A DNA stretch of 64,000 nt from Nitratidesulfovibrio sp. SRB-5 (GTDB taxonomy: Bacteria; Desulfobacterota; Desulfovibrionia; Desulfovibrionales; Desulfovibrionaceae). Location: NCBI RefSeq assembly GCF_019931275.1, contig NZ_JAIOTY010000001.1:1336650-1400649 (forward strand). Reading direction: 5' to 3'. This document shows positions 1 through 64,000 of this stretch, piece after piece (position 1 is the first letter of the stretch; each line of letters begins with the position of its first letter). The position numbers were made by a program, and so were the translations under genes. The notes beneath the pieces are model-generated. The model ran no database searches. It saw only the letters and a program-made list of their open reading frames with translations, and was not told the origin of the DNA.

Positions 1-72
1 ACCCTCGACACTGCCGGCGTGCAGGATCGTCGCCAGGGCCGTTCCAAGTACGGCGCCAAGCGTCCCAAATAG
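1..72 (+). CDS. rpsL: 30S ribosomal protein S12, C-terminal fragment
   Basis: The last 23 codons and stop of ribosomal protein S12, cut by the window edge. The visible tail contains DTAGVQDRRQGRSKYGAKRP, the standard end of bacterial S12. S12 lies at the decoding centre of the 30S subunit. It is followed 15 bases later by rpsG and then fusA, the classic str operon order, which supports the identification of such a short fragment. The catalytically important loops lie outside the window. Confidence 0.95.
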   Translation, partial: TLDTAGVQDRRQGRSKYGAKRPK

Positions 73-87
73 CAAGGGAGTATTTCG

Positions 88-558
88 ATGCCTCGTAAAG
101 GTCCCGTCCCCAGACGTGAAATTCTGCCCGATCCGGTGTACAACAGCCGGCTGGCCGCCCGTTTCATCAATCGCCTGATGTACGACGGCAAGAAGGGTGT
201 GGCAGAAAAGTTGTTCTACAAGTCGCTCGAAACCCTGGGCGAAAAGACCGGCGAAGAACCCCTGAAGGCGTTCGAACGCGCCGTCGAGTCCGTGAAGCCG
301 CACCTTGAAGTGAAGGCCCGCCGCGTGGGCGGCGCCACCTACCAGGTGCCCATGGACGTGCGGCCCGATCGCCAGGTTTCCCTGGCCATCCGCTGGCTGA
401 TCAACTATGCCCGCTCGCGCGGCGAGAAGGGCATGTCCGCGAAGCTTTCCGCCGAGCTCATTGATGCCTTCAACAGTCGCGGCGGCGCCGTGAAGAAGAA
501 GGAAGACACCCACCGCATGGCCGAAGCCAACAAGGCCTTCGCCCATTACCGCTGGTAG
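88..558 (+). CDS. rpsG: 30S ribosomal protein S7
   Basis: Primary 16S rRNA-binding protein that nucleates the 30S head and contacts tRNA at the E site. The 156-residue product is the normal bacterial length and begins [11 protein letters not shown]. The stretch [12 protein letters not shown] and the C-terminal [15 protein letters not shown] are typical of S7. An AAGGGAG ribosome-binding site lies about ten bases before the ATG. It sits between rpsL and fusA in the str operon. In other bacteria S7 represses translation of this operon; whether that holds here cannot be read from the sequence. Confidence 0.98.
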
Positions 559-576
559 GGCGCCGGAGTACCCATC

Positions 577-2652
<2,076 letters not shown>

Positions 2653-2706
2653 CCCTTCCTCTCGTGGAGAGCCGGAGCCGTCGGTAAAGGACTCCGTAGA
2701 AAGTAG

Positions 2707-2740
2707 AGCCCCGGGTGTTAGTCCGGGGCTCTTTTTTTTC
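2707..2740 (+). terminator. Rho-independent terminator after fusA
   Basis: A 9-bp GC-rich stem (GAGCCCCGG pairing with CCGGGGCTC) around a short loop is followed directly by eight T residues. This is a textbook intrinsic terminator and closes the str operon. Confidence 0.93.
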
Positions 2741-2741
2741 G

Positions 2742-3437
2742 AAACTTCTTGACGGGAGAGGGTGGCTGCGGTAATCAATCCACTCGCGCCGGTTCTCCGG
2801 TGTGAAAAACGTGATCCCCGAAGCTTCGGGGGCCCCTGTAACGGCAGGGGAAGGGCAGGTCGAGCCTGTCCTGATGCGTTTGGCGCAAGCCAAGCTTTGA
2901 CAATTGCAGGCGTTACCGAATGCCGCAATTATGTCATGCCGTTCCAGTCCGTCGTTAACCCCTTGTTGGCGGGCTGTAAGGTACTGTACGTGCGGGGCAC
3001 CATGTGCCCTATTCGGTGACCCCTGTGGACCACCTGCACTCGCCGGAGCATGCTCCGGCCTGGGCCAGGCTGGCGACAACATGGGTGATCTTCCCGGACG
3101 GATACCGCGAATGCGGTTCCGCGAGGTGATTGAGAAGGCCTTTGGGTGTGCCAGCCGGCTCCCCCTCCCGCCTTTCTCCAAATCGCTCCGAACCCCCGAA
3201 GATCACGGCACCCCGTCCCCCGCCGGACGGCAAGCCGCCATGGCGTCATATGCCACCTGAGCCCGCGTCGCGGAAGCGGCATCCGGGTATCGCGTAGCTC
3301 CGGATGCTTATGGCGGGTCTCGGTGTGCCGCCACCGAACGTGAGGAACTCTGCAGCCTACGGCATCTGCCTCTCACCTCATGGCAGTCAGGCGCCGGACG
3401 GCAAGGGTACGTTTGCCAGATAACGGAGTAATCAACA
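2742..3437 (+). other. Gene-free structured region ahead of the S10 operon
   Basis: About 700 bases with no convincing gene; the short open frames here lack codon-like character and resemble nothing recognised. It holds several perfect or near-perfect hairpins: a 16-base palindrome at 2817-2832, a CCCCTG/CAGGGG hairpin just after it, an 18-base palindrome at 3042-3059, and a GTGAG/CTCAC stem with an inner GCAG/CTGC stem at 3340-3376. A possible promoter lies at its start. It probably contains the promoter and a long regulatory leader for rpsJ and the genes after it. Confidence 0.55.
2749..2777 (+). promoter_or_regulatory. Possible sigma70 promoter for the S10 operon
   Basis: TTGACG, 17 bases, then TAATCA, immediately after the fusA terminator. 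The match to the -35 box is good and to the -10 box moderate. If used, the rpsJ mRNA would have a leader of roughly 650 bases. A second perfect TTGACA at 2897-2902 lacks a well-spaced -10 box. Confidence 0.35.
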
Positions 3438-3755
<318 letters not shown>

Positions 3756-3767
3756 TGAGAGGAAGTC

Positions 3768-4397
3768 ATGGCTGAGAAATTGGGTATCCTGGGTCGCAAG
3801 GTCGGCATGACCCGCATTTTCGCCAGTGATGGTTCCGCCGTGGCTGTTACGGTCATCCAGGCCGGTCCCTGTCCGGTCATCCAGGTTCGCAACGGCGAGA
3901 CCGACGGCTACGACGCCGTGCAGATCGCCTTTGAGGAAGCCAAGGAAAAGCACGTGACCAAGCCCGCCCGTGGCCACTTCGCCAAGGCCGGCAAGGGTCT
4001 TTTCCGCAACCTCCGCGAAATCCGCCTGGAAGCGCCTGCCGAATTCGAAGTCGGCCAGGAACTCACCGTGTCCCTGTTCGCCGCTGGCGAAAAGGTGAAG
4101 GTGACCGGTACCAGCATAGGCAAGGGGTACCAGGGCGTCATGCGCCGCTGGAACTTCGCCGGCTCCAAGGACACGCACGGCTGCGAAAAGGTGCATCGTT
4201 CCGGTGGCTCCATCGGTAACAACACCTTCCCGGGTCACGTGTTCAAGGGCAAGAAGATGGCTGGCCACTGGGGTGACGAGCGCGTGACGGTCAAGAATCT
4301 CGAGATCGTCGACATCCGCGCCGAAGACAACGTCATTCTGGTGAAGGGTGCCGTTCCCGGCCCCAAGAACGGCCTGGTCCTGGTGCGCAAGCAGTAA
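3768..4397 (+). CDS. rplC: 50S ribosomal protein L3
   Basis: Early-assembling 23S rRNA-binding protein near the peptidyl transferase centre. 209 residues. It starts [18 protein letters not shown] and has the family signature around [12 protein letters not shown] followed by [18 protein letters not shown]. The start is supported by GAGAGGAAG eight bases upstream. Length and order (S10-L3-L4) are canonical. Confidence 0.98.
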
Positions 4398-4415
4398 CGA
4401 AATGAGGATGATCAC

Positions 4416-5036
4416 ATGGCTGTGGTGAAAGTATACGATCAGAACAAGAAGGAAGCTGGCGAACTGACGCTCGCTCCCGAGGTGTTCGAGGTCGAGGTGA
4501 AGCCTGAGATTCTCAATCTCGTGGTCCGTGCGCACCGCGCCGGGCTGCGCTCCGGCACCCATGCCACCAAGACCCGCGCCTTCGTCTCCGGCGGCGGTGC
4601 AAAGCCTTGGCGCCAGAAAGGCACCGGCCGCGCCCGTTCCGGTTCGAACCGCTCGCCCATCTGGCGTGGCGGGGCCGTCATTTTCGGCCCCCAGCCCCGC
4701 GAGTACGGCTTCAAGGTGAACAAGAAGGTCCGTCAGCTGGCCCTGAAAATGGCGCTCAGCTCGCGGCTTGCCGGCGAGAACCTGATGGTGGTCAAGGGCA
4801 TCGAACTGCCCGAGATCAAGACCAAGCTGTTCGCCAAGGTGGCCGGTGCCCTGGGCCTCGAAAAGGCCCTGGTCATTACCGCCGAAGCGGATACCACCCT
4901 CGCCCTTTCGGCCCGCAACATTCCCGGCATTACCCTGATCACCGCCGACCAGCTCAGCGTCTACGAGATTCTGAAGCACCCGAAGCTGGTGATGTTCGAG
5001 GGCGCCGTCGAATCCGTCCAGGCCAGGCTGAAGTAG
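4416..5036 (+). CDS. rplD: 50S ribosomal protein L4
   Basis: L4 lines the nascent-peptide exit tunnel. 206 residues. The tunnel loop is visible as SGGGAKPWRQKGTGRARSGS, with conserved PIWRGG and a C-terminal VSVYE-like segment near LSVYEILKH. A GAGGA motif precedes the ATG. In gamma-proteobacteria L4 represses its own operon through the S10 leader; a different but long leader is present here, so autoregulation is possible but unproven. Confidence 0.98.
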   Translation: MAVVKVYDQNKKEAGELTLAPEVFEVEVKPEILNLVVRAHRAGLRSGTHATKTRAFVSGGGAKPWRQKGTGRARSGSNRSPIWRGGAVIFGPQPREYGFKVNKKVRQLALKMALSSRLAGENLMVVKGIELPEIKTKLFAKVAGALGLEKALVITAEADTTLALSARNIPGITLITADQLSVYEILKHPKLVMFEGAVESVQARLK

Positions 5037-5047
5037 GGAGGTTGGTC

Positions 5048-5338
5048 ATGGATTATACACAGATTCTCGTGAAGCCCCTGGTGTCCGAAAAGGCCACCTT
5101 CGTGAAGGAACAGGCCCAGCAGGTCGTGTTCTTCGTGAACCCCCGGGCCAACAAGATCGAAATCAAGAAGGCCGTCGAAGCCGCCTTCAAGGTCAAGGTG
5201 ACCGACGTCAACGTCATCACCAAGAAGCCTTCCGACAAGGTCCGTCAGGGCCGCGTCGTGGGCCGGATCTCCGGCTGCAAGAAGGCTTATGTGACCCTGG
5301 CTCCCGGCGAAAAAATCGAATTCTTCGAGGGAGTGTAA
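5048..5338 (+). CDS. rplW: 50S ribosomal protein L23
   Basis: L23 sits at the tunnel exit and is the docking site for trigger factor and SRP. The 96-residue product starts MDYTQILVKPLVSEKAT and contains NKIEIKKAVEAAFKVKV. A longer in-frame open frame runs upstream through rplD, but the ATG at 5048 has a strong GGGAGG site and matches the family N-terminus. It starts 11 bases after rplD, and rplB begins three bases after its stop. Its partner, trigger factor (tig), is encoded about 15 kb downstream. Confidence 0.97.
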   Translation: MDYTQILVKPLVSEKATFVKEQAQQVVFFVNPRANKIEIKKAVEAAFKVKVTDVNVITKKPSDKVRQGRVVGRISGCKKAYVTLAPGEKIEFFEGV

Positions 5339-5341
5339 GCA

Positions 5342-6172
5342 ATGGCTGTTCGTAAGCTGAAACCGACATCTCCCGGTCGCCGCTTCCAGACCGTCTCGGA
5401 TTTCGAGGAAGTCACCAGGAGCACGCCCGAGAAGTCCCTTACCGAGGGGCTGACCAAGAAGAGCGGTCGCAACAACAATGGCCGCGTGACCATGCGCCGT
5501 CGCGGCGGCGGTCACAAGCGCCTGTACCGCATCATCGACTTCCGTCGTAACAAGCTCGGTATCGCGGCCACCGTCGCGCACATCGAGTACGACCCCAACC
5601 GTACCGCCCGCATCGCGCTGCTGCACTACGCGGATGGCGAGAAGCGCTACATCCTCGCCCCGCTCGGCATCAAGCAGGGCGACATGGTGCAGGCCGGCGA
5701 AGGCGCGGACATCAAGCCTGGCAATGCCATGCCCATGGCCCGCATCCCGGTCGGTACCGTGCTGCACAACATCGAGCTCTACCCCGGTCGTGGCGGCCAG
5801 TTCTGCCGCGCCGCCGGTACCTACGCCCAGCTGGTGGCCAAGGAAGGCAAGTACGCCCTCCTGCGCATGCCTTCGGGCGAAGTGCGCAAGGTGCTTGCGG
5901 CCTGCTGCGCCACCATCGGCCAGGTCGGCAACGTGAACCACGAGAACATCTCGTTGGGCAAGGCTGGCCGCAATCGCTGGCTCGGCCGTCGTCCCAAGGT
6001 CCGCGGCGTCGCCATGAACCCCATCGACCACCCGTTGGGTGGTGGTGAAGGCCGCAGCTCCGGCGGTCGCCATCCGGTGACCCCGTGGGGCGTGCCCACC
6101 AAGGGGTACAAGACCCGCGATCGCAAGAAGGCTTCCACGAAGCTCATCGTCAAGCGTCGCGGTCAGAAGTAG
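5342..6172 (+). CDS. rplB: 50S ribosomal protein L2
   Basis: One of the most conserved 50S proteins, required for subunit joining and peptidyl transferase activity. 276 residues. It begins [15 protein letters not shown] and carries [18 protein letters not shown] and the C-terminal signature [18 protein letters not shown], including the conserved active-site-proximal histidine of that motif. The ribosome-binding site lies within the last codons of rplW. Confidence 0.98.
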
Positions 6173-6181
6173 GAGTAGAGC

Positions 6182-6463
6182 ATGCCCAGATCCCTGAAGA
6201 AAGGTCCGTTCATCGACGACCATCTGATCAAGAAAGTGGAATTGGCCGTGTCGAACAGCGACCGCCGCGTCATCAAGACGTGGTCGCGTCGGTCCACCAT
6301 CGCTCCCGAGATGGTCGGCCTGACGTTCGCGGTCCACAATGGGAAGAAGTTCATTCCCGTGTTCGTCACCGAGAACATGGTGGGTCACAAGCTGGGCGAA
6401 TTCGCCCCGACCCGCACGTTCTACGGGCATGCCGCGGACAAGAAGAGCAAAGCAAAGAAGTAG
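6182..6463 (+). CDS. rpsS: 30S ribosomal protein S19
   Basis: Small 30S head protein that pairs with S13 and contacts 23S rRNA in the intersubunit bridge. 93 residues: [19 protein letters not shown] at the N-terminus, and [29 protein letters not shown] (the S19 signature, read in parts). AGGAG lies eight bases before the ATG. Confidence 0.98.
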
Positions 6464-6475
6464 TGGGTGAATCCG

Positions 6476-6814
6476 ATGGAATCGAGAGCCACCGCGAAAT
6501 TCATGCGTGTGTCGCCGCGTAAGGCCCGCCTGGTTGCCCAGAACGTGAACGGGCTGCCTGTCGAAGACGCCATGAATATCCTGAAGTTCACGCCCAACAA
6601 GCCCGCCGACATCATCTTCGGCGTGCTTCGTTCGGCCCTCGCCAACGCCGAGCAGCTGCCCGGCATCGACGTGGACGCCATGGTCGTGAAGCAGATCGTC
6701 ATCAACGAAGGCCCCACCTGGAAGCGGTTTCTTCCGCGTGCGCAGGGTCGCGCCACCAAGATTCGGAAGCGTACCAGCCACATCACCGTGATTCTCGCAG
6801 AAGGGCAGGAATAG
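6476..6814 (+). CDS. rplV: 50S ribosomal protein L22
   Basis: L22 binds all 23S domains and its beta hairpin lines the exit tunnel. 112 residues from the ATG at 6476 (MESRATAKFMRVSPRKARL). A GTG nine bases upstream is also in frame, but the ATG has a GGGTG site at a usable distance and matches the usual N-terminus. The hairpin is seen in the C-terminal part around RFLPRAQGRATKIRKRTSH. rpsC follows three bases later. Confidence 0.96.
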   Translation: MESRATAKFMRVSPRKARLVAQNVNGLPVEDAMNILKFTPNKPADIIFGVLRSALANAEQLPGIDVDAMVVKQIVINEGPTWKRFLPRAQGRATKIRKRTSHITVILAEGQE

Positions 6815-6815
6815 G

Positions 6816-7458
<643 letters not shown>

Positions 7459-7459
<1 letters not shown>

Positions 7460-7872
7460 TGCTGAGCCCCAGAAAGGTTAAATTCCGCAAGTGGCAGAAG
7501 GGCCGTCTGCGTGGCATGGCCACCCGCGGCGCCACTGTCTCCTTCGGTGATATCGGTCTTAAGGCAGTAGAACACGGCAAGCTGTCCAGCCAGCAGATCG
7601 AGGCCGCCCGTATCGCCATGATGCGCCATATCAAGCGCGGCGGTAAGGTCTGGATCCGCATCTTCCCCGACCATCCGGTCACCGCCAAGCCCCTCGAAAC
7701 CCGCCAGGGTTCCGGTAAGGGCGCCCCGGTGGGCTGGTGCGCTCCGGTGAAGCCGGGCCGCGTGCTTTACGAAATCAAGGGCGTCAGCCTGGAGCTGGCC
7801 AAGGAAGCTCTGACGCGCGCCGCCCACAAGCTCCCCATCAAGACGACCATTGTCGTGCGGGAGGGCCTCTAG
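7459..7872 (+). CDS. rplP: 50S ribosomal protein L16
   Basis: L16 helps position A-site tRNA and stabilises the 50S. 137 residues beginning [16 protein letters not shown], with [13 protein letters not shown]-like region [19 protein letters not shown] and the family motif [23 protein letters not shown] (read in parts). Its ATG overlaps the rpsC stop by one base, indicating translational coupling. Confidence 0.98.
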
Positions 7873-7873
7873 A

Positions 7874-8059
7874 ATGAACGCCGCAGAACTGAGAAAGCTC
7901 AGCGCTGAACAGCTCAAGGACAAGTTGGCCGAATCCCGCAAGGAACTGTTCGATCTGCGCTTCCGCCACGCCACCGCGCAGTTGGAGAAGACCTCCAACC
8001 TCCCGGCGACCAAGCGCGAGATCGCCCGGATTCTGACCATCCTGAAGGAAAAGGGGTAA
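7874..8059 (+). CDS. rpmC: 50S ribosomal protein L29
   Basis: Small helical protein at the tunnel exit beside L23. 61 residues from the ATG at 7874: [18 protein letters not shown], then [16 protein letters not shown], the typical two-helix L29 fold. An in-frame GTG 24 bases upstream lies inside rplP and would add residues not found in the family. It begins one base after the rplP stop. Confidence 0.96.
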
Positions 8060-8063
8060 GCCC

Positions 8064-8330
8064 ATGTCCGAAGAACTGATGAACCGCAAGGGCAGGGTGC
8101 TCACCGGGATCGTCGTCAGCGACAAGAACGACAAGACCATTGTCGTTCGCGTCGAGACGCTGGTGCAGCATCCCCTGCTGAAGAAGTACGTACGCCGCCG
8201 CAACAAGTTCACCGCTCACGATCCCCAGAACGAGTGCGGCATCGGCGACAAGGTGAAGATCATCGAGTACCGTCCGCTCAGCCGCAACAAGCGCTGGCAT
8301 CTGGTCTCCATTCTCGAAAAAGCCGTGTAG
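8064..8330 (+). CDS. rpsQ: 30S ribosomal protein S17
   Basis: 16S rRNA-binding OB-fold protein. 88 residues. The core [17 protein letters not shown] and [19 protein letters not shown] carry the S17 signature. Gap to rpmC is four bases. Confidence 0.98.
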
Positions 8331-8339
8331 GGGTTTGCG

Positions 8340-8708
<369 letters not shown>

Positions 8709-8718
8709 GAGCCCACAA

Positions 8719-9042
8719 ATGAAACAGTTCCGTATCCGCAAGGACGACAAAGTGGTCGTCATCGCCGGCAAGGACAAGGGCAAGATCGGCAAGGTGCTGA
8801 AGGTTCTTCCCAAGAAGGACGGAGTGCTTGTCGAGAAGGTCAATATGGTCAAGCGCCACATGCGCGCCAATCCGTACCGGCAGCAGCCGGGCGGCATCAT
8901 CGAGAAGGAGATGCCTGTTGACATCTCCAACGTGATGGTGATGTGCGATGCGTGCGCCAAGGCCACCAAGGTGGGCTACCGCTACACCGAGGACGGCAAG
9001 AAAGTTCGCTTCTGCAAGAAGTGCAACGAAATCATTGGATAG
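8719..9042 (+). CDS. rplX: 50S ribosomal protein L24 with a C-terminal cysteine motif
   Basis: Assembly-initiator protein of the 50S. 107 residues. The KOW segment is [20 protein letters not shown] near residues 8-27. The C-terminal part contains two CxxC pairs (CDAC and CKKC) about 20 residues apart, a zinc-ribbon-like arrangement found in the L24 of some lineages and absent from E. coli L24. AGGAG precedes the ATG. Confidence 0.97.
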
Positions 9043-9053
9043 GGTGAGAGACG

Positions 9054-9593
9054 ATGACGCGTCTTGAACAGATATACCGCGAGAAAGTGGTTCCGGTATT
9101 GCAGAAGGAGTTTAACTACACTTCTTCGATGCAGGTTCCCGGGATTGAAAAAGTCTCTCTGAATATCGGCCTCGGCGCCGCGAGCCAGAACAACAAGTTG
9201 ATGGAAGAAGCCATCAAGGAGTTGACCGCCATCGCCGGGCAGAAGGCCGTCGTGACCCGCGCCAAGAAGTCCATCGCGTCGTTCAAGCTGCGCGAAGGCA
9301 TGCCCATCGGCTGCCGCGTGACGCTGCGCAAGGAACGCATGTGGGACTTTCTGGACAAGCTGATGAACTTCGCGCTGCCTCGCGTGCGCGACTTCAGAGG
9401 GATTCCGGACCGTGGCTTCGATGGCCGGGGCAATTTTACCCTGGGCATCAAGGAACACACCATTTTCCCCGAGCTGGAAGTGGATCGCGTTGACAACCCC
9501 AAGGGGATGAACATCACGATCGTTACCACTGCCCAGACGGACAAGGAAGGCAAGCTGCTGCTCGACCAGCTCGGCATGCCTTTCAAGAAGTAA
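9054..9593 (+). CDS. rplE: 50S ribosomal protein L5
   Basis: 5S rRNA-binding protein of the central protuberance. 179 residues. It has [20 protein letters not shown] at the N-terminus and the conserved [19 protein letters not shown] region (read in parts) with [11 protein letters not shown]. Followed 12 bases later by rpsN. Confidence 0.98.
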
Positions 9594-9605
9594 GGAGAAA
9601 CGGCT

Positions 9606-9791
9606 TTGTCTCGTACATCGCTTGAAGTGAAGGCGCAGCGCAAGCCCAAGTTCTCCGCCCGCGCCTACAACCGTTGTCCGGTCTGCGGCCGCCCGCGTGC
9701 CTACATGCGCAAGTTCGGTCTTTGCCGTATCTGCTTCCGCAACATGGCCCTGCGCGGCGAACTGCCCGGCGTTCGCAAGTCGAGCTGGTAA
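9606..9791 (+). CDS. rpsN: 30S ribosomal protein S14, zinc-binding (type Z)
   Basis: Short C+ form of S14, 61 residues, with a zinc site from CPVCGR (residues 24-27) and CRIC (40-43). The start is TTG, with AAGGAG eight bases upstream; no ATG or GTG lies between this and the conserved [12 protein letters not shown]. The rest of the sequence, [20 protein letters not shown], is typical. C+ ribosomal proteins are often paired elsewhere in genomes with zinc-free paralogs under Zur control; no such paralog is in this window. Confidence 0.96.
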
Positions 9792-9809
9792 GTCACCAAG
9801 GAGTAAGGA

Positions 9810-10190
9810 ATGCTGACTGATCCTATTGCTGATATGCTTACGCGTATCCGCAACGCACACTTGGCCCTGCACAAGGAAGTGAGTGTGCCGCGCTCGAAGA
9901 TCAAGGAATCCATCGCCGCCATCCTGAAGCAGGAAGGCTACATCGAAGATGTGGCGACGGAAGAGGCCGAGATCAAGATCTCCCTCAAGTATTTCAAAGG
10001 CAAGCCGGTCATTTCCGGTCTGAAGCGGGTGAGCAAGCCCGGCCGCCGGGTGTATGTCGGTTCCACCGACATCCCCAAGGTCCAGAACGGCCTTGGCATC
10101 TGCATCCTGTCCACCTCCAGCGGTGTCCTTGCGGGCACGCAGGCCCGCGACCGCAAGGTCGGCGGTGAACTGCTCTGCGAAATCTGGTAG
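9810..10190 (+). CDS. rpsH: 30S ribosomal protein S8
   Basis: Central-domain 16S-binding protein; in E. coli it is the translational repressor of the spc operon. 126 residues. MLTDPIADMLTRIRNA opens the protein and GVLAGTQARDRKVGGELLCEIW closes it (read in parts), both diagnostic. AAGGAG lies upstream of the ATG. Confidence 0.98.
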   Translation: MLTDPIADMLTRIRNAHLALHKEVSVPRSKIKESIAAILKQEGYIEDVATEEAEIKISLKYFKGKPVISGLKRVSKPGRRVYVGSTDIPKVQNGLGICILSTSSGVLAGTQARDRKVGGELLCEIW

Positions 10191-10199
10191 GGTACGGAC

Positions 10200-10736
10200 A
10201 TGTCGCGAATCGGTAAACTCCCCATCGCCATTCCTTCCGGCGTTGAAGTGAAGGTCGGGACCGAAGCCGTCGAGGTCAAGGGCCCGAAGGGCGTGCTTGT
10301 CACCCCTACCCATACGGAACTGAACTACGCGGTTGAGGACGGCCATGTCGTCATCACCCGCGTCACCGAAACCCGCACTGCGCGTGCCCAGCACGGCCTG
10401 CGCCGCACCCTGCTTGCCAACTGCATCCAGGGCGTGACCAAGGGCTTTTCCAAGACCCTGGAAGTCATCGGCGTCGGCTACAAGGTTGCCGTCAAGGGCA
10501 ACCTGGTGGAGCTCGCGGTCGGTTTCTCGCACCCGGTGATCATGGAAATGCCCGAAGGCGTTGAAGCCAAGGTGGAAGGCCAGAAGCTGACCATCTCGGG
10601 CACCAGCAAAGAAGTGGTCGGCGAGATCGCCGCACGCATCCGTCGCGTGCGTAAGCCTGAACCCTACAAGGGCAAGGGCATCAAGTACGACAACGAGCAG
10701 ATTCGCCGCAAGGCCGGCAAGTCTGGTGGCAAATAG
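10200..10736 (+). CDS. rplF: 50S ribosomal protein L6
   Basis: L6 lies near the factor-binding site. 178 residues. It begins [17 protein letters not shown] and ends with the family signature [18 protein letters not shown], followed by [11 protein letters not shown]. Nine bases separate it from rpsH. Confidence 0.98.
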
Positions 10737-10750
10737 GCAGGTATGAGAAA

Positions 10751-11110
10751 ATGACGATGACCAAGAACGATGCCAGAAAGCGGCGCAAAGTCCGCATTCG
10801 CAAGAAGATCGCCGGGAGCACCGAGCGTCCCCGGCTGGTTGTCTACCGCTCGAACCTGCACGTCTACGCCCAGATCGTGGACGACGCCACCGGTGCCACG
10901 CTTGTTGCCACCTCCACCCTTGCCATCGGCAAGGCCCAGGCCGGAGCGCACTGCAACAAGGCCGGGGCGGAACTGGTGGGCAAGGAAATCGCGCGTCTTG
11001 CTGGCGAAAAGAGCATCAAGCGCGTGGTGTTCGACCGTAACGGCTACCTGTATCACGGGCGCATCAAGGCTGTTGCCGACGGTGCCCGTGAGGGCGGCCT
11101 GGAATTCTAA
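10751..11110 (+). CDS. rplR: 50S ribosomal protein L18
   Basis: 5S rRNA-binding protein. 119 residues, with [20 protein letters not shown] near the N-terminus and [28 protein letters not shown] at the C-terminus (read in parts). A second ATG two codons in (MTKNDAR) is an equally possible start. Confidence 0.97.
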
Positions 11111-11128
11111 CGGGTGGTAGGTACTGGC

Positions 11129-11620
11129 ATGGAACAGAATGAGTTCGGGTTGGTAGAGAAGATCGTCTACCTTAACCGAGTTGCCAAGGTTGTGAAGGGC
11201 GGTCGCCGCTTCAGCTTCAGCGCCCTCGTTGTCGTGGGCGACGCCAAGGGTGCCGTGGGCTTCGGCCTCGGCAAGGCCCAGGAAGTGCCGGAAGCCCTGC
11301 GCAAGGCCACCGAACGCGCGAAGAAGGACATGGTCCAGATTCCGCTGGTGGACGGCACCCTTCCGTACGAAATCCTGGGCGAGTTCGGCGCCGGCTGCGT
11401 AATGCTGAAGCCCGCCTCCAAGGGTACCGGCATCATCGCCGGTGGTGCGGTGCGCGCCGTCATGGAAGCCGTGGGCGTGACCGACGTGCTTGCCAAGGCC
11501 ATCGGCACCAACAACCCGCACAACGTGCTGCGCGCCACCATGGCGGGGCTTACCTCGCTGCGCAGCGCCGAGTACGTGAGCCAGCTTCGCGGCATGAAGC
11601 TCGAAGCGCCCAGAAAGTAG
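11129..11620 (+). CDS. rpsE: 30S ribosomal protein S5
   Basis: S5 acts in decoding fidelity and mRNA unwinding. 163 residues from the ATG at 11129 ([20 protein letters not shown]). A GTG at 11114 is in frame but would add five atypical residues. The signature [21 protein letters not shown] and the C-terminal domain with [17 protein letters not shown] are present. Confidence 0.97.
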
Positions 11621-11629
11621 GACGCAATC

Positions 11630-11800
11630 ATGATCAAGGTGAAGCTCGTACGCAGCTGGATCGGCTGCAAACCCAAGCAGCGCAAGGTTCTTGACGCGCT
11701 TGGCCTGCGAAAGATCCGTTGCGAGAAGTCGTTTGAGGACAATGCCGCCATTCGCGGCATGATCGCCGAAGTCAAGCACCTGGTCGAGGTCAGTGAATAA
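11630..11800 (+). CDS. rpmD: 50S ribosomal protein L30
   Basis: A 56-residue gene. The product begins MIKVKLVRSWIGCKPKQR and continues with LDALGLRKIRCEKSFEDNAA, then GMIAEVKHLVEVSE. This is the L30 pattern at the L30 position between rpsE and rplO. Its TAA shares an A with the rplO start codon, so the two are probably translationally coupled. Confidence 0.96.
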   Translation: MIKVKLVRSWIGCKPKQRKVLDALGLRKIRCEKSFEDNAAIRGMIAEVKHLVEVSE

Positions 11801-12249
11801 TGAGACTGCACGAACTCTATCCGTTCGCCGAGGAACGGGCATCGCGCAAGCGCGTGGGCCGCGGTTCCGGTTCGGGGCTCGGCTGCACCTCCGGCAAGGG
11901 TAACAAGGGCCAGAACGCCCGCGCAGGCGGCGGCGTCCGCCCCGGTTTCGAAGGCGGCCAGATGCCGCTGCAGCGTCGTCTGCCCAAGCGCGGCTTCAAG
12001 AACGCCCCCTTCAAGGCCACCTACGAAGTGATCAACCTTGATCGCCTTGTGGCGTCCTTTGAGGGCAAGACCGACATCACGCTGGAAGACATCTACGCGC
12101 GCGGCCTGTGCAAGGCCGGCGCCTCGGTGAAGATCCTTGGCGTGGGCGAAGTCAGCGTGGCCCTTACGGTGGAAGCGCACAAGTTCAGCGCCTCCGCCGC
12201 CGAAAAGATCCGCAACGCCGGTGGCGAAGCCAAGGCACTGGAAGGGTAA
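11800..12249 (+). CDS. rplO: 50S ribosomal protein L15
   Basis: Late-assembling 50S protein. 149 residues. The glycine-rich N-terminal extension includes KRVGRGSGSGLGCTSGKG and GGVRPGFEGGQMPLQRRLPK, diagnostic for L15. The GAGG ribosome-binding site lies inside the end of rpmD. secY follows after three bases. Confidence 0.98.
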   Translation: MRLHELYPFAEERASRKRVGRGSGSGLGCTSGKGNKGQNARAGGGVRPGFEGGQMPLQRRLPKRGFKNAPFKATYEVINLDRLVASFEGKTDITLEDIYARGLCKAGASVKILGVGEVSVALTVEAHKFSASAAEKIRNAGGEAKALEG

Positions 12250-12252
12250 GCC

Positions 12253-13566
12253 GTGGCGCTTAGTGGTGTAGAAAACCTGGCGCGTCTGCCGGAGCTTCGC
12301 AAGAAGCTCTTCTGGACGTTCCTGTTGCTGGCCGCATACCGCATCGGGGTTCACGTCCCGGTTCCCGGGGTGGATTCCGGAGCGCTGGCCGACTTCTTCG
12401 CCAGCGTCCAGAACACCCTTTTCGGCCTCTTCGACATGTTCTCCGGGGGCGGGCTCCGCAATCTGTCGGTGTTCGCCCTCGGCATCATGCCCTACATCTC
12501 TGCCTCCATCATCATCCAGCTTCTCCAGGTCGTCAGTCCTGAACTGAAGCGGATGGCCAAGGAGGAAGGGGCGGCGGGCCGCCGCAAGATCACCCAGTAC
12601 ACCCGGTACGCCACGGTGCTCATCACCGTGATCCAGGGCTTCGGCATCGCCGTGGGCCTGGAGAACATGCACAGCCCCGCGGGCGCGCCCGTGGTGCTGG
12701 ATGCTGGCTGGGCCTTCCGGATGATCACCATCGCAACCCTTACCGCCGGTACCGTGCTGATCATGTGGCTTGGCGAGCAGATTACCGAGAAGGGCATCGG
12801 CAACGGCATTTCGCTGATCATCTTCTCGGGCATCGTCGCCGGTATTCCCGGCGGCATCGTCAAGTCCGGCCAGCTCATCAAGGCCGGCGACATGAGCGTG
12901 TTCACGGCGATTCTGGTGCTGGCGCTGATGGCGGTGGTGCTTGGCTGCATCGTGTTCATGGAACGCGGGCAGCGGCGCATCCCCATCCATTACGCCAAAC
13001 GACAGGTTGGCCGTAAGATGTTCGGCGGGCAGAGCACGCATCTGCCGTTGCGCATCAATACGGCGGGCGTCATTCCGCCCATCTTCGCCTCGTCGCTGCT
13101 GCTGTTCCCCGCGACCATCGCCAGCTTCTCGGCCAACGAGACGCTTCAGCGAGTGGCCGCGTGGTTCGCGCCGCACACGGTGATGTACAACATCCTGTTC
13201 ATCAGCCTCATCGTGTTCTTCTGCTTCTTCTACACGGCGATCATCTTCGACCCGAAGGACATCGCCGAAAACCTGAAGAAGGGCGGTGGGTTCATTCCCG
13301 GCATCCGCCCCGGGGACAAGACCCGGCAGTACATCGACAGGGTGCTTACCCGGATGACCATCTGGGGAGCCATCTACATATCCGCTATCTGCGTCCTGCC
13401 CATGATCCTCATCGCGCAGTTCAACGTGCCGTTCTACTTCGGCGGCACCAGCGTGCTGATTCTCGTGGGCGTGGCCATGGACTTCATGTCCCAGGTGGAA
13501 TCGCACCTGATCTCACGGCAGTACGAGGGTCTCATGAACAAGACCCGCATCAAGGGACGGCAGTGA
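12253..13566 (+). CDS. secY: Protein translocase subunit SecY
   Basis: Central channel of the Sec translocon in the inner membrane, working with SecE, SecG and SecA or the ribosome. 437 residues with about ten hydrophobic segments. The first helix region is KKLFWTFLLLAAYRIGVHVP, the plug region follows, and GIGNGISLIIFSGIVAG and GGFIPGIRPGDKT mark conserved loops. The start is GTG three bases after rplO with GAAGGG upstream. It is followed directly by map; no adk gene intervenes. Confidence 0.98.
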   Translation: MALSGVENLARLPELRKKLFWTFLLLAAYRIGVHVPVPGVDSGALADFFASVQNTLFGLFDMFSGGGLRNLSVFALGIMPYISASIIIQLLQVVSPELKRMAKEEGAAGRRKITQYTRYATVLITVIQGFGIAVGLENMHSPAGAPVVLDAGWAFRMITIATLTAGTVLIMWLGEQITEKGIGNGISLIIFSGIVAGIPGGIVKSGQLIKAGDMSVFTAILVLALMAVVLGCIVFMERGQRRIPIHYAKRQVGRKMFGGQSTHLPLRINTAGVIPPIFASSLLLFPATIASFSANETLQRVAAWFAPHTVMYNILFISLIVFFCFFYTAIIFDPKDIAENLKKGGGFIPGIRPGDKTRQYIDRVLTRMTIWGAIYISAICVLPMILIAQFNVPFYFGGTSVLILVGVAMDFMSQVESHLISRQYEGLMNKTRIKGRQ

Positions 13567-13567
13567 G

Positions 13568-14362
13568 TTGAAGAAGTTCCGCGGAGTCTTCATCAAGAAT
13601 GACAACGAGATTGGCCTCCTTCGGGAGGCCAATCGAATCGTTGCCGCGATACTGGACGTTCTGGGCGAACACGTTCGCCCGGGCGTTTCGACGATGCATT
13701 TCGAAGAGCTGGCCCAGGCGGAGTGCCGCAAGCACGGCGTCCGTCCGGCCTTCCAGGGGTATCACGGGTTTCCGTTTGCCCTGTGCTGTTCGGTGAACGA
13801 AGAGGTGGTGCACGGCTTTCCCTCGGCGAAGCGGATTCTCCAGGAAGGGGACATCGTCAGCTTCGACATGGGCGTCGTGTACGACGGCTTCTACGGCGAC
13901 TCCGCCCGCACCTACCCGGTGGGGACGGTGAGCGACGAGGCTGCTCACCTCATCCGCGTGACGCGCGAATCGCTCTTTGCGGGCATCGCCGAGGCGCGGG
14001 TGGGCAACTCCCTGTACGACATCTCGGCGGCCGTGCAACGGCACGTCGAGGCGGCCGGTTTCGGGGTGGTACGCAGGTTCGTGGGGCACGGCATTGGCCG
14101 TTCGCTGCACGAAAAGCCGGAAATCCCCAACTTCGTGCCGCGCGGCATGCCGGGTGTACCCCTGAAGCCGGGCATGGTGCTGGCCATCGAACCGATGGTC
14201 ACGGTGGGGACGTACGAGGTGGAAATCCTTGCCGACAACTGGACTGCGGTCACCCGTGACCGCAAGCTGTCTGCCCACTTCGAACACAGCGTGGCTGTCA
14301 CGCCGGACGGGCCGATCATTCTCAGCCTGTCGCAGGCAGAGGCGGCGCGACTTGCCGGTTGA
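13568..14362 (+). CDS. map: Methionine aminopeptidase, type I
   Basis: Removes the initiator methionine from nascent proteins. 264 residues. The five metal ligands of the pita-bread fold are visible: D100 and D111 in SFDMGVVYDGFYGDSAR, H174 in GHGIGRSLHE, E208 in LAIEPM and E239 near HFEHSVAV. H82 matches the substrate-binding histidine. The TTG start lies one base after the secY stop; translation is probably coupled. Confidence 0.96.
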   Translation: MKKFRGVFIKNDNEIGLLREANRIVAAILDVLGEHVRPGVSTMHFEELAQAECRKHGVRPAFQGYHGFPFALCCSVNEEVVHGFPSAKRILQEGDIVSFDMGVVYDGFYGDSARTYPVGTVSDEAAHLIRVTRESLFAGIAEARVGNSLYDISAAVQRHVEAAGFGVVRRFVGHGIGRSLHEKPEIPNFVPRGMPGVPLKPGMVLAIEPMVTVGTYEVEILADNWTAVTRDRKLSAHFEHSVAVTPDGPIILSLSQAEAARLAG

Positions 14363-14447
14363 CGGGCGCCGGTGGGGGTGATATGCACCCCTGTTCCGAC
14401 GTTGCTCTTCCGTCATGTCGGGCCAAAGACAAACAACGGAGTCGAAC

Positions 14448-14561
14448 ATGAAAGTCAGGCCTTCCGTCAAGAAGATGTGCCCCAAGTGCAAGGTTATCCG
14501 CCGCCGGGGCATTCTCAGGGTCATTTGCGACAACCCCCGGCACAAGCAGCGCCAGGGCTAA
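14448..14561 (+). CDS. rpmJ: 50S ribosomal protein L36, zinc-binding
   Basis: A 37-residue product: [20 protein letters not shown], then [16 protein letters not shown]. The CxxC...C...H zinc site is complete (C11, C14, C27, H32), so this is the C+ type. An ACGGAG motif lies upstream of the ATG. It stands between map and rpsM, with no infA between map and rpmJ. Confidence 0.96.
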
Positions 14562-14578
14562 GCCGTCAGGAGTAAACA

Positions 14579-14947
14579 GTGGCCAGAATTGCAGGTGTCG
14601 ATCTGCCCCGTGGCAAGCGCGTTGACATCGCCCTTACCTATATCTACGGTATCGGGCGTACTACCGCGCTTCAGATTCTGGATGTTACCGGCGTCGACTG
14701 GAGCCGGAACATCGACGACCTGAGCGCCGACGAAGTCAACGAAATCCGTAAGGAACTTGAGCAGAACCACAAGGTTGAAGGCGATCTCCGTCGTGAGATT
14801 TCCAGCAACATCAAGCGTCTGATGGACATTGGCTGCTACCGCGGCCTGCGCCATCGTCGCGGTCTGCCGGTTCACGGTCAGCGCACCCATACCAACGCCC
14901 GCACCCGCAAGGGTCCGCGTCGCGGCGCTGTCGGCAAGAAGAAGTAA
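14579..14947 (+). CDS. rpsM: 30S ribosomal protein S13
   Basis: 30S head protein that contacts P-site tRNA and L5 across the interface. 122 residues: [20 protein letters not shown] at the N-terminus (initiated by GTG), and [20 protein letters not shown] at the C-terminus. The start follows an AGGAG motif. It begins the alpha block; rpsK follows after an unusually long 151-base gap. Confidence 0.98.
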
Positions 14948-15098
14948 TCCAAGGCTAGCACAAAGGCGTGGAATCTCACCTGAGTCGCCAGGGCAATCAA
15001 ATTTCCCGGTGGCCAGCGCGGCACGGCTCTGTCATGACTGAGCTCGTTTTGAGGTTCCGGCTGCAAGCCCCCTAATTCTAGTCCGCAGAGAGTAAGTC

Positions 15099-15488
15099 AT
15101 GGCAAGACCCAAGCGTACGGTCAAAAAGAAAGAGAAGAAGAACGTCCCGGTCGGGATTGTTCACATTCAGGCGACGTTCAACAACACCATCGTGACCTTC
15201 ACGGACACGCGGGGAAACACCATCAGCTGGGCCAGCGCCGGGCAGAGCGGTTTCAAGGGCTCGCGCAAGAGCACCCCGTTCGCCGCGCAGGTGGCTGCCG
15301 AACAGGCGGCCAAGCGTGCCCAGGATCACGGCATGCGTACCGTGGGCATCTACGTCAAGGGCCCCGGCTCCGGCCGTGAAGCCGCCATGCGCGCAGTCAA
15401 TGCCGCGGGCTTCAAGGTCGCCTTCATCCGTGACATCACCCCGATTCCCCACAACGGCTGCCGTCCGCCCAAGCGGCGCCGCGTCTAG
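15099..15488 (+). CDS. rpsK: 30S ribosomal protein S11
   Basis: 30S platform protein at the E-site mRNA path. 129 residues with [35 protein letters not shown] and the C-terminal [18 protein letters not shown]. The 151 bases upstream hold no gene; a promoter or control site there is possible but not evident. Confidence 0.98.
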
Positions 15489-15504
15489 TTAGGAGGATCC
15501 AGCC

Positions 15505-16131
15505 TTGGCTAAGTACAATGACGCAAAGTGCCGGATGTGCCGGCGTGAAGGCACCAAGCTTTTCCTCAAGGGCGACCGCTGCTACACCGACAAGTGCGCC
15601 TACGACCGTCGTCCTTACGCGCCCGGTCAGCATGGCCGCGCCCGCAAGAAGGTGAGCGACTACGCCGTCCAGCTGCGCGAGAAGCAGAAGGTCCGTCGCG
15701 TGTATGGCGTTCTTGAACGCCAGTTCCGCGGTTACTTCCACAAGGCCGACATGGCCAAGGGCGTGACCGGCGCCAACCTGCTGGCCATTCTCGAACGCCG
15801 TCTCGACAACGTGATCTACCGTCTCGGTTTCGCCAACTCGCGCCAGCAGGCGCGCCAGCTGGTGCGCCACGGCATCTTCACGCTGAACGGCCGCAAGGCG
15901 AACATTCCTTCGATGCAGGTTCGCGTTGGCGACATCATCGAAGTGCCTGAAGCCAGCCGCAAGATCCCCGTGATCGCCGAGGCCCAGGAAGTCATCGCCC
16001 GTCGCGGCTGCCCCTCGTGGCTGGAAGTGGACGGTCCGAGCTTCAAGGGCACGGTCAAGGCCCTGCCGCAGCGCGAAGACATTCAGTTCCCGATCAACGA
16101 ACACCTGATTGTCGAGCTTTACTCCAAATAA
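15505..16131 (+). CDS. rpsD: 30S ribosomal protein S4, zinc-binding
   Basis: Assembly-initiating 16S-binding protein; in E. coli it represses the alpha operon. 208 residues. The N-terminal zinc knuckle is C+ (CRMC at residues 9-12, then two cysteines in CYTDKC). The S4 RNA-binding domain is near [20 protein letters not shown]. The start is TTG, backed by a perfect AGGAGG eight bases upstream. Confidence 0.97.
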
Positions 16132-16143
16132 GCGGGTGTGAGC

Positions 16144-17187
16144 ATGCTCATCAAACAAGGCGACAGGCTTATCAACACCCGGAACTGGTCGGAGCTGGTG
16201 AAGCCCGAACAGATCACCCGGGACAGCGACCCGGCCGATGCCATGTACGGCAAGTTCGTGTGCGAACCGCTGGAACGTGGCTACGGCACCACCATCGGCA
16301 ATGCGCTGCGTCGGGTTCTGCTGTCGTCGCTTCAGGGCGCGGCGTTCGTCTCGGTGAAGGTCTCGGGCGTACAGCACGAGTTCACCACCATTCCCGGCGT
16401 GCTTGAGGACGTGACCGATATCGTCCTCAACCTGAAGCAGGTGCGTCTTGCCATGGACACGGACGAGCCCCAGTTCCTGGAGCTTTCCGTGAACAAGAAG
16501 GGCGCGGTGAAGGCCGGCGACATCAAGACCAACCAGCACGTGATGGTCCTCAACCCCGACCTGCACATCGCCACGCTGACCGAAGACCTGGAACTCACCT
16601 TCGAGTTCGAGGTGCGCATGGGCAAGGGCTACGTGCCCGCGGACATGCACGAAGGCCTCAGCGAAGAGATCGGGCTGATCAAGCTGGACTCCAGCTTCGC
16701 CCCGGTCCGCAAGGTCGCCTACACGGTGGAGCAGGCTCGCGTCGGCCAGATGACCAACTACGACAAGCTCATCATCGAGGTCTGGACCGACGGTTCCGTG
16801 ACCCCCGAAGATGCGATTGCGTACAGTGCCAAGATCATCAAGGACCAGATATCCGTCTTCATCAACTTCGATGAGCGCATTTCGGGCGAAAGTTCCGGCA
16901 ATTCGTCGGGCAGCAGCGATGTCAACGAGAACCTGTTCAAGGGGATCGACGAACTCGAGCTGTCCGTGCGCGCCACCAACTGCCTGAAGAGCGCCAACAT
17001 CACCCTGGTGGGCGAACTGGTTCAGAAGTCCGAGAACGAAATGCTGAAGACCAAGAACTTCGGTCGCAAGTCGCTGGATGAAATCAAGCGGGTGCTGTGC
17101 GACATGAGCCTGGACTTCGGCATGAAGGTCGACGGCTTCGAGAAGAAATACCAGGAATGGAAGAGGAAGCAGCAAAATGAGGCATAG
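16144..17187 (+). CDS. rpoA: RNA polymerase alpha subunit
   Basis: Scaffold of RNA polymerase assembly. 347 residues from the ATG at 16144; a GTG two codons upstream is in frame but less well placed relative to GGG. The N-terminal dimerisation domain includes [18 protein letters not shown]. An acidic, serine-rich linker ([13 protein letters not shown]) leads to the C-terminal domain with [17 protein letters not shown], which contacts UP elements and activators. The end overlaps rplQ by 11 bases. Confidence 0.98.
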
Positions 17188-17578
17188 CAATTCCGGCAAG
17201 AAGCTGGGCAGAACGCCGTCCCACCGGAAGGCCCTGTTCCGCAACATGGCCAAGGCCCTGCTGACTTACGGCAAGATCCGCACGACCGAGACCAAGGCCA
17301 AGGAACTGCGCCGCATCGTCGAACCGCTGATCACCCTGGCCCTGCGCAACGACCTGCACTCCCGCCGCCTGGCGTACGACGTGCTGGGTTCGCACCAGTT
17401 GGTCAAGCGCCTGTTTGACGACATCGGCCCCGCCTTTGTCGGCGTGTCCGGCGGCTTCACCCGCGTGGTGAAGCTGGGCCTGCCCCGCAAGGGCGACAAC
17501 GCCCCGCTGGCGGTCATCGAACTGACCCACCAGCCCGCCGCCGAAGCCCCGGCGGAAGAAAAGAAGGCCGCCGAGTAA
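17177..17578 (+). CDS. rplQ: 50S ribosomal protein L17
   Basis: Tunnel-exit protein. 133 residues. It begins [20 protein letters not shown] and contains [20 protein letters not shown], then [20 protein letters not shown]. The C-terminal tail is alanine- and glutamate-rich. The ATG lies inside rpoA (11-base overlap). It is the last gene of the cluster, followed by an intrinsic terminator. Confidence 0.98.
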
Positions 17579-17607
17579 TCGGCAACGCCTTCGGCATAGC
17601 GCACATC

Positions 17608-17640
17608 AACGGGGCGGACCGCATGGTCCGCCCCGTTTCT
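17608..17640 (+). terminator. Rho-independent terminator after rplQ
   Basis: A perfect 13-bp stem (17608-17620 with 17625-17637) closes on the tetraloop GCAT and runs into a T-rich stretch. It ends the S10-spc-alpha transcript. Confidence 0.9.
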
Positions 17641-17653
17641 TGTTGGAAAAGGG

Positions 17654-17687
17654 AAAGGCCGCTCCGTGTCTGTCGGGGCGGCCTTTG
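17654..17687. terminator. Second hairpin between convergent rplQ and selD
   Basis: AAAGGCCGC pairs with GCGGCCTTT, with A-rich and T-rich edges on both sides, so it could terminate either strand. It probably ends the minus-strand lysR-selD transcript. Confidence 0.7.
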
Positions 17688-17773
17688 ATTACAGGCGGGA
17701 GATGCACCGCATGAAGGGGGAAGGCAGTCTGTCCGCCGAAGCCGGACGGGGAAAGGGCGGTGCTTTGAACCAG

Positions 17774-18826
17774 CTACCGAAGCAGCAGGCGAACACCGCC
17801 GGGCAGCGGTTCCAGCACTACGCCCACGGGGTAGGCGGGGTCTCCGGTTTCGGCCAGCAGCGTCGTGGCCGCGTCTACCTGGTCCGGGGATACGGCCAGC
17901 AGCATGCCGCCCGATGTCTGGGCGTCGAAGGCCACGTCGACCAGCAGCGGGTTGACGCCGGTGGCCACGTGCACATGCGTGTGGCAGTGGGCGCGGTTGG
18001 CGTGGCTGCCTTCCGGCACCAGCCCCATGCCAGCCAGTTCCGTCACGCCGGGCAGCACGGGCAGGGCGGCGGTGTCCAGGGCCACGGTGACCCCGGAGGC
18101 CACGGCCATTTCCAGGCAGTGCCCGCCAAGGCCGAAGCCGGTAACGTCGGTGGCGGCCTTCAGGCGAAGTTCGCGGATGACGCGGCCCGCGCCCTTGTTC
18201 AGGCGCGACGCCCAGCGGAACAGTTCTACCTCGTGCGCGTCGCAGCCGGGCCAGTTGGCCTTGACGGCGGTGGCCAGGATGCCGGTGCCCAGGGGCTTGG
18301 TGAGCAACAAGCGGTCGCCGGGGCGCAGCCCGGCATTGGAGGCGATGATCTCCGGATCGATGAGGCCGGTGACGGACAGCCCGTATTTGATCTCGTCGTC
18401 TTCCACGCTGTGCCCGCCCACCAGCGCGGCGCCCGCCTCGCGCAAAGCGTCGGACCCGCCGCGCAGGATATCGGCCAGAATGGATTCCGGCAGCCGCTTG
18501 ACCGGAAAGCAGACGATGTTCATGGCGCACCACGGCTCGCCGCCCATGGCGTAGACGTCGGACAGGGCGTTGGCCGCGGCAATGCGCCCGAAGTGGTACG
18601 GGTCGTTGACGATGGGCGTGAAGAAGTCCAGCGTCTGCACGATGGATTGCCCACCGGGCAGGCGCACCACGGCGGCGTCCTCGTTGTGCCGCGTGCCCAC
18701 GATGACCCTGTCCTCAACGGACGGGTCGCGCGGCAGTCCCGCCAGGATGCGCTCCAGGTCCCCCGGAGCCACCTTGGCGGCTCAGCCGGCGGCCTTGACC
18801 GAATCGACCAGACGGATGCGGCTCAT
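17774..18826 (-). CDS. selD: Selenide, water dikinase, selenocysteine-containing
   Basis: Makes selenophosphate from selenide and ATP for Sec-tRNA synthesis. The obvious open frame starts only at about 18772, but the same frame runs upstream through one UGA (18782-18784) to an ATG at 18826. The full product has 350 residues and begins MSRIRLVDSVKAAG-Sec-AAK. Aligned by eye with E. coli SelD, Sec15 falls on catalytic Cys17 and K18 on essential Lys20. Further landmarks are GTRHNEDAAVV, GGHSVEDDEIKYG and ATDVTGFGLGGH. A SECIS-like hairpin lies immediately after the UGA. The start overlaps the stop of the upstream LysR gene by four bases (ATGA). Confidence 0.93.
18739..18781 (-). promoter_or_regulatory. 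Candidate bacterial SECIS hairpin in selD
   Basis: One base after the UGA the minus strand folds into a long hairpin. CCGCC (18780-18776) pairs with GGCGG (18743-18739), GG pairs with CC above a bulged A, and an upper stem GCTCC (18769-18765) pairs with GGAGC (18755-18751) around a G-rich nine-base apical loop. Position and shape fit bacterial SECIS elements, which lie inside the coding region directly 3' of the Sec codon and bind SelB. Pairing was worked out by eye; folding energy was not computed. Confidence 0.65.
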
Positions 18827-19785
18827 GCCTTGTCCTTGTGACGGCCCTTGTTGTTGACCGCCTTGGCGTCCGTTGCATGGCCGTTGCGCAGGTGGCGGGT
18901 GTGCTCGTCGAGGAAGGCGGCAAAGGCCACCGCCGCCGGGAACTGGTGGCGCCGGGCGTGCCGCACCGAGTGGAACTGGCGCGCCGGGCGGCAATCGTCC
19001 AGTTGCAGTTCCACCAGTTCGCCACGGGCGATGCTTTCTGCCACGGCCAGGCGAGAGGTGGCGCTGATCCCAAGGCCCGCGCGCACGTACTGCACCACGG
19101 CCTGGGTGCTGTCCACCACCAGGGCCACCGGCAGCCGCCGCACGTCCATGCCCGCGGCGGCCAGCGCCTCGGCAAAGGTGCGCCGCGTGCCGGACCCTGC
19201 CTCGCGCATGATCCACGGCCACTGGGCCAGTTCCTCGACCTGCACGTGGCGCCTGCCCCCTGCAAGCTCCGGTGCGGCCACCACCACCAGTTCGTCGTCC
19301 ACCAGCGGTTCGAATACCAGGTCGGGGTGCGGATCCACCGCGCCCACCAGTCCCAGCATCAGTTCGCCGTCGGTGACGCGCTGCATGATGTCCGCCGTGT
19401 CGCCCACGCGCAGGTGCACGCGCACCGAAGGATAGGTGCGCACGAATCCGGCGATGACCTCCGGCAGGACGTGATGGGCGGGTATGGTGCTGCCGCCGAC
19501 CACAAGGTCGCCGCTGACCTCGTCGCGCAGCTGGCCGATTTCGGCCTCTGCGGCGGCAAGGCTGGCGAAAGCCTCAGACGCGCGCCGGTACAGCACCTCT
19601 CCGGCGGGCGTGGGCAGTACCTGCCGGCCCATGCGGTCCAGCAGGCGCACGCCCAGTTCCTTTTCCAGTGCAAGGACGTGCGCGCTGATGGTGGGTTGGG
19701 ACAGGAACAGGTCCGCCCCGGCCCGCGAGAAGCTGCGCAGTTCGTAGACCTTGCAGAATGCTTCGAGTCTTCTGAAATCCAGCAT
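18823..19785 (-). CDS. LysR-family regulator, probably of selenium metabolism
   Basis: 320 residues from the ATG at 19785. The N-terminal winged helix-turn-helix reads LEAFCKVYELRSFSRAGADL and LSQPTISAHVLALEKELG, followed by a type-2 periplasmic-binding-like effector domain (VGGSTIPAHHVLP, then WIMREAGSGTRRTF). A longer upstream frame exists but matches nothing. The stop overlaps the selD ATG in ATGA, so the two are translationally coupled. A LysR subfamily linked to selenium genes is known in anaerobes; membership is inferred from this coupling and the overall sequence. No clear Shine-Dalgarno sequence precedes the ATG. Confidence 0.85.
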   Translation of the reverse strand: MLDFRRLEAFCKVYELRSFSRAGADLFLSQPTISAHVLALEKELGVRLLDRMGRQVLPTPAGEVLYRRASEAFASLAAAEAEIGQLRDEVSGDLVVGGSTIPAHHVLPEVIAGFVRTYPSVRVHLRVGDTADIMQRVTDGELMLGLVGAVDPHPDLVFEPLVDDELVVVAAPELAGGRRHVQVEELAQWPWIMREAGSGTRRTFAEALAAAGMDVRRLPVALVVDSTQAVVQYVRAGLGISATSRLAVAESIARGELVELQLDDCRPARQFHSVRHARRHQFPAAVAFAAFLDEHTRHLRNGHATDAKAVNNKGRHKDKA

Positions 19786-19793
19786 GCTGATTG

Positions 19794-19820
19794 TGTATAT
19801 TGATGGAAACGATACGTCAA
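19794..19820 (-). promoter_or_regulatory. Promoter and LysR-type operator of lysR-selD
   Basis: On the minus strand TTGACG (19820-19815) is followed after 15 bases by TATACA (19799-19794). The spacer contains TAT-N11-ATA (19798-19814), the T-N11-A pattern of LysR binding sites, which suggests autoregulation. The -10 box ends only eight bases before the ATG, so the mRNA would have almost no leader. Confidence 0.5.
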
Positions 19821-20125
19821 GAAAGCTGGCGGGTTGGAAACCATCTTTCTCATGCGTGCCCGGCGTTGCGGCAGGCTGGAGGGGAGGGGCGAGCGCTAAT
19901 ACGGGCCCGGCGGAGATACTGGCCCGGCACGGCCCCTCGCCGTCACGCGTGCACCCGCCCGGAGTGCCGCGCCTGTCCTTGCGCGGGCTTGCGCTCCGTG
20001 GGCACAAATGGTAAAGGAGCGGGCTTTCCGAAGCGTTGCCCAACCGTCACCGGACCGCCATCCGCCATGCGCACCTGCCGCACGGGGGGCGCCGGGCTGT
20101 CGGCCCGGGATCGCGCCGTCGCACT
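19821..20125. other. Gap between lysR and tRNA-Leu
   Basis: About 300 bases between divergent units. No gene is supported; open frames here are extensions of lysR on the minus strand or of tig on the plus strand. A weak promoter-like pair (TTGCGC, 17 bases, TAAAGG, starting at 19987) could serve the tRNA or tig. Confidence 0.4.
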
Positions 20126-20210
20126 GCCGGGGTGGCGGAACTGGTATACGCGCTGGTCTTAGAAGCCAGTGGTTCACACCGTGCGGGTTCAATCCCCGCC
20201 CCCGGCACCA
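20126..20210 (+). tRNA. tRNA-Leu (anticodon UAG)
   Basis: An 85-base class II tRNA with CCA encoded. The acceptor stem GCCGGGG (20126-20132) pairs with CCCCGGC (20200-20206), discriminator A. The anticodon stem is 20153-20157 with 20165-20169, and the loop CTTAGAA has TAG at 20160-20162. A long variable arm precedes the T arm with GGTTCAAT. It reads CUN leucine codons, chiefly CUA. Confidence 0.95.
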
Positions 20211-20290
20211 GCGCCGCCGCGCCGCTTTCCCGCAACGGGGCAGGTACGGGGCGCCGGGCACCAACAGACTTTCACAAGGAGCGCAGCACC

Positions 20291-21589
20291 ATGGAATATA
20301 CCGTCGAAGATCTTTCCCCGGTCAAGAAAAAGGTCAACATCTCGGTGCCGGTTGAAGAGGTGGAGGCCGCCCTGTCCGCCGCCATCGCCATGTACCGCAC
20401 CAACATGAGCCTCGACGGGTTCCGCAAGGGCAAGGTGCCCTCGAATCTGGTCGAAAGCCGCTTTCGCAAGGAAATCTACGGCGAGGCCACGCAGGACCTC
20501 GTCAACGTGCATATCAACGAAGTGATGACCGCGCTGGACGCCAACCCCATCTCGCGCATCGACTTCGACGGCGGGCAGCTGGAACGCGGCACCCCCTTCG
20601 AATACAGCATCTCCTTCGAAGTGCTGCCCGAATTCGACCTGCCCGACTACGACGGCTTTGCCGTGGAACAGGAAAAGGCCGTGGTGGACATGAAGGAAGT
20701 GGATGAAGTCATCACCCGCATCCGCACCAACATGGCTGAACTGGTGCCCGTGGCCGAAGCGCGCCCCGGCAAGGACGGCGACGTGGTGGTGCTGGACTTC
20801 GCCGCGTTCGAGAACGGCGAGCCGGTGGAAGGCATCAGCGCCGAGAACTTCCAGATGAACCTTGGCGACCGCCAGGCTCTGGAAGACTTCGAGAACCTGG
20901 TGAAGACCCTGGCCCCCGGCCAGGAGGGCGAAGGCCCCCTGAATTTCCCGGCGGACTTCATCAACCCCGACTTCGCGGGCAAGAGCCTGACCGTCAAGGT
21001 CAAGGTGCATGCCGTGAAGGAACGCCGCCTGCCCGAGGCCAACGACGAGCTGGCCCAGAAGGCCGGCGGCTTCGAGTCCATGGACAAGATGCGCGAGGCG
21101 GTCACCTCTTCCTACATGCAGAGCCGCACCCAGCTGGTGAAGGCCACCGCCCAGAAGACCATGCTGGACAAGCTGCTGAAGATGGTGGACTTCCCCCTGC
21201 CCGAATCCATGGTGGACATGTACGTCGGCCACCTGCTGGACGACATGCGCTCCAAGCTGGAACGCCAGGGCAAGAGCATGGAATCCTTGGGCAAGAAGCC
21301 CGAGGAACTGCGCGCCGAAGTGCGCCCCGAAGCCGAGCAGGTGACCCGCACTCAGATCTTCCTGCTGCGCGCCGCCCGCAAGGAAAGCGTGGAAGTGAAC
21401 GAGCAGGAGATCGACGGCCAGATCCAGCAGATCGCCATGCGTTCCGGCCAGGACTACAATGCGCTGAAGGACTACTACATCAAGAACAACCTGATCTTCT
21501 CGCTGCGCGACCGCATGCTGGCCGACAAGGCCATGGACGCCATCTACGAGAAGGCCGCCGTGACCGAGGTGGAGCCCGCCGCGAAGTAG
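20291..21589 (+). CDS. tig: Trigger factor
   Basis: Ribosome-associated chaperone and prolyl isomerase that docks on L23. 432 residues from the ATG at 20291, which has AAGGAG eight bases upstream; the frame continues back over the tRNA but that extension is not coding. The ribosome-binding domain includes the signature GFRKGKVP (residues ~44-51). The FKBP-like domain follows from about residue 150 (KDGDVVVLDFAAFENGEPVEG, read in parts), and a helical C-terminal domain ends the protein. It heads the tig-clpP-clpX-lon quality-control group. Confidence 0.97.
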   Translation: MEYTVEDLSPVKKKVNISVPVEEVEAALSAAIAMYRTNMSLDGFRKGKVPSNLVESRFRKEIYGEATQDLVNVHINEVMTALDANPISRIDFDGGQLERGTPFEYSISFEVLPEFDLPDYDGFAVEQEKAVVDMKEVDEVITRIRTNMAELVPVAEARPGKDGDVVVLDFAAFENGEPVEGISAENFQMNLGDRQALEDFENLVKTLAPGQEGEGPLNFPADFINPDFAGKSLTVKVKVHAVKERRLPEANDELAQKAGGFESMDKMREAVTSSYMQSRTQLVKATAQKTMLDKLLKMVDFPLPESMVDMYVGHLLDDMRSKLERQGKSMESLGKKPEELRAEVRPEAEQVTRTQIFLLRAARKESVEVNEQEIDGQIQQIAMRSGQDYNALKDYYIKNNLIFSLRDRMLADKAMDAIYEKAAVTEVEPAAK

Positions 21590-22128
21590 CGGCAGCTTTG
21601 CCCGCGCACGCGAACCGGCCCGCCGGTTCATGGACGCACGTTCGGAGCAGGGGGGGTGCACCCGCACCTTCCCTGCCCTTGTTTTCGCGGGGTGTTTCGT
21701 AAAGCATTGCGGCTTTCAGCCGACAAGACGGGTGAAGGCGCACGGTGCCGGGCGCCATGCCCACGGACTGTTGGGATACGACCGGAAGGACGGCGGGCGC
21801 ACGGGTGAACGCCAGCGGCGCATCAGCGGCCGGAAGGCCGGGCCGCCACGGGCGCCTTGTGGTGCGGGGCGGTCTTCTGCTATCCTTCGGGCAACGAGTC
21901 AGTTCCGCACCGGGCGCGCATCCGCCCCGGCGGCCATTCCGGTTTTGTCCCGTCCCGTCCTGTCCCGTCCCGCCCGTCCCGTCACATCCGGGCATGCCCC
22001 GAGACGTCCGGACGGGATGCGGCATGCCCCCGGTACACGGAATCCGGCGTCCACAGACCGCCCGGACACGGCATCACCAACGCACGGCAGCACGCGGCGG
22101 TTCACGCCGATACACGCAGGAGAGGCAC
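21590..22128. other. Intergenic region between tig and clpP
   Basis: 539 bases without a supported gene; the frame ahead of clpP lacks family resemblance. It holds a GAACCGG/CCGGTTC hairpin at 21612-21629 without a T tract, and a low-complexity CCCGT-rich stretch near 21945-21990. The clpP promoter should lie here, but no convincing sigma70 or heat-shock promoter was seen. Confidence 0.5.
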
Positions 22129-22734
22129 ATGCCAGTTCCCATAGTCATCGAGACCTCGGGCCGTTCCGAACGCGCCTACGACATCTATTCGCGCCTGCTG
22201 AAGGATCGCATCATCCTGCTCGGCACTCCCATCGACGACCAGGTCGCCTCGCTCATCTGCGCGCAGCTGCTGTTCCTCGAATCGGAAAACCCCGAGAAGG
22301 AAATCTACCTGTACATCAACTCGCCGGGCGGCTCGGTGACGGCGGGCATGGCCATCTACGACACCATGCAGTACATCACCTCGCCCGTGGCCACCCTGTG
22401 CCTGGGCCAGGCCGCCAGCATGGGCGCGCTGCTGTTGGCCGCCGGTGCCCCCGGCATGCGCCACGCGCTGCCCAACAGCCGCATCATGATCCATCAGCCC
22501 TCGGGCGGCTTTCACGGCCAGGCCAGCGACATCGACATCCATGCCCGCGAAGTGCTGCGCATGAAGGCCAACCTGAACGAAATCATGGCCCGCCACACCG
22601 GCCAGCCCGTGGAGCGGGTTGCCGACGACACCGAGCGTGATTACTTCATGGGACCCGCCGAGGCCAAGGAATACGGCATCATCGACAGCATCCTCACCTC
22701 GCGGCGGGATGCCACGCAGAACCAAGCGAAGTAG
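22129..22734 (+). CDS. clpP: ATP-dependent Clp protease proteolytic subunit
   Basis: Serine protease of the ClpXP/ClpAP machine. 201 residues from the ATG at 22129, preceded by AGGAGAGG. The catalytic triad is S97 (GQAASMGA), H122 (MIHQPSGG) and D171 (DTERDYF). [18 protein letters not shown] is the oxyanion-strand region. The N-terminal frame extension is rejected because the family begins near [20 protein letters not shown]. clpX follows after seven bases. Confidence 0.98.
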
Positions 22735-22741
22735 GTACATC

Positions 22742-23995
22742 ATGGCCAATACCAAGGGCGGCTCGGAACGCGAGCTGCGTTGTTCCTTCTGCGGCAAGGG
22801 GCAGGACGCCGTGCAGCGCCTCATTGCCGGGCCCGGCGTCTACATCTGCGACGAATGCGTCTCGTTGTGCAACGAGATCATCGCGCAGGAGCACATCACC
22901 GAAACGGTGGAAGAGGGCAAGCTGCTCACCCCCGCCGAGATCAAGGCCAAGCTCGACGAATACGTGATCGGCCAGCACCAGGCCAAGAAGATCCTGTCCG
23001 TGGCGGTGCACAACCACTACAAGCGGGTCTTCTTCGCCAGCGCCCTTGGCGGCGAGGTGGAGCTGGAAAAGAGCAACATCCTGCTCATCGGTCCTTCCGG
23101 CAGCGGCAAGACCCTGCTGGCGAAAACCCTGGCCCGCGTGCTGAAGGTGCCCTTCGCCATCGCCGACGCCACCACCCTGACGGAAGCCGGCTACGTGGGC
23201 GAGGACGTGGAGAACATCCTGGTCCAGCTGCTCCAGAATGCCGACTACGACATCGAGGCGGCGTCCAAGGGCATCATCTACATCGATGAAATCGACAAGA
23301 TCTCCCGCAAGGGCGACGGCCCCTCCATCACCCGCGACGTGTCGGGCGAAGGGGTGCAGCAGGCCCTGCTGAAGATCATCGAAGGCACCGAAGCCAACAT
23401 CCCGCCCAAGGGCGGGCGCAAGCACCCGCAGCAGGAATTCATCAGGATGGACACCTCGAACATCCTGTTCATCCTCGGCGGGGCGTTCATCGGGCTGGAC
23501 AAGCTGATCGGCCAGCGCATCGGCGGCGGGGCCATGGGCTTCGGCGCCAAGGTGGCCACCCGCAAGGATCTGCCCTTCGGCGAACTGCTGGGCCAGGTGC
23601 ATCCGAACGACCTCGTCAAGTTCGGCCTGATTCCCGAATTCGTGGGCCGTATCCCCGTGGTCACCCACGTCGAGGAACTGAGCGAGGACGACCTGGTGCG
23701 CATCCTTACCGAGCCCAAGAACGCGCTGGTGCGCCAGTACCAGAAGCTGTTCGAGCTGGACAAGGTCAACCTGCGCTTTACCGCCAACGCGCTGAAGAGC
23801 ATCGCCAGCCAGGCCATCGAACGCAAGACCGGCGCGCGCGGCCTGCGCAACGTCATGGAATCGGTGATGCTCGACATCATGTACAAGCTGCCCTCGCAGC
23901 AGGACATCAAGGAGTGCGTCATCAACCGCGCCGTGGTGGAGAAAAGCCGCGAACCGGTGATGATCTACCACACCGAGGCCAAGACCGGCTCCTAG
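22742..23995 (+). CDS. clpX: Clp protease ATP-binding subunit ClpX
   Basis: AAA+ unfoldase that feeds substrates to ClpP. 417 residues. The N-terminal zinc finger uses C14, C17, C36 and C39. Walker A is GPSGSGKT at 117-124, Walker [10 protein letters not shown] follows, and the IGF-type ClpP loop region is represented by [11 protein letters not shown]. Sensor 2 lies near [12 protein letters not shown]. The start is the ATG seven bases after clpP, so the two are very likely one operon. Confidence 0.97.
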
Positions 23996-24003
23996 TGAAT
24001 GCA

Positions 24004-24039
24004 ACGGCGCGGTCCGCAAGGGCCGCGCCGTCATGGTTT
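24004..24039 (+). terminator. Probable terminator after clpX
   Basis: ACGGCGCGG (24004-24012) pairs with CCGCGCCGT (24023-24031), and TTTT follows after four bases. The T tract is short and displaced, so it may be a weak terminator. Confidence 0.6.
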
Positions 24040-24084
24040 TGTCCCGCGCCGCGCTGGTGCGGCCCCGTGGTGCCCGTGACGCTC

Positions 24085-24129
24085 ATGATGCCCATGATGC
24101 CCATGATGCCCATGATGCCCATGATGCCC
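24085..24129. repeat. Five tandem copies of ATGATGCCC
   Basis: Five perfect 9-bp units in a row (45 bp), with degenerate flanks on both sides. They lie between the clpX terminator and the lon promoter, outside any gene. Confidence 0.95.
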
Positions 24130-24320
24130 ATGACGTCCACGGGTTCCGACAGGCCCCGTTGTCCCCGTCGCAGGGGTCCGCCCCTTTCCCCCTCCACGGG
24201 AGAAACTTTCACGGGGGGCGCCCGCGCACGGGCCACCCGGCCTGGCGTCAACTGCGGATTTCCGCCCGGTACCCCGCAGGGTACCACGGCAATCTGCCCG
24301 GCGCCCCTTCAGTGGGTGCG

Positions 24321-24348
24321 TTGACAACGGGAATCGGGACACTAGTTT
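24321..24348 (+). promoter_or_regulatory. Probable sigma70 promoter of lon
   Basis: A perfect TTGACA (24321-24326), 16 bases, then TAGTTT (24343-24348), about 95 bases before the lon ATG. Confidence 0.55.
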
Positions 24349-24442
24349 GTGTGCATTGTGCCCCGTCTCGCACGCGGGGCTCCCGCGCCCCCTTCCGGCG
24401 CGCGGGCACCCGGCGGCCCCTGCCGCCGTTCTGGAGGAATGA

Positions 24443-26905
24443 ATGAGCGATTTCGACGTTGATGGCGAAAAGGCCCGTCCTGTTCTGGACCTGCCGCTGA
24501 TGTCGCTGCGCGAGGTGGTGATGTTCCCGCGCTCCATCGTGCCCCTGTTCGTTGGGCGCGAGGCGTCCATCCGGGCCATCGAGAACGCCATCTCCGATTA
24601 CGGCAAGAAGATATTCCTGGTGGCCCAGCGCGAGCCCGAAGTGGAAAAGCCCGGCGGCGAAGACCTGTTCGAGGTCGGCACCGTCAGCAAGATACTGCAA
24701 CTGCTGCGCCTGCCCGACGGCACCATCAAGGTGCTGTTCGAAGGCCTGTACCGCGCCCGCTGGGAAGCCCTTGGCGAAGAAGGCGAGGGCGAATTTCCCC
24801 GCGCCTCCATCCTGCCCCTGCGCGAATCCGACGCCCTGACCGCCGAGTCCGAGGCCTTGGTGCGCGCCACGCAGGAAGCGCTGGAGGAATACAGCAAGAT
24901 CAACAAGAAGCTGGCGCAGGAAACCCTGCTGGCCATCACCGCCATCAACACGGCGGGCCGCCTGGCCGACGCGGTGATGCCCCACCTGAAGGTGGACTAC
25001 CGCAAGAAGCAGGAAGTGCTGGAACTGGAAGACCCGGTGGTGCGCCTTGAAAAGGTGTACGAGCTGCTTCAGGGCGAGATTGCCATCTCGTCCATGGAAA
25101 AGCGCATCAAGAACCGCGTCAAGAACCAGATGGAGCGCAACCAGCGCGAGTACTACCTGAACGAGCAGATCAAGGCCATCCACAAGGAGATGGGCCGCGA
25201 GGAAGACCCCCAGGCCGAGGTCAACGAGCTGGAACAACGCCTGGCGGAAAAGAACATGCCCGACGAGGCGCGCGAGAAGGCCCTGCGCGAGATGAAGAAG
25301 CTGCGCCAGATGCCGCCTTCGTCCGCCGAGTACACCGTGGTGCGCAACTACGTGGACTGGATTCTCGATCTGCCGTGGAACACCCTGAAGGAAACCGAGA
25401 TCGACATCGAGAAGGCCCGCACGGTTCTCGACGCCGACCACTACGGCCTGGAAAAGCCCAAGGAGCGCATCCTCGAGTATCTGGCCGTCCAGAAGCTGGT
25501 GAACCGCCTGAAGGGTCCCATCCTGTGCCTTGTCGGCCCCCCCGGCGTGGGCAAGACCTCGTTGGCCAAGTCCGTGGCCAAGGCCACGGGCCGTGAGTTC
25601 GTGCGCCTTTCCCTTGGCGGCGTGCGCGACGAGGCCGAAATCCGCGGCCATCGCCGCACCTACGTGGGTGCGCTGCCCGGCAAGATCATCCAGTCGCTGA
25701 AGCGGGTGAAGTTCAACAACCCCTTGTTCTGCCTGGACGAAATCGACAAGATGAGCATGGACTTCCGGGGCGACCCTTCCGCCGCCCTGCTGGAAGTGCT
25801 GGACCCCGAGCAGAACAACACCTTCAACGACCACTATCTGGACATGGACTACGACCTGTCGCAGGTGTTCTTCATCACCACGGCCAACAGCCTGCATTCC
25901 ATCCCCCTGCCGTTGCAGGACCGCATGGAAATCATCCGGCTGCCCGGCTACCTCGAAACGGAAAAGCGCCGCATCGCGCGCGAATTCCTGCTGCCCAAGC
26001 AGATCGAGGCGCACGGCATCAAGCCCGAGAACGTGAAGATGTCGGACAACGCCGTGCTGGAGATGATCCGCACCTACACCCGCGAGGCGGGGGTGCGTAA
26101 CCTCGAGCGCGAGTTGGCGGGCGTGTGCCGCAAGGTGGCCATGCAGATCGTCGAGGCCGACGACCTGGACAAGACGGTCACCGTCACCCGGCAAAACCTG
26201 TCCCAGTTCCTGGGCGTGAAGAAGTTCCGCTACGGCGAGCGCGAGGCCAACCCGCAGGTGGGCGTGACCACCGGCCTTGCCTGGACCGAACTTGGCGGCG
26301 AACTGCTGATGGTGGAAACCGCCCTCATGCCCGGCACAGGCAAGGTGGTCATCACCGGCAAGCTCGGCGAGGTCATGACCGAATCGGCCAAGGCCGCCCT
26401 GTCCTACGTGCGCTCGCGGTCCAACATGTTCGGCCTGCGCAGCGACTTCCACAAGGACATCGACATCCACGTGCACGTGCCCGAAGGCGCCACCCCCAAG
26501 GACGGCCCCTCGGCAGGCATCACCCTGGCCACCTCGCTGGTCTCGGCGCTGCTCGGCGTGCCCGTGCGCAACGACGTGGCCATGACCGGCGAGATCACCC
26601 TGCGCGGTCGCGTGCTGCCCATCGGCGGCCTGCGCGAAAAGCTGCTGGCCGCGCACCGGGGCCTGATCACCAAGGTGCTCGTGCCGCGCGACAACAAGAA
26701 GGACCTCAAGGACGTCCCCGACGAAATCCTCAAGGACCTGACCATCACCTTCGTGGATCACGTGGACGAAGTGCTGCCCCTGGCCCTGGAAAGCGAGGCC
26801 GAAGCCATCTTCTCCGGCCGCGCCGACGAAGGCCTGCCGTTGTTCCGTACCCTGCGCGAAGGCGCTGGGTGCGAAGTGACGCCGCCCGTGACCACGGCGC
26901 ACTAG
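24443..26905 (+). CDS. lon: ATP-dependent protease Lon
   Basis: Homohexameric AAA+ protease for damaged and regulatory proteins. 820 residues. The N-terminal substrate domain starts near [20 protein letters not shown]. Walker A is GPPGVGKT at 365-372, followed by Walker [10 protein letters not shown]. The C-terminal peptidase domain has the Ser-Lys dyad S690 (KDGPSAGI) and K733 (GGLREKLL). GGAGG lies upstream of the ATG at 24443; an overlapping ATG four bases earlier is out of frame. A short acidic and histidine-ended tail follows the protease domain. Confidence 0.98.
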
Positions 26906-26925
26906 GCGAAATGAATGTGAGAGCG

Positions 26926-26992
26926 CCGGGGAGGGGACCCTTTGAAAAGGGTCTCCCTCCCCGGACCCCTCCCCCCCCAAACTTTTCAATTG
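26926..26992. repeat. Dispersed palindromic element, copy 1
   Basis: A 39-base imperfect inverted repeat (arms CCGGGGAGGGG and CTCCCTCCCCGG around ACCCTTT/AAAAGGGT), followed by a C-rich run and AAACTTTTCAATTG. Nearly the same sequence recurs at 36242-36307, and a diverged form at 29861-29980. It lies just past the lon stop. Confidence 0.85.
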
Positions 26993-26999
26993 GCTTGGT

Positions 27000-27036
27000 G
27001 AACCCCCGTTGCGGAGACGTGACGGGGTTCTTTTTT
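27000..27036 (+). terminator. Rho-independent terminator of lon
   Basis: GAACCCC (27000-27006) pairs with GGGGTTC (27024-27030), followed by six T residues. Confidence 0.88.
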
Positions 27037-27203
27037 GGGGATTAAAGGAAAAGATAGATGCCTGTGATGTTCATTTGCCGTGTTCATGGCACGTCAAATA
27101 GGAGCCGCCCCGTCCTGAGGCAGGGCGGGGCGGTCCGTATCCTGGGCGTGGTGCCCGTGCCCTGGCCCCCCTGGCGCAGGGGGCGGGCGTCGGAAGCTTG
27201 GGG

Positions 27204-27779
27204 TCAGCGCAGGCTGGTGCCCACGCTGGGCCGGATGGGTCCAAGGCGCGAGGCGTCCACCAGCAGCGGGCGCAGTTCCTCGGAAACCGGCACCGTGGCG
27301 GTGCCCATGGCCAGCACCTCGTTGGACGGGGTGTGGATGAGCCGCATGTTGAAGCGCACGGCCTTGGGGGTGATGGTGTAGGTGCCCGCCAGAATGGCCA
27401 CGCTGGACACGTTCTGGGTGCCCAGCAGTTCCGTCTTGCGCGTCAGCAGCAGTTCGCCCGTTTCGGGCTGGAACAGGATGGTGCGGCCCTTGCGGATTTC
27501 CTGCACCCGGTAGCCCGCCTGCACGAACCAGCGGGACATTTCTTCCGCCATCTGGCGGGCCAGCCCGTTGGCGCCTTCCAGGTCGCCAAGGTCCACCGGG
27601 GTGGTGACCATGATGCTGATGCCCTTGGCTGGCGGGGCTTCCTGCCCCAGTTTGCGGGCCATCTGCACATCCATGGCGGCGGCCATGGCGTCGGCGGCTT
27701 CGGGCACGCTGGCGGCGGCTGCGGCCAGGGGCAGCAGCAGGCCTATGGTCAGCACGAGCAGGGCGAGTATGCGCTTCAT
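27204..27779 (-). CDS. FlgO-like exported protein
   Basis: 191 residues with a clear signal peptide (MKRILALLVLTIGLLLPLAA, then AAAAS). The mature part has a pattern seen in FlgO-type outer-membrane proteins: an N-terminal segment with LARQMAEEMSRWFVQAGYRV, then ILAGTYTITPKAVRFNMRLI. It closes a three-gene unit with the lipoprotein at 27802 and a second FlgO-like protein at 28086. FlgO in Vibrio is tied to flagellar outer-membrane stability, but no flagellar genes are nearby, so the role here is open. Confidence 0.75.
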   Translation of the reverse strand: MKRILALLVLTIGLLLPLAAAAASVPEAADAMAAAMDVQMARKLGQEAPPAKGISIMVTTPVDLGDLEGANGLARQMAEEMSRWFVQAGYRVQEIRKGRTILFQPETGELLLTRKTELLGTQNVSSVAILAGTYTITPKAVRFNMRLIHTPSNEVLAMGTATVPVSEELRPLLVDASRLGPIRPSVGTSLR

Positions 27780-27801
27780 GGGATGCTCCGGAATCGCCGC
27801 G

Positions 27802-28068
27802 TCAGCGCAGCGTTTTTATCTGGCGGTCCACAACGTCCACTTCGCGGGCCAGGGCGTCGCGCACGTCGTCCGAGCGCGCTGCGGCAAGGGCCAGCAGGTA
27901 GTGTTCGCGGGCCAGTTCGTAGCGGCCCTGGGCCTGATAGGTGCGGCCCTGGTGCCAGTTGTGCAGGGCCTCGTCGCTTTCCGGCACCGAGGCCACCTGC
28001 CTGCCGCACCCGGCAAGGGCGGGCAAAGCCAGGCTGGCCAGCAGCAGAAGGATGGCGGGGATACGCAT
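27802..28068 (-). CDS. Small lipoprotein with a TPR-like segment
   Basis: 88 residues from the ATG at 28068. The N-terminus MRIPAILLLLASLALPALAG runs into C21, a lipobox (LAGC), so it should be lipid-anchored. The rest, HNWHQGRTYQAQGRYELARE followed by HYLLALAAA, looks like one or two TPR helical hairpins, then a charged helix. It lies between two FlgO-like genes with 22- and 17-base gaps, so it is probably in the same operon and part of the same envelope assembly. No specific function is assigned. Confidence 0.75.
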   Translation of the reverse strand: MRIPAILLLLASLALPALAGCGRQVASVPESDEALHNWHQGRTYQAQGRYELAREHYLLALAAARSDDVRDALAREVDVVDRQIKTLR

Positions 28069-28085
28069 GGCAGAAGTCCTCGCGG

Positions 28086-29027
28086 CTATTTCCGGGTGGT
28101 CCGGTCGAAATCGCCGATGTTCATGGAGCCGCCCATCAGCTTGCGCCCGGTATTGGCCAGCATGCGGCCCAGCAGGCCGTTGGCGGGCATCACCAGTTCC
28201 GCCGTGCGCAGCACCAGACCGTCCGCCGCGCGGATCAGCCGGGCGTTGATGAACACGCTGTACTTGTCGCGGTAGTAGGTGCCCGCCACGAACACGGCCC
28301 ACCCTTCGCGCGCGGGCAGCACGCCCACGTTGCGCGACAGCAGGAACTCCCCTTCGCCCTCGCGCGGGCGCAGGGTGCCGGGCAGGCGGTATTCACGCAC
28401 GGGAAAGCCGCGCTGGTTGAATTCGTAGAACAACTGCTCGGCGATGTACCGGCCCAGCGAGGACGATTCGTCGAAGTCGTCCTGGTTCACGAACGACGTG
28501 GGCAGGGCAATGTACCCCATCAACGCATCGTTGGGCACCGTGGCCAGCAACTGGTCCACCAGTTCGCGCACCTTCAGCTTCAGTTCGCGGGCTTCCATGT
28601 GGTTGGGGTCCGCCTGGGGGCGCGGCGCGCCCTTGCTCCAGAACATGCCGCCCTGATTGTCGGGCACCATGAAGCCGTTGTCGTGGGTGACCACCGTGGA
28701 TAGGGGCATGGTCTGCCCGTTCACGTTGGCCTCGCCCGATTCCCTGGCCTCCAGCGGGGCGCCGGGGTCCGCGCCGAGGCGCGGCGGCTGCGGAGTCATG
28801 GAGGCGGGCTGCGGCGGCACACCTTGCGACTGGCGCATCTCGGCCACTGCGGGTGTACCGCCGGGGGGCAACAGGGGCAGGGCGGCAAATGCCAGACCGG
28901 TCAGGATCAACCCGCTCAGAACGGGGCCCGTGCGGACCAGTGCCGCAATGCCCGTGCCTGTCGTCTTGTCCTGCCCCTTGCCGGGGTTCTTCTGCGGAAT
29001 ATGTGGCTCGCGGGGTACGCGGGACAT
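28086..29027 (-). CDS. FlgO-like membrane or exported protein
   Basis: 313 residues and the first gene of the three-gene unit. A charged N-terminus leads to a hydrophobic segment at about residues 35-55 (VLSGLILTGLAFAALPLLPP), either an uncleaved anchor or a long signal. A proline-rich linker follows, then a FlgO-type domain in the second half: LGRYIAEQLFYEFNQRGFPV and WAVFVAGTYYRDKYSVFINA. Later ATGs could give a shorter N-terminus. Function unknown beyond family resemblance. Confidence 0.7.
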   Translation of the reverse strand: MSRVPREPHIPQKNPGKGQDKTTGTGIAALVRTGPVLSGLILTGLAFAALPLLPPGGTPAVAEMRQSQGVPPQPASMTPQPPRLGADPGAPLEARESGEANVNGQTMPLSTVVTHDNGFMVPDNQGGMFWSKGAPRPQADPNHMEARELKLKVRELVDQLLATVPNDALMGYIALPTSFVNQDDFDESSSLGRYIAEQLFYEFNQRGFPVREYRLPGTLRPREGEGEFLLSRNVGVLPAREGWAVFVAGTYYRDKYSVFINARLIRAADGLVLRTAELVMPANGLLGRMLANTGRKLMGGSMNIGDFDRTTRK

Positions 29028-29405
29028 GATTGCCTCCGATGGTATCCGCGCGGCGCGGGGCCGCGCATCGCATGCCGTGGTGCGCCTGTCTTGTCTGTCT
29101 GGCCAGTCTGGTCAGTCTGGCTAGTCTGGCCGATGTGGCCGGGCGCAGCCTGCGGGATGCTTCATTGCTCGTCCTATCGGCGCAAATGCGAAAAGCTTGA
29201 GGCTGCGAAGGCGCGACGGGAAAGAGGAAAGAGATGGCAGGACCGAATAAGCGCCGGATGCGCTAACGGACGAGCGCCGGACCAGTGGCGAGAGAGGGAA
29301 ACAGCGGGGATGCCACGAGCGATGCCCGTCTTTTCCAGGCGCATGCCCATGGCGATGGGCGAAGAGAGGTGGATGCCGGAAAGGAAAGAAGACGTTGCCG
29401 ACCGG
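29028..29405. other. Gap between the FlgO-like operon and the Fur-family gene
   Basis: About 380 bases with no supported gene. It contains a 9-bp-period repeat at 29101-29140 and otherwise unremarkable purine-rich sequence. The promoter of the FlgO-like operon should be here, but none is clear. Confidence 0.5.
29101..29140. repeat. Degenerate 9-bp tandem repeat
   Basis: Consecutive units GGCCAGTCT, GGTCAGTCT, GGCTAGTCT, GGCCGATGT keep a 9-bp period and are preceded by similar TGTCT units. It is about 75-120 bases upstream of the start at 29027 on the minus strand. Confidence 0.85.
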
Positions 29406-29834
29406 TCAGCCTCTTTGACACCGCCCGCACACCCCGTCCAGGCGCACCTCCACGTGCTCCACGATAACTCCGGCGGGCAGCAGGGCGGCGGCATCCAGCG
29501 CCGCAGGCAGCGGGGGCAGGCAGGTCATCACCCCGCAGCGGGTGCACTGGAAATGGCCGTGCGGCGCGTTTTCCCCCGCCGGGGCCATACAGTGCCGGAA
29601 GGTGCCGTCGGCCCCGCTGTGGCGTTGCAGGATGCCCGCCTCCACCAGCAGGTCCAGGGTGCGGTACAGGGTTACCTTGTCCATGCGGGTGGTGCGGCGC
29701 ACCGCGTCCAGCAGTTCCTGCGCCGCAGGGGCATGGGGCAGGGCGGCCAGCGCCTCCAGCACGGCGATGCGGCGGGGAGTGGCTTCCAGCCCGGCGTGTT
29801 CCAGCCGGGCGCGGGGATCTGTCGTATTGGTCAT
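29406..29834 (-). CDS. Fur-family regulator, probably Zur
   Basis: 142 residues from the ATG at 29834; a longer frame upstream crosses a repeat element and is rejected. The winged-helix part includes ATPRRIAVLEAL and MDKVTLYRTLDLLVEAGIL. The metal region has H92 and H94 (PHGHFQC) and the structural zinc site C97, C100, C136, C139. The znuA-znuC-znuB genes lie just upstream on the same strand, and znuA has a palindromic operator candidate. Zur is therefore the likeliest member, but Fur or PerR cannot be excluded from sequence alone. Confidence 0.85.
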   Translation of the reverse strand: MTNTTDPRARLEHAGLEATPRRIAVLEALAALPHAPAAQELLDAVRRTTRMDKVTLYRTLDLLVEAGILQRHSGADGTFRHCMAPAGENAPHGHFQCTRCGVMTCLPPLPAALDAAALLPAGVIVEHVEVRLDGVCGRCQRG

Positions 29835-29860
29835 GATGATTTCCAGTGGAAGGAGGGAAT

Positions 29861-29980
29861 CGGGGGAAGGGGCCCTTTGACGCCTTGCGGTCCTCATCCG
29901 CAATGCTCGAAGACTCGCATTACGGCTCGGGCAAAGGGGCTCCTTCCCCCGGTCCCCCATCCCTCCGAATTTTTCACAAG
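29861..29980. repeat. Dispersed palindromic element, diverged copy 3
   Basis: Arms CGGGGGAAGGGGCCCTTTG (29861-29879) and CAAAGGGGCTCCTTCCCCCG (29932-29951) pair around a 52-base loop that itself has a CCGCAATGC/GCATTACGG hairpin. The outer arm is followed by GGTCCCCCATCCCTCC and AATTTTTCA, recalling the 3' part of copies 1 and 2. Confidence 0.75.
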
Positions 29981-30077
29981 GGGTCGTCACCGGCACCGAC
30001 CTAGTGCGTGACATGGGATATGTTTACAGCAACATGGAACGAGTGATGATGGTTGTCGCAGGCAAGGGTGCATTGAT

Positions 30078-30908
30078 TCAGCGTGGTATCGACTGTTTTC
30101 CCATCGCCCGGCGCAGCATGCCCACGCCGGACACGGCCATGAATCCTGCCGAAGCCACGGCGATGATGGCCGCGCCGGAGGTCACGTCCCAGCGGTAGGC
30201 CAGGGCCAGCCCGCCCACGCAGAACACGGTGCTCCAGGCGGTGGCGGCGGCCATCATGGATGGCAGCGAGCGGGCCGAGCGCGCCGCGATGAACGGAGGT
30301 ATGGTCAGCAGGGCCATGACCAGCACCAGCCCCACCACGCGGATCAGCATCACCACGCCCACTGCCGTCATGCCCACCACCAGATAGTGGGCGGTGCGCA
30401 CGGGCAGGCCGCGCGCCTCGGCGAACTCGCGATCGAAGGAGGCCACCAGCAGGGTCTGGTGGCACAGGGCCACCACGGCCAGCAGGACGGCGTCCAGTGC
30501 GGCCATCAGGTACAGGTCGGTCAGCGGCACGGCCAGGATGGACCCGAACAGAAAACTCATCAGGTCGGCCTTGTAGCCGGGGGTAAGGTCTATGAGGATG
30601 ATCCCGAAGGCCATGCCCGCCGCCCACAGCACGCCGATGGCCGTGTCGGCCTTTTCGGGCCGCTTCAGGGCCACCCCGGCCATGAGCATGGACGAGGCCA
30701 CGGAAAAGCCGATGGCGCTGGGCAGCACCGGCCAGCCGTAATGGAAGGCCAGCCCCACGCCGCCGTAGGCCGCGTGTGACACCCCGCCCGCCAGGAACAC
30801 CAGCCGGTTCACCACCACCAGGGTGCCGATGACCCCGCAGGCGATGCTGGCCAGCAGCGATGCGGCCAGGGCCTGCTGCATGAAGTCGTAGGAAAGCGCG
30901 TCGAGCAT
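30078..30908 (-). CDS. znuB: Zinc ABC transporter permease
   Basis: ABC-3 family membrane subunit that carries Zn(II) through the inner membrane. 276 residues with eight or so hydrophobic segments. Family landmarks are LVFLAGGVSHAAYGGVGLAF near the N-terminus and LVVGMTAVGVVMLIRVVGLV. Its ATG shares a base with the znuC stop (TGATG). The manganese or iron homologs are similar; zinc is favoured by the histidine-rich ZnuA and the linked Zur-like regulator. Confidence 0.88.
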   Translation of the reverse strand: MLDALSYDFMQQALAASLLASIACGVIGTLVVVNRLVFLAGGVSHAAYGGVGLAFHYGWPVLPSAIGFSVASSMLMAGVALKRPEKADTAIGVLWAAGMAFGIILIDLTPGYKADLMSFLFGSILAVPLTDLYLMAALDAVLLAVVALCHQTLLVASFDREFAEARGLPVRTAHYLVVGMTAVGVVMLIRVVGLVLVMALLTIPPFIAARSARSLPSMMAAATAWSTVFCVGGLALAYRWDVTSGAAIIAVASAGFMAVSGVGMLRRAMGKQSIPR

Positions 30909-31843
30909 CAGGCGTCCTTTGCGACGGGGGAGGGTGCGGCGTCCGCAGCGCCTGGGGCGTCGGGAGCGCCGGGGGAAACGGGGGGCGTGGCGTCGGAAGG
31001 CTTCAGCTCGTCCATACGCGGCAGCACCGGGAACAGCCCGGACACGGAGGATATGAACGCCCCCATGGGGCAGGTCTTTTCGTGGTGGCCGTAGAGCATG
31101 GTCAGCATGTCCGGGGTCAGACCCGCGCCCCGGCTGTGCACCAGGGTGCGGTTGACGAAGGCCACGTTGGAGAAGGTGGACGTGGCGATGGACAGGTCGT
31201 GGCTGACCACCACCAGGGTGTGCGGCCCGCGCAGGGTGCCCAGGAATTCGAAGAAGCAGAACGAGCCCTGCGGGTCGATGGAGGCGGTGGGCTCGTCCAG
31301 CAGCAGCAGTTCCGGCTGGGCCATCAGGGCGCGGGCCACCACGGCCCGCTGGCGCTGCCCGCCGGAAAGCGCGCCCACCATGCGTTGTTCCATGCCGGAA
31401 AGGCCCACCTGGTCCAGCGCCTCGCGGGCGCGGTCGATGGACGCGGCATCGCGTGACCAGTGACGCCCCAGCAGGCCGCGCCGGGTGCCCGCAAGGCCCA
31501 TCAGCACCACGTCCAGCACGGTGACGGGAAAATCCAGCCGGGCCGTGGAGTATTGCGGCACGTAGCCGATGCGCGGCAACGCAGCACGCGGCGCGCCGCC
31601 AAACAGCGCCACGCTGCCGGAACGCGGGGTCAGCAGGCCCAGCAGCAGTTTGAGCAGGGTGGTCTTGCCGCCGCCGTTGGGGCCGAGCACGGCCAGGAAT
31701 TCGCCGCGCTCCACGGTAAGGTCCACGTGGTCCAGCACCGGTTCATCGCCGTAGGCGAAGCACAGGTCGCGCACGGCGATGACCGGTTCATGCGGTGTAT
31801 GCGGTGCGTCCGGCATGCCGGACGCACTGGAGGGCATGTGCAT
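30908..31843 (-). CDS. znuC: Zinc ABC transporter ATP-binding protein
   Basis: ATPase of the zinc importer. 311 residues. Walker A is GPNGGGKTT (about residues 54-62), the signature LSGGQRQR, and Walker B LLLLDEP with the following H-loop VVVSHD. The C-terminus is extended with a proline- and alanine-rich tail ([20 protein letters not shown]). Six bases separate it from znuA. Confidence 0.9.
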
Positions 31844-31849
31844 GCGTGC

Positions 31850-32884
31850 CTACTTGCCGAGGGGGTGGTTCAGGGTTTGGGCCATGGCTTCGGCCACGCG
31901 GCGGATGTTGGCGGCCCAGTCTTCGGCCAGCGGGTCGGCCTCGATGAGCTTTGCCCCCACGTTGCGGGCGATGGTTTCCGCGCCGCGCTTCGAGAATTGC
32001 GGCTGGACGAAAAGGGCTTCGATCTTTTCCTTCCTGGCGAACTCCACGATGCGGGTCAACTGCCTGGGCCCGGGCTCGCGGCCTTCCACTTCAATGGCCA
32101 CTTCGCGCAGGTTGTAGTTGTGGGCGAAGTAGCTCCACGCCGGGTGAAAGACCATGAAGCGGCGGCGGTTTTCGGGCACGTTCTCGAACAGGCCGTTGAT
32201 GTGCAGGTCCAGTTCGTCCAGCTCGCGCACGAAGGCGTCGTGGTTGGCGCGGTACACGGCGGCGTGGGCCGGGTCGGCCTTGACCAGCGCGGCCTTGATG
32301 GAACCGGCCATCATCTTGACCAGCGCGGGAGACAGCCAGATGTGCGGATCGCCGCCTTCGTGGTCGTGGTGGTGGGCGTCGGCGGCCTCGCCTTCGTGCC
32401 CCTCATCCAGAACATGCTCGTCCTGCGGCAAAAGGTCGATGCCCTTTTCCAGGCGCACCACGGTCATGTCCTTGCCGCCCGCCGCCATGATGCGGTCCAG
32501 CCAGGATTTTTCGAAGGGCACGCCGATGGTCATGTACAGTTTGGCGCCGGCAAGCCCGCGCATCTGGCTGGGTTTCGGCTCGTAGGTGTGCGGGTCGGCA
32601 CCGGGGGGCACCATTACCGTCACCTCGGCCAGGTCGCCCGCAATGCGCTGGATGAAATACTTCTGCGGCAGGATGCTGACCGCCACCTGCACGGTGGCAG
32701 CGGCGCTGGCGGGCGCAACGGCGGGGGAGCCGGGCGCGGCAAGCAGGCCGGACAGCAGGAGCGGGAAGAACAGGGCGCACAGCCCGAACCGCGCTTCCCG
32801 GGCATATCTGGCAAGCCGGGCATATCTGGCAAGCCGGGCAAACCGGGACGGGGTGGCTTTCGCAAGGGCAAGGGGAGTGTTCAT
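31850..32884 (-). CDS. znuA: Zinc ABC transporter substrate-binding protein
   Basis: Periplasmic cluster A-I metal-binding protein. 344 residues from the ATG at 32884, which has GGAGG at good distance; a TTG at 32929 would lie inside the operator and is rejected. The signal peptide n-region is extended by an in-frame repeat (ARLARY twice, residues 16-27) before the hydrophobic core. The mature protein has PHTYEPKPSQ, a histidine-rich loop (DAHHHDHEGGDPHIWLSP) and FHPAWSYFAHNY, the expected zinc ligands. Confidence 0.92.
   Translation of the reverse strand: MNTPLALAKATPSRFARLARYARLARYAREARFGLCALFFPLLLSGLLAAPGSPAVAPASAAATVQVAVSILPQKYFIQRIAGDLAEVTVMVPPGADPHTYEPKPSQMRGLAGAKLYMTIGVPFEKSWLDRIMAAGGKDMTVVRLEKGIDLLPQDEHVLDEGHEGEAADAHHHDHEGGDPHIWLSPALVKMMAGSIKAALVKADPAHAAVYRANHDAFVRELDELDLHINGLFENVPENRRRFMVFHPAWSYFAHNYNLREVAIEVEGREPGPRQLTRIVEFARKEKIEALFVQPQFSKRGAETIARNVGAKLIEADPLAEDWAANIRRVAEAMAQTLNHPLGK
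32800..32835 (-). repeat. In-frame 18-bp duplication in the znuA signal region
   Basis: Two perfect 18-bp copies, followed by a partial third, encode ARLARY twice in the positively charged part of the ZnuA signal peptide. Confidence 0.93.
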
Positions 32885-32922
32885 GGCGCCTCCGGCGATG
32901 GAATCCGGGATGAGGGATTGAT

Positions 32923-32941
32923 AATGCAACTCTGTTGCATT
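32923..32941. promoter_or_regulatory. Zur-box candidate upstream of znuA
   Basis: AATGCAAC-TCT-GTTGCATT is a perfect 8-bp inverted repeat with a 3-base centre, 39 bases upstream of the znuA ATG. It is AT-rich in a GC-rich context. Its size and placement fit a Fur-superfamily operator that would shut the zinc importer off when zinc is plentiful. Confidence 0.75.
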
Positions 32942-33074
32942 TTGAGTGTGTAGCCCTCTGGCAGCACGGTGTCAACGCACCGGGGCGAAAGAAGGGAAAA
33001 GATGGGGGCAGTGGTGGGGGGCTGCCCGTCCCTTTCCTGCACGGGGCGGGCACATCCCCCGTTTTCCGCAAGGC

Positions 33075-33181
33075 CCCGCCGTGCGCGCCGGTCGCGCCTA
33101 CCCGTCCCGCCGTGCGCGCCGGTCGCGCCTACCCGTCCCGCCGTGCGCGCCGGTCGCGCCTACCCGTCCCGCCGTCGACCG
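33075..33181. repeat. 31-bp tandem repeat
   Basis: Three identical 31-bp units (33075-33105, 33106-33136, 33137-33167), then a partial fourth. There are no spacers, so this is not a CRISPR array. Confidence 0.95.
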
Positions 33182-33243
33182 TTGCGCCAGCCTTGCCTCC
33201 AACCGTTGGGCCTGTCCCCCTCGCCTGTCTGTTGCACGTGGCT

Positions 33244-33289
33244 GGCGCATCGTCCGGGCGCACTGGCTTGGCGCATCGTCCGGGCGCAC
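33244..33289. repeat. 20-bp direct repeat upstream of ispG
   Basis: GGCGCATCGTCCGGGCGCAC occurs twice, 26 bases apart, followed by a third partial CCGTCCGGGCGG. Confidence 0.9.
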
Positions 33290-33399
33290 CGTCCGGGCGG
33301 CGGTGGCGCCCTTGGCGAGCAGGGGGAAATGCAGTATGAACCATCAATTCGGCCCGCGCCCTCCGGGTGCCGTCGGTCGTCCATCTTCAGGGACCATTC

Positions 33400-34491
33400 A
33401 TGACCATCGAACGCAGGCGGACCCGCGAGGTCCGCATCGGCTCCGTGCGCATCGGGGGGGACAACCCCGTGGTGGTGCAGAGCATGGCCAACACCGACAC
33501 GCGCGACGTGGACGCCACCGTGGCGCAAATCCGCGCGCTGGCCGCCGTGGGGTGCGAGGTGGTGCGCCTTGCCGTGCTGAACGAGGCGGCTGCGGCGGCC
33601 ATCGGCCCCATTCGCGCCGCATCGCCCGTGCCGTTGGTGGCGGACATCCATTTCGACCACCGCCTGGCCGTGGCCGCGCTGGAAGCAGGCGTGGACGCCC
33701 TGCGCATCAACCCCGGCAACATCGGGGGCGAGGCCAACGTGGCCCGCGTGGTGGACGCGGCCCGCGCGCGTGGCGCGTGCATCCGGGTGGGGGTCAATTC
33801 CGGCTCTGTGGAAAAACACCTGCTGGAACGCTTTGGCGGGCCCACGCCCGAAGCCATGGTGGAAAGCGCCCTCGGCCATGTGCGCATGCTGGAGGACCGG
33901 GGCTTCGGCGACATCAAGATATCGCTGAAATCCTCGTCGGTGTTGCACACCATAGACGCCTACCGCGTGCTGGCCGAACGGTGCGACTACCCCCTGCACA
34001 TCGGCGTGACAGAGGCGGGCACCATGCTGCGCGGGTCGGTCAAGTCGTCCGTGGGCCTTGGCGTGCTGCTGTGGCTGGGCATTGGCGACACGCTGCGCGT
34101 ATCGCTGACCAGCGACCCGGTGGAGGAAATCCCCGTGGCGTGGGAAATTCTGCGCTCGCTGGGGCTGCGCCACCGGGGGCCGGAAATCATCTCCTGCCCG
34201 ACATGCGGGCGCACCGAAATAGGGCTCATCAGCCTTGCGCAGGAAGTGGAGCGCCGCCTCGCGGGCGAGACGGAAAACTTCAAGGTGGCCGTCATGGGCT
34301 GCGCCGTCAACGGCCCCGGTGAAGCGCGCGAGGCCGACATCGGCATTGCGGGCGGGCGCGACAAGGGCATCATCTTCCGCAAGGGAGAGATCATACGAAC
34401 AGTCAAGGGCGGCGCGAACCTGCTCGCCGCCTTCATGGAAGAACTCGATACGTTCCTTGCCGAACGCAAGGCAGCCAGAAAGGACAGCTGA
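33400..34491 (+). CDS. ispG: 4-hydroxy-3-methylbut-2-enyl diphosphate synthase (IspG/GcpE)
   Basis: Iron-sulfur enzyme converting MEcPP to HMBPP in the non-mevalonate isoprenoid pathway. 363 residues from the ATG at 33400. The TIM-barrel half shows [14 protein letters not shown] and [13 protein letters not shown]. The C-terminal cluster-binding half has SCPTCGRTE and [11 protein letters not shown], which supply the three cysteine ligands. Short bacterial form without the plant-type insert. Its TGA overlaps the proS ATG by one base. Confidence 0.96.
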
Positions 34492-36218
34492 TGCGCTGGA
34501 GCAATTGCTACATCCCCACCCTGAAGGAAGCCCCGGCAGACGCCGAGGTGGTCAGCCACAAGCTGCTCACCCGCGCGGGCATGGTCCGCAAGCTTACCTC
34601 GGGCATCTACATCTACTTGCCGCTTGGCCTGAAGGCCATCGAGAAGACCGCCGCCATCGTGCGCGAGGAAATGAACCGCGCGGGCGCACTGGAACTTTCC
34701 ATGCCCATGGTGCAGCCCGCCGACCTGTGGCAGGAATCGGGCCGCTGGGAATTCTACGGCAAGGAACTGCTGCGCTTTCAGGACCGCAATGGCCGCGACT
34801 ATTGCCTTGGACCCACGCACGAGGAAGTCATCACCGACCTCGTGCGTGGCGAGGTGCGCTCGTACCGCCAGCTGCCCATCAACCTGTACCAGATACAGAC
34901 CAAGTTCCGCGACGAGATCCGCCCGCGCTTCGGCCTGATGCGCGGTCGCGAGTTCATCATGAAGGACGCCTATTCCTTCGACCGTGACGAGGCCGGGGCC
35001 GACAAGAGCTACCGGGCCATGTACGAGGCCTATCAGCAGGTGTTCAAGCGCCTTGGCCTGCGCTTCCGCGCGGTGGAGGCGGATTCCGGTTCCATCGGCG
35101 GCAGCTTCTCGCACGAGTTCATGGTGCTGGCCGACACCGGCGAAGACACCATCGCCGCCTGCACCGGCTGCGAGTACGCGGCCAACGTGGAGCGCGCCGA
35201 GGTGGCCGCCCCTGCGGTACCCGCCTCGCTGCCCGCCGTGGGCGCCATCGAAGAAGTGCCCACCCCCGGCAAGCACACCGTGGAAGAGGTGTGCGCCTTC
35301 CTCGGCGTGCCGCAGTCCGCGCTGGTCAAGACGCTGATCCTGGTGGCCGACGGCAAGCCCGTGGCCGCGCTGGTGCGCGGCGACCGCGAACTGAACGACG
35401 TGAAGCTGAAGAACCTGCTCAAGTGCGACGAACTGGAGCTTGCCACGCCCGAACTGGTGCAGCAGGTCACCGGCGCGCCCGTGGGCTTTGCCGGTCCCGT
35501 GGGCCTGAACGTGGAACGCGTCTTCGCCGACCACGAACTGCTGGCCTCCGACGGGTGGATCACCGGCGCCAACAAGGGCGACACCCACCTGCGCAACGTC
35601 AGTCTGCCCCGCGACGCCAGGATCGAACGCTACGCCGACCTGCGCGTGATCACCCCCGCCGACGCCTGCCCGCGTTGTGGCCAGCCCATCGAGCTGACGC
35701 GCGGCATCGAGGTGGGCCACGTGTTCAAGCTGGGCACCAAGTACAGCGAACCCCTGAAGTGCACCTTCCTTGACGAAGACGGCAAGGAAAAGGTCATGGT
35801 CATGGGCTGTTACGGCATCGGCGTGTCGCGCGTGGTGGCCTCGTGCATCGAGCAGAACCACGACGCCGACGGCATCGTGTTCCCGCCGCCCATCGCCCCC
35901 TTCGAGGCCGTGCTGTGCTGCCTGGACCCCAAGAACGGCGAGACCCTGGGCAAGGCCGAGGAGTTCTATGCCGAACTCAAGGCCCAGGGCGTGGACGTCA
36001 TCCTGGACGACCGCGACGAGCGCCCCGGCGTCAAGTTCAAGGACGCCGACCTCGTGGGCATGCCCCTGCAACTGGTGGTCGGCGGCAAGGGCCTGGCGCG
36101 CGGCATCGTGGAAGCCAAGGACCGCCGCACCGGCGAAAAGACCGAACTGCCCGTGGAAGGCTTCGCCGAAGCCTTCCGCACCTGGCGCGCCGCCGTGCGC
36201 GCGGGCTGGGGGCTGTAA
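34491..36218 (+). CDS. proS: Prolyl-tRNA synthetase, bacterial type with editing domain
   Basis: Class II synthetase charging tRNA-Pro. 575 residues. Motif 1 lies near [19 protein letters not shown], motif 2 in [19 protein letters not shown], and motif 3 in [14 protein letters not shown] YbaK-type editing insertion sits between them, about residues 230-390 ([20 protein letters not shown]). The C-terminal anticodon-binding domain contains [18 protein letters not shown]. Coupled to ispG by TGATG. Confidence 0.97.
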
Positions 36219-36241
36219 GGCTATCAGACTATGAAGAGTTA

Positions 36242-36307
36242 CCGGGGAGGGAACCCTTTAAAAAGGGTCTCCCTCCCCGGACCCCACCCCCCCAAATTTT
36301 TCAATTG
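36242..36307. repeat. Dispersed palindromic element, copy 2
   Basis: CCGGGGAGGG...CTCCCTCCCCGG with ACCCTTT/AAAAGGGT inside, then a C-run and AAATTTTTCAATTG. Close to copy 1 at 26926. Located between proS and xseA, and followed by a second hairpin (CAGGGGGC/GCCCCCTG at 36332-36350). Confidence 0.85.
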
Positions 36308-36383
36308 ACCCATCGCACCCGAAAGGGGGTGCAGGGGGCAGCGCCCCCTGCCCGCCGGAGGCGCATAAAAAACCTCGCGCGCC

Positions 36384-37874
36384 ATGAGCACCATCTACAC
36401 CGTGGGTGAATTGACCCGGGCCATCCGGGCCGCCGTGGAGGGCGGATTTCCCTTTGTGTGGGTGCGCGGGCAGGTGAGCAACCTGTCGCGCCCGGCCTCG
36501 GGGCATTGCTATTTCGCGCTTAAGGACGAGGACGCGGTGTTGAACTGCGTGTGGTTCCGGGGCAACCAGCGCGACGCGGAACATTTCGACCCCATGACCG
36601 GCGAAGTGTTCGAGGACGGGCCGCGCCCCGGCCTTGCGCGCACCATGGCCAACGGCCAGGAGTTGCTGTGCGCGGGGCGGCTGACGGTGTACCCGCCGCG
36701 CGGCGGCTACCAGCTGGTGGTCGAAATGGCGCAGGACGCGGGCCTGGGGCGGCTGCACGCGCAGTTCGAGGCGCTGAAGGCCCGCCTTGCCGAGCGGGGA
36801 TATTTCGACGCGGCGCGCAAGCGTCCGCTGCCGCGCCATCCGGAACGGGTGGCGGTGATCACGGCCCCAGGCGGGGCGGCGGTGCGCGATTTTCTGCGCA
36901 TGGCGGACGAGCGCGGCTGGGGCTGCGAGATACGCATCCACCCGGTGCCGGTGCAGGGCGACGAGGCACCCCCGCGCATTGCGGCGGCGCTGGCCGAGGT
37001 GGCCGCGCAGGGCTGGGCGCAGGTGGCGGTGCTGATCCGGGGCGGCGGTTCGCTGGAAGACCTATGGGCCTTCAACGACGAGCGGGTTGCCACGGCGGTG
37101 TTCGGCAGCCCCTTGCCGGTGCTGGCGGGCATCGGCCACGAGGTGGACCACACCATGGCCGACATGACCGCCGACGTGCGCGCGGCCACGCCCACCCATG
37201 CGGCGCAGTTGCTGTGGCCGGAACGGCGCGAACTGGCGCAGCGCGTGGACGAACTGGAAATGGCCCTGACGCGCGGCATGGAACGCCGCTTTGCCCGGCT
37301 GGACGAACAGCTGGGTGCGCTGCTGCGCGGGCTGGCCTGGCTGTCGCCGGAACGGGCGCTGGCCCGGCTGGACGAACGTTTTGCCGACGCGGCGGCCCGT
37401 TTGGGCCGGGCGTGGGAGATGCTGGCCCGGCGCGATGCGGCGCGGCTGGACGCGGCGGACGCGGCACTGGCCCGCACGCTGGGGCCGGAGGCGTGGGAGC
37501 GGCGTGAGCGCGCCGTGGACGCGCTGGAAGCGCGCCTGCGCTGGGCGGGCGAACGCGCCGTGACCGGGCGCGAACACGAGTTGGAACGTTGCGCCCTGCG
37601 GCTGGACGCGCTGGACCCGCTGCGCCCGCTGGAGCGCGGCTACAGCCTGGTGCGCCGGGCCGACGGCGGCTTTCTGCGCAGCGTGGCCGAGGTTGCCCCC
37701 GGCGATGCGCTGGCCGTGCTGGTGCGCGACGGCGAGGTGGACGTGACCGTGCGCGGCGCGCGGCCCGGAGGGATGCTGGAGCAGGGCGGCGCGGGCGATG
37801 CTGGCCGCACCGCAGGAAACGGCGGCAATGCCGGAACGGGCGCCACGGAGCGGGGCGCCGGAGATATTTCGTGA
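36384..37874 (+). CDS. xseA: Exodeoxyribonuclease VII large subunit
   Basis: Nuclease subunit that degrades single-stranded DNA with XseB. 496 residues. The N-terminal OB domain carries VWVRGQVSNLSRPASGHCYF. The catalytic domain includes VITAPGGAAVRDFL, VLIRGGGSLEDLWAFNDE and GIGHEVDHTMAD. A long coiled-coil region follows, then LRPLERGYSLVRR. The last about 35 residues are glycine-rich and variable. The stop overlaps the next ATG (TGATG). Confidence 0.95.
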   Translation: MSTIYTVGELTRAIRAAVEGGFPFVWVRGQVSNLSRPASGHCYFALKDEDAVLNCVWFRGNQRDAEHFDPMTGEVFEDGPRPGLARTMANGQELLCAGRLTVYPPRGGYQLVVEMAQDAGLGRLHAQFEALKARLAERGYFDAARKRPLPRHPERVAVITAPGGAAVRDFLRMADERGWGCEIRIHPVPVQGDEAPPRIAAALAEVAAQGWAQVAVLIRGGGSLEDLWAFNDERVATAVFGSPLPVLAGIGHEVDHTMADMTADVRAATPTHAAQLLWPERRELAQRVDELEMALTRGMERRFARLDEQLGALLRGLAWLSPERALARLDERFADAAARLGRAWEMLARRDAARLDAADAALARTLGPEAWERRERAVDALEARLRWAGERAVTGREHELERCALRLDALDPLRPLERGYSLVRRADGGFLRSVAEVAPGDALAVLVRDGEVDVTVRGARPGGMLEQGGAGDAGRTAGNGGNAGTGATERGAGDIS

Positions 37875-38884
37875 TGCAGTGTTTTCCGTGTGCCGGGGGG
37901 GATGGCCGGGGAGCCGCCCGCCTGTGGGCGGTGCTGGTGGCGGGTCGCGGTCTGGCCGTGTTGTTGGTCGCGTTGTCGGTACTGTCGTCGGCCTTGCTGG
38001 TGGGGGTATCGGCCATGCCCGCCCGGGCGGCGGTGCTGTCTTTGGATGCCCCGGAATCCACCGGCGACGGCAAGCCCTTCGTGGTCACGGTGGCGGCGGA
38101 TGCGCCGGGCGACGTGGTGCTGGACTGGCGCGGCCAGGCCGTCACCGTGCCCGTGGCGCCTGCTGACGCCGGGTCTGCTAGCCCTGCCGATCCTGTCCGC
38201 TGGATTGGTCAGGCCATCCTGGCCGTGCCGCTGGACACCAAACCGGGTACGGAGACGTTGCGCGCCCGCGTTGCCGGGCAGCCCAAGGCCGCGCCCGCCG
38301 TGACCCGTGCCGTCGCCGTGGTTCGCGCCGCCTATCCGGAGCAGCGCCTGACCGTGGAAGGCAAGTACGTCAACCCGGACAAGACCGCGCTGGACCGCCA
38401 CGAGGCGGAGCGCGTCCGCGTGAAGGCCGCGCTGGCCCTGCGTACCCCGGAACGCCTGTGGGCACTGCCCATGGCCCGGCCCGTGCCGGGCGACGTATCC
38501 AGCCTGTTCGGCCTGCGCCGGGTGTTCAACGGCGAACCACGCGCGCCGCATCGCGGGCTGGACCTGCGCGGCGAGGCGGGCGAGCTGGTGAAGGCCTGTG
38601 CGGCGGGGCGGGTGGTGCTGGCCGAGAATCATTATTTTGCCGGAAATTCCGTGTACATCGACCACGGCATGGGCGTGGTCAGCATGTATTTTCACCTGCT
38701 TGCCATGGATGTGGCCCCCGGCCAGATGGTGGCGCGGGACCAGGTCATCGGCAAGGTAGGCAGTACGGGGCGGGTCACCGGGCCGCACCTGCATTTCGGC
38801 ATGGCGGTGCTTGGCGACATGGTGGACCCTCAGGTATTGCTGGACAACGCGCCCGCGAACACGGGCGCGAGCACACGGGAGTAA
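37874..38884 (+). CDS. M23-family peptidase (LytM-like), exported
   Basis: 336 residues. After a short leader, a hydrophobic signal segment (about residues 18-45, LAVLLVALSVLSSALLVGVS) ends at an AMPARA site. The second half is a LytM/M23 metallopeptidase domain with zinc ligands in PHRGLDLRG and GPHLHFG and the third in the VYIDHGMGVVSMYFHL region, so it is probably active on cell-wall peptide cross-bridges. It lies between xseA and xseB, an unusual position. Confidence 0.9.
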   Translation: MQCFPCAGGDGRGAARLWAVLVAGRGLAVLLVALSVLSSALLVGVSAMPARAAVLSLDAPESTGDGKPFVVTVAADAPGDVVLDWRGQAVTVPVAPADAGSASPADPVRWIGQAILAVPLDTKPGTETLRARVAGQPKAAPAVTRAVAVVRAAYPEQRLTVEGKYVNPDKTALDRHEAERVRVKAALALRTPERLWALPMARPVPGDVSSLFGLRRVFNGEPRAPHRGLDLRGEAGELVKACAAGRVVLAENHYFAGNSVYIDHGMGVVSMYFHLLAMDVAPGQMVARDQVIGKVGSTGRVTGPHLHFGMAVLGDMVDPQVLLDNAPANTGASTRE

Positions 38885-38887
38885 CGC

Positions 38888-39199
38888 ATGGCCGCGCGCG
38901 CACGAAGGAATGCGGGGGCAGAGGCCCCAGTTGAGGTTGTTGAGGTTGATGGCGTTGTGGAACAGGCCGTGGCCACGGTGGATTACGAAGCCGCAATGGC
39001 CCGCCTGCAAGAGGTGGTGGCCGCGCTGGAAGCGGGCGATCTGCCGCTGGAGCGCAGCGTGGCCCTGTACAAGGAAGGGCTGGGCCTGTCCCGCGCCTGC
39101 CGCGACCGGCTGCGCACGGCCCGCAACGAGATACGCCTGTTCACCGAAGGCGGCCTGAAGGATTTTGAAGGGGTGAGGGACGATGCTGACGCCGAGTGA
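38888..39199 (+). CDS. xseB: Exodeoxyribonuclease VII small subunit
   Basis: 103 residues. The conserved core is [20 protein letters not shown] followed by [20 protein letters not shown], the XseB signature. An N-terminal extension of about 30 residues is variable and acidic. It overlaps the start of the following ispA gene by 17 bases, indicating coupling. Confidence 0.93.
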
Positions 39200-40124
39200 G
39201 ATCAAGACCCGCCTGCGCGACGCTGCCGCCGGGGTGGAACGCTACCTGGCCGCGTGCCTGGCCGACCGGGGCATTCCCGCACGGCTGCGCGCCTCCATGG
39301 AATACAGCCTGAACGCTGGCGGCAAGCGGGTGCGGCCTGTGCTGTGCCTGACCACCGCCGCGCTGTTCGGCCTGCCCACGGAACGGGTGATGCCCTTTGC
39401 CGCCGCCATAGAAATGATCCACACCTATTCGCTCATCCACGACGACCTGCCCGCCATGGACGACGACGACCTGCGGCGCGGCAAGCCCTCTAACCACAAG
39501 ATGTTCGATGAAGCCACGGCCATTCTGGCCGGTGACGGCCTGCTCACCGACGCCTTCGATTTCATGGCGGGCGTCGGGGCCGGCGTCGCGGCAGCAGCAG
39601 GTGACGAAAACGGCGGCAACGCCGCCATCCCCGCCGCCAACGTGCTGGCGGCCCTGCGCGCCGTGGCCCGCGCCGCCGGTGCCTCCGGCATGGTGGGCGG
39701 TCAGGGGCTGGACATGGAATACACTGGCCGCACGGGCGTGACTCTGGAAGAAATGGCCGCCATGCACGCCATGAAGACCGGGGCGCTGCTGCGCGCGTCG
39801 TGCCTGTCCGGCGCGCTGCTGGCAGGTGCCGACGCCGACGCGCAGGCCCGCATCGCCGACTACGGCGCGCACATCGGCGCGGCCTTCCAGATCGTGGACG
39901 ACATCCTCGACGAGGTGGGCGACGAGGCGGAAATCGGCAAGCCCGTGGGCAGCGACGCGGAGCAGGGCAAGACCACCTATCCTTCGCTGCTGGGCGTGGA
40001 GCGCAGCCGCGCCCTGGCCCATGAACGGGCCGACGCGGCCATCGAACGGCTGTCGCCTTACACCGGTCCGGACGCAGATTTCCTGCGCAGCCTGGCGAGC
40101 TATATCGTCGATCGCGCTTCGTAG
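39183..40124 (+). CDS. ispA: Polyprenyl (farnesyl/geranylgeranyl) diphosphate synthase
   Basis: Chain-elongating prenyltransferase joining DMAPP and IPP. 313 residues. The first aspartate-rich motif is in [20 protein letters not shown], the second in [26 protein letters not shown] and GGQGLDMEY are family landmarks. A small alanine- and glycine-rich insert ([13 protein letters not shown]) is present mid-protein. Product chain length cannot be fixed from sequence alone. It precedes dxs, the usual xseB-ispA-dxs order. Confidence 0.94.
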
Positions 40125-40206
40125 AACCGCGCGAGCATCACGGCACGGCAACAACGCACTGCATCACCGGGCGCGTCCAGCGCGGCCCGATAACGGATAT
40201 CCACGC

Positions 40207-42147
40207 ATGACCGAGCAGCTACCGCCTTCGCGTTCTCCCCAGGGACAGCTTGTTGGCACGCCCCTTCTGGATTCCCTCGCCAGCCCGCGCGACGTGGCCG
40301 GTCTGGCGCCCGAACAGGTGCAGCAACTGGCCGACGAGTTGCGCCAGCGCATCATCGCCACCGTGTCCCGCAACGGCGGGCACCTTGCCCCCTCGCTGGG
40401 CGTGGTGGAACTGACCATCGCCCTGCTGACCTCGTTCGATGCCGGGCGGGACAAGGTGATCTGGGACGTGGGGCATCAGGCCTACGCCTGGAAGCTGCTT
40501 ACCGGGCGCGCGGCAGATTTCCATACGCTGCGACGGGGCGGCGGCATCAGCGGCTTTCCCAAGATGGCGGAAAGCCCGTACGACCACTTCGGCGTGGGGC
40601 ATTCCTCCACGTCCATCTCCGCCGCGCTGGGCATGGCCATGGCGCGCGACCTGGCCGGGGGCGACAACAATGTCGTGGCCGTCATCGGCGACGGCTCCAT
40701 GACCGCCGGTCTTGCCTTCGAAGGGCTGAACCAGGCCGGGGCCATGGACCGCAAGCTCATTGTCGTGCTGAACGACAACGAGATGTCCATTTCCAAGAAC
40801 GTGGGGGCGTTGTCGCTGTTCCTCAGCCGCAACCTGTCCAAGCGCTGGGTGCGCCGCATGAAGAAGGACATGGAAACCTTCATGCGCTCCATCCCCGGCA
40901 TCGGCGAGGACATGCTGGGCTACGCCAAGCGCAGCGAGCACAGCCTGAAGGGGTTCTTCACGCCGGGCATGCTGTTCGAGGCGTTCGGGTTCAACTACAT
41001 CGGCCCGGTGAACGGGCACGACGTCAAGGCGCTGACCCGCACCTTCGACATGGCCCGCACCCTGGACGAGCCGGTGCTGCTGCACGTGCTGACCCGCAAG
41101 GGCAAGGGCTACGCCCCGGCGGAGACCAATCCCACCCATTTCCACGGGGTGGGCCGCTTCGAGCCGGAAACGGGCAAGGCCGCCAAGCTGGCCGATGCCC
41201 CGGCGCTGCCCAGCTTCACCGACGTGTTCGGCGAAACCCTGTGCATGCTGGCCGACGAGGACAAGCGGGTCATAGCCATCACCGCCGCCATGCCCGAGGG
41301 CACCGGCACCAGCTGCTTCTGTGCGCGCCACCCCGAGCGGTTCGTGGATGTGGGCATCTGCGAGCAGCACGCGGTGACCTTTGCCGCGGGCCTTGCCACG
41401 CAGGGGCTGCGCCCGTTCGTGGCCATCTATTCCACCTTCCTGCAACGCTCGTACGACCAGGTGGTGCACGACGTGTGCATCCAGAACCTGCCGGTGGTCT
41501 TCTGCGTGGACCGGGCCGGGCTGGTGGGCGAGGACGGCCCCACCCACCACGGAGTGTTCGATATTTCCTACCTGCGGCACATCCCCAACATGCACATCCT
41601 GGCCCCGCGAGACGAAGCGCAGCTGCGCCATGCCATGAGCACCGCGCTGGCTCTGGATGCCCCGGTGGCCGTGCGCTACCCCCGCGGAGTGGGCACGGGG
41701 GCCGCGCTGCCCCCGCGCGGCGAGGTGCTGCCCCTTGGCCGGGGCGAGGTGCTGAAGCAGGGCGAAGGGCTGGCCGTCATTGCCTGCGGCAGCCGGGTGC
41801 CCCCGGCGCTGGAGGCGGCGGAACGGGTGGCCGAGGATTCGGGCCGCCAGGTCACCGTGTTCGACGCGGTGTGGGTGAAGCCGTTGCCGGAAGCGCAACT
41901 GCTGGAACTGGCCGCCACCCATGACGCACTGCTGCTGGTGGAGGAAAACGCCCTGGCGGGCGGCTTTACCTCTGCCGTGCTGGAATGCCTGTCCGACAAC
42001 GGCGCGCTGCGCGGGCAGACCATCCGCAGGCTGGGCGTGCCCGACCACTTCGTGGAGCACGGCAGCCAGAAGGAATTGCGGGCCAAGCTGGGCCTGTGCG
42101 TGGACGGCATCGAGGAGACTCTGCGGTCCATGCTGGGGGTGGAGTAG
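40207..42147 (+). CDS. dxs: 1-deoxy-D-xylulose-5-phosphate synthase
   Basis: Thiamine-diphosphate enzyme that joins pyruvate and glyceraldehyde 3-phosphate, the first step of the non-mevalonate pathway. 646 residues from the ATG at 40207; a longer frame overlapping ispA is not coding. The ThDP-binding motif runs from VIGDGSMTAGLAFEGLN to LIVVLNDNEMSIS. GHSSTSISAALGMA lies ahead of it, and the transketolase pyrimidine domain has DVGICEQHAVTFAAGLA. A strong terminator follows. Confidence 0.97.
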   Translation: MTEQLPPSRSPQGQLVGTPLLDSLASPRDVAGLAPEQVQQLADELRQRIIATVSRNGGHLAPSLGVVELTIALLTSFDAGRDKVIWDVGHQAYAWKLLTGRAADFHTLRRGGGISGFPKMAESPYDHFGVGHSSTSISAALGMAMARDLAGGDNNVVAVIGDGSMTAGLAFEGLNQAGAMDRKLIVVLNDNEMSISKNVGALSLFLSRNLSKRWVRRMKKDMETFMRSIPGIGEDMLGYAKRSEHSLKGFFTPGMLFEAFGFNYIGPVNGHDVKALTRTFDMARTLDEPVLLHVLTRKGKGYAPAETNPTHFHGVGRFEPETGKAAKLADAPALPSFTDVFGETLCMLADEDKRVIAITAAMPEGTGTSCFCARHPERFVDVGICEQHAVTFAAGLATQGLRPFVAIYSTFLQRSYDQVVHDVCIQNLPVVFCVDRAGLVGEDGPTHHGVFDISYLRHIPNMHILAPRDEAQLRHAMSTALALDAPVAVRYPRGVGTGAALPPRGEVLPLGRGEVLKQGEGLAVIACGSRVPPALEAAERVAEDSGRQVTVFDAVWVKPLPEAQLLELAATHDALLLVEENALAGGFTSAVLECLSDNGALRGQTIRRLGVPDHFVEHGSQKELRAKLGLCVDGIEETLRSMLGVE

Positions 42148-42189
42148 GGCGGCGGAAGGTTCCGTTTGCGGGCTACCATGCAATGAACG

Positions 42190-42227
42190 CGGCGGCGGGA
42201 GGTTACTCCCGCCGCCGTTCGTTTTTT
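42190..42227 (+). terminator. Rho-independent terminator after dxs
   Basis: A 12-bp GC stem (42190-42201 with 42206-42217) with the loop GTTA, then TTCG and six T residues. It ends the xseA-dxs operon. Confidence 0.9.
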
Positions 42228-42336
42228 GCGAAGTGTCCGGTTGGCAATGGGCCAGAAACTGCCAACAACTGCCCCTCAACCCGCCATCAACTGCCCATCA
42301 ACCGGAGAGTGGCGGATATGGTGCCGATGCCGGGCG

Positions 42337-44652
42337 TTACTCCCGCATTTCCGCGATGATCGACTTCAGTTCCACGGCCAGCCGGGCCAGTTCGGTCACG
42401 GCCTGCGACGACTGGCCCATGGCTTCCGCCGTTTCCGAGGCGATGCGGTTGATGTCTTCCGTGCCGCGCCCCACCTGTTCGCTGGCGGCGGACTGCTGCT
42501 CGCTGGCGGCGGCAATGGCGCGCACGTTGTCCGAGGTGCGCTCCACCAGCCCCACGATGCTGCGCAGTGAATCGCCGGAAAGGTTGGCGGTGCGCGTGCA
42601 GTCCACGATGGCGGCGGTGGTGTTTTCCGTGCTCTGGATGTTGGCCCGCGCGCTCTGCTGCACCGAGCGGATGTAGCCGCCCACCTCGCTGGTGGCGGTC
42701 ATGGTCTTTTCGGCCAGTTTGCGCACCTCGTCGGCCACCACGGCAAATCCGCGCCCGGCGTCACCGGCCCGGGCGGCCTCGATGGCGGCGTTCAGCGCCA
42801 GCAGGTTGGTCTGGTCGGCAATGTCGGCGATGACCGTCATGATCTGGCCGATGCCGTCGGCCTGGCGGCCCAGTTCGGTCATGTCGGCCTTCAGGGTTTC
42901 GGCCTGCCCGTTGATGGCGTTGATGGTGTTCACCACCGATTCCACCAGCCGCGCGCCCTCCTGGGCCTGCGAGCGGGCGGAATCGGCCAGGTCCGCCGTT
43001 TCCGCGGCGTTGCGCGCAACGCTCATGGAGGCGGAGTTCATTTCCTCCACGGCGGCGGCAGCCTCTGCCGTGCGGCTGCGCTGCTCGTCGCTGCCGCGTG
43101 ACGACTGTTCGATCTGCGCGGCCAGTTGTTCGGACGCCGAGGCCAGCATGTTGGCCACTTCGTCGGCCCTTACCGCGGCATGGGCGATGCGTTCGTTCTG
43201 CTGCTCTATGCGGGCGTGTTGGGTCTTGATGTCCGTCTGGTCCGAAATCAGGGCAAACCCGGCGATGAGCGTGCCGTCTAGGTCGTACATGGGGGCGGCG
43301 TCCACGCTGGCGTGCAGCCGCGCGCCCTTGCGGCCCGCCAGTTCCGTCTGCACGCCGCGCTGGGGGCTGCGCTCGCGCATGCAGGTGCCGATGACCGTGG
43401 GGTGGTTGTCGTCGCCGTGGAAAATGCGCCCCACCGGCACCCCCATGAAGGCTTGCGGGTCGCCGTCGATCTGCATGTAGTCGAGGGTGGTGCGGTTGAC
43501 GAACAGCACCTGCTGGTCGGGCCCGGCCACCACGCAGGGCAGGGTGATGCCGTCCAGCAGCCCCTGGGCAAAGCCCAGCTTGTGCTTGAGTTCGCCCACC
43601 ATGGTCCGCACGTTGTCACCAAGGCTGCGGAATTCATACTTGAAGTCCTGACGCAGGACGGCCTTCAGGTCGCCACCGGCCACGGCGCGGGTAAATGCCT
43701 CTATGTCCGCCACCGGTCGGGCCACAAGGCGGCGCACCAGCAGAGACACCACGCCCGCCAGCACCAGCAGCGCCGCCGCGCCGATGCCCAGCAGGGTGTT
43801 GCGTTGGGCAACGGCCGTACCGGCCAGTTCGTCGGTGTAGGCACTCATGCACACCAGCCAGCCGGTGGCGGGGTCCGTGGTGACGGTCAGGTACTTGCGT
43901 TCGCCCTTCCAGTCGTAGAAGGCGCTGCCGTTTTTCATGGACAGGGCGGTGCGCACGAATTCGTGCTCGGTCACGTCCTTGAGCATCATGTCCCTGTCGG
44001 GGTGGGCGATGATGTTGCCTCTGCCGTCCAGCATGAAGCCGTAGCCCCGCTGGCCGAAGTGCAGCCCGCTGACGAAGGTGGAGGTGAAGTTTTCCCAGCG
44101 CGGAAAGATGCCCACCCCGCCGATGACGCGGCCATCGGCATCGCGGATGGCCTTCACCGCCACGAAGATGAACATGTTGCCGCCGCCGGTCTTGGCGGTG
44201 ATGATGGACTTGCCGATGAAGGTGTCCTGCCCGGCCATGACCGCCTTGAAGTAGTCGCGGTCGCCGCGCTTGCCTCCGGTCAGGTCTTCCATGTCGGCGT
44301 TGATGCCCGCGCGGATGATGCCCTTGTCGTCGAACACGATGACCGACCAGATGTTGCCGTCGCCGCGCACCACGTCCTTCAGGCGGTTCTGGGCGGTGGC
44401 GGCGTCGCCGGTCAGGGCTTCCAGCACCAGGCGCTGCTTGGCAAGCTGGTTGATGGTGCCGGTAAAGTTCTGCACGTACAGCGCAAGCGCATCGCGCGCG
44501 CTGGTGCCTGCCTGTTCCATGGAGTGCTGTTCCAGTTCCAGCGCCATGCGGTACGAGGAACCCGTCACGTAGTATATGATGCCGCCGAATACCGCGATGA
44601 CGGCCAGCATGACGGAAATTATGAATACCGGTGCGACGCTTTTGACGCTCAT
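42337..44652 (-). CDS. Methyl-accepting chemotaxis protein with dCache, HAMP and PAS domains
   Basis: 771 residues from the ATG at 44652, with GGGGGG upstream. A first membrane segment ([20 protein letters not shown]) is followed by a double-Cache sensor (about residues 40-290, with [10 protein letters not shown] and [17 protein letters not shown]), a second membrane segment, and a HAMP domain. A PAS domain follows ([20 protein letters not shown]). The cytoplasmic signalling hairpin is [20 protein letters not shown]. It should relay small-molecule binding to CheA; the ligand is unknown. Encoded alone, without che genes. Confidence 0.92.
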
Positions 44653-44690
44653 GGTCCCCCCAAAGAATGCAATGTTTCGATCGTATATGA

Positions 44691-44720
44691 AATGTAGCGC
44701 CATGGCACGGATGCTGTCAA
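44691..44720 (-). promoter_or_regulatory. Probable sigma70 promoter of the chemoreceptor gene
   Basis: On the minus strand TTGACA (44720-44715), 18 bases, then TACATT (44696-44691), about 38 bases before the ATG at 44652. Confidence 0.55.
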
Positions 44721-44759
44721 GAAATAGGGGCACTACCGGGGATATGGGGGTAAACAGAA

Positions 44760-44789
44760 GTGGCGCATCCGATACGCGGAATGCGCCAC
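44760..44789 (-). terminator. Hairpin at the 3' end of the MarC gene
   Basis: GTGGCGCAT pairs with ATGCGCCAC, 9 bp; on the minus strand it is followed by TTCTGTTT. Probable terminator for the gene ending at 44827. Confidence 0.65.
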
Positions 44790-44826
44790 CCGAACGGCAA
44801 GTACGCCACGATTTGCTGGAGTGCTG

Positions 44827-45450
44827 TTACAACGATGTCACGAACAGGCGTATGCCGTTTTCCAGCATCTGCACGGCCATCATGATGAGCACGAGGCCCA
44901 TCAGCCGTTCCATGGCGCGCATGGTGCGGGGGCCCAGCAGGCGGGCTATGTCCGGGGTAAAGGCCATGATGGCGGCGGTGGCCGTCCAGGCCATCAGGAT
45001 GCCCGCCAGCACGTTGATCTGGGACATCATGCCGCCCTGGGCCTGCCGGGCAAAGACCATCACCGCCGCCAGCAGCGAGGGCCCGGCGATGAGCGGCACG
45101 GCAATGGGCACGATGAACGGATCGTGGGCCACGGCTTCCGTGTCGCCCTCCTGCGGCGGAAAGACCATCTTCATGGAAATGATGAACAGGATCAGCCCGC
45201 CTGACAGGCGCAGGGTGGACTGTTCGATTTCCAGCATGCCCAGCAGCGCATCGCCCAGCGCGTGAAAGCCCAGGATGATGCCGAGGGCGAACAGCAGTTC
45301 GCGCCGCAGGATGGCGCGCTGCCGGGCCTCGCCGTGTTCGCGCAGCATGCCGAGGCAGGCGGCGGCGTTGCCCACCGGGTCCATGATGAGGAACAGCGGC
45401 AGGGCGATCTCGAAGGCGGTGCGAAAGTTGAAGGCGTCGAACATGTGCAT
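44827..45450 (-). CDS. MarC-family integral membrane protein
   Basis: 207 residues with about six hydrophobic helices. Family landmarks are ALPLFLIMDPVGNAAACLGM near residue 20 and DPFIVPIAVPLIAGPSLLAA, the conserved second motif. MarC (UPF0056) proteins lie in the inner membrane; their role is unsettled, and an early link to antibiotic resistance was not upheld. An internal ATG two codons in (MFDAFNF) is an alternative start. Confidence 0.9.
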   Translation of the reverse strand: MHMFDAFNFRTAFEIALPLFLIMDPVGNAAACLGMLREHGEARQRAILRRELLFALGIILGFHALGDALLGMLEIEQSTLRLSGGLILFIISMKMVFPPQEGDTEAVAHDPFIVPIAVPLIAGPSLLAAVMVFARQAQGGMMSQINVLAGILMAWTATAAIMAFTPDIARLLGPRTMRAMERLMGLVLIMMAVQMLENGIRLFVTSL

Positions 45451-45636
45451 ATCCGTCTTTGGGGCATAGCCGGTGTAGGGGAAGGTTCGTTGCTCGCGGC
45501 GGTCCGTGCTGCCCGTGCGGTTGGGCGATGATCCGCTGCCGGGCCCGGCACGGCAGACAAACGGATTCGCCCGGCGGGGCCACGCTGTCGCGGGTGCCGC
45601 CGGGCGGAAACTGTCGGGCGGCGCCGCCGCGCGCGG

Positions 45637-46029
45637 CTATTCGTCGATTTCCATGTACGTGGCCGACTGGGCGGCCTTTTCCGACACGGTGACGGCATGC
45701 AGGCGCACCCCGTGCGGGGCAAGGCGCGGGGTCAACTGTTGCCAGATGTGCCGCGAAAGGTTCTCGGACGAGGGGTTGATGGTGTCGAACGGCGTGACGT
45801 CGTTCAGGTTCTTGTGGTCCAGGGTGTCGAGCACCGCGTTCAGTTCGCGCTTCAGCACCTTGAAATCCAGCACGATTTCCGTGTCGCCGGTCAGGCGGTC
45901 GCCCTCGGCCACCATTTCCACGGCAAAGTTGTGGCCGTGCATGGATTCGCATTTGCCTTCGTAGTGGCGCAGCGCGTGCGAGGCGCAGAACTCCGAGCGC
46001 ACGGTCAGCCGCCAGATGGATTTCTTCAC
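45637..46029 (-). CDS. queD: 6-carboxytetrahydropterin synthase (QueD family)
   Basis: Makes 6-carboxy-tetrahydropterin from dihydroneopterin triphosphate for queuosine and related 7-deazaguanines. 130 residues from a GTG at 46029 with AGGAG seven bases upstream; an upstream ATG (46074) lacks that support. Catalytic and zinc residues appear in FCASHALRHYEGKCESMHGH. ENLSRHIWQQL and VSEKAAQSATY match the C-terminal glutamate region. It lies 58 bases after dnaE on the same strand. A pyruvoyl-tetrahydropterin synthase paralog is the alternative. Confidence 0.88.
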   Translation of the reverse strand: MKKSIWRLTVRSEFCASHALRHYEGKCESMHGHNFAVEMVAEGDRLTGDTEIVLDFKVLKRELNAVLDTLDHKNLNDVTPFDTINPSSENLSRHIWQQLTPRLAPHGVRLHAVTVSEKAAQSATYMEIDE

Positions 46030-46087
46030 GGTGTGTCTCCTGGGCGATGAGGCCAAAGAAAGCGAAAAGGCCAATTGGGGGCAGCCC

Positions 46088-49000
46088 CTACTCCGGGCCT
46101 TCGGTCCAGTGGGCGATGTCCGTCTCGAACGCCGGGCCGGGCTGGACCATCCACTGCGGGCCGAACTGCAACAGGCATTCGGACTCGTCCACCACCAGGC
46201 GCACGTTCACCGGCACCGGGCCGCGATGCCGCTCCAGAATGGCGCGCAGTGCGGCAAGGCTGGCGGGCTCCACGCGGGGCAGGGGCATGTCGATGGTCAC
46301 GGGCTGGTCGCTGGCGCCGCAGGCGCGGGCCAGCGGAATGACCTTGTCGCCCAGCAGCTTGATTTCGCGCGGGGTGTCGTCGTCTTCTTCGGTCATGCCC
46401 GTCGAGCCGGACATGCCGTCACCGCCCCCGCCGTTCCTGCCGCCATCGTCGTTCTGCTGCTTGCTGATGGTGGCCTCCAGCAGGAGCGGCTGGTCGGACT
46501 TCAGCAGTTCGCGGAACTCCGCGTACGGTTCGGGAAAGAACACGCATTCGCCGGACGCGGTAAGGTCTTCCACCTGCAAAAAGGCCATGCGCGCGCCCTT
46601 TTTGGTCATGTGCTCCTTGATGCCGGTGACCAGCACGGCGGTCTTCAGCGACATGCCGGGGGCCATGTCCCGCGTTTCTTCCAGCGGGGTAAGGCGCAGG
46701 CGGAACAGTTCCTTGCGGTAGGGCTGGAGCGGGTGGCTGGTCAGGAAGAAGCCCAGCGCCTCCTTTTCGAAGCGCAGCTTCTGGTCGTCGTCCCACTCCT
46801 GGGCCTGCTGCTCTTCGCAGTCGAAGCCGATGCCGGGGCACACGGCGGGTTCTTCCGGCACCATGGTGAACAGCGAAACCTGGTTGGATTCCTTGTCCTT
46901 CAGGCGCTTCTGGGCCTTGCTGACCACGTTGTCCAGCGCGGCCAGCATGCCCGCGCGGGTGCAGCCCAGGCAATCGCACGCGCCGCCCTTGATCAGGCTT
47001 TCCAGCACGCGCTTGGTCACCTTGCGCAGGTTAACGCGCATGCACAGGTCCAGCAGCGAGGCGAACACCCCGCCTTCCTCGCGGGCATCCACGATTTCGC
47101 GGATGGCTTCGTCGCCCACGTTCTTGATGCCGCCAAGGCCGAAGACGATGGCCCCCTCGTGCACGGTGAATTCGCGGCGGCTGGCCTGCACGTTGGGCTG
47201 CAACACGGCGATGCCCATGTCCTTGCACGCGGCCACGTACTTCAGCAGCTTGTCCTGGTTGCCCATTTCCGACGTGAGCAGGGCGGCCATGAATTCCGTG
47301 GGAAAGTGCACCTTCAGGTACGCGGTGTAGTACGAGATGAGCGCATAGGCCGCGCTGTGCGACTTGTTGAAGCCGTACTCCGCGAACTTTTCCATCAGGT
47401 CGAAGATTTCGTCGGCCGTGGCCTTGGGGACGTTGTTCTTCTGTGCGCCCTCCACGAATTTGATGCGCTGCTGGCCCATTTCCTCGGCGTTCTTCTTGCC
47501 CATGGCGCGGCGCAGAAGGTCCGCGCCGCCCAGGGTGTAGCCCGCCGCGATCTGGGCGATCTGCATCACCTGTTCCTGGTACACGATGACGCCGTAGGTA
47601 TCGCGCAGGCAGTCTTCCAGCGAGGGCAGGGGGTAGGTGACGGGCACCTCGCCGTGCTTGCGCTTGATGAATTCGTCCACCATGCCCGAACCCAGCGGGC
47701 CGGGCCGGTACAGGGCCAGCATGGCGATGACGTCGTCGAAGCAGGACGGCTTGAGCATGCGCAGGTACTGGCGCATGCCCGAACTTTCCACCTGGAAGAT
47801 GCCGTCGGTGTCCCCGCGCGAGTACAGTTCGTAGGTTTCCGCGTCGTCCAGGGCCAGGGTGTCGAGGTCGGGCGGGGTCTTGCCCTGCCGGGCGATCTCG
47901 TCCAGCGAATCCTGCACCAGGGTCATGGTGCGCAGGCCCAGAAAGTCGAACTTCACCAGCCCGACCTTCTCGACCATCTTCATGTCGAACTGGGTGACTA
48001 TTTCACCCTTCTTTCCCCGGTACAGCGGCAGGTAGTCGCGCATGGGCCTGTCGGAAACCACGACGCCCGCAGCGTGGGTGGAGGCGTGGCGCGAAAGCCC
48101 TTCAAGCCGCATGGAAACGTCCAGCAGCTTGCGGATCTGCGGATCGGTCTTGTACAGCGCGGCCAGGTCCGGTTCCGCGTCGATGGCCTTCTTGACCGTC
48201 ATCTTCAGGTCTTCGGGCACCAGCTTGGCGATGCGGTCGGTCTCGGCAAAGGTCATGCCCAGGGCGCGGCCCACGTCGCGCACCACCGCTTTCGCCTTCA
48301 TCTTCCCGAAGGTGGTGATCTGCGCCACCATGTCTTCGCCGTACTTCTCGCCCACGTACCTGATGACCTCGGTACGGCGGCGTTCGCAGAAGTCCACGTC
48401 GATATCGGGCATGGACACGCGTTCGATGTTCAGGAAGCGTTCGAACAGCAGGTTGTACGGGATGGGATCGAGGTTGGTGATGCGCAGCGACCACGCCACC
48501 AGCGAACCGGCGGCGGAACCGCGCCCCGGACCCACGGGAATGCCGTTGTCCTTGGCCCAGTTGATGAAGTCCTGCACGATGAGGAAGTAGCCGGGAAAGC
48601 CCATCTGGCCGATGACGTCCAGTTCCAGCTCAAGGCGCTTCCAGTACAGGTCGTGGTCGATGGTGTCGCGGTTGGGGTGGCGTTCCAGGCGGCGCTTCAG
48701 CCCTTCGCGCGAGAGGCGGCGAAACTCGTCCTCCAGGGTCATGCCCTCTGGCAGGGCATACACGGGAAAGACGTACTTGCCGAATTCGAACTTCACCGCG
48801 CACTGCTCGGCGATGCGCCCGGTGTTGGCCACGGCGTCGGGCACGTGGGCGAACGCCTTTTCCATTTCCTCCGGCGACTTGTAGTACAGTTCCTTGGTCT
48901 CGAAGCGCATGCGGCGCTCGTCGTCCACCTTGGCCTGGGTCTGGATGCACAGCAGCACGTCGTGGGCTTCCACGTCGCTGGCTTCCAGGTAGTGGCAGTC

Positions 49001-49609
49001 GTTGGTGGCCACCAGGGGCAGCCCGGTGTGGTCGGCGAGCTCGATGAGCTTCTCGTTCAGCTCGTCCTGTTCCTTCAGGCCGTTGGACTGCAATTCCAGA
49101 TAGAAGTTGCCGGGGTAGATGGCTTCGTATTCGCGGGCGATGCGGATGGCATCGTCCATGCCGCTGCGCAGGAGCGCGCGCGGCACCTGCCCGGCCAGGC
49201 AGGCGGAAAGGGCGGTGATGCCGCCCGAGTACTGGCGCAGCAGGTTCATGTCCACGCGCGGCTTGTAGTGAAAGCCGTGCAGAAAGCCGTGGGATACCAG
49301 CTTGACCAGGTTGTGGTAGCCTTCGTTGTCACGCGCCAGCAGCACCAGGTGGTGGCGCACGCGGGCCAGCTCCGAGGTCTTGTCCGTGTGGTCGTTGGCC
49401 ACGTAGACTTCGCAGCCGATGATGGGCTTTATGCCGAACTGCTTGCAGGTATTGTAGAAATAGACGGCGCCGTAAAGGTTGCCGTGGTCGGTGATGGCGG
49501 CGGCGGGCATGCCGAAGTCCACCGCCTTGGCGCACAGGTCCTTCAGGCGGATGGCCCCGTCGAGCAGGCTGTATTCGGTGTGGCAATGCAGATGAACGAA
49601 ATCGGACAT
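46088..49609 (-). CDS. dnaE: DNA polymerase III alpha subunit
   Basis: Replicative polymerase. 1173 residues from the ATG at 49609 (MSDFVHLHCHTEYSLLDGAI). The N-terminal PHP domain keeps metal-type histidines (HLHCH, ITDHGN). Polymerase aspartates D402 and D404 lie in PDIDVDF, just after GPGRGSAAGSLVAW; the third is in the VKFDFLGLRTM region. A helix-hairpin-helix and an OB-fold follow. A short acidic, glycine-rich insert (NDDGGRNGGGGDGMSG) sits in the C-terminal part near residue 1060. The long plus-strand frame across this gene is an artefact. Confidence 0.97.
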   Translation of the reverse strand: MSDFVHLHCHTEYSLLDGAIRLKDLCAKAVDFGMPAAAITDHGNLYGAVYFYNTCKQFGIKPIIGCEVYVANDHTDKTSELARVRHHLVLLARDNEGYHNLVKLVSHGFLHGFHYKPRVDMNLLRQYSGGITALSACLAGQVPRALLRSGMDDAIRIAREYEAIYPGNFYLELQSNGLKEQDELNEKLIELADHTGLPLVATNDCHYLEASDVEAHDVLLCIQTQAKVDDERRMRFETKELYYKSPEEMEKAFAHVPDAVANTGRIAEQCAVKFEFGKYVFPVYALPEGMTLEDEFRRLSREGLKRRLERHPNRDTIDHDLYWKRLELELDVIGQMGFPGYFLIVQDFINWAKDNGIPVGPGRGSAAGSLVAWSLRITNLDPIPYNLLFERFLNIERVSMPDIDVDFCERRRTEVIRYVGEKYGEDMVAQITTFGKMKAKAVVRDVGRALGMTFAETDRIAKLVPEDLKMTVKKAIDAEPDLAALYKTDPQIRKLLDVSMRLEGLSRHASTHAAGVVVSDRPMRDYLPLYRGKKGEIVTQFDMKMVEKVGLVKFDFLGLRTMTLVQDSLDEIARQGKTPPDLDTLALDDAETYELYSRGDTDGIFQVESSGMRQYLRMLKPSCFDDVIAMLALYRPGPLGSGMVDEFIKRKHGEVPVTYPLPSLEDCLRDTYGVIVYQEQVMQIAQIAAGYTLGGADLLRRAMGKKNAEEMGQQRIKFVEGAQKNNVPKATADEIFDLMEKFAEYGFNKSHSAAYALISYYTAYLKVHFPTEFMAALLTSEMGNQDKLLKYVAACKDMGIAVLQPNVQASRREFTVHEGAIVFGLGGIKNVGDEAIREIVDAREEGGVFASLLDLCMRVNLRKVTKRVLESLIKGGACDCLGCTRAGMLAALDNVVSKAQKRLKDKESNQVSLFTMVPEEPAVCPGIGFDCEEQQAQEWDDDQKLRFEKEALGFFLTSHPLQPYRKELFRLRLTPLEETRDMAPGMSLKTAVLVTGIKEHMTKKGARMAFLQVEDLTASGECVFFPEPYAEFRELLKSDQPLLLEATISKQQNDDGGRNGGGGDGMSGSTGMTEEDDDTPREIKLLGDKVIPLARACGASDQPVTIDMPLPRVEPASLAALRAILERHRGPVPVNVRLVVDESECLLQFGPQWMVQPGPAFETDIAHWTEGPE

Positions 49610-50065
49610 GGACGTTGGACGTGTTCCCGACAGGGCGGCGCAGGCCGGGCCGCGCGGGCGCGGTGCCTGGTCGTCTGTCTGTTCGCGTGTGAATACGGAT
49701 GGTTGCCGCTTCGGGTGCCGCCCAGCAGGGCGGCGGCGGTGCCGTGACGGGGATGACACACCCTAGCAGAAGGGGGGCGCACCCACAACGCCGGAATGGG
49801 GGCGGTGAGTCCCCGGCGGTGAGTCCCCGGCGGTGAGGCCCGGACGGTGAGGCCCGGACGGTGAGGCGAACGGATTGGGTGGCCCGGTTGGGCCAGACAT
49901 GTTGGGCCAGACATGTTGGGCCGGACAAGTTGGCCAGGCATGCTGGTCAGACGAGTGGGCGGGACGGGGAGCGGGCGCGGATTTGCCGCGCGTCTTGCCC
50001 GGCAGATGGGGAATGCGTACAACCACGGCTGCCGCCGCAGCCAGCGGGCGGCACAGGAGGTTGAC
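49610..50065. other. Gap between dnaE and the next plus-strand gene
   Basis: About 455 bases between divergent genes. Nothing coding is supported. Most of the centre is the 14-bp tandem array at 49803-49942. Promoters for dnaE and the downstream genes must lie around it, but none is clear. Confidence 0.5.
49803..49942. repeat. Ten 14-bp units in register, two sequence types
   Basis: Units 1-5 are CGGTGAGTCCCCGG-like and units 6-10 are GTTGGGCCAGACAT-like. All ten keep an exact 14-bp period (140 bp), with neighbouring units identical in pairs. Confidence 0.93.
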
Positions 50066-50407
50066 GTGTTCGACGTGACCATGGCCCATGCGGCCGCCGC
50101 AGCCACCGTGGCAACGGACGCGGGACTGGGGGGGCTGATTCTGGAAAAGGCGGGGCAGTACGTCCTGATCATCGCCTTTTTCTGGTCCATCATCTGGTTC
50201 TTGCGTTTTCTGTACGGCCCCAAGGGCATATTCCGCGACCCGACCTGGGACCGCTGGAACGACCAGGCTCGGCGCGAGACGGAGCTTTCCGCGCAGGACG
50301 CCGACGCGCAGGCGCAGGCTGCGGCTCCCCACACGGCTCCCCACGCCGCCGCCCATGCGGCACAGTCCGCCGGGACGGCAGCGCCTTCCGACGGGGACCG
50401 GCGGTGA
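50066..50407 (+). CDS. Small single-span membrane protein, function unknown
   Basis: 113 residues from a GTG at 50066, chosen because AGGAGG ends five bases upstream; the ATG at 50081 is an alternative. A hydrophobic helix (about residues 29-49, AGQYVLIIAFFWSIIWFLRF) is followed by a basic, aromatic stretch LYGPKGIFRDPTWDRWND, then an alanine- and histidine-rich tail (APHTAPHAAAHAAQ). Overlaps or abuts the HD-domain gene (its TGA lies in GGTGAGCATG), so they are probably co-transcribed. Not recognised as a known family. Confidence 0.65.
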   Translation: MFDVTMAHAAAAATVATDAGLGGLILEKAGQYVLIIAFFWSIIWFLRFLYGPKGIFRDPTWDRWNDQARRETELSAQDADAQAQAAAPHTAPHAAAHAAQSAGTAAPSDGDRR

Positions 50408-50409
50408 GC

Positions 50410-51279
50410 ATGGACGCCCAGCGTGACATTTTCCGGCACGAGGCGTGGTTCGGCCAGTACGTGGACCGCTTCCTGACCGGCGATGCGGCGCATGACGCGC
50501 ACATCGAACTCAAGCGCGAACATTCCCTGCTGGTGCTGGGCAACGCACGGGCCATCGTGTCCGAGGCCGTGGCGGCGGGGACCATGGACGTGGTCAGCGC
50601 CCGTGCGGCCTTGCTGGGCGCGCTGTACCACGACATCGGGCGGTTCCGGCAGTACCGGCGCTGGCAGACCTTCAGCGATGCGCGCTCCACCAACCACGGC
50701 CTGCTGGGCGGGCGCGTCCTGAACGAGGAACGCCCCCTGCACGACGAATCCCCCGCCGTGCGGCATCTGGCCGCCTGCGCCGTGGTGCTGCACAACCGTT
50801 TCGCCATTCCCGGCGGGGTTTCGCCGCGTGTCCGCCAGGTGACCCGCGTGGTGCGCGATGCCGACAAGCTGGACATCTTCCGGGTGCTGGCCGCCCACAT
50901 GGAACCCGGCGGCCCTCGTGACGACGTGGTGGTGATGCACCTGCCGGAAGTGCAGGGGGCGTGGACACCCGCCGTGCTGGACGCGGTGCGCGCCGGACGC
51001 CTGGCCAGCTATGCGGACATGCGCTGCCTGAACGATTTTCGCATCCTGCTGTGCGGCTGGTGCTTCGACCTGGGGTTTGCCGCCTCGCGCAGGTTGCTGC
51101 GCGAATCGGGCCGGGTGGAGCAGTTGCTGGCGTGGCTGCCCGCTCCGGACCAGGTTCCGGAGATGGCCGAGCTGCGTTGCCGGGTGCTGGCGGCGCTGCA
51201 CGACCAGAACGACATGGCGGACTGCCGCCCCGGCATGACGGGTGACGCGGCGGAAACGCCGGAATCCGTGGCCCCGTGA
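50410..51279 (+). CDS. HD-domain protein
   Basis: 289 residues from the ATG at 50410 (a GTG two codons earlier is also in frame). The HD metal-phosphohydrolase pattern is visible as H38 (REHSL), H74-D75 (LYHDIGRFRQY), histidines in the STNHGLLGG and VLHNRFAIP regions, and a terminal aspartate in VVRDADKLDIFRV. Such proteins hydrolyse nucleotides or signalling phosphoesters; the substrate here is unknown. It follows the small membrane protein without a gap. Confidence 0.83.
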   Translation: MDAQRDIFRHEAWFGQYVDRFLTGDAAHDAHIELKREHSLLVLGNARAIVSEAVAAGTMDVVSARAALLGALYHDIGRFRQYRRWQTFSDARSTNHGLLGGRVLNEERPLHDESPAVRHLAACAVVLHNRFAIPGGVSPRVRQVTRVVRDADKLDIFRVLAAHMEPGGPRDDVVVMHLPEVQGAWTPAVLDAVRAGRLASYADMRCLNDFRILLCGWCFDLGFAASRRLLRESGRVEQLLAWLPAPDQVPEMAELRCRVLAALHDQNDMADCRPGMTGDAAETPESVAP

Positions 51280-51391
51280 GCCCGTGCCCCGATGACCACG
51301 TGACCCGTAGACGGGTGCCGACGGCGCGCTTGCCCCTGCCCGGTGTCATTGCGATGTGCCCTCCTGCATCGTCCAACCCCCCGGATTTTCC

Positions 51392-52150
51392 ATGACCGCC
51401 GACCCGTATGCCCGCATCGCGGAATGGTACGACCTGTTGCTGAACCCCGTGCTGGACGGGGTGCGCCGGGCCGTGGCCGAGGTCTGCCGAGCCGAGGGGC
51501 TGCTGCGGGTGCTGGATGCCTGCTGCGGCACCGGTCGGCAATGCGCGGTGCTGCGCGGGGCGGGCGTGGGCTGCATCGGGTCGGACCTTTCCCCGGCCAT
51601 GCTGGGCGCGGCCCAGTCCGCCACCCGCGTGGTCCACTCCACCACCAGTGCGGCCGGGCCCTGCGAGCGGGATGCGGCCAGCGGGGGCGGTGACCCGCTG
51701 CGCCAGCGTGCAGTCGGGGGGGGCGAAAGCCCGTCTGCCGCTGGCTTTTCTCAATTTTTCTGCCGCATTCCCTTGTTGCGCGCCGATGCGCGTGTGCTGC
51801 CCTTCGCGGATAACGCCTTTGATGCGGTGGTGCTGTCGTTGGCCCTGCACGAGATGCCGGAGGCCGTGGGCAACGCGGCCCTGGCCGAGGCCCTGCGCGT
51901 GGCCCCGCGCGTGCTGCTGGCCGACTACCGGCTGGCCGAACGCAACCTGGACCTGCCCGCCGCCCTGTTCGTGCACCTGCCGGAACGGCTGGCCGGGGCG
52001 GAACACTACCGCAACTTCCGGGGGTTCATGGCCCGTGGCGGGGTGGAAGGGCTGGCGCACCGGGCCGGGGTGACCGTCATCCGGCGGGAACGGCTGTTCG
52101 GCGGGGCCGGGGCGCTGCTGCTGGCGGAGCGGAACAGCCGGGCAGCGTGA
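51392..52150 (+). CDS. SAM-dependent methyltransferase with an internal insertion
   Basis: 252 residues. Motif I is VLDACCGTGRQ (residues 40-50), followed by the acidic strand end GSDLSPAM, and a later LRADARVLPFADNAFDAVVL. In class I methyltransferases these last two segments are normally 15-20 residues apart; here an extra stretch of about 45 residues (roughly 78-125) separates them, rich in Gly, Ser and Arg. A conserved family beyond the Methyltransf_11-type fold was not identified. The insertion raises the question of activity. Confidence 0.8.
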   Translation: MTADPYARIAEWYDLLLNPVLDGVRRAVAEVCRAEGLLRVLDACCGTGRQCAVLRGAGVGCIGSDLSPAMLGAAQSATRVVHSTTSAAGPCERDAASGGGDPLRQRAVGGGESPSAAGFSQFFCRIPLLRADARVLPFADNAFDAVVLSLALHEMPEAVGNAALAEALRVAPRVLLADYRLAERNLDLPAALFVHLPERLAGAEHYRNFRGFMARGGVEGLAHRAGVTVIRRERLFGGAGALLLAERNSRAA

Positions 52151-52304
52151 CGGGTGGGGGAGTGGCATGTTGGAAGATGCCATGCCCGTTGCATGCCTGT
52201 TTCGTGCTTCCTTCGGGCCTGTTCCGGTTCTGCTCCGGGCCTGTCCCGTGCCCGCTCCGTACCCGCTCCGTACCTGACGCGCACCCCATCTTCCAACGTG
52301 CGCG

Positions 52305-52344
52305 CAACGCGAAACGCCCGGTCGAAGCCGGGCGTTTCGCGTTG
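52305..52344. terminator. Long hairpin between convergent genes
   Basis: A perfect 17-bp stem (AACGCGAAACGCCCGG pairing with CCGGGCGTTTCGCGTT plus one outer pair) with a six-base loop. Neither side has a strong T tract. It lies between the methyltransferase and the minus-strand lipoprotein gene and may terminate both. Confidence 0.7.
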
Positions 52345-52388
52345 GAAGGATATGGCCAGTGTCCGCCGTATGGGCGGGGCAGCGTGCG

Positions 52389-52928
52389 TTACTCCCTGGC
52401 CGCGCCCTCGCCGGTGGCGGAGGCGGGCACGGCGGCCACCAGGTCCAGGGTGGGCTGGGTCACCCGGCCCTCGGCCAGCAGGCGCTGGCGGGCGTCGGCC
52501 ACGCGCAGGATGGACAGCGGCGTGGCCAGCAGCGGCACCAGGCCGGAGGTCAGGGCATCGCGGTAGTAGGTGGTGTCCTCGTGCTTGCCCAGGAATTCGC
52601 GCAGGGTGGCGTCGAGTGAATAGCCCTCTTCCTTGAAGGCGTCGTCAAAGGCGCGGTACATGTCCAGCCGCAGGCCCTCGCCGGTGAATTTCGGCCCGGT
52701 GGCCGTGCCGGTCAGCACGCCCAGCAGCCCCTGCACCACGGCCTGCTGCCCGGCGTTGACGGCCTTGTTCTGCACCCGCTCGAACACCGGTTTGGTGCAG
52801 CTTTCGCGCGGGGGGCAGACCCGTCCGGCGCAGGCGGCGCACAGGGCGGCGGCAAGCAGCAGCACAAGGACGGCGGTTTTCGGAAGGGCGGTACGGGCGG
52901 GGTGCGCGCTGTGGGGCGTGAAAGGCAT
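52389..52928 (-). CDS. Putative lipoprotein, function unknown
   Basis: 179 residues from the ATG at 52928, which follows CAGGAGA. The N-terminus has a hydrophobic segment AVLVLLLAAALCAAC with a lipobox cysteine at about residue 33, then a second pair of cysteines. The mature part is helical and charged: NKAVNAGQQAVVQGLLGVLT, and EGLRLDMYRAFDDAFKEEGY. Not recognised as a known family. Expected to be anchored in the envelope. Confidence 0.7.
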   Translation of the reverse strand: MPFTPHSAHPARTALPKTAVLVLLLAAALCAACAGRVCPPRESCTKPVFERVQNKAVNAGQQAVVQGLLGVLTGTATGPKFTGEGLRLDMYRAFDDAFKEEGYSLDATLREFLGKHEDTTYYRDALTSGLVPLLATPLSILRVADARQRLLAEGRVTQPTLDLVAAVPASATGEGAARE

Positions 52929-53042
52929 GGCGTGGTCTCCTGCGGGACGTTGATGGCCGGGGTAGTATCTTCCAATAGGCCGTTGGGCATGCCGATGCAA
53001 CCGATCGGATCGGAAGCGGATGGCGGTTGCGGCGGCAGGGGG

Positions 53043-53864
53043 CTAACCCGGCGTCTCGGAATCCGCTTCGGTCAGCCCCAGATGCACCATCAGCGCCGCG
53101 CAGTCGTCGGCCACCACGTGCGCCCCGGCCTCGTGCAGCGCGCGGGCAGGGCTTTCGCCGCTGGCCACCCCGGCGGTCAGGGTGCCCGCGCGGTGCCCGG
53201 TCACGATGTCCATGGGGTGGTCGCCCACCATCAGCGCCTCTGCGGGGGCGCGGCCCAGCATGCCCAGCGCGCGCAGCAGGTGGTCCGGGTCTGGCTTTAC
53301 GCTGGGCACGTCGTCGCGGGTGAGCAGGCAGGGGCACAGGGCGTCCACGTCGGGAAACACGGCCCGCACCGCCTCCGGGCAGTTGCGGGTCACGATGGCC
53401 ACGGCAACGTCCATGGCTGACAACGCTGCCAGCATGGGGCGGGTGAACGGAAACAGGCTGCCCCGGGCGGCGGCCTCCACCTCCACGCGGCGGATGGCGG
53501 CGTGGGCATCGGCATGCAGGGCGGCCGCGTCGTCGCGTCGGCCATGCGCTTCCAGCAGGCCCGCCACGTGGGCGATCCATTCCATCACCGGCAGGTCACG
53601 CCTGTCGGGAAGTCTCGTCGGCCCCGCCAGTTCCGCCAGATCTGTTGGACCCGTTTGTTTCGCCTGGCCAGCCAGCCCCGTTTGACGCGGCATGACCGGC
53701 GGATTCGGGCGTTGCGGCGGCTCCAGATGTGCCCGCATGGCCTCCGCCACGGTACGGCGCATGACGCCGAAGTCCAGCGTGGGCGCGGCAAGGGTGCCGT
53801 CGAAGTCGAAGACCACGGCGCGCACGGCCACCCCGGCGCAATGCAGCGTGCGGCGGGCCATCAC
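53043..53864 (-). CDS. HAD-superfamily phosphatase
   Basis: 273 residues. Motif I is VVFDFDGTLA (catalytic Asp near residue 19), motif II is in VAIVTRN, motif III Lys in SVKPDPDHLLRAL, and motif IV in MVGDHPMDI. A helical cap domain lies between. The cap begins with an unusual degenerate segment (TGLAGQAKQTGPTDLAELAG) of about 30 residues, probably an insert. The start overlaps the upstream DUF3179 gene by four bases. Gph- or beta-phosphoglucomutase-like substrates are possible; none is specified. Confidence 0.85.
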   Translation of the reverse strand: MMARRTLHCAGVAVRAVVFDFDGTLAAPTLDFGVMRRTVAEAMRAHLEPPQRPNPPVMPRQTGLAGQAKQTGPTDLAELAGPTRLPDRRDLPVMEWIAHVAGLLEAHGRRDDAAALHADAHAAIRRVEVEAAARGSLFPFTRPMLAALSAMDVAVAIVTRNCPEAVRAVFPDVDALCPCLLTRDDVPSVKPDPDHLLRALGMLGRAPAEALMVGDHPMDIVTGHRAGTLTAGVASGESPARALHEAGAHVVADDCAALMVHLGLTEADSETPG

Positions 53865-55105
53865 TGGAACGGGGCCAGTCCCGGCAGGTTCAGCTGGGGC
53901 TGGGACTGGGGCGGCGCGGGCCAGGCGTCACTGGTCGGCACCACCAGCGTTGCCGGGTGAAAGCTGGACCAGGCAAACCACATGGCGTTGACGGGGATCA
54001 GCTCGTTCAGCACGGCGCCCTTCATGGGGCCAGCCTCGGCCTTGCCGTCGATGGACCATTCGCTGCCGCTTTCGGTGTCCACCAGCCGGTTGGGGCTGCC
54101 CTTCTTCAGCGCGAAGGTGGCGGGCTTGCTCCACACCGTGCGGTCGTACACCCGGATCACGTCCAGCCGCCGGTCCACCACGGCCAGCAGCGGCGTGGGG
54201 CCCTGGTCGATGTTGGCCACGCCGTTCTTGCGCAGGGTAGCCACGTCGATGGCCAGTTGCTGCCCCTGCACGTCCATGCCGAGGATGGGCGTCTTGGGCT
54301 TCATGCGCCTGTCCAGCTTGGGCACGGGGTGCATGATGCGGTCGTCGTCGTAGTAGGTGCCGGGCAGCAGGTAGGAACCGTAGGGATCCTTGCCGTACGA
54401 GCGGCGGATGGCCGTGGGGGTGGCCAGCACCTTCGCATCGGGCATGGCCGCGCGCGCCACGCCCCAGGTGGTCCACCAGGCGGGTATGCGTTGCAGCACC
54501 TTGCCGCGCAGGGGGCCGTCGATGGCAATGCCCAGCAGTTGCGACCACAGGCTGCCGGTGGCCCTGTCGAAGAGCACGGTGTTGTTGTACAGCAGGCGGC
54601 CATCCACCCCGAAGGTGGTCATGAACCGGCCCGCCTGGCCCTTGTACGCGGCCAGCACCCCGGTGAGCGGGCTGTAGGTGATGCAGTAGGTGGCGTCGCC
54701 CACCACCTCGTTGACCACCTCGTGCCAGACCATGATGCGCTGGGGGTAGATGCGCGGGCCGTCGGGCAGGCGCACCACGAAGACCGGTTCCGGGTCTTCC
54801 AGACTGAGGGCGGCGCTGATGGTGGAGGTGTATTCCGGGCGGTACAGGGCGGGAATGGCGTCGGGCTTGATCTTGGTTTCCAGCAGGCTGGCCGTCAGCT
54901 GCTTCAGGTCGTCGTCGTTGCGGGGGCCCGCGGCTGCGGGCAACGTCAGGCACAGCAGGGCGGCAAGGCAGGCGCAGGCCAGTCCGCTGAACCTGACGAG
55001 CCCGACGTTGAACAGGCCGATACGCGCGGGCAGGCCCGCCAGTGTCGCCGGCACGGTGCGGTGTGGCGGAAAGATGGTGCCGTGTGGTTGCATCCGTTGC
55101 CGCAT
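53861..55105 (-). CDS. DUF3179-domain exported protein
   Basis: 414 residues. A signal-type hydrophobic segment (about 38-58, FSGLACACLAALLCLTLPAA, cleaved near AAAG). The DUF3179 fold is seen in YCITYSPLTGVLAAYKGQ, LLYNNTVLFDRATGSLWSQL and GIAIDGPLRGKVLQRIPAWW, which match the known pattern of this family. No catalytic role has been established for the family. It is translationally coupled to the HAD gene that follows. Confidence 0.85.
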   Translation of the reverse strand: MRQRMQPHGTIFPPHRTVPATLAGLPARIGLFNVGLVRFSGLACACLAALLCLTLPAAAGPRNDDDLKQLTASLLETKIKPDAIPALYRPEYTSTISAALSLEDPEPVFVVRLPDGPRIYPQRIMVWHEVVNEVVGDATYCITYSPLTGVLAAYKGQAGRFMTTFGVDGRLLYNNTVLFDRATGSLWSQLLGIAIDGPLRGKVLQRIPAWWTTWGVARAAMPDAKVLATPTAIRRSYGKDPYGSYLLPGTYYDDDRIMHPVPKLDRRMKPKTPILGMDVQGQQLAIDVATLRKNGVANIDQGPTPLLAVVDRRLDVIRVYDRTVWSKPATFALKKGSPNRLVDTESGSEWSIDGKAEAGPMKGAVLNELIPVNAMWFAWSSFHPATLVVPTSDAWPAPPQSQPQLNLPGLAPFQ

Positions 55106-55352
55106 GTGTTAGGTTCTCCTTGGCTGACGGCATGTTGCGGGGCGATGCGCCCACTGCCCGCCATGCGGGCATGCCTGGCGTGCGGGTTGCCGTGCCGGAT
55201 GTTCCGGAAGACATGGCCGAAAGACATGGTGGCGGTGCGCGCCCAAGGCCGCTGCATCGGCATCCGGACAAGAATAGAGAAAACGGCGGCATGGGGCAAG
55301 GACGCCCCGATCCGTCGTATTCGATGACGTTTTGCACACCCCAGGAGGAACC

Positions 55353-56438
55353 ATGGGCGAAACACCCATCTGCAACGTGCTGGTCTGCGGCGGTGCGGGC
55401 TACATCGGCTCGCACATGGTGCGGGCGCTGGTGGCGCGCGGCTGCACGCCCGTGATCTTCGACAATCTTTCCACCGGCCACGCCGATGCCGTGGATGCCG
55501 CCGCCCCCGACTGCGACCTTGTGCGTGGCGACCTGCTGGATCGCCAGGCCCTGCGCCGGGTGTTCGCCGAGCACAGCTTTGACGCGGTGATGCACTTTTC
55601 CGCCCGCAGCCTGGTGGGTGAATCGGTGCGCGAACCCGCACTGTACTACGCCAACAACGTCACCGGCACCCTGAACCTGCTGGACGCCATGCGCGAGGCG
55701 GGCGTGCTGCGGCTGGTGTTCTCGTCCACGGCGGCGGTGTACGGCAACCCGGTTGCCGAGCGCATTGCCGAGACGCATCCGCTGGCCCCGGTGAACCCCT
55801 ACGGCGCGTCCAAGCTGATGGTGGAGCGCATGCTGGCCGACCACGCCACCGCCTACGGGCTGCGCTCCGTGGCACTGCGCTACTTCAACGCCGCCGGGGC
55901 GGACCGGGCGGGGGGCATCGGCGAATCGCATTCGCCGGAAACGCACCTCATCCCCAACATCCTGCGCGCGGTGCTGGGCACCGGACCCGCGCTCACCGTG
56001 TTCGGCAGCGACTACGACACCCCGGACGGCACCTGCGTGCGCGACTACATCCACGTCAACGACCTGTGCGATGCCCACCTGGCCGCGCTGGACAAGTTGC
56101 TGGCGGCGCCCGTGGGCACGGCGGCCCTGAAGGACGGGCTGACGAAGGACGGGCTGACGAAGGACGGGCTGACGGCGGAACCAGGCGGGAAGGTGGCGCT
56201 GCACTACAACCTCGGCAACGGGCTTGGGTTCACCGTGCGGCAGGTCATCGACGCGGCGGCACGGGTGACCGGGCGCGAGGTGCCCTATACCGTGGGGCCG
56301 CGCCGCGATGGCGACCCGGCCCGGCTGGTGGCCGACAGCACGCTGGCGGGCAGGGAACTGGGCTGGACGCCGAAGGTTGCCGACATCCGCGAGATCATCG
56401 AGACCGCGTGGGCCTGGCACCGCGACCAGAAGTACTAG
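55353..56438 (+). CDS. galE: UDP-glucose 4-epimerase
   Basis: Interconverts UDP-glucose and UDP-galactose for polysaccharide synthesis. 361 residues from the ATG at 55353, with AGGAGG upstream. The NAD-binding motif is GGAGYIGS (13-20). The catalytic triad shows S125 region (SSTAAVYG) and Y150xxxK154 (PYGASKLM). Near residues 260-274 three copies of KDGLT sit between LAALDKLLAAP and LHYNLGNGLGFTVRQ, a place where the family has no insert. A terminator follows. Confidence 0.93.
   Translation: MGETPICNVLVCGGAGYIGSHMVRALVARGCTPVIFDNLSTGHADAVDAAAPDCDLVRGDLLDRQALRRVFAEHSFDAVMHFSARSLVGESVREPALYYANNVTGTLNLLDAMREAGVLRLVFSSTAAVYGNPVAERIAETHPLAPVNPYGASKLMVERMLADHATAYGLRSVALRYFNAAGADRAGGIGESHSPETHLIPNILRAVLGTGPALTVFGSDYDTPDGTCVRDYIHVNDLCDAHLAALDKLLAAPVGTAALKDGLTKDGLTKDGLTAEPGGKVALHYNLGNGLGFTVRQVIDAAARVTGREVPYTVGPRRDGDPARLVADSTLAGRELGWTPKVADIREIIETAWAWHRDQKY
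56130..56174 (+). repeat. In-frame 15-bp triplication in galE
   Basis: AAGGACGGGCTGACG occurs three times without change, encoding KDGLT x3 (residues 260-274). Confidence 0.96.
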
Positions 56439-56566
56439 GGCAGTTCCCGAATAGTCCTTTCGTTCGTTGGCCGACCGACCCCAAGGGCGCGAAGCGTGGC
56501 CGTCGGGCAAGCTCGCGAGCCCCTCGGCCATAGTGCGCAACGCGGTCAACCTTGGATGATTACCTG

Positions 56567-56599
56567 ACGCCCCCGCAGCATCAGCAGCGGGGGCGTTTT
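56567..56599 (+). terminator. Rho-independent terminator after galE
   Basis: ACGCCCCCGC (56567-56576) pairs with GCGGGGGCGT (56587-56596), followed by TTTTC. Confidence 0.85.
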
Positions 56600-56678
56600 C
56601 GTCGGGTGCGGCGGCGGGGCAATCCCCCTCCGGGCCGGGTGATGTTCCTTTTTCGCGGGGGGAGTGCTAGACGGAAGT

Positions 56679-58100
56679 ATGCACTCCTTTACCCGCTTGT
56701 ACGATGCCTGTCCGTCCGTGGTCGGCCAGCGCGCTTCACGGCGCCACTTCCGCGTGCTTGCGGCGTGTGGCGCGCACGCCCGTGTGCGACGGTGGCGCCT
56801 TGTATCCCGTGGGTTGTTGCCGCTGGCCGTGCTGCTTGGCGCCACCCTGTTGCTGGCAGGATGCGGCGAATCCTCGCCCACCGCCTCGTCGCCGCGCACG
56901 GTGCGGGCGGCAACGGTGTTGCTGACCGAGCGCGAGGCCGTGGCCTGCCGCGCCTTTCCGGCCACGGTGCGTGCCCGCCGGGTGGTGACGCTGGCGGCCA
57001 AGGGGCCGGGTGCGGTAGGTACGGTGTATGCCGAGGAAGGGGCGTTGCTGGCTCCCGGAACGCCCATATTGCAGGTGGACGACACGGAACTGGCCGAGCG
57101 CGTGGCCGCTACCCGGTCCGAACGGCAGGCGGCGGAACGCCAGCGCGACGCGGTGGCGGCCCGGCTGGCGTATGCCGCCGCCAACCTTGCCCGGACCACC
57201 GAACTGGTGCGTACCGGCGGGGTCAGCCGCGACGATTTTGACCGCGCCACGGCCGAGCATGGCTCCCTGCGCGAAGAGGCCGCCGCGCTGGAGGGCCGCA
57301 TCGCCGCCCTGCGCCATCAGGAGCGGGAACAGGAAGCCACGCGCGGCTACAGCCGTGTGACCAGCCCGGTGCATGGGGTGCTGGCGCGCCGTCTGGCCGA
57401 TGCGGGCACCTTCGTGGCTGCCGGACAGGTTCTGGCTCAGGTGGACGACCTTTCCGGCCCCGTGGATCTGGTGGCCGCCGTGGATGAGGGACTGCTGCCG
57501 CTGGCGCACCCGGACCAGCCCGTGCTGGTGGAGGTGCCCGCTCTTGTGGCCGCTCAAACGACCGCCCAAACGACTGGCCCGGCGACTGGCCCTGTGTCCG
57601 GTCCGGTCCCGGTTCAGACGGCGCAGTCCCCGCAGCCTCCTGTTGCGCCGCAGTCGGTGCGGGACGCCCGCGTGGCCGCCGTGGTGGCATCGGTGGATGC
57701 GGCCACCCGCACCTTCACCCTCAAGGCGCAGTTGCCGCGGGACATGGTGCGGGCTGGCGCGCGCACCGGCATGTTCGGCAGGGTGCTGTTGCCCACGGGG
57801 CGCGAATCCCGGCTGCTGTTGCCCGCCGCCGCCGTGGTGCGGCGCGGCGATCTGGACGTGGTTTTCGTGGCGGACGCGGGAGGCGTGCTGCGGCTGCGTC
57901 CGGTACGCCTGGGCCAGCGCTGGTACGGGCTGGAACGTCCGGATGGCCTGTGGCTGCTGCCCCTGCCTTCCGGTGATGGCCCGGGCACCCCGTCTGGCGC
58001 GCTGCTGGAAGTGACGGCTGGCCTTGCCCCCGGTGACCGCGTGGTGGTCGACCCCGCGCCCGATCTGGCCGATGGCGACCGGCTGGCGGTGCAAGGGTAG
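56679..58100 (+). CDS. RND efflux periplasmic adaptor (membrane fusion) lipoprotein
   Basis: 473 residues from the ATG at 56679; a GTG at 56664 is in frame. A long basic N-terminus leads to a lipoprotein signal with the lipobox LLAGC at about residue 62. The barrel-sandwich half LAAKGPGAVGTVYAEEGALL and a coiled-coil hairpin (about 140-210) follow, then SRVTSPVHGVLARRLADAGT. An in-frame tetrapeptide repeat (AQTT, AQTT, GPAT, GPVS, GPVP; nucleotides 57552-57611) forms a linker in the beta-barrel region. It precedes the pump gene by 12 bases. Substrate unknown. Confidence 0.88.
   Translation: MHSFTRLYDACPSVVGQRASRRHFRVLAACGAHARVRRWRLVSRGLLPLAVLLGATLLLAGCGESSPTASSPRTVRAATVLLTEREAVACRAFPATVRARRVVTLAAKGPGAVGTVYAEEGALLAPGTPILQVDDTELAERVAATRSERQAAERQRDAVAARLAYAAANLARTTELVRTGGVSRDDFDRATAEHGSLREEAAALEGRIAALRHQEREQEATRGYSRVTSPVHGVLARRLADAGTFVAAGQVLAQVDDLSGPVDLVAAVDEGLLPLAHPDQPVLVEVPALVAAQTTAQTTGPATGPVSGPVPVQTAQSPQPPVAPQSVRDARVAAVVASVDAATRTFTLKAQLPRDMVRAGARTGMFGRVLLPTGRESRLLLPAAAVVRRGDLDVVFVADAGGVLRLRPVRLGQRWYGLERPDGLWLLPLPSGDGPGTPSGALLEVTAGLAPGDRVVVDPAPDLADGDRLAVQG
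57552..57611 (+). repeat. In-frame 12-bp repeat in the adaptor gene
   Basis: Five degenerate 12-bp units encode AQTT-AQTT-GPAT-GPVS-GPVP. Confidence 0.85.
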
Positions 58101-58112
58101 GGCTGCGCGGTC

Positions 58113-61100
58113 ATGCTCGACGATCCCGATTCCCCGCGACCCTGCGCCCCCATGACGGGTGACGCTGCTCCGGACATTGCCCCTGACGTCCTTCCTGATG
58201 CTGCCCCAGACGCCGCTCCAGGCACTTCCGGCAAGACAGCGGAGACACCCCTTTCCGGCGAACCTTCCCCACCTTGCCCACCTTCCGTTCCGCCCGTTCC
58301 GCCTGCCCCGGCAGTGCCTCCCGCGCCCCCGCACGGGCACGGCCTGCTTGGCGCCATCACCGGCGCGCTGGTGGATTCGCGGCTGGTGCCGCTGCTGATC
58401 CTGGGCGCGCTGCTGCTGGGCGTGGCGGCCATCCTGCTGACACCCAGCGAGGAAGAACCGCAGATCATCGTGCCCATGATCGACATCCACGTGCGCATGC
58501 CGGGGGCCACCCCGGCAGAAGTGGAGACGCGCGTGGTTGGCCCCATGGAAAAACTGCTCTGGGAGATTCCCGGCGTGGAGTACGTCTACTCCACCTCCAT
58601 GGACGGCGAGGCCATGGCCATCGTGCGCTTCAAGGTGGGCGAAGACCCGGAGCGCAGCCTCATCCGCACCTACGGCAAGCTGTACCAGCATCTGGACTGG
58701 ATACCCCCCGGCTGTTCGCAGCCGCTGCTGAAGCCGCGCTCCATCGACGACGTGCCGGTGATGGCCCTGACCTTTGGCAGCGCCACGCGCGGCGCGCGCG
58801 ACCTGCGGGCCGTGGCCCTGCTGGTGAACAACGCGGTGCGCGCCCTGCCCGGCGTGGCCCAGACCACCATCACCGGCGGCCTGCGGCGCGAGGTGGCCGT
58901 GCAGCCCGACCCGCAGCGGCTGCGCGCCGTGGGGCTGGACCTGGCCGGACTGGCGCAGGCGCTGGGCGTGCGCAACCAGGCCGCGCTGGCGGGCGAGATG
59001 GTGGCGGGCGGGCACGCCTTTTCCGTACGGCTGGACGGTTTTTTGCGCACCCCGCAAGAGGTGGCCGAAACCGTGGTGGCCGTGGCGGACGGACGCCCGG
59101 TACTGCTGCGCGACGTGGCCGCCATCAGCGACGAGCAGCCGGAGCCGGACCAGTACGTGTTCACCGCCGCCGGGCCTGCCGCGCACCAGAAGCACATCAA
59201 CCTGCCGCCGGGGCGCATGCTGCCCGCCGTCACCCTGTCCGTGGCCAAGCGGCCCGGCGTCAACGCGCGCGACCTGACCCTTGCGGTGCGCAAGGTGGTG
59301 GACGACCGGCGCGGGGTGGACATTCCGCCCGACGTAGAGGTGCTGGTCACCCGCGACTACGGGGCCACGGCGCAGGCCAAGGCCGACGAACTGCTGGAGC
59401 ACCTGGTGCTGGCCGCCGTTTCCGTGGGGGGCATCGTGGCGCTGTTCCTGGGGCTGCGGGCCAGCGTGGTGGTGATGGTGGCGGTGCCGGTGACCCTGGC
59501 GGTCACCCTGGCCACCTACTACCTGCTGGGCTACACCCTGAACCGGGTCACCCTGTTCGCGCTCATCTTCTGCATCGGGATACTGGTGGACGACCCCATC
59601 GTGGACGTGGAGAACATCGTCCGCCACCTGCGCCTGCCGGGCAACGACAAGCGCCCCCTGCGCGCCGTGGTGGTGGAGGCGGTGAACGAGGTGCGCGCCC
59701 CGCTGGTGCTGGCCACCTTCACCGTCATCGCGGCCATCATGCCCATGGCCTTCGTGGGCGGGCTGATGGGGCCGTACATGCGGCCCATGCCGGTGGGGGC
59801 ATCGGTGGCCATGCTGTTGTCCATGGCCGTGGCCTTCGGCATCACCCCGTGGACGGCGCGGCACGTGCTGCGCCCCGTCGGCGGCGCGCAGGGGCATGGG
59901 CACGGCGAAGGGCCGGAGGACTGGGGCACCCGCCAGTACCGCCGCCTGATGGGCATGCTGCTGCACGCCCCGCACCGGCGCTGGCTGTTCCTGGGGGGCG
60001 TGGCCGCGCTGCTGGTGCTGGCCTGCTCGCTGGTGCCGCTGCGGGCGGTAATGGTCAAGATGCTGCCCTTCGACAACAAGAGCGAATTTCAGGTGGTGGT
60101 GGACATGCCCACGGGCACCCCGCTGGAGGCCACCGCCCGTGCCGCCGCCGACATGGCCGACGCGCTGCTGACCATGCCGGAGGTGACCGACTGCCAGGTG
60201 TACGCGGGCACCGCCGCGCCGTTCACCTTCAGCGGACTGATCCGCCACTACTACCTGCGTTCCGGGCAGGAAATGGCGGACGTGCAGGTGAATCTGGCGG
60301 ACAAGGGCCGACGCAAGGCCGCCAGCCACGACATCGCCAAGCGGGCGCGCGAAATGTTGGTCCCGGTGGCCGCGCGCCACGGCGCGCGCATCAAGGTGGT
60401 GGAGGTGCCCCCCGGACCGCCGGTGCTGCAAACGCTGGTGGCGGAAATCTACGGCCCGGACGAGGCCGGGCGGCTGCGCGTGGCGGAGCAGGTGAAGGGC
60501 GTGTTTGCCGCGACGCCCAGCGTGGTGGACGTGGACTGGTACGTCAGCGACCCGCGCCGCGAGCAGCGCATCGTCATCGAGCCGGACAAGGCCGCGTTGG
60601 CTGGGGTGTCGCCCGAACGGGCGCGCCAGGTGGTGCAGGCGGCCATAGGCGGCGTGACCACGGGCCTGCTGCACGACCCGGACGCGCGCGAGGACGTGCC
60701 GGTGGTGGTGCGCCTGCCGCGCGAGCGCCGGGCCGTTCCGCCCGACCTTGCCGCCCTGCACGTGACGGCGGATGCCGGACGCGGCGGCGCGCAGGTGCCG
60801 CTTTCGGCCTTCGCCCGCATCGAGGAACGCATCCAGCCGCGCGCCATCTACCACAAGAACCTGCAATCGGTGGTCTACGTCACCGCCGACATGGCCGGGG
60901 CGGAAGAAAGCCCCCCCTACGCCATGGCCCGCATCGACGCGTCCCTGCGCGAGCTGGGCGACAAGGGCGAGGGCGCATGGCAGCGCCACGCCGGGGCGCG
61001 GCTGGACACCCTGTACACCCGCCAGCCGGAATCGCTGCGCGGCTTCAGCCTGAAGTGGGACGGAGAATGGCAGATCACCTACGAGGTGTTCCGGGACATG

Positions 61101-61580
61101 GGCGTGGCCTTCGCCGCCGTCATGGTGCTGGTGTACATGCTCACGGTGGGGTGGTTCGGCTCGTACACCACGCCCATCGCCATCATGTCGCCCATCCCGC
61201 TTTCGCTCATCGGCATCATTCCGGCCCACGCGGCGCTGGGGGCGTTTTTCACGGCCACGTCCATGATCGGGTTCATCGCCGGGGCGGGCATCGTGGTGCG
61301 CAATTCCATCATTCTGGTGGACTTCATCGAGGTGCGCCGGTCGGAGGGCGCGCCGCTGGACGTGGCCGTGGTGGAGGCCGGAGCGGTGCGCTTCCGGCCC
61401 ATGCTGCTCACCGCGCTGTCGGTGGTGGCCGGGGCCTTCGTCATCCTGTTCGACCCCATTTTCCAGGGGCTGGCCATTTCGCTGCTGGCGGGCGAGGTGG
61501 CGGCCACGGTGTTCTCGCGCATGGTGGTGCCGGTGCTGTACTACCTCGACCAGCACCGCAGGAACCCGGCGGGCGGGTAG
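58113..61580 (+). CDS. RND-family efflux pump inner-membrane subunit
   Basis: 1155 residues. A disordered N-terminal extension of about 75 residues contains Asp-Pro tetrapeptides (DAAP, DIAP, DVLP, DAAP, DAAP) and a proline-rich run. The RND body then begins at SRLVPLLILGALLLGVAAIL. The proton-relay helix has FCIGILVDDPIVDVENIVRH with the paired aspartates. Twelve membrane helices and two large periplasmic loops are evident. No outer-membrane channel gene is adjacent. The sequence resembles the HAE/CusA-like group, but substrate cannot be assigned. Confidence 0.92.
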   Translation: MLDDPDSPRPCAPMTGDAAPDIAPDVLPDAAPDAAPGTSGKTAETPLSGEPSPPCPPSVPPVPPAPAVPPAPPHGHGLLGAITGALVDSRLVPLLILGALLLGVAAILLTPSEEEPQIIVPMIDIHVRMPGATPAEVETRVVGPMEKLLWEIPGVEYVYSTSMDGEAMAIVRFKVGEDPERSLIRTYGKLYQHLDWIPPGCSQPLLKPRSIDDVPVMALTFGSATRGARDLRAVALLVNNAVRALPGVAQTTITGGLRREVAVQPDPQRLRAVGLDLAGLAQALGVRNQAALAGEMVAGGHAFSVRLDGFLRTPQEVAETVVAVADGRPVLLRDVAAISDEQPEPDQYVFTAAGPAAHQKHINLPPGRMLPAVTLSVAKRPGVNARDLTLAVRKVVDDRRGVDIPPDVEVLVTRDYGATAQAKADELLEHLVLAAVSVGGIVALFLGLRASVVVMVAVPVTLAVTLATYYLLGYTLNRVTLFALIFCIGILVDDPIVDVENIVRHLRLPGNDKRPLRAVVVEAVNEVRAPLVLATFTVIAAIMPMAFVGGLMGPYMRPMPVGASVAMLLSMAVAFGITPWTARHVLRPVGGAQGHGHGEGPEDWGTRQYRRLMGMLLHAPHRRWLFLGGVAALLVLACSLVPLRAVMVKMLPFDNKSEFQVVVDMPTGTPLEATARAAADMADALLTMPEVTDCQVYAGTAAPFTFSGLIRHYYLRSGQEMADVQVNLADKGRRKAASHDIAKRAREMLVPVAARHGARIKVVEVPPGPPVLQTLVAEIYGPDEAGRLRVAEQVKGVFAATPSVVDVDWYVSDPRREQRIVIEPDKAALAGVSPERARQVVQAAIGGVTTGLLHDPDAREDVPVVVRLPRERRAVPPDLAALHVTADAGRGGAQVPLSAFARIEERIQPRAIYHKNLQSVVYVTADMAGAEESPPYAMARIDASLRELGDKGEGAWQRHAGARLDTLYTRQPESLRGFSLKWDGEWQITYEVFRDMGVAFAAVMVLVYMLTVGWFGSYTTPIAIMSPIPLSLIGIIPAHAALGAFFTATSMIGFIAGAGIVVRNSIILVDFIEVRRSEGAPLDVAVVEAGAVRFRPMLLTALSVVAGAFVILFDPIFQGLAISLLAGEVAATVFSRMVVPVLYYLDQHRRNPAGG
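58161..58220 (+). repeat. In-frame 12-bp repeat in the RND pump N-terminus
   Basis: Five diverged 12-bp units encode DAAP-DIAP-DVLP-DAAP-DAAP ahead of the first membrane helix. Confidence 0.8.
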
Positions 61581-61604
61581 GAGAGACCTGAACGCGAACG
61601 AAAG

Positions 61605-61651
61605 CCGCCCGCGCGGCCCCGACCACTCATGGCTGGGGACCGCGCGGGCGG
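61605..61651. terminator. Bidirectional terminator between the RND pump and lpxB
   Basis: CCGCCCGCGCGG (61605-61616) pairs with CCGCGCGGGCGG (61640-61651), with extra CCCC/GGGG pairing inside. AAAG precedes and TTTG follows, so both converging transcripts could stop here. Confidence 0.8.
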
Positions 61652-61695
61652 TTTGTTGCGTTTGCAGGCTGACGTTTCGGTGTGTTCAGGTGTGA

Positions 61696-62973
61696 TCAGG
61701 CGTGGGCGGACATCTCTTCCAGAATGATCCGCGCTGCGGCATCCGCCGCGCCGGGGGGGCCGCAGCGGCGGCGCAGGTCGGCCAGGTCGGCGCGCACGCG
61801 GTCCAGTTCGCCGGGGGTATCCAGCCAGCGGCTGGCGTGGCGGGCCAGTACGGCGCCGTCGGCGTTTTCCTGCAACAGTTCGGGAAACACTTCGCGGTTC
61901 AGCACGAGGTTGGGCAGGCTGACCCACCGGACCTTCACCAGCCGCTTGCCCAGCCAGTACGAGAACGGCGACACCCGGTAGGCCACCAGCGTGGGCACGC
62001 CCAGCAGCGCCGTTTCCAGCGTGGCCGTGCCCGATGCGGCCAGCAGCAGCTGGCAGGTGCGCAGGGTGGCGTAGCGGTCGTCGGGCGATTCGATGGTCAG
62101 GGGCACGTCGGCGGGCCACAGGGCGCGCAGGGCGTCCTCGGTCACGTTGGGGGCGCGCACGCAGTGGAAGGACAGGCCGGGGCGGTCCGCCAGCAGCAGC
62201 CGGGCAGCCTTGCCGTATTCCGGCATCAGCGCCTCTATCTCCTTGCGGCGGCTGCCGGGCATCAGACCGATGCGCCCCGGCACGGGGGCGATGGCGTCCA
62301 GCCGCTGCCAGTCCATCATGTCCAGCAGCGGGTTGCCCACGTAGTCCACGTCCATGCCGTGGCGGCGGTAGAACTCCACCTCGAAGGGCAGGATGCAGAT
62401 CATCCGGCGGATGTGGCGGCGGATGAAGTTGACCCGCCCGGTGCGCCACGCCCATATCTTGGGGCTGATGTAGTAATGCACCGGAATGCCCAGCGCGTGG
62501 GCGGCACTGGCGATGCGGAAGTTGAATTCCGGCGCGTCGATGAGCACCACCGCGTCGGGCCTGCGCGCGGCCAGTTCGGCCTTGATGCGGCGCAGCATGC
62601 CGAGGATGCGCGGCAGGTAGCCCAGCACCTCGGTGATGCCCATGACGGACAGGTCTTCCACCCGCAGGATGGCGTCCTGCCCGGCACCGCGCAGGTGCGG
62701 TCCGCCCATGCCGATGCAGCGCAACGACGGGTCGCGGCGGCGCAGGGCCTCCAGCAGGTGTCCGCCGTGCATGTCGCCGGATAGTTCACCGGCGTTGATC
62801 CACACGGTGCGCGGCGGGGGGGTGGGGGCTGCGCCAGTCGTTGGGCCAGTCGTTGCGCCCGACGTTGCGCCAGACGTTGCGCCCGACGTTGCGCCCGACG
62901 TGGGGGCGGACGCTGCGGCAACGAGGGCGGCCGCTTCGGCAGGCTCCGCGCCCGGCTGGGGGGTGTTCGTCAT
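61696..62973 (-). CDS. lpxB: Lipid-A-disaccharide synthase
   Basis: Joins UDP-diacylglucosamine and lipid X in lipid A synthesis. 425 residues. The conserved body starts at VWINAGELSGDMHGGHLLEA and continues with GMGGPHLRGAG, YISPKIWAWRTGR and LPFEVEFYRRHGMDVDYVGN. Ahead of it is an unusual 55-residue low-complexity N-terminus with four SGAT tetrapeptides from a 12-bp array (62851-62898). No better internal start with a ribosome-binding site was found, so the extension is kept. It begins 10 bases after the upstream gene's stop. Confidence 0.93.
   Translation of the reverse strand: MTNTPQPGAEPAEAAALVAAASAPTSGATSGATSGATSGATTGPTTGAAPTPPPRTVWINAGELSGDMHGGHLLEALRRRDPSLRCIGMGGPHLRGAGQDAILRVEDLSVMGITEVLGYLPRILGMLRRIKAELAARRPDAVVLIDAPEFNFRIASAAHALGIPVHYYISPKIWAWRTGRVNFIRRHIRRMICILPFEVEFYRRHGMDVDYVGNPLLDMMDWQRLDAIAPVPGRIGLMPGSRRKEIEALMPEYGKAARLLLADRPGLSFHCVRAPNVTEDALRALWPADVPLTIESPDDRYATLRTCQLLLAASGTATLETALLGVPTLVAYRVSPFSYWLGKRLVKVRWVSLPNLVLNREVFPELLQENADGAVLARHASRWLDTPGELDRVRADLADLRRRCGPPGAADAAARIILEEMSAHA
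62851..62898 (-). repeat. In-frame 12-bp repeat in the lpxB N-terminus
   Basis: Four units of CGTTGCGCCCGA (one with a single change), encoding SGAT four times on the minus strand, with diverged units on both sides. Confidence 0.92.
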
Positions 62974-62983
62974 GCCCTGCCGC

Positions 62984-63967
62984 CTACGCGCCCATGCTTG
63001 CCGTGGTGGCCGGAGACGGCGTGGGCCGCAGCCGGTCGTACAGCCGGATCAGCAGCATCACCACCACCATGGAGAAGATCAGCCGCGCCCACAGGGTGCC
63101 GCCAAGGTGCGCGCCGATGAGGGCCATCAGCAGGGTGTCCTCGATGAGCGCGTGCGACAGGCCCATGAGCGACAGCGAACTGAACACGTCGCGCGGGGGC
63201 ACCTTGCCGCCCTGCACCTCGTGCACGATGAGTCCGCCGCCGTAGGCGATGCCAAGGCTGAGGCCCACGATGGTGATGGTGGCGGCGTTGTCGCCGATGC
63301 CCATCAACCGCAGCACCGGGCGCAGGCAGGCGTTGAGCAGCCGGGTGATGCCCGCGGCGTCCAGCACGCGCATCAGGCCCATCAGCACCAGCACGATGCC
63401 GAAGACCGAGATCAGGTTGCGCGCCTCGTTCCAGGCCCAGGCGGCCAGGGTGGCCGGGGCCTCGCGCGGGGCCCACAGCATGGTGGCGGGTTCGGAAAGG
63501 TAGCCGGTGGCGTCGAAGAAGGCGCGCATCAGCATGCCGCACAGCAGCGCCCCGCCAAAGCGCAGCACGATCTGGGTGGTCATGTTCAGGCCGCACTGCT
63601 GGGCAATGCGCCCTTCCACCAGCACGTTGTGGGCGATGAGGGTCATGGTGGCGAAGGTGGTCACCTGGGCCACGCTCAGCTGTTCCATGCCCGGCAGCAG
63701 CCCGGCGTACACGAACAGGCCGCTGTAGATGTTCACCAGCATGCTGGTGGCCCACGACAGGCCAAGGTCGGCGGGCAGGCCCACCAGCCCCATGACGGGT
63801 GACAGAGGCAGGGCCAGGTAGCGCACCAGGTCCAGTTCGGTCAGCACCTTGACCACGATGATGATGGGCACCATCACCTTGACCAGCGTCAGCCAGACGT
63901 GGAAGGCGTCCCTTGTGGTGCCGTGCGCGGCGCGTGCGAGCGTGCGGAGGGTTTCGGCGGGCGGCAT
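62984..63967 (-). CDS. Nucleoside-recognition (Gate) domain membrane protein
   Basis: 327 residues with about eight hydrophobic segments. Two Gate-type halves can be seen: LVKVMVPIIIVVKVLTELDL with PADLGLSWATSMLVNIYSGL, and a second half with GLSLGIAYGGGLIVHEVQGG and LSLMGLSHALIEDTLLMALI. This Gate arrangement occurs in nucleoside transporters, FeoB and the sporulation proteins SpmA/SpmB. The transported substrate is unknown. The ATG lies 33 bases from the window end, so its promoter or operon partner may be beyond the window. lpxB follows closely. Confidence 0.85.
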   Translation of the reverse strand: MPPAETLRTLARAAHGTTRDAFHVWLTLVKVMVPIIIVVKVLTELDLVRYLALPLSPVMGLVGLPADLGLSWATSMLVNIYSGLFVYAGLLPGMEQLSVAQVTTFATMTLIAHNVLVEGRIAQQCGLNMTTQIVLRFGGALLCGMLMRAFFDATGYLSEPATMLWAPREAPATLAAWAWNEARNLISVFGIVLVLMGLMRVLDAAGITRLLNACLRPVLRLMGIGDNAATITIVGLSLGIAYGGGLIVHEVQGGKVPPRDVFSSLSLMGLSHALIEDTLLMALIGAHLGGTLWARLIFSMVVVMLLIRLYDRLRPTPSPATTASMGA

Positions 63968-64000
63968 GTGGTTTCCCTTTGGTATCCTGATCGTTGGTGG

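Follow-up and report, generated by a model that had tools for sequence, protein, structure and literature searches.

The question raised by the selD gene of Nitratidesulfovibrio sp. SRB-5, encoded on the minus strand of the 64,000-nucleotide stretch analysed here (the window), is whether the UGA found in frame at its codon 15 is a stop, an accident, or a codon for selenocysteine (Sec), in which case the enzyme that supplies selenium for Sec would itself require Sec insertion to be made. The reading frame opens with an ATG at 18826-18824 and closes with a TAG at 17776-17774, with 335 codons between the UGA and the TAG, and translation through the UGA yields MSRIRLVDSVKAAG-U-AAKVAPGDLE... (Table 1). 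As the initial annotation had proposed, this read-through product is a full SelD: it matches the selD equivalog profile TIGR00476 over its length (profile positions 2-310 of 311) with 358.7 bits against a curated cut-off of 125, and its residues 3-344 align with 3u0o_A ("Selenide, water dikinase") at an E value of 1e-67. The latter, which we take to be E. coli SelD with Cys17, Cys19, and Lys20, belongs to the same family and differs from the window protein in having Cys17 and Cys19 where this has Sec15 and Ala17, whereas its Lys20 falls on Lys18. The activity of E. coli SelD needs Cys17 and Lys20, and at these two positions the window protein has Sec and Lys, respectively, exactly as assigned beforehand.

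Table 1. Positions of the features discussed, numbered from the first letter of the window.
Feature	Position	Strand	Basis and remarks
selD, selenide, water dikinase, read through UGA	17774..18826	-	350 residues + TAG stop; TIGR00476; 3u0o_A
In-frame UGA, selD codon 15, read as selenocysteine	18782..18784	-	aligned with Cys17 of 3u0o
SECIS-like two-part hairpin, directly 3' of UGA	18739..18780	-	fold and 71-sequence alignment
Apical stem of the hairpin, its conserved part (8 bp; GGA loop at 18761-18759)	18751..18769	-	92.8% of cells paired
LysR-type regulator, "selenium metabolism-associated" family	18823..19785	-	NCBIfam NF040786, 269.6 bits, cut-off 250 (longer ORF to 20043 scanned; start at MLDFRR, 320 aa, set by judgement)

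Were the UGA a true stop, SelD would have to start from the GTG at 18772 and would consist of 332 residues without the catalytic loop. An open reading frame of this size exists under translation table 11, so that, as had been anticipated, ORF callers would truncate the gene. The shortened protein, however, loses residue 15 and Lys18 together with 20 bits of family score (338.6 bits versus 358.7), which is the cost to the catalytic N-terminus that had been predicted for termination at this codon. Moreover, the residues flanking the UGA are similar from genus to genus, and codons 1-14, compared with seven other loci of the same genus, differ mostly synonymously (summed over the loci, 10 differences are synonymous and 2 non-synonymous), which argues against initiation downstream of them. 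Nor does the genome (4.12 Mb in 11 contigs, 99.98% complete) offer a substitute: one selD lies above the cut-off of 125 and no second SelD exceeds it, the other matches scoring 37.8 bits and lower, and the functional second copy that had been named in advance as evidence against Sec15 did not emerge above the family cut-off. Initiation at the GTG is thus very improbable.

The UGA is shared by most relatives of the strain. Among 348 genomes of the order, 345 gave some SelD match at E<=0.001 and 288 gave one above the cut-off; a single in-frame TGA and no other stop occurs in the match of 276 of these 288 (145/150 + 76/80 + 55/58), whereas PMC4561486 gives Sec for 19% of the SelD genes of its reference set. 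The remaining 12 comprise four matches that fall short of the N-terminus (G193, G057, G334, and G051, the last also with other stops) and eight that are stop-free (G116, G180, G177, G108, G339, G144, G173, and G151). The TGA was confirmed as the Sec codon by reading in 110 loci of the order, other genomes being counted by their in-frame TGA, and in these 110 the Sec position is UGA in 104 (window locus included), Cys in 5, and unassigned in one (L124). Forty loci from named records, some of which apparently come from the same genomes as the order set, so that they are not a separate sample, gave 34 U, 2 C, and 4 unassigned; L124 from the first set and L171, L172, L173, and L176 from the second failed to match the motifs searched for. 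The SelD proteins of Nitratidesulfovibrio liaohensis and N. oxamicus have U at the Sec position, and the named Nitratidesulfovibrio loci L139 (N. liaohensis) and L142 share with the window the same SelD N-terminal motif with U.

As expected of a selenoprotein gene, the conserved UGA thus aligns with Cys in homologues, both in the five Cys loci and in 3u0o. The same Cys loci (5/110), and the fact that TGA is one base away from TGC, are what could be said for the TGA having arisen by a sequencing error or through the recent mutation of a Cys codon to a stop; yet the TGA is kept in each of the seven other same-genus loci and in the large majority of the order genomes counted above, and a paired structure follows it on the 3' side, which makes an accident of this kind the least credible of the readings considered. 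With a threshold of 1e-60, SelB was found over the cut-off in 9 of the 10 TGA-type genomes chosen, compared with 3 of the 8 TGA-free genomes; the TGA-type genome that gave no SelB match at this threshold, G329, is a draft of 220 contigs, 96% complete. The TGA-free genomes in which no SelB match was obtained at 1e-60 are G151, G144, G173, G108, and G177, and in these selenium may be put to another use, e.g., in tRNA selenouridine.

A bacterial SECIS element is a stem-loop located 3' of the UGA, its loop beginning about 16-37 nt from that codon and having a G in one of its first positions, and its apical part is the one read by SelB. The window gene has a GGA loop 20 nt from the UGA, in a stem that shows paired changes among relatives. 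The 46 nt starting at the UGA (18784-18739) fold with -30.6 kcal/mol (z -4.13), a stability that none of 200 dinucleotide shuffles reaches and that is equalled or exceeded downstream of 3 of the 1471 TGA triplets on both strands of the window, namely those at 26918 (+) and 42184 (+) and, as the third, the selD UGA itself. The longer stretch of 127 nt from 18826 to 18700 is less exceptional (z -2.44, 3/200 shuffles as good). None of 300 synonymous versions of the 48-nt stretch, drawn from the codon use of the gene, folds as well (z -3.27). Across 95 Sec loci, which are relatives of one another and not independent, the same recoding gives a mean z of -1.89, with 49 loci at p<=0.05 and 46 above it; one of four Cys loci is at p<=0.05.

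The two parts of the hairpin fare differently in an alignment of 71 of the 95 Sec loci, without gaps and with near-identical loci dropped by eye. In the apical stem, two-sided changes occur in 5 of the 8 pairs, no shuffle out of 500 equals the observed value on any of the five measures, and at most 55.8% of cells, versus 92.8%, stay paired when the partners are shifted by 1 to 3 columns. The whole two-part structure is paired in 76.7% of cells versus at most 47.9% when slid; its pairs with two-sided changes (9 observed versus 10 at slide -2, with 21/500 shuffles reaching the observed value) and its further pair types (30 observed versus 31 at slide +1, 24/500) stand out less, and one pair of the lower stem is unpaired in 45 of the 71 sequences. 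Support is hence good for the apical stem and weak for the lower one: the two-part hairpin that had been described directly after the UGA holds for its fold and for its apical part, whereas conservation of its lower part is weak. A strong apical stem on a weak lower one fits a bacterial SECIS, given that the apical part is the one recognised by SelB. Rfam returned no family match at E<=1 within 18600-18950, a result that says little because Rfam is not known to include a family for bacterial SECIS elements in general. Among the Cys-type loci, a TGC-containing selD (L087, in G177, which has no SelB match at 1e-60) still shows a strong hairpin (z -3.46), perhaps the remnant of a SECIS in a gene whose Sec was replaced by Cys, as PMC1794560 describes for such cases.

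The genome also holds what is required to decode the UGA as Sec. All three genes proposed for look-up, selA (615.7 bits, cut-off 267.9), selB (358.6 bits, cut-off 242.25), and selC, are present, as expected of a genome with selenoprotein genes, so that the absence of selB or selC, which would have spoken against the proposal, was not observed. The tRNA-Sec model matches selC with 83.6 bits, and ARAGORN likewise calls a tRNA-SeC with anticodon tca. A second match just above the cut-off (49 bits, L002) is a tRNA-Ser according to ARAGORN, and the model matched 14 of 14 control genomes, above the cut-off in 5; for both reasons only the 83.6-bit match was counted. Sec decoding very probably serves further genes in this genome, as can be gathered from formate dehydrogenase alpha, for which four matches exceed the cut-off; each of them contains one in-frame TGA, and its U is embedded every time in the motif AR[IV]UH. 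One of these TGA-containing matches (L054, C1:366428-369055) ends at profile position 887, and a separate match that overlaps it (L055, C1:369048-369425) resumes the profile from 887, a pattern suggestive of a change of frame, whether genuine or caused by sequencing.

With this machinery and the hairpin in place, a UGA read by a near-cognate tRNA, or passed through failure of the release factor, so that a non-Sec residue is inserted, is also improbable, if slightly less so than a true stop. Such read-through is conceivable on the sequence as a minor event and we found no positive support for it, while the presence of the Sec genes, and of a hairpin that lies where a bacterial SECIS is expected and whose apical stem shows paired changes, argues against it. 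The evidence supports the reading of the window gene as a Sec-SelD that carries a SECIS-like element of the bacterial type, in which incorporation of Sec is predicted.

From the gene, its conserved UGA, the hairpin with its paired changes, the machinery genes, and the single SelD over the cut-off, all of which are directly legible in the DNA, we infer Sec incorporation, catalysis by Sec15, and a feedback that would operate as follows. Ribosomes would initiate at 18826 and pause at the codon-15 UGA, where SelB would bring Sec-tRNA(Sec) while attached to the hairpin immediately 3' of the codon. In the protein, Sec15, at the Cys17 position, and Lys18 of the N-terminal loop would handle selenide, and the selenophosphate made by SelD would feed SelA. 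Under Sec shortage, translation of selD would end after 14 residues, and the output of SelD would consequently depend on its own product. We assign to this model as a whole, with its single selD, its Sec15 directed by SelB and the hairpin, and its feedback, a probability of about 0.97.

The title of a 1996 paper by Guimaraes et al., as it stands in a reference list, already asks about autoregulation. Table 3 of PMC1794560 lists SelD as a selenoprotein of both Desulfovibrio vulgaris and D. desulfuricans, related sulfate reducers whose proteins belong to the same family, which bears out the precedent in anaerobes that had been invoked for the window gene; we know of no difference between these proteins and that of the window, the likeness being drawn from their listing as selenoproteins. 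According to PMC4561486 (Mariotti et al. 2015), Sec in SelD always occupies one position and is accompanied by a bacterial SECIS, and the prokaryotic Sec-SelD genes described there share with the window gene the fixed Sec position and a SECIS inside the coding region after the UGA. Because of PMC1794560, PMC4561486, and the 1996 title, Sec-SelD, its bacterial SECIS, and the idea of feedback are to be regarded as already known and in print. The same applies to the two respects in which the locus is instructive, i.e., as a clean example of a cell in which the one recognised source of selenophosphate relies on the pathway it supplies, and as a case where the active site of SelD would be lost to gene callers that take no account of UGA recoding; its use lies mainly in correct annotation and in providing a set of conserved SECIS-like elements from SelD genes. 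In sulfate reducers with [NiFeSe] hydrogenases, selD has diversified out of step with selA, selB, and selC, as reported in PMC4730141.

Upstream of selD lies the LysR gene, whose TGA overlaps the selD ATG by 4 bases (ATGA). By tblastn, 43 of 99 loci have a LysR relative on the upstream side of selD, i.e., 43 of 95 Sec loci and 0 of 4 Cys loci, the latter being only four; some loci had too little upstream DNA, and many with 1.5 kb of it gave no match. The distance from the end of the match to the UGA or Cys codon is 28 to 267 nt. The regulator might control selenium genes, and the two genes might form a translationally coupled selenium switch in which the ATGA ties both outputs, an arrangement that we consider unlikely. 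If it were true, at low Sec the ribosomes would leave selD at codon 15, selenophosphate would fall, and the co-encoded selenium-associated LysR would reset the selenium genes.

Elsewhere in the window, a short tandem repeat at about 23914-24324, which reads (MMP)n in one frame, overlaps the end of the ORF at 22619-23995.
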